Origin: Prorocentrum cordatum
Lineage: Eukaryota > Sar > Dinophyceae > Prorocentrales > Prorocentraceae
NCBI GenBank assembly: GCA_963575745.1
Contig: CAUYUJ010017829.1
Location: 46,001 to 110,000 of the forward strand
Length of the DNA: 64,000 nt
Direction: 5' to 3'
Part shown: positions 1 to 64,000 of the stretch, piece by piece
Layout: the number at the start of each line of letters is the position of its first letter
How positions within the stretch are numbered: position 1 is the first letter of the stretch
Position numbers and translations under genes: made by a program
Notes under the pieces: generated by a model
Database searches by the model: none
Told to the model about the DNA's origin: nothing
The model's input: only the letters and a program-made list of their open reading frames with translations

Positions 1-129
1 GTGGAGGAGGAGTAGGAGGAGGGAGAAGGAGGACGGCGACGGCAATGCCGACGTTAGCGGCGACCATGATATCTTCGGCATCGTCGGCCATGACCACGAC
101 AATTCGTCGTGGCCATCGCCATCGTCGAC

Positions 130-496
130 CATGACGACGACGATGGCGGGGGTGGCGGCGACGACGACGACCACGACCACAACCGAGACCGAGACTCGGA
201 TTGAACTCGCGACCGCGACCACGAGAACGACCGCGGCCACGACCGCCACGACCACGACGACGACCGCCACCTCGACGGCGACGTCGACGAGGGCGAGGGA
301 GGCTCGCTTCCCCGTTTGCTGTGGGCGGTGCTCGTCCTGCTGGCGGAGCCCGCCGGCGCCTTCGCCCTGGACGCCTGCCGGGCGAAGCCCACCTTCACGG
401 AGCGGCGGTGCCCCGAGCGGTCGCGGTCCCCGTCGCAGTCGTCCTCCTCGTCGCGGTCATTGCCGTCGCGGTCGACGTCGTCGTCGTGGTGCCCGC

Positions 497-531
<35 letters not shown>

Positions 532-676
532 ACGTCGTCGTCGACAATGTCGTCGTCGTTGCAGTCGTGGTCCTGTTCGTGGTCGTGATCACGGCCGTGG
601 TCGTCGTCGTCGTCGTCGTCGTCCTTGCCATCGTCCTTGTCGTCGTCCTTGTCGTCGTCCTTGTCGTCGTCCTTGC

Positions 677-726
<50 letters not shown>

Positions 727-765
727 TCGTTGTCGTCGCCGTCGTCGTCGTCGGAGGTGCCCCGA
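130..765. repeat. GAC/GTC triplet-rich tract
   Basis: Degenerate GAC-type triplets (about 130-290) pass through a short mixed-sequence stretch (about 290-470) into nearly pure GTC/GTT triplets (about 470-760). All long open frames here encode homopolymeric Thr, Arg, Val or Ser and are by-products of the triplet composition. Confidence 0.85.
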
Positions 766-1500
766 CGGTTCCGCGGTGGCCTGCTGGTCCGCGGTGGCGT
801 CCACGCCTTGGTCCTGCTGGGCCGCGGCCGACGCGCCCGCGTGGGCCCGCTCCCCGCTGCACGGCGACGCGGCCTGCGTGCGGGCGGGGGTGCTACATAG
901 CTGCGGGGGGGGGGAAGAGGGAGGGGATAGGGAGGAGGGAGGAGGAGGGAGGAGGGATCACAGGCATCCCGCAGAGCCAGGGCCGAATAAGATTACGAGC
1001 GGCCTGCAAATTACCACTCCTCATCACCGAGAAAATCATCATTTCCATTGTCAATCCTCGGCTCCCCGAGAGCCGCAAGGGTATCCAGATCAAGGCCACA
1101 GCCCTTCAGAAGCACAGATGTGTCCAGGGCACGCTGGTGCTCCACTTTGGCCCTCCTCCTGCTGCTCTGGAAAAACAACCGCAGACAAAGTGTCCCTCCA
1201 GCCTTTAGCCCTGCACATGGCCCACCGAGAGGACTCCGAAGGCCTCCTGGACGACTCAAGCTTCAGATGTTTCTTCACCGACTGGGGGTGGCGGAGATTC
1301 TCGAAGTGCCTGAAATTCTCCACCACCCGCCCTTTCGAACGGTGCCTGCCGCAACACATCGCGTCCAGGCCGTGGTGTTTGATGCTGCCAGTGTCGGTGT
1401 ACTTGCAGGAAAAAGTACCAGCGAATAATCGTATCCAACCACATGGCATTCCAGCAACGCTTGACCATTGACGAACCACGGCCAAGGCAACAACTGTTCT
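766..1500. other. No gene recognised; 3' flank of LINE A
   Basis: This stretch contains a G-rich run (about 901-960) and mixed sequence lying beyond the RNase H end of the minus-strand element. Minus-strand translations continue for about 400 bases without a recognisable motif. It may be the decayed Cys-rich tail and 3' UTR of element A, but no CxxC pair is convincing. Confidence 0.4.
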
Positions 1501-2710
1501 CTTGACGCCACATCCTGCTCCGCCGTGACCGTGCTGCCCTCCTCGGGCTCGGGGAAGAGGTAATCACGGCAGACTTCGTCCAAGTCGTAGAACATGACCT
1601 CGAACTTGGCAGGGTCGCGACGCAGCTCAGGATGAAACTTGTGCGTTCCTCTGGCGAGCCTCGCATGCAGTTCAGGGGCTCTGTGTCGAGCGGCTCCTGC
1701 TTTCGCAAGCTCGTCCGCCTGCTGGCTGCAATCCCTATCAAACGCCGAGATGAGCCCCCCTCTGACATCATTCATCGACGTGTGCCCCTTGATGTTAGAC
1801 ACCGCGGCTCTCTGGAAGCTCCTGGGCTCCGCGGTTCGCGGCCAGAGGTGGGCCCTGAGGTTGCCAGGCCCGGCCGCCGCACCCCCCAGGCGATGGCAGC
1901 ATGACGCCGACCCTCTGCAGCCCGATGTGAGCTCGTATGATCCATGCACCAGCTGGCTGGCCTTCATGACCGCATACACTCTAGGCGATGCTTAAGAAAA
2001 CCCAAGTTTTCGGGCAGAGTCTCGATTATTCTTAATGTTTCAATGTAAATCTTAAGATTTGAATAGACATTCTGGGTTTTTATTCAAATTCTGAGACTAT
2101 GAATTTCTTAACCCATGATTTCTAAAGCATTTCGCAGGGTGTAGTCCTCGCCGTCCCGTGCAATCTGGGTCGGCCCCTCGCGCCTCGGCACAGCACCGTG
2201 GAAACGTCCCACACACTGCCTTTTTCAGCACTGTAGACCAGCACAGCCCATCCAGCCGAGCGGAGCTCGGGGTAGCGAACGTCACATGCACTTCCACCCA
2301 CAAAAGCCGCACCCGCTTCCATCAATATTTCGCCAGTATTGCCCAGGTCCACAAAATCTCGGTCACTGGGCCGCCCTCCTACGCCAAAGGCCTGGCTGAA
2401 GTGTGGCAACAGACCTCGTGCAAAACGCTTATGCCTGTCCTCCGTCTCCAGCCTCAAGCGTTGGGCCGCTTGCTGGAGCATGGGGGGTGATAAGCGGCTG
2501 ACGTTGTGCAGCGAACGCATCACAGACAAACAATCGATGGAAAAGCGTGCCAGGGCTCGAACGACACCGAACACACATCGGCGACTCGCCAGCGAAAGCG
2601 CGAGCCACCCTAGTCTGTGTCCAGTGCTCAGGCTGCAAGTCTGATTGGACATCACCTTCTACTCGGCTGCCTCTATTTCTCAGCAGGTCAAGCTTGGAAT
2701 CAGGAGGCAA
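1500..2710 (-). pseudogene. LINE A: zinc knuckle and RNase H (decayed)
   Basis: This is the 3' part of the minus-strand retroelement. Near 2575 the minus strand encodes CVRCRSSPGTLFHRLFVC, the CxxC-HxxxxC knuckle that follows the RT in dinoflagellate LINE-like ORFs. RNase H follows: near 2298 the first catalytic motif reads FVGGSA where families carry TDGS, so the first Asp is Gly. Near 2110-2130 comes RTTPCE, with a possible second acidic residue. After an AT-rich insertion the frame resumes at YAVMKASQL, then IKGHTSMNDV (about 1784) and QADELAKAGA (about 1715), the last keeping the terminal Asp. The segments lie in different frames. RNase H would normally remove RNA from the cDNA hybrid; this copy should be inactive. 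Identification rests on motif order and is good; exact ends are uncertain. Confidence 0.75.
1992..2111. mobile_element. 120-bp AT-rich insertion in the LINE A RNase H
   Basis: A sharply AT-rich block in GC-rich surroundings. It starts with TTAAGAAA and ends with its reverse complement TTTCTTAA. It falls between the RTTPCE and YAVMKAS parts of the RNase H, which are adjacent in family members. No convincing target-site duplication is visible. Probably a small non-autonomous insertion. Confidence 0.5.
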
Positions 2711-2812
2711 ATTGACAGGGAGGCGCTCGACCTACTACCTGGTGCGGGCTCCACGAGGGGAGGGCAGATTGCCTGGGGACCGATCCTTCCGGCCCTCCAG
2801 GGAAAGAAGCTC

Positions 2813-4473
2813 TCACCTCACGGACGACGATCCCTCCGAGGCGTGATCACAGGAGGGCGCGGTCACAACTTGAGCTGGAACTGCGTTCGACCTGAATATC
2901 ACAATATACGTGTTCACAGCGTCCGCAGTGGCCAGGACCAAAGGGTCGTTCTCCCACCCACTGTCGGCACACATAAGGTATAGGCCCAATGAAGAGCCAG
3001 GCTTGAACCTAGACCCCGCATTCAAGAAGGACATCCTCAACTGCTGAATCCTGCTGTTCGGCGCCCCCGCGATAGAACAGCCCCAGAGGGCCTTGGATAG
3101 CACCCCCGCACGGTGTACAGCAGCCTTCTGCTTTGCCAGGCCCCACAAGGCCCGAATCCTGTCCCCGTTCATCATGGCATCCCTGATCCTCGCGAGCTGC
3201 GTCCCAATCCGCCTGTACCTCCCTCCGCGCGCATCTCCACCCCAGTCACGGTGATCGGCATCCCTACCAGGGAAAGGAACGCCAGCTGGCCATAAATCAG
3301 CCACGTGATCAGCGATTCCGTCGAAGGCACCACCGTCACTGCACAAAAAAAAAACCATTTTGTCCCAAGCAAGCGGCAGTGCTTTCGCCGGCAGCAGGCG
3401 CGCAGTCTCCTGGAACGCGAAACTCATTTCCCTGGTGACGACCTGGGGCCCTCCCACGGCGTGCAAACAGATATCGTCGATGAGGTTTTTGATGCGAATA
3501 GTTCTACACCTAGCCCCAACATGTCTCAAGACCGTGATCGCCATCAATTTCACCAGACCCGTCGCGCACGAACAGCCCGCCAGCATCGTGCCGTTCGCAT
3601 ATATCACCTGGGACGTGGAGTTCTGATAGGAGGCTCTGCGAGGACCTCTGCGCAGGGCACAAAGGGCCTGAAGGGCCTGACTGGACACCCAGTGTCCCTA
3701 GCGGCCCCAAGTAGCTCCCTGCGCGAAACCATCTCGTAAAATTTACGGAGGTCTATGAAGGCATTGGCACTGACACAGTTAAACTCAGGGGCTGCGCTAC
3801 TGAGAACATGGTGGGCCCACGCTGATTTATCGCACGAGGTTTCCGACGCCGAACCCCAGAAAAACGGGGTCGTTGAGAGTGGCTTCCCAGCGGGCGACTT
3901 CCTTGTGACGAATTCTCGACCGCAGCCTCGAACATAATGGGAGCTGTCCTATAGGTCGGACACCCCCCGTGGCGTTGGGCAGGAAAACAATATGCGCGAG
4001 CCAAACTTCCGTGATCTCAGGCCGATCTTGCCAGTCGAGGAGGAGAGAGAGGTCAACGCCGGGAGGAGGTCAAAGGGGGGGCGATCGACCCATCTAGGAT
4101 GGGAGCAATCCCAGCCGAACGCAGTCTGTAATCTCGGAACGTGCCAAGGGCAGACTTCACCGTGGCGTGGTCGAACTCGGGCAGCGGATCCTCGCCGGAG
4201 ACCTCCCAGCAGAGGGGGTGATCTTCCTCCTCGCGACTGGGGCACGCTCCGCAGCTGCGTCCATTCCCCTATCATGCTGTTGAGCGCTGCGTGGCCCACG
4301 ACAGGCACACCCTGAGCAAGGTCCGAGGCGCTGGCTCCCTTGGGGCCTTTCGAAAATCTGTGGGCCACGCTGGCCCCGTTGGAAAAAGCAAGCTCCGAGA
4401 AATCCTTCCATCCTCGCCTCGCCTGGGCCGCGTCCTCTGGTCTGTGCTCACGCGCCCTGTTTTGCACTGACAA
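2813..4473 (-). pseudogene. LINE A: reverse transcriptase (decayed)
   Basis: Minus-strand RT remnant spread over at least three frames. From 4473 downward it shows the pre-RT segment (WKDFSELAFSNGA, then SMIGEWTQL) and the RT entry segment (TAFGWDCSHPRW, near 4080-4120). After a frame change comes YRTAPIMFEA (near 3940). Further down are motif B, ANGTMLAGCSCATGL (about 3604-3560), and motif C, LIDDICLHAVGG (about 3481-3446). Both Asp residues of motif C survive (LIDD for the usual YVDD). The downstream thumb region follows to about 2850. The RT would copy element RNA into cDNA at a nicked target. Frameshifts make it non-functional. It lies between the EEP (upstream) and the knuckle (downstream), as expected for this LINE type. 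Confidence 0.8.
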
Positions 4474-5477
4474 ACCGAGGCTCTAGTGCCGCCCAGCTTA
4501 AAGCCCCTCCAGGGCCTGGCCGACGTTTCTGAAACGAACTCCCCCGTCCCCCGCCCAGCCCAAGTCCTCCCAAACCTTCCCCGTCTTGTGTAGAAGGCCC
4601 GCAGCGCGATCCTGCTGCTGCTGCTGTGCCTCAGCCTGCAAATCCGAGCCCTTCAACTACTGCGTGACAACGCGGCGAATGGAAAGCCACGGCTGGGTGA
4701 TGGCGCTGGCCTTTTCACTTGGCGCTCTTTCCCCACTGACATGCATGCAAGCGGCACTTTTTCAAGGCGACAACCTTCCGCTCTGCCACAAAAACGCGGC
4801 CTGGCAGCAACGGGCATGGGCAGCAGCAGGCATAGGTAATGCCCCGCCGACTTGTACCACCTGTGCGCCGTGGAGTCCAGCGACTCGCCAGACATGCGGA
4901 ATGTGAAACCTGCCCAGCTGGAGACGTCCCCAGCCACAAACGGCCGACCAGCAATCGGAAGCTGAAAAGGTTCTTGCCGAAGACGACGAAAGACGAAGTT
5001 CTGACCTCCAAGTCCCGTTAGCTGCAGCAAATCTGCACGATGCGGTCCCACAGGCGTGTCCTCATGCAAACCCACACCCCGTGCACACGGCAGCAGGACA
5101 TCACGGATGATAAAATAATCGTAGCACGATTGATTGCAGGCGGCCTTCCCGCAGTGCACGATCTCGGCACGCAGTGCATTCAGAAACCCTGCGCGCAAAA
5201 CAGGTGCATTTTGACTCGACGCTCCAGTCACCAGCCACACAGAAAAGGTAAACAGGCCTCTCGCAGCATCTGAATGAGGGAACCAAGAAGCTTTGATTTT
5301 CCAGCCTGCCCAACACTGCGGATCCCATAGCATGACACGAGGAGGACTTGCGTGTTGCCGACGACGGAGCGCTGAGCAACACTGCGTGGCCTGGAGTAGT
5401 CGCCCACAGGCTCGTGCACGGCCCTGGCCGAAGACAGGGAAGAGGCGACCCCGACCCCGCGCGAAGCTGAACGAAGG

Positions 5478-5543
5478 GTTTTTTTTTGCAATCCTAGGTT
5501 TTTTTGTTTTTTTTGCAATCCTGGGTTTGTTTTTGCAATCCTT
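5478..5543. repeat. GCAATCCTAGG / poly-T repeat, copy 1
   Basis: Alternating T8-9 runs and GCAATCCTAGG-type blocks. The same motif set is found as a longer palindromic cluster at 57845-58048, which marks it as a dispersed repeat. Here it interrupts the LINE A endonuclease remnant. Confidence 0.65.
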
Positions 5544-5732
5544 CGAGGAGCCCCCAGTCACCGCGAGCAGCCGTGACCCGGAACTCTGAGACCGCGAGCA
5601 GCCGTCCAGTCACGAGCCCTGCGTAGCGGCTCCCGTGCTCTGAGCCCGTGCTCCTGGAAAAGGAAGAAGACGTCGGGCCGAAATGCTTTCTCCGGGACCA
5701 GCTTTCTCCCTTCCCCTTCTCCTTCTCATTAT

Positions 5733-5779
5733 CCTTCTCCTCCTCCTCCTCCTCCTCCTCCTCCTCCTCCTCCTCCTCC
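5733..5779. repeat. (TCC)n microsatellite
   Basis: Nearly pure TCC array inserted in the N-terminal part of the LINE A endonuclease remnant. Confidence 0.9.
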
Positions 5780-6694
5780 GTGGCCCAGGCGTTGCCGTTG
5801 CAGGTGATCAGGCTAAGGTCCGAGGAATGCTCGGGCGGAACGGCTTCCCCAGCGCCCCCAGCCCATTGGAGCGAAGCCGCCGCGGCCCGTGGAGCAGCCG
5901 AGGCAGTCGGGACCTGCCGGCAACCCGAGATGTCCCCCATCGCGCCCACCGCGGGGAGCAATGCCTCGGTGCCCTCGTGCTCTCCGGCCGCGAAACCGGA
6001 CAGCCTGAGCTCGTCGCAGCTGGGGAAAAAGGGAGGCCACCACATGTAGCTTGACGTTGAACTCGCCCTTGCCGAAATTGAACTGCATGAGACCCGCAGG
6101 CGAGACCCTCCAGCGAATCGGAAGGCCTGGAGTCTCCTCCTTGGTCTCCTGTGCACGGCGAGCTTGCCTCCACCAACGGCGCTCTACCGAACGCGGGACT
6201 CTGGGAGGGCTGCCACAGACCAGCCGTCTCCACGTTCTCTGGGTTAACCTTTGGGCCTCTCGAACAAGGTGCCGAAAGTGAGGAAGACGAAGCAACTCGC
6301 GGCCTCCAAGGGGGCCGTGCAATCGAAGAAGACGAACTCTGCTGCCCCGAAGCCGCAGGGAAACACGCCGTGTCCTGGCATGAGGAGAAACGCCCGCCCT
6401 CGAAGGTGAACTCCGAGCGCGCAGCTGGCACTCCGAAGTTGAGCCCGCCCCAGGTCGCGTCAACGGAACTGCCGGCCCAGCAGCGCTTGAGCCTGCCACT
6501 GCCCCGCTCGACGCTGGTGGCGCCGTCCTTGGAGGAGTTGGCGACCGCCGCGACTGGCTCAGCTGCCGGCACAGCGCGGGGGTCCTCCGTAGGGAGCGCA
6601 TGCGGGCAGCTGTGCCCCCCACGGCCGTAGCCTTGAACCCAGCACTGGCCAGGTTCTCGGCAGTGCGTAGAACGGTGTCGTCATCGGCCTGATC

Positions 6695-6763
6695 AGGAGG
6701 AGGAGGAGGAGGAGGAGGAGGAGGAGGAGGAGGAGGAGGAGGAGGAGGAGGAGGAGGAGGAGG
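6695..6763. repeat. (GGA)n microsatellite
   Basis: Pure GGA array of about 23 units within the minus-strand reading frame of LINE A; it would encode a poly-proline run on the minus strand. Confidence 0.95.
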
Positions 6764-7105
6764 GACGAAGGCGCCGCTCTGCGCCCGCGCCTCGCGGATG
6801 CCCTCCTGCCCAGGCGTCCAGCACTCCTGGCGCGCCGCAATTGTGCCCAGGCTCGCCCGCGCCAGCATCCCTGGCGCCTCATGCAGCGGGAGGGGCAGCC
6901 TCCACGGCGCGGGTGCCCCGGTGCTTGGCCAAAGCCCGCCGCGATGCGCGAGGCGATCTGCGCGGCGTCCACGCCCTCCAGGCGCGCAGCAAGGTTCAGC
7001 CGCAGAGCTCGGAGCCTCGCTGGGTTGGACGATGGGGCCACCGTCCAGCACCTTGTTGTGCTCACTCTTCCGGCTTTCGGATTGATGGCCATTGTGGCCT
7101 TCCCC

Positions 7106-8038
7106 AATCGAGGTGGGATGTTTGGTGGCTGCGCATGAGGTGGTTTCGGTTTGGGTGGTCAGAGAGCCAGGCCGCCGCCTCGCTCTCCTGCCACGGCAGC
7201 AGCGGGGCCCGTGCTGCGCCGTCCACGGGCTCGGCCACCGTGGCTGCTGCAAGGCCTTCTCCGTCTCCGCGAACTCGGCCGAGCGGGCCTCCAGCAACGC
7301 CATGGCAGCCGCCGCCGCCTGCTGGGCCTCCTGCAGCTTCCCGTTGGCCTTGTCCAGGTCGGCCCGCGCCTTTTCGCGCGCTTTCCTGGCCGCCTCCGCC
7401 CTGCGAGAGGCTGCCGAGAGCTTGGCGGGCAGAGGCTTCTTGTCGTAGAGCGTCTTTCGCTGTGCCTCCAGCTGCGATCGCACCTCTTTGGCCTGAGCCA
7501 CGGCCCACTCGGCCTGGAAGCCCTCCAGCCACTTGAGGTGCTTGTCCAACGCGGCCAGCTTCTCATGAACCTGATCATCTGAAGGATCAGCGAGCTCTTC
7601 TTCAGCTGCAGCGTCGCCCCCGAGAACTTGGCCCTGGCGAAGAGCTGCGTTCTCCTTCGTAAGCTTCTCAAGCTGCTTGCGCAGCTGCTGCTCGCTGGAG
7701 GCGGACGCCAGCTCCATGCGCCCGCGCTTGAGACTGACCGCAGGAGATCTGGGCGGCTTGGCACACTTGAAAGCCACTGACTTGTGGAGATGACGCGTTG
7801 CTGCCCCAGTTGGTGAGAGGCAGCCCAGTACCACGAAAAGTACAACACCTGCACATCCAGTCATCGTTGTCAGCAGCCCGCGGAGCGGGAGCCGTGCCAA
7901 GAAACTGTGAGAGCGAGAGCGAAGGCTGTCCTCCGTAGGGCGGGCCACGGAAGACTCTGCCCGGGGCTGACCAGGCGAAGGGTCGATTGCTAGCCGCGGA
8001 TCAGCGGTATCCGTTTTGGCCCCAAGGGAACCTAGCAT
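7106..8038 (-). pseudogene. LINE A: ORF1-like coiled-coil protein remnant
   Basis: A minus-strand frame opens with an ATG at 8038, immediately after the SL relic, and stays open far beyond this segment. The protein-like portion lies at 7705-7244 (residues about 112-265). It is a charged, Leu/Ala/Glu/Lys-rich coiled coil (EQQLRKQLEKLTKENAAL, then KPLPAKLSAASRRAEAARKA). The layout resembles ORF1 of LINE C, including an early heptad block and a K/R-P-L/I segment before the second helix. A hydrophobic stretch near residues 60-75 looks like a signal peptide but is more likely fortuitous. The Cys-Cys finger found in the ORF1 of C is not visible. Between 7100 and 5830 the frame is low-complexity and breaks up, including a GGA array. 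ORF1 proteins of LINEs bind element RNA; that role is inferred by family only. Confidence 0.55.
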
Positions 8039-8060
8039 CTGGAGCCAAAATGGCTGCGGA
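8039..8060 (-). other. DinoSL relic (20/22) upstream of LINE A
   Basis: Read on the minus strand, this 22-mer matches the dinoflagellate spliced leader at 20 of 22 positions (T to C at position 5, A to C at position 20). It ends exactly at the base before the ATG at 8038. It is not followed by GT, so it is not an SL RNA gene donor site. It is best read as a leader copied into the genome with a processed transcript. See the perfect relic at 46178. Confidence 0.75.
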
Positions 8061-8260
8061 GGGAGGAGGAGGGATCAGGCGGAGGAGGCGGAGGAGGAGG
8101 ACGACGAGGAGGAGGATGAAGACGAGAATGAAGATGAGGATGAAGACGAGGAGACGGAGGACGAGGATGAGGAGGAGGAGGAGGAAGGGGACAAGGCAAG
8201 AGCACTTGTGAGCCAAAAGTTCGATGTCCTGAGGGATGCGCAGCAGCAGCTGAGCGTGAG

Positions 8261-11578
<3,318 letters not shown>

Positions 11579-11740
11579 GACTCGAGTGCGCCGGAGCTCG
11601 GGTCTGCCGCGGCGTTCTTTGACGAGCGCGCCCGGGTTCTCGACGGCCCAGATCTCGTGGGATGTCTGCAGCGCGGGATCGCGTCCACTTTCAGACTGCG
11701 CCTCGTCATTCTCATGACGGCCCCGCCGGGCCAACTTGAG

Positions 11741-12420
11741 TCCTTCCTCCTCCTCCTCCCCCTCCTCCTCCAGCTCCTCCTCCCCCTCCTCCTCCTCCTC
11801 CTCCCCCATCCCTCTCCTCCTCCTCCTCCTCCTCCTCCTCCTCCTCCTCCTCTTCCTCCTCCTCCTCCTCCTCCTCCTCCTCCTCCTCCTCCTCCTCCTC
11901 CTCCTCTTCCCTCCTCCTCCTCCTCTCCTCCTCCTCCTCCTCCTCCTCCTCCTCCTCCTCCTCCTCCTCCTCCTCCTCCTCCTCCTCCTCCTCCTCCTCC
12001 TCCTCCCTCCTCCTCCTCCTCCTCCTCCTCCTCCTCCTCCTCCTCCCCTCCTCCTCCCCCCCCCCCCCCCGAATCCGAGTTCTACGTCTCCCCGATGCGT
12101 GCTGGCCCTCCTCGCCGCCGCGTGTCTGCTGCCGGCGTGCTCCGCGGTGTGCGTGGCGGGCGCGCGCGCTGGCCGCGCCGAGGCTCGTGCCGAGAGCCCA
12201 CGGGGCGCGGCGGAGGGCCTCCGCCCGTGGAGGGCCGCGGGCCTGCCGCTCGTCGAGGCCAGCGCCTCGCCGGGAGGGGTCGGCGGGGCGCTGCGGCCGC
12301 AGCTGGAGATCTCCTCCGTTTACTCCTCCTCCTCGTCCTCGTCCTCCTCCTCCTCCTCCTCCTCCTCCTCCTCCTCCTCATCCTCCTCCTCCTCCTCCTC
12401 CTCCTCCTCCCCCTCCTCCT
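11741..12420. repeat. (TCC)n arrays downstream of GH3
   Basis: Two TCC arrays (about 11741-12060 and 12323-12420) flank about 260 bases of GC-rich sequence without a recognisable gene. Confidence 0.9.
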
Positions 12421-12439
12421 CATTCCCTTCCCCCCGAAC

Positions 12440-13240
12440 GTCCCCACCCCCTCGCTGCAGGTTTAAAACCCGCGCGCCCGCCACTTGGCGGCGCGGCCAC
12501 GCGCAGAGGGGGGCAGGGGGAGGGGGGAAGCCTTCTTAGGAGCACCCCTGCTGCTCAGAAGGCGCGGGCCTTCTCCATGTACATACAAGGCCCGGCGCCT
12601 TGCTCCAGGAGGGGGCTCTTTGCTCCAGGAGGGGGCTCTTTCGGAGGCCGTCGCCACAGCAAGCTAGACAAAGCTCTGGCCGCGTTCGGATACAAGCACA
12701 ACGCGAACAAAAACATGCAAGGCCCTGCGCCTTCCAAGACGCAGCCCCCTTCCAAGAAGCCTTCCCCCCTCCCCCATACCCCCCCTCGGCGCGCCGCCAA
12801 GGAGAGCCTGGCCGCGCGGCTGCAGGCGCAGTGCCTGGCCGCGCGGCTGCAGGCGCAGCGCCTGGGCGCGGAGCTGCCCGCGTGGCCGGCGCGGCTCCCC
12901 GGGTGCGGGCGCAGCCAGGAGCGGAAGAAGCGTCGTGTGAGCAGGCCTCGTCGTCGCTTGCGTGGGCCCCCCAAGAACAGGGAGTGATTGCACCGTGGAG
13001 GTGGAGGCGGAGGCCAGTTCCTGAAATCGTGCGGGGTGCGCTGCGTGGTGTGAGCTGTGGTGCGTCAGCTGCGTGGTGTGAGCCCTCGGGTGCACGCTGG
13101 GTGGTGCGAGCCATGCTGCGAAGCCACGCGGTGTGGGCTCTCTGGTGTGAGCTGCGCTGAGCCTGATGGAAGCTGTGCGGCGTAAGCAGTGCGGCGTGAG
13201 CTGTGCGGTGTGAGCTGTGCGGCTTACCGAGGGCACGGGG
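12440..13240. other. No gene recognised; short tandem duplications
   Basis: GC-rich sequence with an 18-bp tandem pair (GGAGGGGGCTCTTT core, about 12607-12642) and a 27-bp tandem pair (GCCTGGCCGCGCGGCTGCAG core, about 12807-12860). About 12990-13240 is a degenerate minisatellite built on TGCGGTGTGAGC-like words. Open frames are Arg/Ala/Pro-rich and show no domain. Confidence 0.5.
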
Positions 13241-13469
13241 CGCCCGCGAGGCGGCACGGGCGCGACCGTGGCAACACCTCGGCGGCACGGGGCCCACACG
13301 AACGCCCACGAGGCGGCACAAGTCAGAACCCTTAAATTAAGTGCAAGCACAGCGTGGCCGCTTACATCCGAAAAGCCACAGTCAGTGGATTCTCTCGGAC
13401 TTGCGCGTGGGCGCAGGGCCTGGGCTGCCTCGCTTGCTTGTCGAGGTCGGCCCAGCGCTTTCGCCAAGC

Positions 13470-13590
13470 CTGCGCGGACGTCTTGGATCTGCGCTGGGCC
13501 CGCCCGGCGGCGCCTCCAGCGCCACTGGAGGCGCTGGTGGGGGCAGGCCCTGCCAGGGGGCGGCGCTGGAGGCGCCGTCAGGGGGGAAGG
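13470..13590. repeat. GCGCGGA-TCTTGGATCTGCGCTGGGCC repeat fragment
   Basis: Begins with GCGCGGACGTCTTGGATCTG and continues into an internal palindrome (GGCGCCTCCAGCGCC against its inverse). The same leading words occur at 54991-55085 and in both orientations at 57286-57545, so this is a fragment of a dispersed family. Confidence 0.5.
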
Positions 13591-13594
13591 GGGG

Positions 13595-13938
13595 CCAGTG
13601 CCGATCCAAATCCATCCGCGCAGACTCCGGGAAGTTCAGGTTTATGCAGACTTTGGTCGTCGCGTACTGTGGAGGGGGGGCCTGTGCCGATCCAAATTCA
13701 ACCCGCGCAGACTCCGGGAAGATCAGGTTTGTGCAGACTTTGGTCGTCGCGTACTGTGGAGGGGGGGCCTGTGCCGATCCAAATGAAACCCGCGCAGACT
13801 CCGGGAAGTTCAGGTTTGTGCAGACTTTGGTCGTCGCGTACTGTGGAGGGGGGGCCTGTGCCGATCCAAATGAAACCCGCGCAGGCTCCGGGAATGTCAG
13901 GTTTGTGCAGACTTTGGGCGTCGCGTAATGGGGGGGCC
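13595..13938 (+). repeat. 87-bp minisatellite, 4 copies (29-codon unit)
   Basis: Units start at 13595, 13681, 13768 and 13855. The three full-length steps are 86, 87 and 87 bp, and copies differ by a few bases. Because 87 is a multiple of three, a plus-strand frame (about 13341-13928) reads a repeating 29-residue unit with the core RFVQTLVVAYCGGGA. Nothing else suggests a real protein. Confidence 0.85.
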
Positions 13939-14081
13939 GACAGTGAGGGGGGCAGCGAGGGCTGCAGCGGCCCTTGAAGGCCCACTAGATGCTTTTGGGC
14001 CCGAAGAGCGCACCTCTCTTCCTCACACCACTCCATTTATCGCCCCCCATGGTGCGACGCCCACAGGTGTTTCTTGTTATG

Positions 14082-14685
14082 CGTCTTATTCCCTACCTAG
14101 GCTCTGCCTAGAAGGGTTCTTACTCTCTTAGCTTAAAGGGGCCGGGCAGTGCAAAGCGCCCCGGGCGGTTCCCCCAGTCCCCTGGGAGCGGTTCCCCCCA
14201 GTCCCCTGGGAGCTTTAGCTTTAGCTTTAGCTTAGCTTTAGCTTAGCTTTAGCTTAGCTGTAGCTTAGCTGTAGCTTAGCGTTTCGCTTAGCTTTTCACT
14301 TCGCGTTTAGCTTAGCTGTAGCTTAGCTTTAGCTTAGCGTTTCGCTTAGCTTTTCACTTAGCGTTTAGCTTAGCTGTAGCTTAGCTTTAGCTTAGCTTTA
14401 GCTTAGCTTTAGCTTAGCTTTAGCTTAGCGTTAGCTTAGCTGTAGCTTAGTTTTAGCTTAGCTCTAGCTCTTCGTTAGCTCTTCTTTAGCTCAGCTTTAG
14501 CTTAGCTTTAGCTTAGCTTTAGCTTAGCGTTAGCTTAGCTTTAGCTTAGCTTTAGCTTAGCTGTGGCTTAGCTTTAGCTTAGCTTCAGCTTAGCTTTAGC
14601 TTAACTTTAGCTTATCGTTACTGTTACTACTAATGCCGCTTTCCTAGGGTTTCCAACTCCTAGGTAGGGTCGCACTGGGATAATT
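14082..14685 (+). mobile_element. TTTAGC-core element, copy 1
   Basis: Three-part structure. The left arm (14082-14212) begins CGTCTTATTCCCTACCTAGG and contains a tandem 23-bp GGTTCCCCCAGTCCCCTGGGAG pair. The core is an 11-bp TTTAGCTTAGC minisatellite with variants (about 14213-14615). The right arm is GTTACTGTTACTACTAATGC to CGCACTGGGATAATT. CCCTACCTAGG near the left end is repeated inverted near the right end. No coding sequence. Confidence 0.8.
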
Positions 14686-14950
14686 CATATTATTGATACT
14701 AAGACTAGTATTATTACTACTATCATTCTATTATTATTATGATTATGATTATTGGTATTACTACTATTCTTGATATTATTAGCATTGTTATATTATTCTT
14801 TTATGTTTAGTCTTATCATTAATATTACCACAATTATTTTTATGATCATCATTATCACTAATATTACGACTACTAGGACTACTACTACTCCATGTTTTTA
14901 GTATTGATGTTGTTATTCGTCGTATTCTTGTTTGGTCTATGTTTCGTATA
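14686..14950. other. AT-rich spacer between TTTAGC elements
   Basis: Strongly AT-rich ATTATT/ACTACT sequence with no open frame of interest. A similar AT-rich stretch follows copy 2 (15568-15655), so it may belong to the repeating unit, giving a period of about 869 bp. Confidence 0.6.
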
Positions 14951-15567
14951 CGTCTTATTCCCTACCTAGGCTCTGCCTAGAAGGGTTCTTACTCTCTTAG
15001 CTTAAAGGGGCCGGGCAGTGCAAAGCGCCCCGGGCGGTTCCCCCAGTCCCCTGGGAGCGGTTCCCCCCAGTCCCCTGGGAGCTTTAGCTTTAGCTTTAGC
15101 TTTAGCTTAGCTTAGCTTAGCTGTAGCTTAGCTTTAACTTAGCGTTTCGCTTAGCGTTTCGCTTAGCTTTTCGCTTAGCGTTAGCTTAGCTTTAGCTTAG
15201 CTTTAGCTTAGCTTTAGCTTAGCTGTAGCTTAGCTGTAGCTTAGCTGTAGCTTAGCTTTAGCTTAGCTTCAGCTTAGCTTTAGCTTAGCTTTAGCTTAGC
15301 CTTAGCTTAGCCTTAGCTTAGCTTTAGCTTAGCTTTAGCTTAGCTTCAGCGTCGCTTTAGCTTAGATTTAGCTTAGCTTTAGCTTAGCTTTAGCTTAGCT
15401 TTAGCTTAGCTTTAGCTTAGCTTTAGCTTAGCTGTGGCTTAGCTTCAGCTTAGCTTTAGCTTAGCTGTGGCTCAGCTTTAGCTTAGCTTTAGCTTTGCGT
15501 TACTGTTACTACTAATGCTGCTTTCCTAGGGGTTCCAACTCCTAGGTAGGGTCGCACTGGGATAATT
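14951..15567 (+). mobile_element. TTTAGC-core element, copy 2
   Basis: Same left arm, core and right arm as copy 1. The arms are nearly identical to copy 1, while the TTTAGCTTAGC core differs in length and order of variants. Confidence 0.8.
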
Positions 15568-15854
15568 ATGATTCGTTTTATTCGGATTCTTAGTTTTCGT
15601 ATCATTATTGTTTTTGTTACTATTTTTATGAGTCCTCTTATTCGTCGTCTTCTTCTTCTACAGGAGGCGCCGGCTGCTGCGCCGCGCGCGCGCGGCGCGG
15701 CCGAGCGGCGGGCGCAGACGTCCCCCTCGGGGCAGGCGGCCGCGCTGCGTGGCGGCGCGTGGGGCGGCGGCGGGGGCGCCTGGGGCGGCTCCTGGAGGCA
15801 GCTCGGCGGCGCGGGGATGCCGTGGGGCAGCAGCCCCGCCTTCCCAGGCGCGAT

Positions 15855-16030
15855 CCTCCTCCTCCTCCTCCTCCTCCTCCTCCTCCTCCTCCTCCCTCCT
15901 CCTCCTCCTCCTCCCTCCTCACTCCGATCCCTCCTCCTCCTCCTCCTCCTCATCCTTCTCTTCCTCCTCATCCTCCTCCGCCTCCTCATCCTCCTCCGCC
16001 TCCTCCTCCTCCTCCTTCTCCCCCTCCCCT
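15855..16030. repeat. (TCC)n microsatellite
   Basis: TCC array with CAT and CGC interruptions; the preceding 15660-15855 is GC-rich with no recognisable gene. Confidence 0.9.
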
Positions 16031-16259
16031 CCCTCTCGACTGCAGTGGGAGCGCGCATCAAGAAGCCATACGATTTTCGTCAGGGTAGTTTCCCCGGGTT
16101 TCTTCGCTCTCCGCGCGCTGCGCGGTGGCTTCCCGCGGCCGGCAAAGAAGCCGCTGCGTTCAGGGTGCTCCGAGTTTCCCGTCAGGTGCACTTCTCGCGC
16201 GGGCTTTCAGGGTTCGGTTTCCTGCGAGGGTATCTTGCGGCCTCGCCCGCACTGTACTG

Positions 16260-16429
16260 TACACGTAAGAGTGACCCTTCGCCGGAGTGACCTTTGGTGC
16301 GGGGTCCTTCGATCGCCGAATGCGTTGCGATGGCAGCGTCTTGCGCGCTTGTGGTTGGCCCCCCCCCTGCGGTCCCCCAGAGGCCGCGCACCAAAGGCCA
16401 CTCTTGCCCCGGGGTCACTCCTGCGTGTA
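16260..16429. mobile_element. GAGTGACC inverted-repeat element, copy 1 (170 bp)
   Basis: Left end TACACGTAAGAGTGACCCTT; the right end reads, on the other strand, TACACGCAGGAGTGACCCCG. The arms stay similar for about 43 bp to CCTTTGGTGCG. The middle carries CGATCGCCGAATGCG and a poly-C run. The ends suggest TA at the target. No coding capacity: a MITE-like element, the most complete of four copies. Confidence 0.75.
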
Positions 16430-16715
16430 GCCGATCCCTCCTCCAGCCACACGTCTCGCCACACCTCGCGAGGCGGCACTGAAGCCGCGAGCTTGCCCCC
16501 GCCCTCCAAAGTCGAGGCCGGCGCCTCGAGGTGCGCTGGCGGGGAGGCGTCCCGCCAAGAGCCCAGCACGCCCGTGAACTTTGAAGGGGCCACGCAACAA
16601 ATAGTACCCCATACGCATCTCAACTGTGGAGGGGCCGCTCAACGGTGACGCACCGTCACAAGCCACCCGGCGGCGTCGCGTTACTTGCGACGAGACTTGT
16701 GGGAGTCCCCTTCCC
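16430..16715. other. No gene recognised
   Basis: GC-rich mixed sequence between the MITE-like copy and the TCC array; plus-strand frames are open but show no family motif. Confidence 0.4.
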
Positions 16716-16719
16716 TAAT

Positions 16720-16852
16720 TACCTCCCTCCCTCCTTCCCCCCATTCCTCCTCCCCCTCCCCCTCCTGCTCCTCCCTCCTCCCCCCTTCCTCCTCCCCCTC
16801 CTCCCCCCGTCCTCCTCCTCCTCCTCCCCCTCCCCCTTTCCTCCTCCTCCTT
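16720..16852. repeat. (TCC)n microsatellite
   Basis: Impure TCC/CCT array directly upstream of the first recognisable LINE B sequence. Confidence 0.85.
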
Positions 16853-17029
16853 CGAGACCACTGCGTCTGCTGTTGCCGCCTCAGTGAATCCTAGTTCTTC
16901 AGCGGACCTGTGCGCTCAGGTTCTGGCGGCCGCCCAGGCCGCTGACCCGAAGTATGCCGCTCGAGGTCGTAGGGGTTGGGCTGCTTGGCTTCACTGCGAG
17001 GTGGACTCGGGTGCCTGTCGGGTGCACAT

Positions 17030-17208
17030 CTTAGTTGCCTCGATACGCACGTTTTGAAACGCAACACGTCCCGTATTCAAGACGTCTGTGTCAATGCGTT
17101 GCGTGTTGGCTCCACGTATTGGACAACGTTTTGGCGAGTGTATCGCGTACGTGTTGAGTTTCGTGTCGATACGGCACGTGTTGCGTGTTGCGTATCGGGG
17201 CAGCTAAG
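17030..17208. mobile_element. 179-bp inverted-repeat insertion with 8-bp target duplication
   Basis: Ends are CTTAGTTGCCTCGATACGCA and, inverted, CTTAGCTGCCCCGATACGCA (18 of 20 match). GTGCACAT flanks it on both sides (17022-17029 and 17209-17216). Removing the insert plus one duplication returns the LINE B pre-RT frame. The 8-bp duplication fits hAT-like elements. No coding sequence, so a MITE. Confidence 0.85.
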
Positions 17209-17888
17209 GTGCACATGCTTCTGAGGGACCCCACCCCCTGGGCCCCTAGTAGCACTCTCTCGGCGGACGGCTGTATCGTCTCGGGCCTCCTTTCTTTGCT
17301 CAAGGCCGAGGGCTCGAAGTTTGCCTAGATTTGGGGTCCTGGTCCCGGGGGCTCTTTTTTTTTCTGGGGCAATCTTGGAACCTCCTCCTCGCCTGCAAGC
17401 TCAGGAGATTAGGAAGATGCCTTGCTCGTGCAAGGAGTCCTCTGCGGTGTCTGTGGACGGCTTCCACTGTCGTCACTTCTCATTGCTCACTTGACTCTCT
17501 TGTCTTGCTGGGATGTTCCAAGTGATCGAAGCTCTCGGAGTTCTTCCTCCTCAGATCTCCGTGGTCCTTCTCGCTCTGCTCCCGAAGCCGACTGGTGGCT
17601 ACAGGCCGATCGGGGTGTTCTGCCCCTGGCCCTGGTTCAGACTATGGGGCCGCCTTCGGCGCTTCATGGCTGTGAACTGGGAGGTGGAAGATCCCCGACG
17701 GTACTGGGCTGCTGGTCCGTTTCGTGGAGCAGCGAACGTTGTGTAGAGGCAAGCGGTTAAGGCTGAGCGCAGAGTCGCTCGAGGCCAGACCAGCTGCAGC
17801 ACTTTCTTTGACCTTGCCAAGTTTACGAGCACATCTCATTAGCTGAATTAGAGTTCAGGTGTCGCAGGCAGAACTTCCCTCGGATCAT

Positions 17889-17945
17889 GGCACGCGTGTG
17901 TGTGTGTGTGTGAGTGAGTGAGTGAGTGAGTGAGTGTGTGTGTTT
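17889..17945. repeat. (TG)n and GTGA microsatellite
   Basis: TG run followed by GAGT repeats and a second TG run. It lies between RT motifs A and B of LINE B and breaks the frame. Confidence 0.9.
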
Positions 17946-18523
17946 GGTTGCGTATAAGTGCGGTTGTTTCTTGAGCCTCGGAGGCTGGCTAGAAGGTCCC
18001 CACTTCTGCCTGAATGGAGTCATCGCTGGCTGCTCGATGGCCACCACGCTGCTTAGGGTGCTCTGCCTTGGCGGGCACGACGGCTTGTGTGTGACACTCT
18101 CCCCGCGTATGGACCTCGACGTGAACATCGACGAGCAAGGGTTGTCGTCGACGGGGCCTGCCGCTAAAGTGATTAGTGGCATCGTTGAAGGAGCTAAAGG
18201 CTTGGATCATGTTGTCAGGAGTTCCGTTGGATGCCGTTTCGCTTTAGATAAAAAAACGGCCCTCGGTTGCACATCCAAGCATGTGGGGATTGAGGTTTCC
18301 CGGGCGCTGGAGCCTCTCAGCGGCACGCTCAGCTCCCGTGCGGTCAGCTTAGGTGTGGATTGTACTGCTGGACGTTCAGTCCGTGCTGGCCGTTCGGCCA
18401 AGGTGAAGCGCCGATCGGCGAAGTCGGCGCGTGCTGCCCGCAGACTGGTCAGACAGTCTAAGGTCGTTCGTCAAAAGAGTCGCCATCTTGAAGGTCTATT
18501 CTGCGGGCCCCCTGGGGCCTCAT

Positions 18524-18739
18524 ATCTGCACGAACGACATGGGTACAGAAAGAATGGGCACAATACCCAATTGCAGTTCCTGTTCATTTTGAACAGGATT
18601 CGCTGTCCGTGCCGCCGCGGCTTGTGTCCATTTGAAACAGAAGGCCGCCTGCCCAACAGCGGCCGCTGTCGGTTTGGGACAACGTTTGTTGTTGGGCATT
18701 GTGCCAATTTTTGTCCGTACCCATTTCGGGCGTCCAGAT
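18524..18739. mobile_element. 216-bp inverted-repeat insertion with CAT duplication
   Basis: The outer ends read ATCTGCACGAACGACATGGG and, inverted, ATCTGGACGCCCGAAATGGG. Similarity continues inward to GGGCACAATACCCAA. CAT flanks both sides (18521-18523 and 18740-18742). Insert plus duplication is 219 bp, so the LINE B frame runs through it without shifting. A 3-bp duplication fits PIF/Harbinger-like or CACTA-like elements. No coding sequence of its own. Confidence 0.8.
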
Positions 18740-18905
18740 CATACGGGGTGGAGATAGCGGGGCTCAGCGACTGCGACCTTGGACTTCTGCGTCGGCGGGT
18801 GCTTTCGGTCGTGCGACCGTTCAGTCAACTTGGGTCTCTCACTACACGCCGGTCGTTGAAAGTAGGTATTTCTGGATTTCCAGATCTCAATCTACTTCAA
18901 GCGCC

Positions 18906-19729
18906 TTCCTACTTCAAGAATCGGCATGCTTTTGCAGTGTTTTGTTGTTCTCTGAGTGTTGGCCTGGGCCCAATCCACTTTTATCCGCCTTCCCACTTCA
19001 CGTTTCTACCCACTTCTTCCGACCGACGTGTACTGTCGCCATCCTGGGCGGCGGGCCCCGCCTGGAGGACGGCCACGGCGCCCAGCACCAGGCGGAGTAG
19101 GGCGCTCTGGAGTTGCCAGGCCGGTGCCCAACGGTGGGCTCCCGATCTGCCCGCGCTGCGCAGGGCCCGGCAGGCTGCGTTCTCGGGCTCCAGCTGCTCG
19201 GGGGCGGAAAAGAGGGGGGTGATGACTAGGGGGGGGTGGATATCATGGCGGGGGGCATGATATTTCCCCAGATTTCATGGCGCCTCTTCTTATTTCATTA
19301 TGTCCCTGGCCCCCCCGTTGGGCCGCGCACATGCCGCTGGTCATGATTTGCACCCCCCCCTCTTGGACACCCCCCTCTTTGCCGCTCCCGAGCTGCTCGT
19401 GGCGCCGTGCAGCTGGGCCCCGTCTCGGCTGTGCGTGTGTCGTTGGCGAGGATCGGATCGGCGAGTCGGAGCCCACGGAGCGCGCGCAGAGCGACCGCGG
19501 GGGGTGCGGCGGCGCCCGTCGGACGACGACGCCGACGCCGACGACGGATGGAGACGACTACGACGACGACGACGCCGCCGCCGACGCGGCCGCCGCCGAC
19601 GACGACGACGACGACGACCACGACCACGACGACGACGACGACGACAACGACGACGACGACGACGACAATGACGGCGATGATCTTACACAGCGATGTTGGG
19701 CAGTTGATCCCCTTGGGTTTGTTGTCTCC
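18906..19729. other. Inserted or unalignable segment within LINE B, with GAC array
   Basis: Between the RT thumb and the region before the knuckle there is about 800 bp without recognisable retroelement motifs. It includes a GAC/GAT array (about 19527-19680) and C-rich runs. It probably combines insertions and microsatellite growth inside the element. Confidence 0.5.
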
Positions 19730-21180
19730 CGCGCTTGTTCAGGCTCTCGTTCGGGAAGGGTGCCCGAGGATATGCTCGAAAGGGGGTCTGGGGAAGCGCG
19801 CGGGATCCGCCCTTGGATTTGCGATGACATAGTCAAAGAAAGAGTGCATCTCTACTCGGTCCAAGCGGTACACCCCCCTTCAAAAAGCTAGAATTCGGGC
19901 TTTCGCCACGGAAGCCTTTTTCTCGGGGGATCGTGCTGCTAGTTGTGGCTACTGCGTGTCTCTTGACTGCCCATTCTGTGGGCAACGCGACACGATCTTC
20001 CACAGGCTGTGGGAATGTCCTCACCCACCTGTCGTGGCCGATCGCCTTGAGACGGCCAGCCCCAAATTGAGTGATGCTGCCCTGTCAGCTAAGGCGTCTG
20101 AAGATCAAGACGCTGTATTTGTATTCGTTTCTGGAGCCGTTCGGCATCCCGCCGACACCTTCCCGAAGCCTCTCAGCGAGTCCGACGATCGTCCTGTCCA
20201 TTTGTGGCACATAGAAGACACCGAGTCTCCGGATGATACACCTTTAGGTGTAGGTGTTTGGGGTGACCTGTTCGTTGACGGATCTTGATCTAGGCATGCC
20301 GTCCGAGAATTATCTAGGGTTGCTTGCTCGGTCTGTATGGTGAGCCCCTCGAGTGAGCTTCTGGCTGAGCTTAGGGCCCCAGTCTGGGGCCCTCATCCCC
20401 AGACCCCTCAGGGCGCTGAGTTTTCGGCCTGCACTTGGCCCAATGTGATTTCAAGGAGCCCTGATCTGCCTCATGCTTTTTCGGATTGTAGTAACGCGGT
20501 TAAGACCGCTGAGTGTTCCAACGTTGAACAGTTTTCCTCTAAACGTGTGTATGCGGGGGCCTTCCTTTAATGCCATGCCCAGCAGCAGGGCATTGCTAGG
20601 TGTAGCAAGGTAGCGGCTCATTTTCATGTTGACGAGCCTGGGGTCGATTCTCGGGAGCGGTGGCTGAGCATCCGAAATGATCATGTCGACGTCGGCGCCC
20701 AGCTTGCTGTGCACCTCCACCCTCAGCCTCGCGATTTGCTTGATGATGCCGATGAGCTTTTGAAACGGGCCAGAGCCACATTGAAAGTGGCTGCCTCCGT
20801 TCTCTTTCACTGGCCTCCTGTCGATCTCACTATTGCCGAGCGTATTTACAAGCCAGCCAGTGACTCGCCTTCGGTTGGGCATCAATGGCGACAATGGGCT
20901 GGCGTCTGGCGGTGCGAAGTGTGCTTGAGGGGGTCTAGTGGGACCTCATTGCCTCGTTCTGGTCGTCGTCCTAGGGGTTCTAAGCTGCACGCCTCTGCTT
21001 TGGACGCCCTTGGCCACAAGACCATAGCGTTTGATTGCAGTGACAACTCGGTGCTTTTCATTTGCATTCGTTGCCAATGTCACTCCACAGGGGCCTTGGT
21101 CAGAGGCCTCGGGGCCAAGTGCTTTCATCATCCCAGTCGTGCTGCCCGCTATGGTGCGGGGGGCCCTTTGTAAAGGCAGG
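19730..21180 (+). pseudogene. LINE B: zinc knuckle, RNase H and Cys-rich tail (decayed)
   Basis: The knuckle CPFCGQRDTIFHRLWECPH (first Cys codon at 19968) is intact. RNase H starts at GDLFVDGS (catalytic Asp codon at 20277) but meets a TGA at once. In other frames it continues with PVWGPHPQTPQGAEFSACTW, carrying the Glu. FSDCSNAV (about 20480) carries the next Asp, and SIRNDHVDVGAQLAVHLHPQP (about 20668-20730) the terminal Asp. The tail has WRCEVC (about 20910) and, further on, LFICIRCQCHSTGALVRGLGA, the CxxC...C pattern seen at the end of LINE C ORF2. All four RNase H acidic positions can be traced, but stops and frameshifts make it a pseudogene. Confidence 0.8.
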
Positions 21181-21855
21181 CACCCCCACTTAGCAGGCAA
21201 AGTCATAATGTCTCTGTCGATACCTGCTCATGTATGTAATGCTTTACTACTTCTGTGCCTGGCACGCCTGGAAGTGGGTCAGCGGCTTCGAGTAGTGTGT
21301 GCCCTCTTGTGTTTCCCCCTGGGAGTTCAGCAGCTTGCTCCTGTTTCGGCCTCCCTGCGGGAGGTCGAAGATGATGCCTCTGTTAACTCCCGCTATCGGT
21401 GCGCGGAGGCAGAGCGATTGAGACTAGTTATTGAGTGTCGGTGATGCTTGCTGGCTCGATCTGGGGCGTGTTACAGCTTTACCGTGTAGGCCGTTCTTTT
21501 CACAGCTTGTATCGCTTCATCTCAGCCGTTGGGCACGGGCGCAAGGATGAGGCCTCCCTTGGGTTAACGGTTGCCTTTCGTGCGTCTTGTTCTGTCTGTG
21601 CCGTGTGCAACTTGCGTCCTGCACAGCTTCTCTCGTTGTTCACGTTTTCTGGGTCTCTGCAGCGGGACCCCCTCATGGGGCCCTCCCAATGCACCCACGC
21701 GGTCCCTCAGGGAGCTCGCCTGTAGGTCGCTTGCCGTGTTCTGCTGGTGCGCTGTCCTGTCTTTTTCTCTGCTGCACTTGCCTCCTTTGCAGCATGATGT
21801 TTCGCCTTTTTCTGTGGAGCTCGGCATTGTGGAGGCGTGGGCGTGGAGCTCAACA
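21181..21855. other. No gene recognised; 3' flank of LINE B
   Basis: Mixed-composition sequence with moderately long open frames on both strands, none with a recognisable motif. It may include the 3' untranslated end of LINE B. Confidence 0.4.
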
Positions 21856-21859
21856 AACT

Positions 21860-22155
21860 TCTCCTCCTCCTTCTCCTCCTTTTCCCTCTCCTCCTCCTCC
21901 TCCTCCTCCTGCTCCTCCTCCTACTCCTCCTTCTCCTCCCCCTACCCCTCCCTCTCCTCCTCCTCCTCCTCCTCCTCCTCCTCCTCCTCCTCCTCATCCT
22001 CCTCCTCCTCCTCCTCCTCCTGCTCCTCCTCCTCCTCCTCCTTCCCCTACCCCTCCCCTTCCTCCTCCTCCTCCTCCTCCTCCTCCTCTTCCTCCTCCTC
22101 CTCCTCCTCCTCCTCCTACTCCTCCTCTTCCTCCTCGTCCTCCTCCTCCTTCCCC
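21860..22155. repeat. (TCC)n microsatellite
   Basis: About 300 bp of TCC with CCC, TTC and TAC interruptions. Confidence 0.92.
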
Positions 22156-22700
22156 CCCGAGAGTCCCAGACTCCCGACGTCGTGACTCTGTCACACCCCT
22201 GGAGGTCTCGACCCATTCGCCGGGACCCGCTTTTCATCCTGAGTCGTTTCCTTGACGGTCCCGGGACCCGTTGGACGTTTTTTTTAGTTGCATCTTCGGG
22301 GGACTTCGCCTGTCTCCAAAATTGGTGTTTGTTTTTCTTGTGCCCGACGCGGGCTCGATCCGGACTCGACGCGGATTTGACGTAGATTCGACGCGGATTC
22401 GATACGGATTCGACACGGATCCGACGAGGCCAACATGGATTCGACACGGATTCGACGCGGATAAGGCCGCGACGGGACAGACAAGGTCCCCCGAGGATGC
22501 AACATAACCGACTCAGGCGCAATGGCACACCGGCACACCTATTTGACTTGGGTGAGCGGTGATCGCAGCAGGAGGCAGCGACAAGAGGAAAAGAAACGAG
22601 AGCTCAGCCCACGAGGGCACACAGGGTATCACGCGCTCACCCAATCGGGGGCTGGGGGGTGGAGGTGACAAGGATCTGCAATCCTCCTCTTCTCCTCCTC
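22156..22700. repeat. Mixed sequence with a 12-bp TTCGACRCGGAT minisatellite
   Basis: About 22355-22465 holds degenerate 12-bp units, TTCGACGCGGAT and variants (TTCGACACGGAT, TTCGATACGGAT). On the minus strand they read as RIRVES/RIESAS-like repeats. The flanks (22156-22354 and 22466-22700) show no gene. Confidence 0.6.
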
Positions 22701-22810
22701 CTCCGACGACGACGACTACCTACGACGATGACGACGACAATATACGACGACGACGACGACCCACGACGACGACCTTCGACGACGACCTTCGACGACGACG
22801 ACGATAAACG

Positions 22811-22882
<72 letters not shown>

Positions 22883-23055
22883 TCCTCCTCCTTCTCCTCC
22901 TCTTCCTCCTCCTCCTCCTCCTCCTCCTCCTCCTCCTCCTCCTCCTCCTCCTCCTCCTCGCCCTCCTCCTCCTCCTCCTCCTCCTCCTCCTCCTCCTCCT
23001 CCTCCTCCTCCTCCTCCTCCTCCTCCTCCTCCTCCTCCTCCTCCTCCTCCTCCCC
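22701..23055. repeat. GAC, CCACGA and TCC compound arrays
   Basis: GAC triplets (22701-22810), a CCACGA hexamer run (about 22811-22880) and TCC (22881-23053) follow one another. Confidence 0.9.
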
Positions 23056-23333
23056 CGACGACGGCGTCGCCGACGACGTCGCCGACGACCTGCGGCCTAC
23101 GACCCCCGACGCCGCCGGCGACCTCCCAAGGCGCCGTGGCGGTCGCGGCCGGCAGCCCGGGCGGCCCCCGCGGGCCGCCCTCGCCGGGCGAGGGCTCCCC
23201 GGGCTCCCCGCCGGCGGCCCCGCGGGGCGCCCGGCGCTCCCAGGGCCTCGCGGCGCCGCAGGGGGCCGCGGGCGCGGCCGACGCCCGGGGCGGCCGCGAG
23301 CGGGGCGCGGGGCGCGGGCCAGGAGCCCAGGAG
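23056..23333. other. GC-rich stretch, no gene recognised
   Basis: Very GC-rich; open on several frames but only Arg/Pro/Gly/Ala-rich translations. Confidence 0.4.
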
Positions 23334-23372
23334 GGGCAGACACACACAGACACAAGGAATCGTCGACTCCCA

Positions 23373-23412
<40 letters not shown>

Positions 23413-23455
23413 AAGGTATGGCGAGTGGGGGGGAAGACAAACGCCCAGAAAATAG
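23334..23455. repeat. Dispersed repeat with (TA)n, copy 1
   Basis: Contains GGGGCAGACACACACAGACAC, AATCGTCGA, a TA dinucleotide run (23374-23410) and GTGGGGGGGAAGACAAA followed by CGCCCAGAAA. The same words in the same order recur at 61285-61385, there without the long TA run. Confidence 0.7.
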
Positions 23456-23798
23456 GGGGAAACGCCTCGACCTTTCGGTCCCGACGCACCCCGGGAGACG
23501 TCGGGGGAGCAGCGGCGGCGGCGCCCCGGCCCCCCCCCCCCGAGGAGGGCGCGTGCCCCGGCCGTGGGCCCACGAGCGGCCCGGCCAGGGCCGGTGAGGC
23601 GCCGAGGTGGCCACCATGGAGTTCCACCGAGGAGGGGCTGGGTGGCCGCCGGCGGGGTGATGCCTGCTGGTGGGAGCGCGCGAAGGGAGGGGGGGGGGGG
23701 GGCCAAAACGACGCGCAGATCGGGACAAAAAATCGGATCGGGATAGCTCGAAGTCTCTGAGAAGCGGCGGGTTTGGAGGATGTATTGGGCGCCGCGGC

Positions 23799-23851
23799 CG
23801 CTCCAGAGCGTTCCGGAACGCTCTGAGAGCGCTCCGGAACGCTCTGGAGCG
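23799..23851. repeat. Long imperfect palindrome (CTCCAGAGCGTTCCGGA)
   Basis: The 53-bp segment is almost its own reverse complement (CGCTCCAGAGCGTTCCGGAA... to ...TTCCGGAGCG inverted). A shorter relative is at 44845-44895, next to a shared GATAAATC word in the opposite orientation. It would form a strong hairpin. Sequence from 23456 to 23798 shows no gene. Confidence 0.7.
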
Positions 23852-24610
23852 ATTTATCCCGATCCTAGCCCTGTTTCAGGGGCGGCGGGGAGAAGGGGCA
23901 GAGACTGCAGAGAATGCAGAGGCAACGCCAGCCCCGAGGATGAGCTGTGTTGGGAGCCCCCTGGCGCCCCCCTCGACTCTGGGCACATCCCTCGTATGCC
24001 ATCTGCCGCCCCGGTCCAGGGATACCCTGGCATTACGGAGCGTTCCAGGTGCAGTGCATCCTTGTGATCCATCCCTCCGGTTGGTCTCACTGGTACATGC
24101 AGCCAACGCGCCTAGTAAGGACGCGCGCCTTCATCTAGGGTACCTTGGCGTCGTTGCCTCTGAAGCCCGTCGTTTGCCGTTTTAGCTAATCGCCCGCCGC
24201 CCCAAAAAACAATTTCGGCCTCTCAGGGTCTTGCGTCCTTCCCACCCGTCCTTGATCCACGTTTTGACTGTTCAGTAGAGAGCCGTGCCAAGAAGCACCC
24301 TGCTTGCCTCCAGGGTGCCCTGGGTCTCTCGGGTTTCGATGGGTTTGCGGTGGAACTGTGACGCATGGATGCACTGGGGTCTCAGGGTTCGGTTTCTTGT
24401 GGAAGGCCTCTTGTGGTCGAGCTCCTACTGCACACATACCCCAGATTTCGTAATAAAAGGGAGGGGGTCACAACCCTCCCAGACGAGAAGTCTTAGACCC
24501 CCTCAGACCATCCATGAAAGGGCGGCCCTTTGCCCAGACCCCCCCGAACCCTCCAAGACAGCTCAAATCAGACCCCCCCTCCAAATGTGACCCCCCCACT
24601 TTATTTTGGA
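23852..24610. other. No gene recognised
   Basis: Moderate-GC unique-looking sequence with short open frames on both strands and no recognisable motif; from about 24450 it becomes rich in CCCCCC and CAGACC words. Confidence 0.4.
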
Positions 24611-24616
24611 ATCCGG

Positions 24617-24776
24617 AGTAGGCGTGACCCTTCGCCGGACTGGCCTCGGGTGCGGGCTCCGCGGGGTCCGCCCGATCGCCGAAGGCGATGCGACAGCAGC
24701 GGCCGGGGCGCTCGGATTTGGCCCTCCCGCGCCCCCCAAAGGCCGCGCACCAGAGGCCGCTCTTGCCCGCGCCTGT
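24617..24776. mobile_element. GAGTGACC inverted-repeat element, copy 2
   Basis: Diverged copy. The left end contains GTGACCCTTCGCCGGACTGGCC. The middle has CGATCGCCGAAGGCGATGCG and the right end CGCGCACCAGAGGCCGCTCTTG. Same order of words as the copy at 16260-16429; terminal bases are eroded. Confidence 0.65.
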
Positions 24777-25007
24777 CAGACTGGCTTAGGAGAAAGCGTA
24801 CATGTTCGTGGGCTCCAGGCTTCCCTCCAGAAGCCGAGAGTCTGGCTGGACCCTGGGCGTTCTCTGGGAGTTTTTTTCTTAAAGAAAAAAGAGACGAAAG
24901 CTCCGTATTTATCTGGATCTGGACTACTGTCTAAGAGCACGCTTTGAACGAAGGCTACGTTTTTAGCGTGAAGTTTTATTCGCTCGAAGGCAGGCGACCT
25001 CCGCAGG

Positions 25008-25312
25008 GGGAGGAGGAGGAGGAGGAGGAGGAGGATAGGAGGAGGAGGAGGAGGAGGAGGAGGAGGAGGGAGGAGGAGGAGGAGGAGGTGGAGGAGGAGG
25101 AGGAGGAGGAGGAGGAGGAGGGAGGAGGAGGAGGAAGGAGGAGAGGAGGAGGAGAGGAGGAGGAGGAGGAGGGAGGGAGGAGGAGGGAGGAGGAGGAGGA
25201 GGAGGAGGAGGAGGAGGAGGAGGGAGGGAGGGAGGGAAGGAGGGAGGGAGGGAGGGAGGGAGGGATGGAGGGAGGAGGAGGAGGAGGAGGGAGGAGGAGG
25301 AGGAGGAGTTCT
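25008..25312. repeat. (GGA)n microsatellite with GGGA blocks
   Basis: GGA array with TAGGA and GTGGA interruptions, including a GGGA tetranucleotide stretch near 25220-25275. The flanking 24777-25007 shows no gene. Confidence 0.93.
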
Positions 25313-25496
25313 CTTCACTCGAAGTGCAGGGCCACTCGTTGCGTGCGGCCGACCCCTCCGCAGGGAGGACCTCCCCGGCGACACAAGGGTGCCGTCTCGG
25401 GAGAGGCTGCCCCGCTCGCCTTGGTCCTCGCTCGTGCGCGCGCGCCTGCAGAGGCCAGTGACCGACACCAGACGTAAGATGAAGTCGGACATGTCC

Positions 25497-25621
25497 TTGG
25501 CATCGCTCGGACGTGTGCATTTTTTCTCGGCGAGGGCCATCGAGGAGCATCCTTGATCATTTGGCGAAAAAAGCTGCACGAAACCAAAAAAACAGGGAAT
25601 GGACGTCCGAGCGATGGCCAG
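25497..25621. mobile_element. ATCGCTCGGACG inverted-repeat element, copy 1
   Basis: Left end TTGGCATCGCTCGGACG; right end, inverted, CTGGCCATCGCTCGGACG. Internal words CATCGAGGAGCATCCTTGA and TTGGCGAAAAAA are shared with the second copy at 45310-45450. About 125 bp and non-coding. Confidence 0.75.
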
Positions 25622-25639
25622 TGTCCCTCTACAGGACAA

Positions 25640-25911
25640 CGGTTCAATACATACAAAATCTAGTGTTTAGGGGTGTTTAGGGATAAGTTAGTTCGGTGTA
25701 GGTATGTGTTGGGGTGGATTTTTTCTATGAGTAGGGGTTAGGGCCGGTGGTTGTTTATGGGGTGTTCTTCGATGTTTAAGTCGGGGTGTTCAAGCATGGT
25801 TTAAAGATAGTCAGTGGACAATTGTTTCATATCGTTGGGCTATGTTTGATGTTTTGGGCTATGTTTCATTCTACCTTCAAAGTCAGCCTGTAGGAGGACA
25901 TGCCCGACCTA
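25640..25911. other. T/G-rich low-complexity stretch with TTTAGGG-like words
   Basis: Compositionally distinct T/G-rich sequence (GTGTTTAGGGGTGTTTAGGGATA near its start, then GGGCTATGTTTGATG and GGGCTATGTTTCATT). Only two or three telomere-like words occur and they are not a regular array. No gene. Confidence 0.5.
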
Positions 25912-26059
25912 AGAGTAAGAGTGACCTTTCGCCGGGGTGACCTTTGGTGTGGGCACGGATGGGTCCCCAGATGGCTGCACGTGAAGCGGTAGCAGCGGCT
26001 TGCGCGCTCAGTCTTTGGCCACGCCACGTCCCCCGTGAAGCTGGAGACCTTTTTTTAGG

Positions 26060-26236
26060 GTCCGGCGATAACCCGGGTTATCGGGCTCGCCCCCCCCCAG
26101 GATAACCTAACCTTGCCGGTTGTGCAGGTCCGCGGGGGGGGGGGCGCGGGCATATGCAGTGCTGTCCACAGCCCGAAGGTCAGGTTATCGGGCGGTCCCC
26201 TCCCCCCCCTCTGGATAACCCGGGTTATCGCCGATT
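26060..26236. mobile_element. CGGCGATAACCCGGGTTATC inverted-repeat element
   Basis: CGGCGATAACCCGGGTTATC near the left end is matched by its inverse GATAACCCGGGTTATCGCCG at the right. A further inner pair (GATAACCTAACCTT against its inverse) is separated by G/C runs. T-rich bases lie outside both ends. Non-coding; single copy in this window. Confidence 0.65.
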
Positions 26237-26240
26237 TAAA

Positions 26241-26762
26241 AATTATCCCAGTGCGACCCCACCTAGGAGCTGGAACCCCTAGGAAAGCAGCATTAGTAGT
26301 AACAGTAAAGCTAAGCTAAAGCTAAGCTACAGCTAAGCTAAAGCTAAGCTAAAGCTAAGCTAAAGCTCAGCTGAAGCTAAGATAAAGCTAAGCGACAGTT
26401 GAGCTGCAGCTAAACTAAAGCTAAGCTAAGGCTAAGATAAAGCTACGCTACAGCTAAGCTAGAACTATGGTAAATCATAGGTACAGCTAAGCTAAAGCTA
26501 AGCTGGCGCTAAGCTAAAGCTAAACTAAAGCTAAGCTAAAGCTAACCTAAAGCTAAGCTAAAGCTAAGCTAAAGCTAAGCTAAAGCTAAGCTAACGCTAA
26601 AGGTAACGCTAAAGCTAACGCTAAAGCTAAAGCTAAAATTCCCAGAGGACTGGGGGAATCGCTCCCAGGGGACCGGGGGAACCGCCCGGGGCGGGTTACA
26701 CTGCACGGCCCCTTTAAGCCAAGCGAGTAAGAACCTTTCTAGGCAGAGCCTATGTAGGGAAA
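26241..26762 (-). mobile_element. TTTAGC-core element, copy 3 (inverted)
   Basis: Reverse-oriented and more diverged copy. The right arm is at 26241-26308 (AATTATCCCAGTGCGACCCC), then a GCTAAAGCTAA core, then the left arm at about 26635-26762 with TTTAAGCCAAGCGAGTAAG and TAGGCAGAGCC. It confirms that the two arms belong together and that the element moved as a unit. Confidence 0.78.
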
Positions 26763-26815
26763 AACGGTCTCCGCACCAAAGGCCACTCTTACCCAGGGCC
26801 ACTCTCGCGTGTAGT

Positions 26816-27625
26816 CGAAGTGAGCGCGCGCTGCTGGAGCGGAGCTGCGCGGGGCGGCACCCCCGAGAGGCCGGCGAGGCTGGTGGCCGCTCCAGCAGCT
26901 TCGGGCTCCTGCAGGTCCGGCCGCCGCCGAGAGCACGCCGCTCTCTCTTCCAGAACCCCAGTCATTGATCGCGCCGACCCTCCTCCTCCTCCTCCTCCTC
27001 CTCCTCCTCCTTCTCCTTCTCCTGCCCCTCCACGTGCACGCCGAGCTCCACAAGTGCGCTCCCGCCACGACGCCGTGGCACCCGCCGCGCGAGGTGCTCG
27101 GGCCGTGGCGCCGTGGCGCAGATCCAGTGCGCTCGTCCGCCCTGGAAGGTTGCTTTCCGGCCACGTGCTTGAATCGGGCTTACCCGCTGATGCAGAAGCA
27201 GCCAACCAGGGTGTGCTGACCAGGTGCTAGGCTCATGTGGCCGAAGCTTCCTCTCCGTTGGTGCGCTGACCCGGTTTCTTGGTGCTGATCGACCTAACAC
27301 CTTGTGAGCGCTCTTTGGGTGCCTGCTTCTGAAACTTAAGCGTTATCTAATTGCGCCCGCGCTGCCTCAAGACACCCGCCAGCGCGGCCGCCCGCTGCAC
27401 GACCGAATTCGATAAGTGCGTTGTGCGTGCCCGTTGTTTGGATGTTTTTTGACGCTGGCTTGTGGACCAATGCTCGCGATGCTCGCGCTGCGGTGGAGAG
27501 CGAGGGGGGTCGAGAGGAAGAGGGAGGCAGGAGGGAGTGAAGAAGACGAGTGGAGTGGTAAGGCATCTAATGTGATTCAACGGCATTAGCACAGAGCGCT
27601 CCTCGGGGAGTGGAGGAGGATGCAA
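26816..27625. other. No gene recognised; short TCC run
   Basis: GC-rich sequence with a TCC run (26985-27022) and then more ordinary composition to 27625. Open frames are short and unrecognised. Confidence 0.4.
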
Positions 27626-27629
27626 AGGA

Positions 27630-28591
27630 TCATAAGGGGGAGCGGAGGGATGATGATGCTGATTGCTATTATTAGGAGTTCGATGATGATGACAATAGCG
27701 ACTTTTGCGGTGTCGAGGATGGTGTCGATGATGGTGGTGACGATGACGATGATGACGATGATGATGACGATGATGATAATCAATGACGGTGATGACGCCG
27801 ACGATGACGATGTCAACGAGGATGATGACGATGACGATGACGACGACGATGATGATGATGACGGCGACGACGATAATAGTAATGACGAGGATGATGATTA
27901 TGTTGATGGCAATGATGATTACGCTGATGCTGATGATGACGATGATGATGATGATGATGATGATGATAATGATGATGATGAGGATAAGGAGGAGGAGGAG
28001 GAGGAGGAGGAGCAGGAAGATGATGCTAATGCTGATGCTGAGGACAATGATAAGGGTGATGAGGAGGAGGAGAAGATGTGGATGATGATGGTGCTGCTGT
28101 TGCTGATGCCGATGATGATGACGATGATGATGATGCTGATGCGGATGTTTATGTTGATGTTGATGCTGATTTTCTGATGATGATGTTGCTGATTATGATA
28201 AAGCTGATGATGGTGATGGTGATGATGCTGCTGCTGATGATGAGTATGACGATTATGCTGGTGCTGATGATGACGACGATGATGTTGACGATGTTTGTGC
28301 AGCTGCTGCTGAAACTGATACGGCTCATTTTGTTGTTGGTGTTGCTGCTTTTGACGATGATGATGATGGTGATTCTGATGATGATAGTGATGATGCTGAT
28401 GATGATGATGATGATGATGATGATGTTCATGATAATGTTGATGATGCTGATGAGGAGGATAATGTCGATGATGCTGCTGACGCTGATGATGATGGCGATG
28501 ATTGTGCTCCTGCTGCTGATGATGCTGATGATGATGGTGCTGATGATGATGATGCGGAGGATGCTTCTGATGCTGATGATCACGATGATTC

Positions 28592-28622
<31 letters not shown>

Positions 28623-28739
28623 GGTGGTGATGGTGATGATGCTGCTGTTGATGAAGGTGAGTCTGACGATTATGCTGTTGAATATGCTGCTGATGATGAT
28701 GGTGATGCGTATTTTGTTGGTGTTGTCAGTGCAGGTGAC

Positions 28740-28815
<76 letters not shown>

Positions 28816-28990
28816 GTCATGCTGATCATGGTGATGCCGACGCTGATAATGGTGGTGATGATGCTGATCGTGCTCATGATGCTGCTGATGATGCTGCTGA
28901 TGAGGCAAATAGTGATGCTGCTGTTGATGGTGATGCTGATTCAGATGTTGGTGCGGTTGCTGCCGTTGCTGCTATTGCTGATGATGATGG
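27630..28990. repeat. (GAT)n / TGC-GAT mega-array
   Basis: About 1.36 kb of GAT, GAC and TGCTGAT triplets, with a pure GAT run of about 70 bp near 28740-28810. Frames encode poly-Asp, poly-Met, poly-Ile or poly-His, all artefacts of composition. Confidence 0.93.
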
Positions 28991-29034
28991 TGGTGTGTAT
29001 GCTGATGCTGATGCTGATGAATATGATGAAGATG

Positions 29035-29350
29035 AGGGGGAGCAGGAGGAGGAGGAGGAGAAGGAGGAGAAGGAGGAGGAGGAGGAGGAGGAGGAGGAGG
29101 AGGAGGAGGAGGAGGGAGTAGGAGGAGGAGCAGGAGGTAAGGAGGAGGAGGAGGAGGAGGAGGAGGAGGAGGAGAAGTGAGGAGGAGGAGGAGAGGAGGA
29201 GGAAGAGGAGTGACGAGGACTAGGAGCAGGAGGAGGAGGAGGAGGGGGATGATGAGAGTGAGGATGAGGATGAGGATGAGGAAGAGCAGGAGAGGAGGAG
29301 GAGGAGAAGGAGGAGGAGGAGGAGGAGGAGGGAGAGGAGCAGGCGGAGGA
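29035..29350. repeat. (GGA)n microsatellite
   Basis: GGA array with GTAGGA, GATGAG and GCAGGA interruptions, continuous with the GAT array upstream. Confidence 0.92.
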
Positions 29351-29519
29351 GGGTGAGGAGGTGCACTGCCCATAGAGGGGAGGAGTCAAGGGGGAAAGAG
29401 GGGAAAACAGGGTGGGGGTGCCCATCCGATGAGAACTTTTTGTTTTCAGCCTGAGGTTCCATCCCCCAGGCAGGGCCCGCCGACAGGGCACCCCTCCCTA
29501 AAAACATCACATGGCCTCT

Positions 29520-30005
29520 GGGTCGGTATCTCCCTTGGCCTTCCGAGACAGCGCTAACGCACGAGCTTCCAGCTCACGCGCACCAACCGCTTCCACTTCC
29601 CCACGGGAGCTCAACCCAAAGGCGAAAACCACTGCAGCAAGCTCTATTCGAACAGGGGCCGACTGCTCAACGAAAGGGCGCATGCTCAGGGCCAGCAGCC
29701 GGACCCACACCTCCAGCTGCCAATCCAAAGTGGCTGGACCAGCCCTCGCGGGTGGCCTCGGGGGGGGGGAACTAACATCAGCGAAACACGTGCCTGCTTT
29801 CGTGGGGTGCTCGCCCCTCTTGAGCCTTAAGCGGGACGTGTATGCGGCCCCACCAGAGACCTTACGGGGCCCTTTGCACGGCTCCTTGAGGCCACGCTGG
29901 TTCTGCTGGACCGTTAACTGCCAACAAGAGGAGCAAAACAGGACCTGGTCTCCTTCAGAGACCTGGGCAGCTAAAACACTGTGCTCGCTAACTTTTCCAA
30001 GGACT
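29520..30005 (-). pseudogene. LINE tail fragment: Cys-rich C-terminal segment
   Basis: On the minus strand, from about 29945 downward, the sequence reads FCSSCWQLTVQQNQRGLKEP, then CKGPRKVSGGAAYTSRLRLK and RGEHPTKAG. This is the CxxC...GL..C...L.RL..G.HP pattern that ends dinoflagellate LINE-like proteins (compare YCCRKC...C near the end of LINE C). Another minus frame continues to 29507 with WQLEVWVRLLALSMRPFVEQ. No RT or RNase H accompanies it; the adjacent sequence is a GGA array at 30010, so this is an orphan 3' piece. GGGAGG-type flanking sequence shows no target duplication. Confidence 0.6.
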
Positions 30006-30009
30006 AAGG

Positions 30010-30166
30010 TGGAGGAGGAGGAGGAGGAGGAGGAAGAGGAGGAGGAGGAGGAGGAGGACGAGGACTAGGAGCAGGAGGAGGGTGAGGATGAGGATGAGGA
30101 TGAGGATGAGGATGAGGATGAGGATGAGGATGATGATGATGATGCTGATGAGGATGAGGATGATGA

Positions 30167-30211
<45 letters not shown>

Positions 30212-30600
30212 CTGATGATGAGGATGATGATGATGATGGCGATGATGAATGACTGATGATGATGATTATGGATGATGATGATGATGATTGATGATGATGG
30301 ATGATGCTGGTGATGATGATGATGCATGATGATGATGATGATGATGATTATGATGATGATGATGATGATCATGATCATGATCATGATCATGATCATGATC
30401 ATGATGATGATGATGATGCGTGATGATGATGATGGGAGAGGAAAAGGAAATAGGAGCAGGAGGAGCATGAGAGGGAGGGGGGGGAGGAGAGGAGGTGGAG
30501 AAGTAGGAGGGGGATAGAATGAGGAGAGGAGGAGGAGAAGGGGAGAGAGAGGAGGAGGGGGGAGGAGGAGGAGGGAGAGGAGGAGGAGAGGAGGCGGCGC
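30010..30600. repeat. GGA, GAT and GATCAT compound arrays
   Basis: GGA (30010-30060), GAGGAT/GAT (30085-30365), a palindromic GATCAT run (30363-30405), GAT, then GGA (30430-30598). Confidence 0.93.
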
Positions 30601-30887
30601 CCCCCATCAGAAGGAAAGCATAACGATTGGGTGCTCAGGCCGCTGCCTCGGACGCCCCCCCCCCCCCCCCCCGCGAGGGAGCCACAAACCCCAGGAAGGC
30701 AAAGGGCTGCCCTCCCCCCCTGAAGCAGTGGAGGCAGGGCGGGGAGAGCGGGAGCCGGCGGGGAGAGGACAGCCGAAAGAGGGCGCCGCGAGCCCCCGGA
30801 CGAGGGGGCCCCGCGAGCCGCCACGGGGCCGCCGAGGGAGCGCCCCTCCAGACCCGAGCGACACGCCGAGCGCTGCGCTGTCGAAGC
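30601..30887. other. No gene recognised; C-homopolymer and GC-rich sequence
   Basis: Starts with an 18-19 C run near 30655 and continues GC-rich with no domain in any frame. Confidence 0.4.
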
Positions 30888-31315
<428 letters not shown>

Positions 31316-32285
31316 AAAAAGGGGGGAACAAGCAAAAAACTGAAAACACGGTGTCGTCTGCGCCGACATCGGCGCGCAAGCTGCTTGCGTAAGGTCCGGC
31401 GTGGGCCCCCTCGCTCCCGGCGCAGCGCATCGCGCGGGCGGCCCGCGCAAGAGCCGCCGCGAAGCGGTCGCCATGCCACCTCGCGAGAGACCCGTTTGTG
31501 ATCCTCGCTTACGTCGCTCGGACTCCTTGGCCTCCCAGCGGCGGCGCCCTGGGCCTCGCCGGGGCACCGCGGAGGGGGGGGGAGGGCCGGGGGCCGGCTC
31601 CCTGCCCCCCAGGAAGGCGCTGCAGCTGGCGCCAGGGGAACGACGACAACAAAAAAAAAGAGTCCCCCTGCGCCGACTACTTTCGCGCGTGAGCTGCTCG
31701 CGCCAGGTCGCGGGCAGGTCGCCATTGGCCATGGGGGAAGCGGGTCCTGGGGGGAACAGGCCCCGAGGCTTTTCGCCTTCTTCGGGCCATCGGGGCCCTC
31801 GACGGGCCCCGGGAGTGTCAGAGAACGACTCCGGATGGAAAACTCGTCCTGGGGGAAGGCGCCAGGGTCCAGGACCCGTTTCCCTCAAGACCCGCTTCCC
31901 CCGTGCTAAGTAAGCGCTCTCGTCTCCAAGGTGGCGTGCCGCGCCGGCGGCCCGCGTAAGCCACCGCGTAAGGCCGCTGTGCCATCTCGCGTGAGATCCT
32001 CGTCTTTTCGTCGCTCAACTGGCTGCCAGCTACGGCGCAATGGGGCGGACAAATCGTGCCCCCCCTTGTGTCTCGAATGCCCCGAACTGGACTAACAAGG
32101 ACTCGAGCAGTCAAGCCTACATGCCTAACGCAATGTTTGGCGACACGCCGGGTTGCACCCAGGATGGGCCTGCTCAGACGCGACCAGGGGGACCAGAGTT
32201 GGGGCGGCCCAAAGGAGTAGCATACCCCTCTCTCAATCGTCCTGCGTTAGCATTCAGGGGAAAGGTCAGCCGCCGGCACGAGTGG
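31316..32285. other. No gene recognised; one diverged internal duplication
   Basis: About 31437-31530 (GGCGGCCCGCGCAAG start) resembles about 31950-32030 (GGCGGCCCGCGTAAG start). Both continue to CCATGCCACCTCGCG or GCCATCTCGCG and then TCGTC/TCGCTC words. The encoded peptides (RAGGPRKSRREAV, RAGGPRKPPRKAAV) are alike, but no family is recognised. Confidence 0.4.
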
Positions 32286-32289
32286 CTTC

Positions 32290-32530
32290 AGTATTTTACC
32301 TGAGCCATGCTTCTTGTGGTTTGTGTAGATTTCGCACCCGATTGAGATTAGGTGTGGTGTGAACGGAGTTTGGACCTCCGCATTACAGACCTTACCTAGG
32401 TCAGCCACGGGTTCATCTTCCGTGAGACATCCGCACCTCAGACAGACGACAGTGATATTTGGCGGGAAAGGCTTGGAGAAAACCGCGTCGAAGCGGCGGT
32501 TCTCGCCTGCACACGCGCTCCAGGCCTCCC
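32290..32530 (-). pseudogene. Possible LINE tail fragment with CxxC
   Basis: Minus-strand frame reading PPNITVVCLRCGCLTEDEPV, then ADLGKVC, between about 32470 and 32400. The C-L-R-C-G followed by L..VC resembles the LINE C-terminal Cys segment, but the rest (NHKKHGSGKILKPL) does not match clearly. It may be an orphan remnant like the one at 29520-30005, or chance. Confidence 0.35.
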
Positions 32531-32681
32531 AGATGGGGCCCGAGCAGATGGGGTCGAAGGATCGTGTCGCATCGCCGATGCCTCGGTGGGGAGGCGCGAT
32601 GTGGAACCCGCTTTTCTCTACGCCGACGTCGCTGATGCATCGCCGACGTCGCGGGTGCATCGCCGATGCATCGGCAGAGAA

Positions 32682-32741
32682 GGAGGAGGAGGAGGAGGAG
32701 AGAGGAGAGAGAGGAGGAGAGGAGGAGGGAGGAGGAGGAGA

Positions 32742-32773
<32 letters not shown>

Positions 32774-33240
32774 AGAGGGAGGAGGAGGAGGAGGAGGAGG
32801 AAGGAGGAGGAGGCGATTCGGCGCGATCCTCCGACCTCATCTCGGCGGGCCCCACCCGGGAGGCCTCTGCGCGCCTGCCGGCGGAGCAGCCGCCCAAGCT
32901 CGGGGGGAGGGAGGAGCAGCAGCCGCAGCGGCAGCTGACTCGGGCCGTCCGTGCCGAGGTGGCGAGGCAGGCGTCATGACTCCCCCCCCCCCAGCCTTCC
33001 TATCCTCCTCCTCCTCCTCCTCCTCCTCCTCCTCCTCCTCCTTTTCTCCCTCCTCCTCCCTCCTCCTTTTCTCCTCCTCCTCCTCCTCCTCCTCCTCCTC
33101 CTCCTCCTCCTCCTCCACTCTCCCCTTCCTCCTCCTGCTCCTCCTCCCCTGTTCTTCTGTTCCTGCTCCTCCTGTTCGTTCTCTTTTCCCCAATGCCCCT
33201 CTCACTCCTCCTGTTCTCCTGTCCTCCCTCCCTCCCCCAC
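32682..33240. repeat. (GGA)n then (TCC)n arrays
   Basis: GGA (32682-32812) and TCC (33003-33240) lie in opposite orientation about 190 bp apart, giving a potential long hairpin. The GC-rich loop shows no gene. Confidence 0.9.
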
Positions 33241-34348
33241 TCCTTCTTCCTTCTGTGGCGGAGGCGAGAAAGGCGAGGTGGGAGGAGGATCCTTCTCCTC
33301 CTCCGCCGCCTCCTCCGCTCTCTCTCCCGCGAAGCCCCTCGAGTGCCCCCCCGGGCATTCGCGGGACCCTGCCGCGCCACTCCCGTCCTCCGTGGTCGCC
33401 AGCCGCATGCTTCTGGGAGGCGGGGCTGGGCCGGTCAGCCATGTTTGTTTGTGTCTTGTTGTTATGTCTTTCTCTTCTTCTTCAGCTTATGATTTTCTCT
33501 CTTTTTCTTCCTCTTTCTCTTTCTGTGTACATGCATGTAGTCGACATGTATACAGATCTTCGACCTTCATAACGATTGGCACCTCTGAGCGACTTGATGT
33601 GCTCGGTGACCACTGATTTGATAAACAAAGCCCTATCACCACTGTAACCTCTGGTGCTCCTGCCTGTATGTCTGCTGCTGCCACCGATTCCAACCCAAAC
33701 GACGGCTGCGACTGCTACTGCTACTCCTGCTTCGGTTATTGGGCAACCAGCAGTACCACTGCAATTCCCGCCACCACCACTACGTCCTACTTCTCTTGCA
33801 CATCGCCGTCGTTGTCGACGTCTTGGCCCTTCACAGCGTCCTCGTCGTCCTCGTTCTCGTCATTGTCAGCTTTCTCGTCCTTTTCGTCGTCGTCCTCGCT
33901 GTCGCCGTCGCTTCTTCGAGAGGCATCTTCGCTATGCGGAAGGACTGGTTCTTGCACCTGGACTTGTTTGATGAGGCTCTTTGGCCGGCGCGGCCGGATG
34001 TTGCGGAGTGCCCTCGCTGGGGGTGGGAGTGGGAGTCACACTCGGCGAGGGTGGTAGCCGGACCGCTGTCGCGTGGGAGGTCAACGCAAAGTTGCGTGCA
34101 GGCGGTGGGGGTGCCCAGTGGTGGCGATATCAGGCACCCGACTTGTTCAACGTCGTCGGAGACGTCGATTCAGAGAGCATTGGTGGTAGTGTACGAGTGT
34201 GCGCTTGCCAGCGTGCCTGTGGCCCTTCGGCTTGTGGCTTCTGTCGTTCTGTCGGGTGCCCAACGCGCTGAAGTTGCCCGTGGTGCGTGTTGCGTTGTCT
34301 GTCGTGAGGGGTCGGAGGCGTCGGTGGCATTCCATGCATGCGCGGCGA
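33241..34348. other. No gene recognised
   Basis: Contains a T-rich CTTTCTC stretch (33460-33530) and a CGTCGT-rich stretch (33800-33910). Open frames reach 200 codons but lack recognisable motifs. Confidence 0.4.
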
Positions 34349-34965
34349 CTCATTCCGCTGGACCCACCAGCAGCCCTCGAAAGTAGTGGCGGCAGCTTCG
34401 CAGATCGCAGCCTCCCCAGGGACGGCGAGGTCTCGCTCAGATCTGCGCGGTGCCTCACTCCGCTGGACCCACCAGCAGCCCTCGAAAGTAGTGGCGACAG
34501 TTTCGCAGATCGCAGCCTCCCCAGGGACGGCGAGGTCTCGCTAAGATCTGCGCGGTGCCTCACTCCGCTGGACCCACCAGCAGCCCTCGAAAGCGGCGAC
34601 AGTTTTGCAGATCGCAGCCCTCCCCCCCAGGGACGGCGAGGTTTCGCTCAGATCTGCGCGGTGCCTCACTCCGCTGCTGGACCCACCAGCAGCCTTCGAA
34701 AGTGGCTACAGTTTCGCAGATCGTAGCCCCCAACGGACGGCGAGGTCTCGCTCAGATCTGCGCAGTGCCTCACTCCGCTGGACCCACCAGCAGCCCTCGA
34801 AAGTAGTGGCGACAGTTTCGCAGATCGCAGCCCTCCCCCACAGGGACGGCGAGGTTTCGCTCAGATCTGCGCGGTGCCTCACTCCGCTGGGCCCACCAGC
34901 AGCCCTCGAAAGTGGCGACAGTTTAGCAGATCGCAGCCCCCCCCAGGGACGGCGAGATCTCGTGG
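34349..34965. repeat. About 105-bp minisatellite, 6 copies
   Basis: Units begin CTCACTCCGCTGGACCCACC at 34349, 34454, 34559, 34665, 34769 and 34878 (steps 105, 105, 106, 104, 109). Each carries TTTCGCAGATCGCAGCC and, except in the last copy, CTCAGATCTGCGCGGTGC; small indels occur in a C run. Not in a protein frame. Confidence 0.92.
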
Positions 34966-35129
34966 GAGACAGGAGGCGGGAGGGAGGAGGCGGGAGGAGG
35001 AGGAGGGACGCGACCACAGTGCTCTATTCAAAACGAATACCCAACCAAGGAGGGTTGGGAACAATATTTACACACCCACAGGGACCCAGTGATTTTTACA
35101 TTGTTGCCTGTTCGCCTCCGATGGTCTGC
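34966..35129. other. No gene recognised
   Basis: Short GGA-rich start, then unique-looking sequence. Confidence 0.4.
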
Positions 35130-35460
35130 TGAGGCCCCCAGATCGCCCAAACGCGGCCCCTCGATGCCCCACAAAGCGAGCAACAGGCCCCGTGAAGCTC
35201 CAACACGCCCTCAACGGGGACCCGAAACCGCTCCCGAGAGGTGCCGAACATCCATCAAGGCTTCCCTCCTGGGCTTCCAGGAGCGCTCCAGAAGGACTTC
35301 AAGATGTCCCGGGACGCTTCCGACACACGCAAGAGAGCTCTAAGACAGCCCACGAGAGCCTCCAGACGGCCCGCACCAGCCCCCAAGAGAGCACCAAGAG
35401 ATCTCCCAGAGGTCCCCAAGACCGCCGACGAAAGCGCCAAGGATTTCCAAACACCTAAGA
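35130..35460 (-). repeat. Degenerate CCAAGA-GGCCCC repeat, block 1
   Basis: Words such as CCCCAAGAGAGC and CTCCAGACGGCCC recur at roughly 10- and 30-base spacing. On the minus strand they read as Leu/Gly/Ser/Trp-rich peptide (GPSGG, SLGALLGAGAG). The same texture is at 37061-37350 and 37700-38040. Confidence 0.55.
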
Positions 35461-35624
35461 AGCAAATCTATGCCTTTTTCCATTCCGCTTTTTTGCCTCT
35501 GGTACCCTCCAGGGGCTGACGCATGACCCCCGCGAGGACGCCAAGATGCCCTCCAAAGGCGCCCCAAGCAGCCCCATGAGATCACAAGAGGCTTCCATGA
35601 CGCCCGAAGAGGCACTGAGGGTGG

Positions 35625-36003
35625 ATCGTTCAAGCGAAAAGACGCTCGTTCGAGCGAAAAGGTAATCCGTTCAAGCGAAAACCAATCGAGCGAAAACCAA
35701 TCCAATCGGGTTTAGACAGAGCAGCAGAGAGCACAGAGCAGCAGAAAGCACAGAGCAGCAGAAAGCACAGAGCAGCAGAGAGCACAGAGCAGCAGAAAGC
35801 ACAGAGCAGCAGAGAGCACAGAGCAGCAGAAAGCACAGAGCAGCAGAAAGCACAGAGCAGCAGAGAGCACAGAGCAGCAGAGAGCACAGAGCAGCAGAGA
35901 GCAGAGAGCACAGAGCAGCACAGAGCAGCAGAGAGCAGAGAGCACAGAGCAGCAGAGAGCACAGAGCAGCAGAGAGCACAGAGCAGCAGGGAGCACAGAG
36001 CAG
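35625..36003. repeat. TTCRAGCGAAAA words and a 17-bp AGAGCAGCAGAAAGCAC array
   Basis: 35625-35705 has four TTCAAGCGAAAA-like words. 35717-36003 is a tandem array of 17-bp AGAGCAGCAGAAAGCAC/AGAGCAGCAGAGAGCAC units, about 16-17 copies with a few shortened ones. Minus-strand frames read as repeating Leu-Cys-Ala-Ser peptide, an artefact. Confidence 0.92.
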
Positions 36004-36014
36004 CATCTGGGCAT

Positions 36015-36770
36015 CCAAAATCATGGTTCCCGCCATCCTCTGGGCCGCCGTGGGTCCCTGGGGCGCCAGACAGAGCCGGGAACCGGGATTTCGGGCTTTT
36101 CCAGCCTCGATTTCTCCAAAATCATGGTTCCCGCCATCCTCTGGGCCGCCGTGGGTCCCTGGGGTGCCAGACAGAGCCGGGAACCTGGAATTTGAGCTTT
36201 TCCAGCCTCGATCTCTCCAAAATCATGGTTCCCGCCATCCTCTGGGCCGCCGTGAGTCCCAGGAGCGCCAGACAGAGCCGGGAACCGGGATTTCGGGATT
36301 TTCCAGCCTCGATCTAAATCATGGTTCCCGCCATCCTCTGGGCCGCCGTGGGCCCCTGGGGCGCCAGACAGAGCCGGGAACCGGGAATTTTGGTTTTTCC
36401 AGCCTCGATCTCTCCAAAATCATGGTTCCCGCCATCCTCTGGGCCGCCGTGGTCCCTGGAGCGCCAGACAGAGCGGGGAACCGGGAATTTGAGCTTTTCC
36501 AGCCTCGGTCTGCCCAAGGCCGCCGTGAGTCCCTGGGGCGCCAGACAGAGCCGGGAATCGGGATTTCGATGTTTCCAGCCTCGATCTCTCCAAAATCATG
36601 GTTCCCGCCATCTTCTGGGCTGCCGTGGGTCCCTGGGGCGCCAGACAGAGCCGGGAACCTGGAATTTGAGCTTTTCCAGCCTCGATCTCTCCAAAATCAT
36701 GGTTCCCGCCCTCCTCTGGGCCGCCGTGGGCCCCTGGCATCGACGCCGCCTTGCGCCGAGGTGGCGGTGG
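36015..36770. repeat. About 101-bp minisatellite, 8 copies (some truncated)
   Basis: Units begin near AAATCATGGTTCCCGCCATC at about 36017, 36119, 36221, 36316, 36417, 36594 and 36695. A truncated copy lacking that start lies at 36518-36593. Each contains CGCCAGACAGAGCCGGGAA and TTTTCCAGCCTCGATCTCTC. Confidence 0.92.
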
Positions 36771-38040
36771 CCGCCGCGGCGGCCTCCGCGTTGCAAAATC
36801 CTGGTTCCCGGCAGCCGCGGGAGCGCCAGGAACCGGCGCGCACCTTTTCGCGCGCGCGCGCGCCCAGCGAATTTCTTTCGAACGGCCGCAGTTTTCGCGC
36901 GAATCGTTTTCGCGCGGACGGCGGACCCTCGCACTGAGGCGCTCTCGATGCACCAAGAAGGCGTTCAAGAGCTTCCGACGAGCCCCCAGGAGGCGCCGAC
37001 GAAGGCCTCAGAAAGATTTCAAGATTTCGGCGTTCTCGCTTTTCTGAGCTCCCGACGGCTCTAGATGCCCACACACGGCCCCCAACCGGCCCCGGTGACC
37101 CCGAAGAGAGCCCAAAGACGGCCCCAGAGGACCCCTCCACGGCCCAAGAGGCCCCGCGGAAGGGCCCAGGACGCCCCCAGGCGAGCCCCAGGAGCGGCAG
37201 CACAGACGCCGACCCCGCCAGCCACGCCCCAGGAAGCTTCCAAGAGGCCCCTAGGGCGTCCAGCTGCCCCCCAGGAGTGCCCCAAGACGGCCCCGAAAGG
37301 GCCCTTGACGGCCCAGGAGGCACCCCAAGATAGCACCAATACGGCCATAGATGCCCCCCAAGAGTCTCCACAATTCTGCGAATTCTCTCCTCGCTTCTCG
37401 CGGCATTGCGCCTCCGCTGCCTTTTCATCATCGCCATTTGTTGTAATGAGTTGGTGCGTAGCTTTGCTGCACGGGCTGTGAGGGCAGAGCGGCATGCACC
37501 CGCAAATAGCAGGGGACACCAATCCCGCCCGCTGTGTCTCCATGCTGCGAGGCGCGTAGCTTTGCAGAAATGCGAGGTGACAGTGGGATAAACCCGCAAA
37601 TAATACGCGGGGCTTTTCGCACTGCAGACGTTGGCTGCTGCATGGTGCTCCAACTCAAAAAAATGGCCGACGTAATAAAAGCCAAGACGTCGCCAACGTT
37701 GCCTAAAAGGGCCTCAGGGCAGCCCGAGAGGGCTCCAGGATGCCTCCAAGATGGTACTAGGGGGTCCCACGAGGATACCCTGGCGACCAACATCAGTCAA
37801 ACTATGTGGCGGTCTTATGTATAGTCCTTGTGTTATTTCTTTCCGTTCATGATGATTCCAAGAGGGCTGAGTGGGACTCTGAGGCGCCCGAACGGACCCC
37901 AAGATGGTCCCAAAAGAGCTCCACCACGGACCAGGCTCAAGGGAGCTTTCGCAGGAGCCAAAGGCGGGCCGAGAAGGCTCCAAGACGCCCCAAGATGGTC
38001 TCAAGACTGCCCCAAGAGGGCTCCTAGAGGACTCTTCCGC
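36771..38040 (-). repeat. Degenerate CCAAGA-GGCCCC repeat, blocks 2 and 3, with unique spacer
   Basis: 36771-37060 is GC-rich with CGCGCG runs. 37061-37350 and 37700-38040 repeat GCCCCAAGACGGCCCC-like words; on the minus strand they translate as WGASWAVKGPFGAVLGHSWG-like peptide. 37351-37699 is a spacer with a repeated CCCGCAAATA word (near 37498 and 37592). No gene. Confidence 0.55.
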
Positions 38041-38640
38041 GACTCCCATTGAGCTCGTCGTCAAGTCTTTGAAGTCACACAAATGTGCAAACGCTGTATT
38101 CTTAGCTGCGTGAAGCGAGAATTTCTTATGCCCCAGCGCCTTACGATGCTTCGAGTGACATGAACTTTTGTGGCTGACGCCAATAAGACCAGCCAGCCAC
38201 CTGCGGGGCCACGGAATGTTTGAGGCGAGGGGTGTCCCCAAATGGGCGGAGGGGCGCTATGCGGCACCTTGCCAGTGAGGCATTTGGTGGAGCGAAGACA
38301 TGTGGCCACCAGAAATACAACGCGCGCGAGGAACTCTACGAGGCTTCCGGCGGTGAACAGGTTCACGGCTCACCGCTTGCATCCAGTTGCTTCGAATTTG
38401 GGGTTTTGGTGCCGGGCCGCGAAATTTTGCGATCGATGCAGATGGGATGGCCGCGCTCTTGATGGCGCGAGCATTCGGAGGCCGAAAAAGTAAGCTGTTA
38501 AATTCGATGCTCCATGGTCTGTTAGTAAGGTGCCCCCTTCTGAGGCCCCTATTGTTACGAAGCTCGTGAAGGGTCGTCAGGATGCTCTTGCGCGGCTCTT
38601 CAGTGGTTTCCATGAGGCCTTCGCAGCATGGATGTAGCTC
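38041..38640. other. No gene recognised
   Basis: Ordinary-composition sequence; frames up to about 130 codons on the minus strand show no family resemblance. Confidence 0.4.
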
Positions 38641-39070
38641 CCGGGGCCAAATTGCCAAATGGGCAGGCATTCGGGGGGGTGGCCATTTGACAGTGCGGCC
38701 CCATTGTCAAATAGTTTGTTTGGGGGCCAGGTCTGGGCGGCCCACTTAGTCCGATTATCGATTCGACAGCGGGGGCGCACTGTCACATGGGCCATCGGGG
38801 AGGCAGGCCGAGGCGCGGGAGTTGAGCTCCGATTGCCCATGTGTCAGTGGGGGCCCACTGTCAATGAGGGGGGGCGAGTCGCAGGAGTTGAGCTCCGATT
38901 GCCCGTGTGACCGTGGGGGGCCACATTCACATGAGCAATCGGGGGGGCGAGGCCGAGGCAGGTGACTTGAGTTCCGATCGCCCAATTGGCAAAGGGAATC
39001 CCGCTGTCAAATGGGTCATCGCAGTACCCGATTGTCCATTTTCAATGGGCTCCCCGATGCCAAGCAGTTA
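38641..39070. repeat. Degenerate CCGATTGCCCATGTG / CCACTGTCAA repeat
   Basis: GTTGAGCTCCGATTGCCC-like words recur at about 38819, 38886 and 38968. They are separated by GTGGGGGCCCACTGTCAA-like blocks of variable length. A decayed minisatellite of roughly 65-80 bp. Confidence 0.55.
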
Positions 39071-40479
39071 ATCTGAAGGGCGGTGTGGCCGATTGCCCGT
39101 TTGAGAGTGGGGATCCCATGGGCAAACAGGGAAAGTTCGCTCAGTACTTTCCGCTGCAATTGTGCCCCCACCCCCACCCCCACCCCCTCTCCTGGGGGGG
39201 ATCGTGGGGGCCCGGGAATCTCACACGCCTTGATGACCCCCAAGGGGTCGACGGACCCCGCCGCTGCCCCACAAGCCCGTTGCTATCCTTCAGAAAGCCT
39301 GGCACCACGCGCTAAGGGTGGCACCACGATCGGGGCACTTCTGCTTTGGTAAATCGGGCGTGTGGATTCGGGCAAAGCCTACTGACAATGACTGCGCATT
39401 CGGCCAGAAACTGAGCGCGCGCGTAGCGCGCGCGTGGGTCTAGTGCGGATGTACTGCTCAACCGCCTGCTGAAACATGCTGGCGCGTGAACGGCTGGAGT
39501 GTGAAAGCGGCGTGCGGAGGGCATGCTGCGAACCTGCCTGAGTGCATGAGCGCAGTGCCTCAGCAGTTCGCGAGTGAGGAGAGAGGGAAGAAGTAACAGA
39601 GTGGAGTGCCCAGAAGAGGGGGTGGGGGGATGTGGTGCGCTTGACCCTGTGGGGAGCACCACCGTGTGCCTCGAGCGAGGCTTAAAAGGGGGCGGGGGGG
39701 AATGGAACTGTTAGTGGCAGGCTTGAGAAGTGAGAGTGCCAGGAATCAAGCGTGATGCTCAATATGTACCAGTCGGTCCTTCGACTTGCCCCCCTCGCCG
39801 TACTGTACAGGAGCCAGCGATTTTCGTCATCCCTCATGGTCCTTTAGAAGTTTGGGCTGGAGGCGACTTTTTTGTTGCGGTTTACCGAGCACTCCTTCTG
39901 CGATGACATGATGCAACAGTGGGCGGGGCAGTCGTCGTGAACACATAAGATGAAAGTCTGTCTGCAATGGTGTGATGTGGTGTACAACAAAGTAAGGTGC
40001 GGGAATGTGTATTCTAGTCTGGCAGATGCCAGGGCGATGCCTGTCATGCAACACGTGATGCTCGCATGGGGCTGTCAGGTGTTCGCGGGCGCTTCGCTCA
40101 GGGAAGTCAGACAGAGATTGCTCGCGACACCATGCACGAAAGAAACGGAGATGGGATTGAGGCGTGCTCGCGGTCGGTTCGCACCTATCGTTTCGAGGCT
40201 GTGGGAGGTAGGATGTGGAGCGAGGGGAACACCGATGCGTTAGCTCTTCGGTTGGCAATCGATCCCAAGCGAAGGACCGGAGGTGTCGTGGTAAACGTGC
40301 TTAAGCAGACTGGGCATACCACCTCTTCCTCCGCCTCTTTTTTCTCCCCCTCTTCCTCGCCCTCGCTCGTACCCGCAGGGGTGGGCTGGGCCTTCGATTC
40401 CAGCGCGCACGCTGTGCGAGAAAAGGCTGTGGTGCACGGCGCCGCGCAGGCGCCCGCGTCCGGGCTGGACTTCCGGAGC
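39071..40479. other. No gene recognised
   Basis: Mixed sequence with a CCCCCA run near 39167 and frames up to about 140 codons on the minus strand (39827-40258) that show no recognised motif. The plus-strand frame from 40066 becomes homopolymeric on reaching the TCC array. Confidence 0.4.
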
Positions 40480-40705
40480 CTCGAGACGGGGGTCAATGCA
40501 ACCAGGGGGTCAGCCAGAGCGCCTGGTCCTGCAGGATCCTGCAGGGCCGGGGTCGCATTGACCCGGGCTTGGGTGCAGGATCCTGCAGGATCGTGCAGGG
40601 TTCTTCGCCCTGTCCGGGGCTTGGGTGCGCAGGATCTCGCAGGATCTGCAGGATTCTGCAAGGCCTTACTGGCCTGGGTCTGGATTGACCCGAGTCAGCA
40701 GATCC
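40480..40705. repeat. CCTGCAGGATCCTGCAGG repeat, copy 1
   Basis: Contains GGGGGTCAATGCAACCAGGG, GTCAGCCAGAGCGCC, several TCCTGCAGGATCCTGCAGG palindromic words and TTGACCC. The same order occurs at 55558-55755, so this is a dispersed repeat about 200 bp long. Confidence 0.7.
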
Positions 40706-40811
40706 CCGAGGGTTGCAGTGCTTCCAGTGTGCGTGGAATAGGTCTGTTTGTCTCGCTTTGGTCACGGTGGACATGTGTGGGCGGCTGCAGACTCCTCGTC
40801 CCTCACTCTCT

Positions 40812-41928
40812 GCCCTCCTCCTCCTCCTCCTCCTCCTCCTCCTCCTCTTCCTCCTCCTCCTCGTCCTCTTCCTCCTCCTCCTCGCCTCGTCCTCGTCCTC
40901 CTCCTCCTCCTCCTCCTCCTCCTCCTCCTCCACCCTCCTCCCCCCTCCCTCCCTCCTCTTCCTCTCCTCCTCCTCCTTCCTCCTCCTCCTCCTCCTCCTC
41001 CTCCTCCTCCTCCTCCTCCTCCTCCTCCTCCCCCTCCTCTTCCTCCTCCTCCTTCTCCTCCGCTCCTCCTCCTCCTCCTCCCTCCTCCCCCTCCTCCTCG
41101 GCCTCCTCCTCCTCCTCCCACCTTCTCCTCCTCCTCCTCCTCCTCCTCCTCCTCCTCCTCCTCCTCCTCCCTCCTCCCTCCCCTCCCTCTCCTCTCCTCC
41201 TCCTCCTCCCCGCCTCCTCCTCCTCCACCTCGTCCTCACTCCTCCCCCTCCTCCTCCTCCTCCTCCTTCTTCCCCTCCTCCTCCTCCTCCTCCTCCTCCT
41301 CCTCCTCCTCCGCCTCCTTCTCCTCCTCCTCCTCCTCCTCCTCCTCCTCCTCCTCCTCCTCCTCCTCCTCCTCCTACTCCTCCTCCTCCTCCTCCTCCTC
41401 CTCCTCCTCCTCCTCCTTCTCCTCTCCATCCACTCCCCTAGGTCCCTAGGTCCCTCCTCCTCCTCCTCCTCCTCCTCTTTCTCCTCCTCCTCCTCCGCCT
41501 CCTCCTTCTCCTCCTCTCCCGCTAGGTCCCTCCTCCTCCTCCCTCCTCTCCTCCTCCTCCTCCTCCTCCTCCTCCTCCTCCTCCCCTCCTCCTCCTCCCC
41601 CTCTTCTTTCCTCCTCCTCCTCCTCCTCCCCCTCCTTCTCCTCCTCCTCCTCCTCCTCCTCCTCCTCCTCCTCCTCCTCCTCCTCGTCCCCCTCCCCCTC
41701 CTCCTCCTCCTCCTCTCCCTCCTTCTCCCCTCCTCCTTCTCCTCCTCCCTCCTCCATCTCCTCCTCCTCCTTCTCCTCCTCCTCCCTCCTCCTCCTCCTC
41801 CTCCTCCTCCTCCTCCTCATCCCTCTTCCCTCCTCCCCCTCCTACTCCTCCTCCACCTCTTTCTCCTCCTCCTCCTGCTCCTGCTCCTCCTCCTCCTCCT
41901 CCTCCTCCTCCTCCTCCTCCTCCCGAGG
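40812..41928. repeat. (TCC)n mega-array, about 1.1 kb
   Basis: The longest triplet array in the window, with CTC, CCC, TTC and CGC interruptions and two CCTAGGTCCCT words (41435-41455). Several 100-200 codon frames through it are artefacts. Confidence 0.95.
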
Positions 41929-42049
41929 AGGAAGAGGAGAGGGAGGGAGGGTCGGCGAACGACGTCTGCCAAGGGCCTGCTGGAGTGGGGCGGCGACCAC
42001 TTCGAGCTGACGATGAAGGCGACGCGCCCAAGGAGGAATGCTGTCGTGG

Positions 42050-42615
42050 CGGTGTCGGTGTCGCGGTCGGTGTGGTGGTCTTCGCCGTTGTGGTTGTCAT
42101 AGTCGTCGTGGTCGTGGTGGTGGTCGACGTCGTCGTCGCCGCCGCCGCTGTCGTCGTCGTCGTCGTCGTTTTCGTCGTCGCGGTCGTCGTCGTCGTAGTG
42201 GTCGTCGTAGTGGTCGTGGTCGTGGGCGTCGTCGTCGTCGTCGTTGTCGTGGTCGTCGTCGCCGTTTTCGTTTTCGTCGTCGTGGTCGTCGTCGTCGTCG
42301 TCGTGGTCGTCATCGTGGTCGTGGTCGTGGTCTTCGTCGTCGCCGCCGCCGTCGTCGTCGTCGTCGTCGTTTTCGCCGTCGTGGTCGTCGTCGTGGTCGT
42401 GGTCGTCGTCGTGGTGGTCGTATTCGTCGTCGTCGTTGTGTCGTCGTCGTGGTCATCATGGTCGTTGTCGTGGTCGTTGTTGTTGTCTTCGTGGTCGTCG
42501 TGGTCGTTGTCGTGGTTGTCGTCATATTCGTCGTAGTCGTCCCTGACGTCATGGCCATTGTCGTAGTCGTCCTCGCGGTCGCCGTCGTGGTCGTCGTCGT
42601 CGTCCGACGGCGGAA
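42050..42615. repeat. (GTC)n / (GTG GTC) mega-array
   Basis: About 565 bp of GTC, GTG and GTT triplets; frames encode poly-Val, poly-Arg or poly-Thr. Confidence 0.95.
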
Positions 42616-43016
42616 GGAGATTGTCGTCGTGGTCGCCGCGGTGGTTTCCGCCTGGCATCGAGGAAGGAGGAAGGCCGTTGTCCGACGATGACCTTCCTTC
42701 TTCCTCACGTTTGCGACTGTCGCTTGCATTCGTGTAGGTCTGAGGTTTCTGAACACTGATGCGCCCGACGACGACATTCATTTCCTCAGCATTGTTGCAC
42801 GTACTTTGAATTATTGTATCCACTCGAAGCCTTCGGGTCCTCCAGGGGCCACCTCCAGGGGTCAGGATCCGACGATGACCTTCCTGCATCCTCGGTGCTG
42901 CGACCAAACGGCAACGACTGTCGTCGCCGTCGTGTTCGTGGTGGTGGTGGTCGTCGTCGTCGTCGTCGGACGTGGTAGTCTTCGTCGCGGTCGTGGTTGT
43001 AGTCGCGATCGTCGGC

Positions 43017-43045
<29 letters not shown>
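42616..43045. other. Mixed sequence with a duplicated GACGATGACCTTCCT word
   Basis: TCCGACGATGACCTTCCT occurs near 42679 and 42868, bounding about 190 bp of ordinary sequence. A short GTC run (42920-42975) and GTT run (43015-43045) follow. No gene. Confidence 0.5.
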
Positions 43046-43051
<6 letters not shown>

Positions 43052-43640
43052 ATATTATTACTTCTAAAGAATAATTATTGTTGGGCCCCCTGGTGCACGC
43101 CCCCCTCGCCGCGCCTAGGCCGCAGCCACATTTTCATCATTTTCGTGAGGAAGTCTCAGGCAAAACGGGGGAGTCCGGATCCGGTTGTTTTGTTGACGCC
43201 CGCTTTCCCTGTCAAAAAACAATATAAAATGACATGTCATTGTTCTAACATAACCAAACTTCAAGAATCCTTTGCAAAAAATGACACGAAGTGCACACTC
43301 GCGCGCGCAAGATGAAATCCTTCCAAAACCTTAGTTTTCGTAGCGATTTAAACATAATAACATGAATCACCCAATGGTTTTTCAAAAAACAAGTTTCAAA
43401 AATTCATCCCGCGCGCTCTTGCGGATTTCTTAGGAAACCCAATACTTTTTCAACATTTCTGTCAAACGGGCTCTTGCGAGCAACTTTTTCACGTGCTTCG
43501 AACTTCTGCAACAACGGTTGCGCGCCTGCCAGGGCCATCATCCCTGTCAAATAATACCATATGGGACACATTCGTTTTTTCTTCGCGCGCGCACGCCGAA
43601 ATCTTCAATTGCAGGGGGAAAAGTCGTATACTAAGCTAGC
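43046..43640. other. AT-rich island without a recognised gene
   Basis: About 600 bp of markedly lower GC. Two diverged segments share CCCTGTCAAA followed later by CGCGCGCGCA and GAAATC (about 43208-43325 and 43547-43612). Neither strand holds a long frame. Confidence 0.55.
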
Positions 43641-43884
43641 TTACAGAAAATGTTACCACAACAAGTCATTGTACCCATGCGCCAGTGTAGTAGCCAAGGT
43701 CGTCCGCAGGCCACGAAGTGAGGTGTCCGAACGTCATAGGGCGGGAAGCTGGGTGTGGGTGGTGGCGAAGAGTCGTTTGGAAATTTGGTAGAGCTTGAAC
43801 CGGCCCCCCCACAAAGTGGGGGTATTGCCCGCCTCCATGAAAACCCTGGCACTGGTGAGAACGGAGTGTCCCCACGTGCTAGTA

Positions 43885-43937
<53 letters not shown>

Positions 43938-43938
43938 G

Positions 43939-43973
<35 letters not shown>

Positions 43974-44309
43974 GGTTGTGGTAGTGGTTGTGGTTGTGGT
44001 TGTGTTTGTGGTTGTGGTTGTGGTTGTGGTTGTGGTTGTGGTTGTGGTTGTGGTTGTGGTTGTTGTTGTTGTTGTTGTTGTTGTTGTCCTCGCTGTGGTC
44101 GTGGCTGTTGTCGGGACTGTAGTCCCCGTCCTCGTCGTCGTCGTCGTCCGACGACGGCGGGGAGGGTCGTCGTCCGCCGACCGCCTGCAGAGTGTTGCCC
44201 TCGACCCTCGAGGATCGATTGGGTTGTTTGCTGGAGGCTGTCAGCTACAGGGCTGGACCTAAACGCCGTTTTGCCGGACTTCGGCTGTGTTTTGCTTTTC
44301 GTTTTGGGA
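43641..44309. repeat. (GTT)n / (GTGGTT)n array with flanks
   Basis: The array is at 43886-44085: GTT units with a GTGGTT hexamer section (about 43970-44060). Flanks (43641-43885 and 44086-44309) show no gene. Confidence 0.85.
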
Positions 44310-44485
44310 GGGAGGTACAGGAAAAGGAAGAGGAGGAGAAGAGGAGGAGGAGGCGGCGGAGGAGGAGGAGGGGGAGGAGGAAGAAGGGGGAGGGGGGTGG
44401 AGGAGGGAGGAGGAGAGGAGGAGGAAGGAGGAGGAGGAGGAGGGGGAAGGGGGAGGAGGAGGAGGAGGAGGAGGAGGAGGAGGAG
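44310..44485. repeat. (GGA)n microsatellite
   Basis: Impure GGA array (AAG, GGG and GCG interruptions). The following 44486-44730 has no recognised gene. Confidence 0.9.
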
Positions 44486-44730
44486 CAAAACGAACAACAA
44501 AACGAGCACAGCACGAGCAACAACCTTTGGGTCCAGCCCTGACCAGCCACAGTGCGGGGAGCAGACCCTGCGGTGGGCAGCGGCAGCGGGCTCTGCTGCT
44601 GCTGAGCGGGCCCGTGCAACGCACGCAGTCCGGCCACGACGCGGGGGCCAGCTTGAGCGAGAATAGCGCTCGTGGGACGGGACCGCAGCTTCAGTGCAAA
44701 CACACGCTCGCGCGAGAAGGAGCTTGGGAC

Positions 44731-44815
44731 TAGGGGGCCACGAGCGAAGTGAGCCTCCCCCTCCCCCATCAGAAATCGTGGGGGGTAGTGGTAGGGTTCG
44801 CATGTGGCCCCCTAT
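44731..44815. mobile_element. TAGGGGGCCAC inverted-repeat element, copy 1 (85 bp)
   Basis: Left end TAGGGGGCCACGAGCGAA; right end, inverted, TAGGGGGCCACATGCGAA. The middle holds CAGAAATCGTGGGGGGTAG. A left-truncated copy with the same middle and right end is at 62148-62200 inside LINE D. Non-coding, MITE-like. Confidence 0.7.
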
Positions 44816-44844
44816 GGGACGGGGCCAGGACGAAGATAAATCCG

Positions 44845-44895
44845 TTCTGGAGCCTTCCGGAACGCTCTCAGAGCGTTAAGGAACGCTCTGAGAAA
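44845..44895. repeat. CCTTCCGGAACGCTCT hairpin, copy 2
   Basis: Contains AACGCTCTCAGAGCGTT, a near-perfect palindrome, then AAGGAACGCTCTGAGAAAG. It resembles one half of the palindrome at 23799-23851. Confidence 0.55.
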
Positions 44896-45309
44896 GCCGC
44901 TGCGCCCGAGACAGTCTCCAGAGCTGCATCCTCCTCCGCATTCTATCCTCGTCCTGGCTTCGTCTTAGTACGTGGAACGGGCCTTCAGCTAGAGCTACGT
45001 TTGTAGATCTACTGACATTCGGCGTATTTTCTCCCGTATACCCGACGAAAAAGTCAGTCCTGGGGTAAGTCAATTTTGCAGTCGATCCCCAACTCGAAAC
45101 ACATGTTGGGCGGGCCTGGCGGCCTGGCGGGGGCTGGCTCGCGCATGCCCCGCTGGAATGGGATACGAGCGGGCCAGGGGAGCCCTCGCCCGCGCCCCTG
45201 GCTGCCCGCGCCCGCCCGGGGGGCCCGCCGCCGCCGCCGCCGCAGCGGCTGCTGCCACCTGCTGCCGCGACCACGCAGCAGCTGGCGCTCGCGCAGCCGG
45301 CGCGTTGGC
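44896..45309. other. No gene recognised
   Basis: Ordinary then GC-rich sequence with a CCGCCGCCG run near 45230. Confidence 0.4.
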
Positions 45310-45450
45310 TTGGCATCGCTCGGACGTGTGCGTTTTCTCCTCGGCGAGGACCATCGAGGAGCATCCTTGACCAGTTGGCGAAAAAAACACGCACGAAACC
45401 GAAACACACACACACACACACACAAAACGGGCGTCCGAGCGATGGCCAGT
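45310..45450. mobile_element. ATCGCTCGGACG inverted-repeat element, copy 2
   Basis: Left end TTGGCATCGCTCGGACGTG; right end, inverted, CTGGCCATCGCTCGGACGCC. It shares its interior with the copy at 25497-25621 but carries an extra CA dinucleotide run (45404-45424). Confidence 0.75.
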
Positions 45451-45618
45451 TGGCGGCCGCCGCTGCCGCCTCGCTGCGTCGTGGTCTCCGAAGGCGCCTC
45501 GTCGGCTGTCGCCTGCCCGCCAGGCCAGGCCTGCGTGGGTCGTGGGCTCTCGCCTCTCTCGGGTCGGGGTGGGGGTGCCTGCCTCCGCCTGCCGATCCCG
45601 CCAGGGCCCGCCGGATCC

Positions 45619-46180
45619 CTCCTCCTTCTCCTCCTAGGTCCCTCCTCCTCCTGCTCCTCCTTCTCCTCCCTCTCCTCCTCTCCCTCTAGGTCCCTCCTCC
45701 TCCTCCTCCTCCTCCTCCTCCTCCTCCTCCTCCTCCTCCTCCTCCTCCTCCCTCTCCCTCCTCTCCCTAGGTCCCTCCTTCTCCTCCTCCTCCTCCTTCT
45801 CCTCCTTCTCCTCCTCCTCCTCCTCCTTCTCCTCCTCCTCCTCCTCCTCCTCCTCCTCCTCCTCCCCTCTTCCCCCTCCTCATCATCCTCCTCCTCCTCC
45901 TCCTCCTCCTCCTCCTCCTCCTAAGGGGCCCGGAGGCCCAAGAACGCCCACGAGCCTTCCAGAAGCTCCCTGCCTCGGTCCTCGAGGAGGGCCGAGGACA
46001 GGAGAGCCCCCACGCCGGGAGGGCGGGCAGCGGCCCCCGCCCCGGGCCTCTGCGAGAGAGTCTCCGGGGCCCCGTCCTCGACCGGGGCTTCAGTCGGGCC
46101 TCCTCCTCCTCCTCCCTCCTTCCTCCCCTCCTCCACCTCCTCCCTCCTCCTCCTCCTCCTCCTCCTCCTCCTCCTCCTCC
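45619..46180. repeat. (TCC)n arrays up to the SL relic
   Basis: TCC arrays (45619-45922 and 46097-46180) surround 46030-46096, which holds TCCTCGACCGGGGCTTCAGT, a word found again in the minisatellite at 53377-53990 on the other side of LINE C. The right-hand array runs straight into the SL relic. Confidence 0.9.
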
Positions 46181-46199
46181 GTAGCCATTTTGGCTCAAG
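46178..46199 (+). other. Perfect DinoSL relic upstream of LINE C
   Basis: All 22 bases match the dinoflagellate spliced leader consensus (core CCGTAGCCATTTTGGCTC). The next bases are GC, not GT, so there is no splice donor and this is not an SL RNA gene. It is read as the 5' end of a trans-spliced RNA that was copied into the genome. Confidence 0.9.
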
Positions 46200-46307
46200 G
46201 CTCATGCTTTTGCGGGCTGAGCCCGTATTGGCATTCTCGGATACCGCTAGCTCAAGGCTCATGCTTTTGCGGGCTGAGCCCGTATTGGCATTCTCGGATA
46301 CCGCTAG
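46194..46307 (+). repeat. 57-bp perfect tandem duplication beginning with the SL 3' end
   Basis: 46194-46250 and 46251-46307 are identical. Each unit starts CTCAAGG, whose first six bases are the last six of the leader, and ends CGGATACCGCTAG. The second copy leads into the 5' UTR of LINE C. Confidence 0.92.
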
Positions 46308-46451
46308 TCCGCGGCAGTGCCAGAGCGCTTGCGCTCGACAGCTTTTCGCCTTCACCGAGGGGTTGGGCTCCCTCATCAGTTTTGTCGCCACGGCCAGGCT
46401 GCCCTCAGGGCCGTGGCTCTCGCCGCTTGTCTCTGCGAAGTCGACGCCGCC

Positions 46452-47507
46452 ATGGCCCCGACGCGCAAGGAGAACGCTTCGCCATGGTATTGCAAGTGGT
46501 GCAGGCATGACGTCACGAATCAGCCGTGGTTCAACGCCTCCACCCTTGTGTACTGCAAGAAGTGCGGCCTGCACAAGAGCAACTGTTTCAAGGAGAACAA
46601 AGCAGCGTCGCAGCCCAGCGTCTCGGCCAAGCAGCAGTCGCTCGCGGCCAAGGTCAAGGAGCTCGAGGCGCAGCTTGCCAAGCTCCGAGAGCATCCCCCT
46701 GGGCAAGGGCCAACGGCTACGGGTACAGGTGCGAGCCCTCCTTGGGCTGCCGCGCCTGGGGATGCCGACACCGTCAAGAGGAGCCGTATCAAGATGCTGG
46801 ACCAGCTGCTTCGGGTCACTACTGACCCTGCTGATGCTGATATTGTGGCCAAATGGCGTGAGGAGCGTGCTAGGTTGGATGCTGAGCTCTTTCAAGATAG
46901 GCCCATTGAGCATCAGGCCAGGTCATTGGCGTCACGACTGTCCTCCGCCCGTGCGCGACAGGCTACCATCCAGGCCACTCGCGACGAGCAGCAGCGGAAG
47001 ATTGACGAGCTCACCCGAGGCCTGGCCGACACGGACTCCAAGTTGCAGGAGGCGGCTGCGGAGGTCCTCCGCCTCGAGCAGCAGACTCGCGCCGCCATGT
47101 CGCGAGTCCAGCCGCCCGAGGGCACCCAGCCACCGACGTTGGCGGACTTGCTGCCCACCTTTGCGGTCAGCGTGGAGCAGCTGGGCAAGGTTGCATCGGG
47201 CCTCGGCCTTGGCGCCGACATGGTCAAGGAGCTGCAAGCTATGGCCAACACGGTCAGCAAGCTGCAGAATATGCCGCAGGCCAAGCCGCCTGAACCCGCA
47301 CCTGCCCCCGATGATGAGGATGGTGATGAGTCTTGCGCTGAGCCACCTGACATCGAGATGTCCGAGCAGGAGTACCGTGAGACGCTGGGTGCAGCAGGGG
47401 TCCAAGTCGAGGAGAGCGACACCCCAGACATCGTGCGCGAGAAGTTCAAGCGCCTTCAGCAGAGCTACTTGGACACTGTGGCCAAGAAGGCCAAGACGTC
47501 GGCGTGA
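46452..47507 (+). CDS. LINE C ORF1: zinc-finger/coiled-coil protein (351 aa)
   Basis: The start is the ATG at 46452 (GCCATGG context), where the protein becomes ordered; the frame is open further upstream but lies in the 5' UTR. Residues 12-40 hold a four-Cys finger, WYCKWC...YCKKCGLHK (Cys 14, 17, 35, 38). Residues about 58-82 and 130-215 are coiled coil. 280-350 is acidic then basic, ending VAKKAKTSA. Non-LTR ORF1 proteins bind element RNA and help its assembly; this role is inferred. It stops 16 bp before the first likely ORF2 ATG, which is in another frame. The open frame of ORF2 continues through all of ORF1, so a fused or frameshifted product is not excluded. No disabling change is visible. 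Confidence 0.8.
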   Translation: MAPTRKENASPWYCKWCRHDVTNQPWFNASTLVYCKKCGLHKSNCFKENKAASQPSVSAKQQSLAAKVKELEAQLAKLREHPPGQGPTATGTGASPPWAAAPGDADTVKRSRIKMLDQLLRVTTDPADADIVAKWREERARLDAELFQDRPIEHQARSLASRLSSARARQATIQATRDEQQRKIDELTRGLADTDSKLQEAAAEVLRLEQQTRAAMSRVQPPEGTQPPTLADLLPTFAVSVEQLGKVASGLGLGADMVKELQAMANTVSKLQNMPQAKPPEPAPAPDDEDGDESCAEPPDIEMSEQEYRETLGAAGVQVEESDTPDIVREKFKRLQQSYLDTVAKKAKTSA

Positions 47508-47523
47508 ATGTGCTCGGCTTGAT

Positions 47524-50500
47524 ATGCTGTTGCTTTGGCTTTTTGTCACCATGGTTAGCTCCACATCAGCGCAACATGTCGAGAGTCCGCCTCAGTCATC
47601 TTCGACGGCGGCCAGCATTCTGGGCAGGGGGGGGAGGGATTCAGCCCCTCATAGTCACACCCCCCTGCCCACATCGGCGTCCAGTTCCATGACCTCGCCT
47701 GGCACTACGGCGCCTGCATTATCCCCCCCACTGGCCCGCTCCTCGGGGTGGGGGACAGCTCCGACCCTGACGGTGGCCTCGCCTACTTCGGTTGAGCCTG
47801 CAGCTCCGTCCAGGGCGACTACGGCATCACAGAGGGCTACTCCGTCTACGCCTACGCGGCTGGCCCCTGGCAGCACGCACTGCTCACCGACCTCATCTTC
47901 GGGGATTGGCGGCAGAGGGTACCGACCGTCCTCGGGCGGCACGCACTGCTCACCGCCCTTGCCCTCGGAGAATCCAGGCGGCAGAGGGTACCGACTGCCA
48001 GGGGCCCCACCGGGCCAGGGCGGCCCAGCGTGCCCTACTTTGGATGGCGATCATGACTTCTTTGAGGACGTTGAGCCTGACAGGGAAGCAGATCTGTGTG
48101 AAGGCGCATTTCATGAAGCGCCATCTTCGTCCCCACCTTCTTCCCGATTACGCTTCGAAAAATCAAGTCAAGAACGCGCTGCACCTACCTCGCCTTCGCC
48201 GCCAGGGAGCACGGAGGCGAAGGTGCAGCCAACGCATGCAGTATCCCAGCCGCAGCTCAAGGGCCTCATCACAACGGTGAATGCTACGAGCTACGGCCCT
48301 CTTTTTGACTTTTTGGCTACCTATCGTGGTACTATCTTGCTGGCACAAGAGTTGAGGATTACCGACTCCAGGCTTGGCGAGTTTCAGGCCAGGGCCTTGG
48401 ATGCTGGATGGCATGGGCTATGGGCCCCTTCGCCCTCTACGGGGGACTCAGCTACGTCCAACTTCGGAGGGGTCGCTGTACTTGTGCCGACATACATCAT
48501 GGTCACAGCCCCACCTGATGATGGGCATATTATTTACCCAGGACGAGCAGTCTGTGCGCAGATTAACTGGGGAGTGGCAGGCGGCATCATAGTCGCCAGT
48601 GTGTATCTCGTCACGTCTATTGGCATATCGGGCGAGAACATTGAAGTCCTGTGGGCCTTGGCACAGAGAGTTGCGGCATGGAACTCACGGGGCCTCGACT
48701 GGATCCTAGGTGGCGACTGGAATTCCGACATCGATGCGCTCAATGTTCGCAACTGGGTCGAGACCATGGCAGCCGTCCACTACGTGCCCGACCAGCACAC
48801 CTGCATCACCGATGAAGGCAAGAGCACCATAGACTATTTCGTCGTCTGTGCCAATTTAGCGTCTCGCATCAAGGGCAAGCCAGAGGTTCAGTATGACTCC
48901 ACGGGCGTGCCGCCGCCGCATTTTCCTGTGGAGCTGCAGCTCATGGGCGAGGATCGCCCCACGTGGTGCCGTGTCCCTGTGGAGCCACGTCCCTTTGCGG
49001 TGGTGCCGCCAGTTGGCTGTGCTAGATATCCCTACCCGTGGCACAGGCTTCGGACAGAGTTCCAACGGGTCAGCTGTACTGACGACCTGAGCCCGCTCTG
49101 GGACTCCGTGTTGCGAGGGGTGGACTACGAGCTGGCAGGGCGCTACGACTGTGTGGGTGCTAAGGCCATGCAGTACATCGGACGCGAGGGGCCGCCGCAG
49201 TTCAAGTGGCAGCACTTGTCATGGCAGCCGCCACGCAGGCGTACCTACAAGGAGCCGACCGTGCTGGCCTGGGCCACGGCGAAGCGATGGGCCCAGCACC
49301 TTGTGGCTGAGAAGAAGCGGCTGGTGAGGTACATCGAGCGCCTCAAGCTTTGTGCTGCCGTATGTGACATCACGCCGCTGCAGTACACTAAGGTCGTAGT
49401 GGCTTTCAACGAGGTGGCTGCCTTTTATAGGCGCGCGGCTCGGTCAGAGCATGTGCTGTGTGTCTTGGATGCTGCCTTCGCAGGCTTCTTTCGGCGAGGG
49501 CTGATCGGCTTGGTCGAGGCTGACTTTGAGGACGTAGCCAAGACCATCATTGCCGCAGCTGACCATCATTTGAGAACGGCACAAAGAGCGGCAGAGAGGG
49601 CCTGGAGGCAGTGGGCCAAAGAAGCCTTCCTGGGAGGAGCATCTCGGGCACATTCGTCCTCCAAGGTTCGGGCTCGACAGGAGGTGCTTGCCTACTCCCA
49701 CGACGCTCAGCCATATCAGATGGCTGACCGCACGCTCGACAAGTGGAAGGACGTTTGGACCTACCACGGGGCGTGTTCTTTGCCGCTGCCTGTCGATCAC
49801 GCTCAGTGGCCGTTGCTTCCGCCTTTGACTGCATCGCAGGTGCGTGGAGCCATCAGGAGTTTTCCGTTGAAGACGGCCTCGGGCCAGACGAGGATCGCGC
49901 CACGCACGCTCGATGTGCTGTCCGACCAGGCCTTGCAGAGCCTGGCCGATATGTTCATGCTGTTTGAGAGTTGGCTGGCCTGGCCCACGGACAGGCTCTA
50001 CAGCGAGCTTGTTCGCCTGCCCAAGCCTGACGGGGACACTAGGTTGATCGTCCTCAGCAATACTTTCGTCAGGTTGTGGGGAAAGCTACGTCGGCCGCTT
50101 TCGGCGGAGTGGCAAGAGACACACAGGTGCGAGCATATGTGGGGGTCAAGGGCTGGGCAGACTTCGACCGATTCAGCCTTCGACCACAACCTGAGCCAGG
50201 AGATAGGAGAACTTTTAGGTGAGCACACATGCACCATTCTCCTGGACATGACCAAGTGCTTCGATATGGTCAGTCACAGTGCACTTCTCCGAGAAGCTAG
50301 AGAGCTCGGGTACCCGCTGAGGCTCCTGTGGTTGCTCCTGGGCTCCTACCGTCAGCCGAGAAGGATCAAGTGTTTTGGGTCTGTATCTAGGCCCTTGGTG
50401 GCCCATCAGGGTATTCTTGCGGGCTGCACGCACGCCACGTACCTTCTTTACCTCCTCACGTACCGAGCGGTCCAGCGCACGGCCAGCATTGCACCTTCTA

Positions 50501-53061
50501 TCACGCCACGCACGCTCATGGACGATGTGGGTTTGCAGTACGTGTCGCCTGTATTGAGGGAGGTGTCCAACCTGGCCCGTGCGGCCAAGGCGTTTACGTC
50601 GGATGCTGGAGATCTTGGGATGGTCCTGAAGCCGCCGAAGTCTGGATGTATCCCTGGGAACCAAAAAGTTTGGGGACAGCTCAAGAGGCACCTGGGAACC
50701 TTGAAGATCCCGTACAGGGCCCACATGAGGAATCTGGGACACGAGCTCACAGGACCTCGAGTTCTTCGGCATATGGAGAAGCGTAGGTTGGTGCAGTTTC
50801 GAGAGCGCAAGCATCGTTTTCGCATGTTGAAGTCCGCCGTGGGGCGGAGTGCTACCAGCCTGTGGCGCACGGGCGCCCTTCCATCAGTGGCGCATGGCGG
50901 TGCAGTTGCTGGAGTTAGCGACAGCGCTCTTCGCGAGTTGCGACATTGTGCTGCAGTCCTAAATGGTGCTCCAGGTAAGACGATGGTTGGGGTAACAGCG
51001 TATCTCATATCTCATCGGGATGAGTGTTATGACCCCATATATAACGCCACCACGGATATTGTGCTCAAATACGCCTCCTGGATCTGGGACGGACGTGTGC
51101 AACCTAGCAGACTTCGGGAGGCTTGGGTGCGTCTGGGTGCTAAGTTCGACAGTTCACCTTCCTGGGCCAAGGCGCGTGGGCCCCTCGGGGCCACTTGGCT
51201 TACTTTGAGGCGCATATCCTGGACTATGTCGTCAGAGCACATCCTGGTCGACGATTTGGGAAACAGTTTTGATTTATATCGTATATGTCCAGCAGACCTA
51301 CGAGTATTCCTGCATCAAGGCATTCAGCGATGGCAGCACCATAGGTTGCAGCAGCATTTTTACACCGAGCAGGCGGAGGTGTGGCATCGTGCGCTTCGCC
51401 ACGCGCTCGCCAAGATAAAGTGTCACAGGCGCCTCGGAGCGCTGCAGGCTTTGTGGGCTGACAACCTTCCCATCCCACCACGTCGGGACATGAAGCACGG
51501 GAGGCCCATTAGGCCATGTCAGGCCTGCGGCAAGGCTATCGACTCCTGTTGGGGTCATATCTTTTACGACTGCCCGCCGCTCCTCGAAGGGAACCCCGAC
51601 CAGGAGTATTATGAGTTTCCAGAACAGCTTCAGGAGGTTCGTGACATGCTTCAGGCGTCTGGGCAGATGCTGGGGTGCACCGACTGGGACCAGAGATACC
51701 TGATCTATGGGGTTCCCGAGCCTGTTCCTGTACCGCACTACACCACGGTCTCCAAGGAGGTTTTTGCATGGGGAGATGTCTCGGGCTCTTGGGGGCCCAC
51801 GTCATATACTGACGGTTCGGGGTTCTCGGCCAGCATTCCTGAAGTACGTAGGTGCGGGTGGTCGGTCTGCCAGCTGGACCCCGTCACGTGGCTCCCCGCC
51901 AGAGCTGTATATGGGCCTTTGCCCTACTACGTGCAGACAGTAGGACGTGCTGAGCGCTATGCCATTAAGATGGGACTTCAGTGGCATCCTGGGCATGAGG
52001 TTTTCATTTCTGATCTGAAATCGCTCGTGGAAGAAGGTGCGTCCTGGGACCAGAGGCTCGAGTTTGGCAAAGCGAAGCACGCCCGAGTCTGGAGAGATAT
52101 TTTTTCGGCTGCCAGAGCACGCGATCCACGTCTGCCACCAGTGCGGTTTCAGTGGACTCCAGCTCACAGGAAGCTGGAGGACATCATCGGGTCGGCCACG
52201 CCAGACGAGCTGGAGGCCTACGTCGGCAATGCCTGGGCCGATTTCTTCGCGAAGTGTGGCAGCGCTTCGCATATGGTGTCAAAGACACTGGCTGACAGTC
52301 TGGCAGCTGGGCTGAAGCAACACAGGCAGGTCCTGCACTATGTGTCGTGGGCGGCCTTCCAGGTCGTGCAGTTTCGGAAGTGGGGAGCTGACCCTGTCGT
52401 GGTGCAGGACCCAGAGCTCGCCCAGGTGCCCAAGCGTGTGGTTTTCGAGAGGCCCCAGGACCACGAGTTGCTCTTCTGCCAGAGGACGTCAGAGTATCGG
52501 TGTCGAAGGTGCAATCGTGTCGCTCGGTGTGCGAGTACCCTCCAGACTCTTCGTTCGGGAGCTGATCGTGTATGTGCTCCCTCGCCCCTTGTCCAGAGCC
52601 TGGCCGAGGACTTCTTCTTGCGGAGTTCTGAGGCGTGGCTTAGTGTCTCGGATTCTAGGGTCACGGCGGCCATCGAGGCGGCCGATAGGATGTTGGGGTC
52701 CACGTCTCGGCCTTTGGAGGCCTCCTCGGTTCCCGCGGTCCCTCCTCAGCCGCTGGGGCAGGTGTCGGCTGCCAGCGGCTCGGCCGACGTACCCCAACCT
52801 GTGCTTGCTGAATTCGCTGAATTGGGGCATGATGTTTTCTGTGTCAATTCCGTGTATTGCTGCCGCAAGTGCGGTGGCAATTTCAACGGGTCCGAGTCCT
52901 TCAGGTCCGCCCGCAAGCTGCGGGCGCAGTGCCAAGGTTTCTCGGAGAATCCAAAGACTAGGGCGAACCAGCTCACGGCGATCGACCGCATCACCCGTGG
53001 CCTGGAGCCCCGCCAGCGGGGGGCAGGAGCGGTGCGTTCTGGCCCGAACCCTGCCCCCTAG
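47524..53061 (+). CDS. LINE C ORF2: endonuclease-RT-RNase H polyprotein (about 1845 aa)
   Basis: The first ATG after ORF1 is at 47524; a second at 47551 (CACCATGG) is equally plausible. Residues 1-240 are Ser/Pro/Thr-rich, with a duplicated THCSP...GGRGYR segment. EEP (about 245-480): VNATS (Asn253), AQEL, LGGDWNSD (Asp398, Asn400), STIDYFVV (Asp437), PPHFPV (His466). RT (about 760-1040): RLPKPDGDTRLIVLS, motif A ILLDMTKCFDMV (Asp908), motif B QGILAGCTHAT, motif C LMDDVGLQ (Asp1000, 1001). Knuckle CQACGK...GHIFYDC (1332-1350). RNase H: SYTDGS (Asp1430), AERYA (Glu1477), FISDLKS (Asp1497), GNAWADFF (Asp1573). The tail has YRCRRC and YCCRKC clusters. All catalytic residues are present and no stop interrupts 5.5 kb. 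This protein would nick target DNA, copy the element RNA and remove the template. The element may be able to move. Confidence 0.93.
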   Translation: MLLLWLFVTMVSSTSAQHVESPPQSSSTAASILGRGGRDSAPHSHTPLPTSASSSMTSPGTTAPALSPPLARSSGWGTAPTLTVASPTSVEPAAPSRATTASQRATPSTPTRLAPGSTHCSPTSSSGIGGRGYRPSSGGTHCSPPLPSENPGGRGYRLPGAPPGQGGPACPTLDGDHDFFEDVEPDREADLCEGAFHEAPSSSPPSSRLRFEKSSQERAAPTSPSPPGSTEAKVQPTHAVSQPQLKGLITTVNATSYGPLFDFLATYRGTILLAQELRITDSRLGEFQARALDAGWHGLWAPSPSTGDSATSNFGGVAVLVPTYIMVTAPPDDGHIIYPGRAVCAQINWGVAGGIIVASVYLVTSIGISGENIEVLWALAQRVAAWNSRGLDWILGGDWNSDIDALNVRNWVETMAAVHYVPDQHTCITDEGKSTIDYFVVCANLASRIKGKPEVQYDSTGVPPPHFPVELQLMGEDRPTWCRVPVEPRPFAVVPPVGCARYPYPWHRLRTEFQRVSCTDDLSPLWDSVLRGVDYELAGRYDCVGAKAMQYIGREGPPQFKWQHLSWQPPRRRTYKEPTVLAWATAKRWAQHLVAEKKRLVRYIERLKLCAAVCDITPLQYTKVVVAFNEVAAFYRRAARSEHVLCVLDAAFAGFFRRGLIGLVEADFEDVAKTIIAAADHHLRTAQRAAERAWRQWAKEAFLGGASRAHSSSKVRARQEVLAYSHDAQPYQMADRTLDKWKDVWTYHGACSLPLPVDHAQWPLLPPLTASQVRGAIRSFPLKTASGQTRIAPRTLDVLSDQALQSLADMFMLFESWLAWPTDRLYSELVRLPKPDGDTRLIVLSNTFVRLWGKLRRPLSAEWQETHRCEHMWGSRAGQTSTDSAFDHNLSQEIGELLGEHTCTILLDMTKCFDMVSHSALLREARELGYPLRLLWLLLGSYRQPRRIKCFGSVSRPLVAHQGILAGCTHATYLLYLLTYRAVQRTASIAPSITPRTLMDDVGLQYVSPVLREVSNLARAAKAFTSDAGDLGMVLKPPKSGCIPGNQKVWGQLKRHLGTLKIPYRAHMRNLGHELTGPRVLRHMEKRRLVQFRERKHRFRMLKSAVGRSATSLWRTGALPSVAHGGAVAGVSDSALRELRHCAAVLNGAPGKTMVGVTAYLISHRDECYDPIYNATTDIVLKYASWIWDGRVQPSRLREAWVRLGAKFDSSPSWAKARGPLGATWLTLRRISWTMSSEHILVDDLGNSFDLYRICPADLRVFLHQGIQRWQHHRLQQHFYTEQAEVWHRALRHALAKIKCHRRLGALQALWADNLPIPPRRDMKHGRPIRPCQACGKAIDSCWGHIFYDCPPLLEGNPDQEYYEFPEQLQEVRDMLQASGQMLGCTDWDQRYLIYGVPEPVPVPHYTTVSKEVFAWGDVSGSWGPTSYTDGSGFSASIPEVRRCGWSVCQLDPVTWLPARAVYGPLPYYVQTVGRAERYAIKMGLQWHPGHEVFISDLKSLVEEGASWDQRLEFGKAKHARVWRDIFSAARARDPRLPPVRFQWTPAHRKLEDIIGSATPDELEAYVGNAWADFFAKCGSASHMVSKTLADSLAAGLKQHRQVLHYVSWAAFQVVQFRKWGADPVVVQDPELAQVPKRVVFERPQDHELLFCQRTSEYRCRRCNRVARCASTLQTLRSGADRVCAPSPLVQSLAEDFFLRSSEAWLSVSDSRVTAAIEAADRMLGSTSRPLEASSVPAVPPQPLGQVSAASGSADVPQPVLAEFAELGHDVFCVNSVYCCRKCGGNFNGSESFRSARKLRAQCQGFSENPKTRANQLTAIDRITRGLEPRQRGAGAVRSGPNPAP

Positions 53062-53376
53062 TGTTTCTTTTGGGCTTGGGCCTGGGAGGTTTTCTTGGGT
53101 GTGGTTTTCCTGAGGCGCCCCACCCTCTCCCAGGCTTCCGCCCTCCGCCACCCCTGTGGCTCTCAGGTCTCACGCGCGGTGGGTGTTCGTCACTCGGACG
53201 CCTCTCCTGCGGCTCGCTCGCTCGCCTCCTCCGCCTCCTCCTCCTCCTCCTCCTCCTCCTCCGCCTCATCCTCCTCCTCCTCCTCCTCCTCCTCCTCCTC
53301 CCCTCCGTCCCTCCCTCCCTCCCTCCCTCTCACCCACCCTCACTCCCTCCCTGCCCTCCCTCCCTCACTCCCCCCC
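53062..53376. other. 3' flank of LINE C with TCC array; no gene
   Basis: No poly-A or simple 3' tail is evident after the stop at 53061. A TCC array (53224-53303) and CCCT repeats follow. The 3' end of the element cannot be fixed. Confidence 0.5.
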
Positions 53377-53990
53377 GTCCTCGACCGAGGCTTCCGTCGG
53401 GCCTGTCCCTCTACGGGGGGGGGGAGCTTCGAAGCCAGTCCGGAAATCGTCCGTGGGGACGATGCTGCCACTATTGTTGGGCATGTGTTGGGGCACTTTC
53501 TCTGAGTACTTTTTGATTTTTCGCCCGAAATCCCCCGCCCAGGGCTTTGAGAGTCTCCAGGGCCCTGTCCTCGACCGAGGCTGAAGTCGGGCCTGTCCCT
53601 CTACGGGGGGGGGAGCTTCGAAACCAGTCCGGAAATCGTCTGTGGGGACGATGCTGCCACTATTGTTGGGCATGTGTTGGGGCACTTTCTGGGTACTTGT
53701 TGATTTTTCGCCCGAAATCCCCCGCCCAGGGCTTTGAGAGTCTCCAGGGCCCTGTCCTCGACCGAGGCTGAAGTCGGGCCTGTCCCTCTGCAGGGGGGGG
53801 AGCTTCGAAACTAGTCCGGAAATCGTCTGTGGGGACGATGCTGCGACTGTTGTTGGGCATGTGTTGGGGCACTTTCAGCGTCCTTTTTGATTTTTCCGAT
53901 CATCGCAATAATCGCAAAATCGTCCGGGGACGATTTTGCGATTATTGTTGGGCATGTTTTGGGGCACTTTCTGCGTCTTTTTGGATTCTT
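53377..53990. repeat. About 187-190-bp minisatellite, 3 copies
   Basis: Units start GTCCTCGACCGAGGCT at 53377, 53567 and 53754. Each carries GGAAATCGTC-GGGGACGATGCTGC, TTGTTGGGCATGTGTTGGGG and TTTTTCGCCCGA. The third copy holds an extra palindrome (53906-53947). Confidence 0.9.
53906..53947. repeat. Perfect 20-bp inverted repeat
   Basis: CAATAATCGCAAAATCGTCC, two G, then the exact inverse. It lies in the third minisatellite unit, where the other units have a weaker ATCGTC-GACGAT hairpin. Confidence 0.9.
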
Positions 53991-54295
53991 CGCCCGAGAT
54001 CCCCCCCTGTAGGGGGGCAGGCCCGACTTAAAAAACCGAGGCCCAGCTCCCCGACGATGTGGTTGCTTGAGTCTGGATGTTCTGTCCGCGGATTGGGCCT
54101 CCGCGGGGCCGTGCTTTCCCCGAGGATCACGGACCCCCCCAGCCCTACGGGCATCGTGAGGACGTGGCCTCACTTAGGTCCCCGTCTTCGCACTTGGGGT
54201 AAGCGATGTTTGCGGTTCGGTTCCATACATGCGCCACGTGGGGTAGCCAACGCCTTCGCAGGCATATGCTCGCCACAACTCCTCGTCGCTCTTCG
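53991..54295. other. No gene recognised
   Basis: Mixed sequence with C and G runs. Confidence 0.4.
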
Positions 54296-54706
54296 TTGTC
54301 GGTCGTCATCGTCGTCGTCGTCGCTGTCGTCGTCGTCGTCGTCGGCGAAGCCGCTCGTCGTCGTCGTCGTTGTCGTCGTCGTCGTCATCGTCATCTTCGT
54401 CGGTCATCTTCGTCGCTCGTCGTCGTCGTCGTCGTCGTCGTCGTGGTCGTCGTCGCTCGTCGTCGTCGTCGTCGTGGTCGTCGTTTGTCGTCTTCGTCGT
54501 CGTCATTATCGTTGGTCGTCATCGCTCGCTGCCGCTCGTCGTTGTCAAACGCCTTCGAATGCTTACGAGGACCTCCAGAAGGCCTCTGGAGGCTTCCAGA
54601 GGCTTCAGGAGGGTTCCGCAGGCCTCGGGAAATCTTTGGAGCCCTTCGGAGGCGCCGCTCGTTGTCGTCGCCGTCGTCGTCGTCGGCGCCCATCGTCATC
54701 GTCGTT

Positions 54707-54752
<46 letters not shown>

Positions 54753-54838
54753 TCGTCGCTCGTCACCGTCGTCGTCATCGTCGTCGCCGCCGTCGTCGTT
54801 GTCGTCCGTCGTTGTCGTCGTCGTCGTCGTTGTTGGGG
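54296..54838. repeat. (GTC)n arrays with a 100-bp interlude
   Basis: GTC/GTT arrays (54296-54550 and 54660-54838) surround 54551-54655, which is built of AGGCCTCTGGAGGCTTCCAG-like words. Confidence 0.92.
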
Positions 54839-55557
54839 CGCCAGCGACCGCCAGGTGGACCGGCGGGCGCTGGCGGAGCACCTGGCCCGCGACGAGCGCC
54901 TGGCCATGAAGGCGCGTCGCCAGCTGGGGGGCCGGCCAGGAGCGAGGAGGAGGAGGAGTAGGAGAAGGAGGAGGAGAATAGGGGAACGAAGACTGATATA
55001 AACATGATAACTCGGAGGTCCGCGCGGATTTCTCGGATCGGCGCTGGGGCCCCCTGGCGGCGCCTCTGGTGCCGCTCCTGGCGCGCTCCGCGCGAGTGGC
55101 CGAGGCTTGTTTTGAGCAGTTCTGGGAAGCTGGCCCAGATCTCTTACATGGCATCTGTTTAGTAGCATCTTCGGCTGCATTGGGCATGGCGTGCGGATCG
55201 CCCTTGCCGCGCTGCGACGGAAACGATGCATTGGGCATCGTATTTGTTCTTCGCCGTACCACCAGGGGTTTCGCCCCCAGCGCGCGACGCCTTCGCCAGA
55301 AGCGAGACGGTGGCGGCTCCGAGGGCGGAAGGGCGGTGGCAGCAGAAGGAAGACGTCAGCACGTGTCTGATCCCCCAAACGCAGCTCGCATGCAAGGCCT
55401 ACTACGGCGTCCCCGTGCCAGCGTTCATGGTCTGAGCGGGTTCCTTCCACTTCCTCATCGCGTTGTGTATGTTTTCGCCTTCGCGCCTCAGTTCGCTTCC
55501 AGTGCACCCCACCGCTTCCTGTCCGGCGTTTGACTGTCTTGGACCACTTGTCGGGGC
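54839..55557. other. No gene recognised; contains a GCGCGGATTTCTCGG repeat fragment
   Basis: 54991-55085 shares TATAAACAT, GCGCGGATTTCTCGGATCGG and CGCTGGGGCCCC with the family at 57286-57545. The rest has plus-strand frames (55069-55533) with no recognised motif. Confidence 0.45.
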
Positions 55558-55760
55558 TCAAGGGGCGGGGGCCAATGCAAACGAGTGTCAGCCAGGGCGC
55601 CAGATCTTGCAAGATCCTGCAGAGCCACGGCTGCACTGACCCAGGCTTGCGCCCAGGATTTCTGCAGGACGCTACAGGATTTTTCGGGATACTGCAAAGC
55701 CCGATTGGCCCGGGTTTGGGTTCACCTGGGCCAGTAGACCCCGAATTTGGCGCCAGCGGA
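55558..55760. repeat. CCTGCAGGATCCTGCAGG repeat, copy 2
   Basis: GGGGGCCAATGCAAACGAG, GTCAGCCAGGGCGCC, CAAGATCCTGCAGAGCC and GGCCCGGGTTTGGGTT match the order seen at 40480-40705, with more divergence. Confidence 0.65.
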
Positions 55761-55840
55761 TTTCAAAGTCTTGACCCCCCAGGACCGCCACCGCGCCGGC
55801 GTCTCACCGAGGGAGGTTCCTTGGTCGTTGCGTAATGTCG

Positions 55841-56220
55841 ACTAGACGTAAGAGGAGGAGGAGGAGGAGGAGGAGGAGGAGGAGGAGGAGGAGGAGGAAG
55901 AGGAGGAGGAGGAGGAGGAGGAAGAGGAGGGGGAGGAGAACGAGGTGGACGAGCAGGAGGAGGAGGAGGAGGAGGAGGAGGAGGAGGAGGAGGAGGAGAA
56001 AGGAGGAGGAGGAGGAGGAGAGAAGGAGGAGGAGGAGGAGGAGGAAAAGGAGGAGTGACCTTCTGTTGGAGTGACCTTTCTGGTGCGGGCCCACCGGGGT
56101 CCCCCCGATCGCGAGCAGCGATGCGATAGCAACGGCCTGCGTGCGTGGGTTTGGCCCCCTCGCGCCCCCCAAAAGCCGCGCACCAAAGGTCACCCTTGCC
56201 CAGGGTCACCTTTGCGTCTG
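55841..56220. mobile_element. GAGTGACC element, copy 4, expanded by a GGA array
   Basis: The left terminus TAGACGTAAGAG runs directly into a GGA array (55851-56054), after which the element continues GGAGTGACCTTCTGTTGGAG. The middle and right end (CGCGCACCAAAGGTCACCCT to TTTGCGTCTG) match copy 1. The array sits inside the left inverted repeat. Confidence 0.75.
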
Positions 56221-56632
56221 GCCGATGACTCGGGGGAGTCAGGCAAGGTGCGCCTTTTGTGCGCCATGGGGCCCTGAAGGGGCTCCTTGGCGTCCGAGCC
56301 CGGTAAGAAAGGTGTACGTTTCTTCGACGTAGCGCGACGCTTTGAAAAGCAGTTCAGCAAGGGTGCCCTTGCATCCCTGCCTCTTCGGCCAATCCTTTGT
56401 CATTCTCGATTTCTGGGCACGTCCAACTTGCACGGCCCAGGGGCCGTGCATCCTTACGGCAAGTCCTTCCTACTGCTCCTGACTGCGTCCGCATCCGAAT
56501 CCGTCCTCGTCCTGGCCCGTCTTATGCGCAGCACCCCGTTCGGCCGCCCGTGTCCCCGGCCGACGGCCGGCCCCCCCTTCACCGCGCCCGGCGTCGCACC
56601 GAAGGCGTTTCGCCCCCAGGGGAGGGGGAACG
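56221..56632. other. No gene recognised
   Basis: A plus-strand frame from 56287 starts GKKGVRFFDVARRFEKQFSK and looks protein-like for about 60 codons, but I do not recognise a family. It becomes homopolymeric at the GGA array. Confidence 0.35.
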
Positions 56633-56955
56633 GGAGGTGGAGGGGGAGGAGGAGGAGGAGGAGGAGGAGGAGGGGGAGGAGGAGGAGGAGAGGAGGAGGA
56701 GGAGGAGGAGGAGGAGGAGGAGGAGGGAGGAGAGGCCGTGGGAAGGAGGCGAGCGGCGACGCCGACGACGACGAAGACGACAGACTCGAACGGAGAAGCG
56801 TCTCCTCCTCCTCCTCCTCCTCCTCCTCCTCCTCCTCCTCCTCCTCCTCCTCCTCCTCCTCCTTCGCCTTCTCCTTCTCCTTCCTTCCTCCCCCTCCTCG
56901 CCCTCCTCCTCCTCCTCCTCCTCCCTCCTCCTCCTTCTCCTCCTCCTCCTCCTCC
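56633..56955. repeat. Opposed (GGA)n and (TCC)n arrays
   Basis: GGA (56633-56735) and TCC (56800-56955) are complementary, about 65 bp apart, and could fold into a long hairpin. The loop (GGAAGGAGGCGAGCGGCGACG...) recurs at about 57720-57782 beside another GGA array. Confidence 0.88.
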
Positions 56956-57116
56956 CCCCCTCGCCCCCTGGCCTGGGCCCCCGCCCCGCCCCGCCGCGGC
57001 CCCGCCGAGGTCCGGCGCGCCGCCCGCTTCTCGAGGTGCGACCGGGTGCAGGCGCGGTGGTGCTGCGACGTCGGCCCGGGCGACCCCGCCTGTGACGCCT
57101 CGCCTCTCTCTCGGAG

Positions 57117-57272
57117 GGCACCAACTATACACCAACACCGATCCTGGCCCAGGATCACCCTGGGCCCAGGATCGGTGTATATGCCCTCTTGCGCAGGGCA
57201 GGAGGGCGTGTACACCGATCCTGGGCCCAGGGTGATGCTGGCCAGGATCGGTGTTGGTGTATAGTTGGTGCC
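57117..57272. mobile_element. Long inverted repeat, arms about 75 bp
   Basis: The left arm begins GGCACCAACTATACACCAAC at 57117. The right arm ends with its inverse at 57272. Arms differ at a few positions and by one or two small indels; the loop is about 10 bp. GATCCTGGGCCCAGG palindromes are nested in each arm. A fold-back element or hairpin RNA source. Confidence 0.8.
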
Positions 57273-57285
57273 TTCCTATCTCTCG

Positions 57286-57545
57286 TCGAAGAAGAACAAC
57301 GCTGTGAACATACACTCTTGGCGCTCTGCGCGGATTTCTCGGCTCCACGCTGGGCCCCCCTCGCGAAGAAGAACAACGCTGTGAACATACACTCTTGGCG
57401 CTCTGCGCGGATTTCTCGGTTCCACGCTGGGCCCCCCTCGCGGCGCCTCCGGCGCCGACCCTGGCGCGCTGCGCGCGCCAGGGAGGGGTCCAGCGCAGAT
57501 CCAAGAAATCCGCGCGGAGCGCCAACAGTTTATGTTTGTAGCGTT
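57286..57545. mobile_element. GCGCGGATTTCTCGG composite: tandem plus inverted copies
   Basis: Two direct copies of about 79 bp (starts near 57286 and 57365; AAGAACAACGCTGTGAACAT, GCGCGGATTTCTCGG) are followed by an inverted copy (57480-57545; inverse reads AACAACGCTACAAACATAAA, GCGCGGATTTCTTGG). An inverted-repeat element with a duplicated left arm. Fragments lie at 13470 and 54991. Confidence 0.75.
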
Positions 57546-57651
57546 GTTTCTCCTTCTCTCTCGGGTGGGGGGCACTGCGAAGGCCTTGCCGCTGGTGCCG
57601 CTGACCCTGTGCGCAACAGGCAGCAGGAGACATTGGCAGTGGGATGCTGAG

Positions 57652-57785
57652 CACGAGGAGGAGGAGGAGGAGAAGGAGGAGGCGGAGGAGGAGGAGGAGG
57701 AGGAGGAGGAAGAGGGCCCAGGGAAGGAGGCGAGTGGCGACGGCGACGACGACGAAGACGACGACTCGAACGGAGAGGCACCTCG
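57652..57785. repeat. (GGA)n and GAC tract, duplicate of the 56735 region
   Basis: GGA (57652-57715) followed by GGGAAGGAGGCGAGTGGCGACG, GACGACGAAGACGAC and CTCGAACGGAGA, closely matching about 56737-56798. Confidence 0.8.
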
Positions 57786-57844
57786 CACACGCCGACCGGC
57801 CCAGCGAACTCGGACTCGGACTCGGAACGGCTGCGAGGTTGTCG

Positions 57845-58048
57845 AAGGCACTTGGGGGCCCAAGGATTGCAGAAAAACCCTAGGCTTGCAAAAAAACCTA
57901 GGTTTTTTGCAATCCTAGGCTCTTGGGGGCCCCGGCTTGCAAAAAAACCCTAGGTTTGCAACAAACACCTAGGATTGCAAAAAAACCCTAGGCTTGCAAT
58001 CCTTCGGTTTTTTTGTTTGCAATCCTAGGCTCTTGGGGGCCCCGGGGT
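57845..58048. repeat. CCTAGG / GCAATCC palindromic repeat cluster, copy 2
   Basis: Seven or more blocks of GCAATCCTAGG or its inverse, separated by A7 or T7 runs and bounded by CTTGGGGGCCC words. Adjacent blocks are inverted relative to each other. Related to 5478-5543. Confidence 0.75.
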
Positions 58049-58201
58049 GGTTGACGTCATGCGCGCCGCACGGAGCGCGCTTTCCAGGGGTGCCGGCGTC
58101 GCGCGGAGCGGCCGCCCGCGAGGCTCGGGCCACGGCCCGAGGAGCGGTCGGGTCAGGGGCGCGCGCGCGCGGTGCGCGCGGTGCAGATGGAGCCAGGGCG
58201 G

Positions 58202-58439
58202 CGATGGACGAGCGTTAATGTTGCGGAAGGCGACGAATGGAGAGGAAGCGTGCTGCCAAAGGATTTCCAGATGTCTAACAGATGCTTCAGACATGCTTTT
58301 TAAACCATGTGAAAAAGCATGCTTGAAACATTTTTAGAACATGTTTTGCGCATATGTTAAGCACATCTTTACTTCAATGATAGATAGGGTTGTCAGAGTG
58401 CCCATTGTCATGGCATCCACAACGATGGACGAGCGTTAA
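58202..58439. mobile_element. 204-bp AT-rich insertion with 17-bp target duplication
   Basis: CGATGGACGAGCGTTAA occurs at 58202-58218 and again at 58423-58439. The enclosed 58219-58422 is AT-rich in a GC-rich setting and contains a hairpin (CATGCTTTTTAAACCATGTG... with GAAAAAGCATG). The long duplication fits target-primed retroposition (SINE-like). No coding sequence. Confidence 0.7.
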
Positions 58440-59560
58440 ATGCAGGATGGCGCTGGTATTCTAGGCCGCCTCGGGGGCGCCAAGGTGAGCGCGTTCGGTG
58501 CGTCGCGGTCCGGGCCAGAGAGCGGCCGCCCTTCTCTCTCCCCCGGCGGGGCGGCGCGGGAGCGCAGCGCGAAGGGCGCGAGAGTGCCCGTGCGCTGCGC
58601 CTCGCGGGCCGCGAGGTGCGAAGCCGGGTGGCCCGGCTCGGGGAGACTGGCGGATGTGGAGTCGGATCGGCTGCGCAGCAGCAGCAGCAGCAGCGCCAGG
58701 GCTACGGCAGGTTCCCTCCAGGGAGCGCAATGGAGGAGGAGGAGGAGGAGGAGGAGGAGGAGGAGGAGGACGAGGAGGAGGAGGAGGAGGAGGAGGAGGA
58801 TGAGGATGAGGAGGAGGAGGAGGAGGACGAGGAGGAGGAGGAGGAGGAGGAGGAGGAAGCCCCGCTCCCGTGCAGACGCAGCGCGCTGGCGCCACTGGCC
58901 TCATGCTTCGGGGGGGAGGGGCACGCCTCCCGACCGACGGACCTGGCGCCCGCGCGGGAGGCTCCTCGGATGCGCCAGCCGTGTGGGCGCGTGTGCCCGA
59001 CGGGCTCGCGGCGCGCCGGCGCAGCAGCGGCCGCGCCCGCCGCGGGCGCTCCCGGCGGAGCGCCCGCCAGGGGCCCGGGATCGGCCGACATGTGAGAGCG
59101 CCTGGTGATCGAGAGGCCGCCGAGGGTGCAAAGGTTGGGCGGTGCGCGTGGTGCCAGGAGCGGCACGGGCGACATAGCACGGCACGGCACGGGCGAAAGA
59201 CGGGGACGCTACGGCGCGAATGTGTGGGGTGGAGAGCTCTCGGGGCTCTGCCGGGATGCTCCCTCCGCGATTTGGAGATCACGTCGCGTTCGCCCGTAAT
59301 CACGAGGATAAGGAGGAGGGAAGGAGGAGGAGGAGGAGGAGGAGGAGGAGGAGGAGGAGGAGGAGGAGGAGGAGGAGGAGAGGAGGAGGGAGGAAGAGAG
59401 GATATCAGCGAAACGGAGGTTGGGGTTGGGGAGGGGGGGGGGGGGCATACGACGTCGAACGACAAGGAGTGAGGTGCAGGAGAAGGAGCAGTGAGGAGAA
59501 GGAGAAGGAGGGAGGAGGGAGGGAGGAGCAGGAGGAGGGTTGAAGCAGAGGACTCGCCAC
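58440..59560. repeat. GC-rich sequence with two (GGA)n arrays; no gene
   Basis: GGA arrays at 58731-58858 (with GAC and GAT units) and 59308-59395, and a looser GGA-rich stretch at 59460-59535. Sequence between them is GC-rich with no recognised protein. Confidence 0.7.
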
Positions 59561-59929
59561 AATACCGCCCTTGCGCTGTCATGGGTTGTTGGGGGTGCAC
59601 GAGAAAGGCAATGAGGAGGCTCACCGCGGCGGTAAGCAGTCTGTGGGTTGGGTACCGGCGTGATGAATTCAACAATTCCGTTGCTGTTTCGTTATTCTTG
59701 TTGTGCCACCCGCTTGGCGGAGCCAGAGACTTGCGCCGCGTCAGTAGCATTCGGCAGCAGAGCATCAACTGACACCCTTGCGAGTGGTCTCTTGAAGTGC
59801 TGCGCGGCTCTTCCCGCTTCCCCCGCCGGCCTGTGGGGCGCTCTGGCAGCCGCTGCGTCTCGCCACCTGGAACGCTCGACCGTGACTCCAGTCCTGCGGG
59901 GGTAACGCTGCTCTGCAGCGTGGGTAGGC

Positions 59930-60900
59930 TCGGCCGCGCCCATTTAGAATTGTGATGCTGCTGCAGGAGGTCCGCAGGACCACCACCAGCTCACCTCCTT
60001 CTTCCAAGCGGCTGCGCAGGGGCCCGTCGTGCACTCCAGCTTCTGCGACAGCGATGCGCACCGCCCTATCAGGGGCGGTGGTGCTTGTTGTTCTCCGCCC
60101 CCTCGCAGGTCGTGACGGCGTGGAGCCGACTACTTCGTAGCCGGTGCTCGGTCCTGGGCGTGCAATTCGAGTCGCTGCTCGAGCTGCCGACGCGGTGCTG
60201 CAGGTCTTTCACATGTCACAACCACGAGCTGACGCTGCCAGAGGTGCAGCTCATCTCCGACGAGGTCCGCGCCGCCAGGTCCGAGGCCGCCCACAAGCCA
60301 GACGCGCACTTGGTGGTCGCCAGTAGCGATTTCAATGTTGCTTCGCACGATGCGGTGTCGCTCCACTTGCATGCTGCCGCGGTGCGGAGGAGCGCTCGCC
60401 AACATCACGCCCGCGCCCCGAAGTAGCGTGGAGCTCTGGCGCTGCTCACCGAGGTCGAGTGCGATGAGCCTATGAAAACATGCGCACGCTGCGATGATCG
60501 ACAGATCCTTTTGCTCTCTCACAGCTTGGCAGTTGTGCCAGATGACGGTGCAGGGTTCCGCCCAGGACTCGGCTGCCCAGGTGTCGGACCGTCTGATCTC
60601 GGACCATACCGCCGTCATCGCCTTGTTCTCTCCTCGTGCTGTTCGCCAGGCACAGCAGCGGATTATCCCGAAGCATATGTTCTTGGAGCCTGGGCTCAAG
60701 AAGCGCCTCGAGGGCCGTGTGCAGTCCACCTGTTCGGGCCCCTTGTCGCCCCCCCTCCCCCCTGTTCAGCTCGAAACACACAAGAAGCCCATGAAAGTGC
60801 CGGCGGTCGAACTTCGCGACTCTCTACTCCGAGATCGCCCTTGCCATCCTCATACCCTCCTCCAGCTCGGCAAGTCCTCGGCCAGGGTCGCCTGAGGCGC
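59930..60900 (+). pseudogene. LINE D: APE-type endonuclease (decayed)
   Basis: Plus-strand EEP remnant across several frames. It starts near 59953 with VMLLQEVRRT (the LQE motif). After a frame change, HNHELTLPEV appears near 60218, a motif common in dinoflagellate LINE endonucleases. LVVASSDFNVAS follows (Asp at 60328, Asn at 60334), replacing the usual GDFN. Further on, IDRSFCSLTAWQL (near 60497) and LISDHTAVIALF (near 60596) provide the terminal Asp and His. Frameshifts and stops separate these. The HN-L, DFN and SDH layout differs from LINE C, which suggests another LINE lineage. This copy would not be active. Confidence 0.72.
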
Positions 60901-61440
60901 CTGGATCCGAAGTTCGCGCATCGGTTGGTGAACTCGCAGCCCGTGGAAGGCGACGCGATTGAGATCCGATCAGACCGTGCTGAATTGCGCCATGTTCCGT
61001 CATTTCAATCTTGGGTTGGTCGCGCGCAGACAGACGCGAGACAGGAGCCCGAGGCGCGCGGGAAGGCGGAGGGTGATCGGTCTCAGCTTCGCCCCCTGCT
61101 GCAGACCCTGGCCAGAACGGCGCGACTCGGGCCCCTTTTGAACCGTCGGATTCCGCTCACAGGCGCTCGCGCACCGCACGGCGCAGTTCCTACCGACTCG
61201 AGCGATAGACTCCAGGAGCTCGGAACGATTTGGACCCGCGTGGTTTCAGAAACAAAGAGGGTGGGATGGTGCCCTACCCTTGTCAGGAGGGAAAGAAACA
61301 CACAGACACAATTAATCGTCGATCCCCCGGAAAATATGCGAAAATATGGGAAGTGGGGGGGAAGACAAAAGCCCAGAAACTTTGGGAAAATACATATTTT
61401 TATGTGTGTGTGTATTTATTTGAGTGTTCTGGGGCCCCTT
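60901..61440. other. Inter-domain region of LINE D with dispersed repeat copy 2
   Basis: No clear motif to 61284. 61285-61385 carries GAAACACACAGACACAA, AATCGTCGA and GTGGGGGGGAAGACAAA in the order found at 23334-23455, so it is an insertion between the endonuclease and RT parts. Confidence 0.55.
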
Positions 61441-62970
61441 TACCTTGTGCAGATGACCTTCACCTCCCGCTCGCAGCACGAGCCGTGCTGCGGAGAGCCC
61501 CAGGCGTGCTGCCCGACGCCCTGCTCCCAGCCCTGCTGCCCTGCCATCTGCGGCCCGGTGGGCTGCGGACTTCGGGGGCTCGTTTGGCGGAGCGCCCTCG
61601 CGCGGGCCAGGAGGGGCCAGTTTCTGCTCGACAGCGCGAGCGACGCGACCCAGATTGTCTTGCTGGAGGGTGTTGCCGCAACTGGGTTGAGGGATGCACG
61701 ATGCGCTCGGTCCCACAAGTCAGTGCGCGTTCCTGGCCTCCACGACTGCGACCTGAAACGGGTCTCGGCTACGACGAATCGTGCTATTCGACCTGCGCTC
61801 GATGCGCGGACTCCTTGGTGCCAGCGGGGCTCTCCCTTCTCCTCTCGGCAAGAAGTGTGGCGGCAACGCATTCGAGCCGAGTGTCTCGAGCCGCCTCCTG
61901 TCCGTCATCGCCCTCCTGCCTCGGAAGACGTCCCCATCTTCTGTTTGCTCTCGACCTCGGCCAGGCCGTCCCGTCGCTGAACCGGGACCGCCCCCTCCTC
62001 GCCCTGGTGCCCGTCGCACCGGGGTCTCTCACCGACGCGCCCCTAGGGTGCGCGTCGCCTTCCTGTGCTTGTCGGTCGAGGGTGGCGTCGCTCGCCTCGG
62101 TCTCCTGACGCGCACCTTCTGGATTCAGAGCTGGGTGGACCCCACCCTCCCCCTCAGAAATCGTGGGGGGTAGAGGTAGGGTTCGCATGTGGCCCCCTAA
62201 GAGCGGTATCATGCAAGACCGGTCGTTTTCGGGGCACCGTTGTGCTCCTCATCGGCCTCGCGAAGCTGATCGGGCTCCTCAGCCTTGGCCTCGTGCGCGC
62301 CTGCGTTGACGACCTCGGAGGTGCTTCGAGAGCTGTCTTGGACCTGGTGTGCGTCGTTCGGGCGATGGGGAAGGCCTCTAGAATGGCCAACCTCGTGCTT
62401 GAGGTCGCCAAGTGCAAGCTCGCTCCTTTGAGTGGCCCCTTCTCGGAGCAGCCGGCCCGCAAGGTGGCCGACGTCATCGCCTCGGTGGCCCCGCTTGGGG
62501 CCATCTTGAAGTGGCCCCACCCCTGCTGCACCTCGGCCTCTGGCTGGGCCCTGGAGCCGCGGGAGCCGTGCGCCGGCGCGAGCCCCGTAGCCGGGCCACG
62601 TTTGAGGGCTCAAGCAGTCGGCCGAGGAAGCAGCCTCTCGGCGATGCTGTACCACGCCCTCGCCGTCACCACCATTTCGCACTTCGCGCAGTTCTGCTGG
62701 CCAGCCGCGGAAGTGCTCCAACCCGAGCCTTAAAAGTGTTTGCCGAAGTTGTTCGCCTTCCGCTCGGCGCGTTACCTCTTTGCGCGTGGGTGCAGCTCGA
62801 GAAGTGGGGCGGGCCGCGCTGCATTCGCTGGGCGCACTCAGCCGTCGTCTCCATCTCTAGAGCGGCCGCTCACGCCGCCCCGCGTTGGGCGGAGCAACTG
62901 CAGCTGCTGAGAGACCACGCAGACAACCACGACACTTGGCGCACGCTTGACATGCCACGGGCTCCTAAAC
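61441..62970 (+). pseudogene. LINE D: reverse transcriptase of a second lineage (decayed)
   Basis: Plus-strand RT remnant. Motif A reads LLFALDLGQAVPSLNRD (Asp codon at 61953), the LLDFxxAFPS form. A MITE fragment (62148-62200) breaks the following part. Motif C is VRACVDDLGGAS (Asp codons at 62308 and 62311), CVDD rather than YVDD. LVLEVAKCKLAPLSGP follows. The C-terminal part reads AMLYHALAVTTISHFAQFCW, then LKVFAEVVRLPLGALPL and KWGGPRCIRWAHSAVVSI to about 62970. Multiple frame changes show decay. No RNase H is seen downstream. Motifs differ clearly from LINEs A, B and C. Confidence 0.75.
62148..62200. mobile_element. TAGGGGGCCAC element, copy 2 (truncated)
   Basis: CCCTCAGAAATCGTGGGGGG and GGTAGGGTTCGCATGTGGCC, then CCCCTAA, match the right two-thirds of 44731-44815. 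It lies between RT motifs A and C of LINE D. Confidence 0.65.
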
Positions 62971-62979
62971 TTTACACCA

Positions 62980-63480
62980 GGAGGAGGAGGAGGAGGAGGA
63001 GGAGGAGGAGGAGGAGGAGAGGAGGCATGGGAGGAGGAGGATGAGGAGGGAGGAGGAGGAGGAGGAGGAGGACGGGGGGGGAGAGGAGAAAGAGGAGGAA
63101 TGGAGGAGGAATGGGGAGGAGGAATGGGAGAGGAGAGGAGGAGGAGGAGGAGAGAGGAGGAGGAGGAGGTCGTTGTGGCGTGCTCCAGCCTTCGTCGAGC
63201 ACCTCGAGGAGGCCGCCGCTGGCCGGGGCCCGCCGGGCCGACCTCGCTCTTCTGGCTCCCCGCGCCGCCGCTGCTGCGAGTGCTGCGTGGGCCCTGCGCC
63301 CGCTCGCCTCGCGCTGCGCCACCTGGCCCACGAGTCCACGCTGGGTGGGCTTGTTTTCCACCGCCACCACCATGAAGTAGGTGGGGGAAGGGCTCCTCCT
63401 CCTCCTCCTCCTCCTCCTCCTCCTCCTCCTCCCTCCTCCTCCTCCTCCTCCTCCTCCTCCTCCTCCTCCTCCTCCTCCCA
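62980..63480. repeat. (GGA)n then (TCC)n arrays within LINE D
   Basis: GGA (62980-63170) and TCC (63388-63480) in opposite orientation. The 220-bp interval translates in one plus frame to SRCATWPTSPRWVG-like sequence, possibly LINE D. Confidence 0.88.
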
Positions 63481-63519
63481 GTCCTCCACCTCCTTCCCCC
63501 CTCCAACTTCTGGCGGTGG

Positions 63520-64000
63520 TGGTGGAAAACAGGCCCATCACACGCCATTGACCGCGCTGTTCGCCGCGCGCTTGGCCAAGTTCGCGGGTCGCTCTCGCGC
63601 CATTCTCGCCGCCGTTGACGGCCGGGACCTGTGCTTCGCGGTCTTGCGGCGCTGCCCCTGTTCGCGGGCCTGGGCGGCGCTGCGCAGGGCGCGACTCGCT
63701 CCTCCACCACGCCCGCTGCCCGATCCTACGCCGCGCCCTACGCAGGGCGTTGGCACGACCGTTCCCACTGGACTGGCCGTTTCTGTGGGGGCTCCTCCAG
63801 CCGTCGCTCTGCGCGGTCAGCGCGATGGGCGCCGGCGAATTACCACAGGCACAGCGAGGCCCGCCTCTTGGACGAGTGGCCGATCCGACCCTCCCAGCTG
63901 CACAGTGCACAGTGTGATCTGGCGGGTGTCCGCCCCGTGATGTTGGCCACCCCTGCGCGCATGGGCGATGATGAGCCCCTCCAGCTCGAGCGTCGTGACT
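63520..64000 (+). pseudogene. LINE D: C-terminal H..RCP segment (runs toward window edge)
   Basis: Near 63694 the plus strand reads DSLLHHARCPILRRALRRAL, the D.L.HYARCP.LW-like motif that ends dinoflagellate LINEs of the CVDD lineage. It is followed by FPLDWPFLWGLL. Upstream (63540-63690) is Ala/Arg-rich and not clearly aligned. The last bases of the window show no stop that can be assigned, so the 3' end is unknown. Confidence 0.6.

Follow-up and report, generated by a model that had tools for sequence, protein, structure and literature searches.

A clade of LINEs headed by the host spliced leader in Prorocentrum cordatum, and its probable renewal by trans-splicing

We are confident, from the comparison of genomic copies, that LINE C, an element in a 64,000-nucleotide stretch of Prorocentrum cordatum DNA (hereafter the window), is a member of a large non-LTR retrotransposon clade that is headed by the host spliced leader (SL) and whose re-trans-spliced RNA would be copied through the SL into TCC tracts. 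The initial annotation of this DNA had reported a 22/22 match to the dinoflagellate SL directly upstream of LINE C and a 57-bp tandem repeat that starts in the last bases of the SL, and both are present (Table 1). The SL is perfect (TCCGTAGCCATTTTGGCTCAAG), and its 21-mer, with up to 3 mismatches allowed, had 0 matches in 100 shuffles. The repeat has a period of 57 and a match of 100%; its matching run is 58, which gives 1 base of microhomology, and the unit can be written from either GCTCAAG or CTCAAG. The SL of LINE C is thus confirmed, whereas the view that it is the sole SL in the window does not stand: a second one, with 2 mismatches, lies on the minus strand. Shortly 3' of the SL, both window elements carry the box CGGATACCGCT--TCCGCGG.

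Table 1. Coordinates in the window of the features of LINE C and of the second SL-headed element
Feature	Position	Strand	Basis
5' end of the second SL-headed LINE, which starts at 8059; TCC-rich tract before an SL with 2 mismatches	8039..8060	-	SL search, up to 3 mismatches
5'UTR box of second element, CGGATACCGCTGATCCGCGG, related to the LINE C box	7994..8013	-	Sequence comparison
(TCC)n tract holding the LINE C insertion; polypyrimidine directly 5' of SL	46099..46180	+	TCC-type flank in 40/44 testable relatives
Genomic 22-nt dinoflagellate SL, first bases of LINE C	46178..46199	+	Order TSD-SL-5'UTR in sister copies
57-bp unit in two perfect tandem copies with 1-bp microhomology; LINE C only	46193..46307	+	Present in 1/94 elements
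5'UTR of LINE C; spans the duplication and, ahead of the box, a predicted hairpin	46200..46451	+	Copy comparison, stem prediction
Conserved 5'UTR box ATACCGCTAGTCCGCGG	46298..46314	+	2,342 exact genomic copies
ORF1, 351 aa, starts MAPTRKENASPWYCKWC	46452..47507	+	Variable sites 20/11/67 at codon positions 1/2/3 (21 copies)
ORF2 frame, bounded where codon bias begins; start codon not fixed	48271..53061	+	Variable sites 117/109/248 at codon positions 1/2/3 (21 copies)
Endonuclease/exonuclease/phosphatase domain (Exo_endo_phos)	48304..48861	+	Pfam E 5.9e-05; 23.4 bits, cut-off 24.5
Reverse transcriptase RVT_1	50020..50643	+	Pfam E 6.2e-07; 29.8 bits, cut-off 29.6
(GCTC)3 3' tail	53212..53223	+	3' ends compared in 21 copies

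The relatives of LINE C were sought in the 4.13-Gb assembly, in which LINE C lies on contig C16980. With a 283-bp probe, 40 of 804 candidates were scored as matches, and we fetched 30 loci. A perfect 21-nt SL stood before the UTR in 26 of these 30 5' ends (in L016 an SL relic lies between the two). Elsewhere the start of the contig falls inside the SL (L015), or the SL has a 2-nt deletion (L018), is altered (L022) or is shortened to its last bases (L030). Upstream flanks were unlike between loci; a common flank was seen only in L002/L017 and L024/L029, and a common last stretch in L003/L025. The initial annotation had held that SL-less relatives sharing sequence further upstream would speak against its reading; among the fetched loci the flanks differ, and the flank-sharing pairs L002/L017 and L024/L029 are all SL-headed.

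A UTR pattern free of SL sequence gave 95 matches genome-wide in 94 elements, with two matches only in C16980, 57 bp apart. The SL was exactly adjacent in 87 of these 94 elements, as judged from an SL-plus-UTR 38-mer with at most 1 mismatch and checked by coordinates; the remaining 7 lie on C10835 (L018), C13545 (L016, double SL), C16079 (L015), C5891 (L030), C9247 (L022), C13533 and C13577. We reject the idea that the SL was gained by the LINE C copy alone. An assembly or vector artefact is ruled out by the 14,218 exact SL 21-mers in the genome (reversed control 0), together with target-site duplications (TSDs) that end at the SL. We note that these 14,218 copies in P. cordatum far exceed the 496 and 244 putative SL sequences given for two Symbiodinium genomes in the available part of that report (PMC8045281), a comparison across differing methods.

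The TSDs establish where the SL lies relative to the insertion. Twenty whole copies (among the 30 fetched loci) and LINE C made a set of 21; identity to LINE C is 99.0-99.6% in 14 copies and 95.9-96.7% in 6. Of the 21, 8 have a TSD of 14-18 bp, with the 5' copy ending at the SL and the 3' copy following the (GCTC)n tail. Four of these are non-repetitive: L031 (14 bp), L033 (16 bp), L037 (17 bp, GCTACCTTGCCTGGGTT) and L039 (16 bp, CTCCCTGCTTTTAAGT). The other four (L034, L035, L044 and L048; 17-18 bp) are less telling because they lie in interrupted TCC tracts. Ten of the 21 copies, LINE C included, sit in plain TCC and are uninformative, L047 and L050 fell outside the TSD test, and no TSD was found for L043. 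Because the clear TSDs end at the SL, the inserted cDNA began with the SL, which thus lay within the insertion.

Two of these loci have further peculiarities. In L031 (C18099) two extra G stand between the TSD and the SL, and are possibly untemplated or cap-derived. L034 (C15443) and L043 (C10835) have 105 nt of 3' end and flank in common while their 5' flanks are not shared, and the elements are 99.1% identical; this may reflect a chimeric, converted or duplicated locus, or an assembly problem.

The SL is not confined to close relatives of LINE C. A probe from the second element of the window, which contained the SL, gave 41 matches, 37 of which were confined to its first 125 nt, and we fetched 20 places. 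An SL that can still be recognised opens all 20 of these 5' ends, perfect in 14 and with 1-2 mismatches in 6, and the sequences differ from there on; the SL in the probe biases this sample. The box ATACCGCTAGTCCGCGG served as an SL-free query: of its 2,342 exact copies, 1,789 (76%) are preceded, at a distance of 24-54 nt, by the 12 nt that end the SL, and the 553 boxes without this exact 12-nt SL end form a class that may pool mutated, shortened and SL-free copies. Among the first 100 boxes listed, a perfect 21-nt SL preceded 67, namely 65 in the 24-54-nt range and 2 with a double SL just outside it. The pattern SL-N24-54-GATACCGCT had 1,862 genomic matches (reversed control 0), and families whose UTRs have diverged come with a perfect SL, which the search pattern itself demanded. 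These comparisons support the reading that LINE C and related families begin with the SL. They likewise uphold the proposal of the initial annotation that LINE RNA was trans-spliced and retroposed with its leader, and would extend it beyond the single element for which it was made, as SL-headed copies occur across families and, where readable, between TSDs.

The spacer between SL and box is family-specific in sequence and tends to fold as a hairpin. In single-sequence prediction, a stem of at least 5 was found in 39 of 40 spacers (null 39%) and of at least 6 in 28 of 40 (null 15%), the null being mononucleotide shuffles; among longer spacers the figure was 12 of 13 (null 34%). The hairpin sequences are related to each other and are a subset of the 78 listed, and fixed-column covariation was almost nil, so that we regard the predicted 5' hairpin as weakly supported.

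Whether the SL is added anew in each cycle bears on how such a clade is maintained. We compared 43 variant 38-mers among the 100 listed, fewest mismatches first, of 279 matches. Six SL positions were changed once each, and UTR changes recurred 13, 11, 7, 6 and 5 times. By position, recurring changes affect 4 of 17 UTR positions versus 0 of 21 SL positions, a modest test, and single changes are about equally frequent (6 of 21 SL versus 4 of 17 UTR positions). With SL changes mostly private and UTR changes recurring in subfamilies, most SL mutations seem to arise once the element is inserted, and few seem to be handed down. A second trace is the double SL, a full SL followed by a 15-nt relic that starts after SL nucleotide 7, which is exact in L066 and carries one change in L016/L042 (one locus). 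Exact double SLs number 1,202 genome-wide, or 8.5% of the 14,218 SL copies; of the 50 fetched LINE loci (L001-L030, L051-L070), 2 have a double SL. Private SL mutations and double SLs together point to re-addition of the SL by trans-splicing. Because splicing at the inner AG would add 15 nt per cycle and doubles are rare (2/50), the usual acceptor would be the terminal CTCAAG.

The SL might instead have been captured once by an ancestral LINE and then inherited as a DNA-encoded 5' end, perhaps kept as a promoter or cap-acquisition site, with no fresh trans-splicing in each cycle. The absence of a double SL from 48 of the 50 fetched 5' ends is what simple inheritance predicts; moreover, one SL change does recur, CCGCAG being found in both the second element of the window and L062, and selection on a DNA-encoded SL could also keep SL mutations mostly private. 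We nevertheless consider a single capture improbable. In the listed LINE C-type matches the SL mutations are single while those of the neighbouring UTR recur, and a perfect SL heads families with diverged UTRs (in matches to a pattern that required it). The full SL with its 15-nt relic, in L066, in L016/L042 and at 1,202 places, is hard to account for unless splicing took place twice.

The 57-bp duplication is a different matter. The initial annotation had taken it as a record of repeated cycles, built by renewed trans-splicing at the internal CAAG. The repeat does start with bases of the SL tail, as that account would have it. Splicing at the second CAAG, however, removes everything upstream of the acceptor, and would delete the first unit rather than add one, so trans-splicing cannot build the duplication; moreover, the duplication is present in only 1 of the 94 elements, none of the others having more than one 57-bp unit. 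We regard this origin as very improbable. Repeated cycles are recorded by the full SL with its 15-nt relic, a tandem partial SL that is not present in LINE C, and not by the 57-bp duplication.

Template jumping by the reverse transcriptase or slippage of the DNA is likelier than trans-splicing as the source of the repeat. In the former, cDNA synthesis would have reached the SL tail on one template and restarted on another, at a 5'UTR site where one base was homologous, and we rate the chance of this as about even. The junction lies within the last 7 nt of the SL and has 1 bp of microhomology, and an independent case in another family has the same design: L053 (C20250:60400-60700) carries a 68-bp 5' tandem duplication that begins in the SL tail, from its CAAG, again with 1 bp of microhomology. 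The 5' junctions of R1 and R2 elements, in the accessible text of one study, likewise have microhomologies and non-templated bases (PMC2718515). Against this, there are two cases only, and a tandem duplication at the DNA level gives the same trace. Such a DNA-level origin, whether slippage or end joining at a microhomology once the element was in place, or else an assembly error, would fit the fact that the units are identical and private to the LINE C locus, and we hold it only a little short of an even chance; it would make it a coincidence that both duplications have their junction in the SL tail. We thus see the 57-bp duplication as a separate accident of LINE C, perhaps a template jump made close to the SL while the cDNA was being synthesised.

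The identification of LINE C as a real LINE holds: a reverse transcriptase domain was found, an endonuclease domain scores just below the Pfam cut-off (Table 1), and the homologues P0001 and P0003 carry PF03372. Variable sites in the 21 copies favour third codon positions in both ORFs. Between them (47508-48270) the ORF2 frame is open, yet has no third-position bias (34/29/23; 21 copies), and in 11 of the 21 copies the frame that holds ORF2 runs on open beyond 2,200 codons. An ATG within the repeat, at 46204, opens a mechanical frame of 2285 aa. We rejected it as a conserved coding start, since third-position bias favours the other frame (ORF1) and since the 68-bp duplication of L053 is no multiple of 3; it is probably not the true start. 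The (GCTC)n tail has 2-12 units across the 21 copies, no poly(A) was found at their 3' ends, and their 5' ends bear no obvious likeness to their 3' ends, as long terminal repeats would. The third-position bias of the two ORFs and the identities of 95.9-99.6% to LINE C speak for recent activity of the family. A sequence search of PDB gave 0 matches at E 0.01.

Other features of the window and of the databases deserve mention in their own right. A distant LINE reverse transcriptase fragment (28% identity) lies at 17495-17839 on the plus strand, and the window search with up to 3 mismatches placed no SL near it. An 11-bp unit (AGCTTTAGCTT and permutations) forms three arrays, at 14211-14614, 15084-15495 and 26306-26636, and beside each lies one copy of a repeat of 23-24 bp (GCGGTTCCCCCCAGTCCCCTGGGA, or a complement similar to it). 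A search of viral contigs with the relative P0001 yielded 0 confirmed. The SL 21-mer returned one contig of a viral collection, L091 (IMG/VR, 7157 bp), with two perfect SL 21-mers on the minus strand at 2893-2913 and 2746-2766, at a spacing of 147 bp; they precede a small ORF (1936-2700) and have AT-rich ORFs beside them. The contig may come from a virus that captured or mimics SLs, or may hold a message captured from the host.

The insertions favour TCC tracts. In the 25 nt before the SL, 40 of 44 testable LINE loci are TCC-type and 0 are GGA-type; 6 of the 50 loci fell outside the pattern used, and 4 of the 44 are not TCC by the chosen threshold. By comparison, 5.0% of window positions are TCC-type and 3.6% GGA-type. 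We also took the first 20 listed SL sites on contigs C1 and C2, blind to context, in a count that may pool SL RNA genes with insertions: 10 were TCC-type, 7 GGA-type and 3 neither. The LINE box was present in 3 of these 20, an exact second partial SL in 4, and a degenerate one in 2 more. As 17 of the 20 blind sites lie in TCC or GGA tracts, we infer that LINE machinery stands behind SL-tagged retroposition, and that most SL-tagged insertions would have been made by LINE-type machinery with a TCC/GGA preference. The SL sites in GGA tracts (L073, L080, L083, L085, L086, L088 and L090) have the orientation opposite to that of the LINE C clade. L076 resembles L088 and L075 resembles L087, so that further repeat families carry the SL. 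Microsatellite-targeting LINEs, for example insect elements, insert in simple repeats. The target of LINE C is likewise a simple repeat; unlike theirs, it is a polypyrimidine tract that could double as part of a splice acceptor.

These observations can be assembled into a cycle. The element, which has nothing of its own 5' of the SL, would be transcribed from a flanking host promoter. The SL would then be trans-spliced to the transcript, in most cases at the final AG of the resident SL copy (CTCAAG), which would restore an identical 5' end; splicing at the AG inside the SL (TCCGTAG) would instead leave a full SL and the 15-nt relic. The SL-capped RNA would be translated into ORF1 and ORF2 and would serve as the template of a target-primed reverse transcription that runs on through the SL, and the cDNA would be inserted mostly into TCC tracts, with TSDs of 14-18 bp. 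Because a TCC tract puts a polypyrimidine beside the AG of the SL, the insertion would land with a trans-splice acceptor already in place. In its widest form the proposal is tentative, and we would put its chances below even: a promoterless LINE clade would target TCC in order to rebuild acceptors, and would also take up host SL-mRNAs, as an mRNA-recycling machine. TCC and the AG of the SL would rebuild the acceptor wherever the locus is transcribed, so that the host SL would serve as the removable 5' end of the element; LINE endonuclease and reverse transcriptase would be shared with host SL-mRNAs, and a sister group would use the opposite orientation and GGA tracts.

SL-tagged retrogenes and mRNA recycling in dinoflagellates were reportedly described by Slamovits and Keeling in 2008. 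Like those retrogenes, the LINE C clade has a genomic SL at its 5' end, and in both a second SL may be joined at the AG of SL nucleotides 6-7, leaving a 15-nt relic. Unlike them, the clade would recycle its own RNA, and has many near-identical copies, TSDs and a location mostly in TCC tracts. According to the accessible parts of the literature, dinoflagellate mRNA recycling with genomic SL relics is already known (PMC3229502; DinoRL in PMC12014239), and a review treats the recycling element as unknown and favours Ty1/copia LTR elements (PMC6050394). In the same partial record, LINEs are named as possible recycling agents and one study ties them to integrated viral genes near SL relics. We found no description of LINEs with an SL at their own 5' end in the literature searched, which was available in part and included few subscription papers.

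Other LINEs obtain their 5' ends by different routes. The trypanosomatid L1Tc/ingi elements (Pr77, L1TcRz) also live beside SL trans-splicing, have a conserved module near the 5' end and are released from host co-transcripts. As far as the text available to us goes, Pr77 elements have an internal promoter and unspliced transcripts and are released by a ribozyme (PMC8190864), and R2 elements self-cleave through a 5' HDV-like ribozyme (PMC3774820). The 5' end of LINE C is the SL itself, in place of the Pr77 promoter and ribozyme. As in R2, it would be made by processing of a co-transcript, with SL trans-splicing in place of self-cleavage. A search of 46100-46520 against Rfam found no 5' HDV-like ribozyme, nothing being above threshold; the only match was a sub-threshold hammerhead on the other strand (17.1 bits, E 0.77).

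Dinoflagellate genomes hold thousands of SL-tagged retrocopies. Here we have a LINE clade that is SL-headed and appears to have been active recently, and that has its TCC target in common with SL sites chosen blind, which makes the question of the recycling element directly testable. If our reading is true, the 5' end of these LINEs would be supplied by host trans-splicing and not by a promoter or ribozyme of their own, and the SL-headed clade may be an engine that returns mRNAs into this genome.
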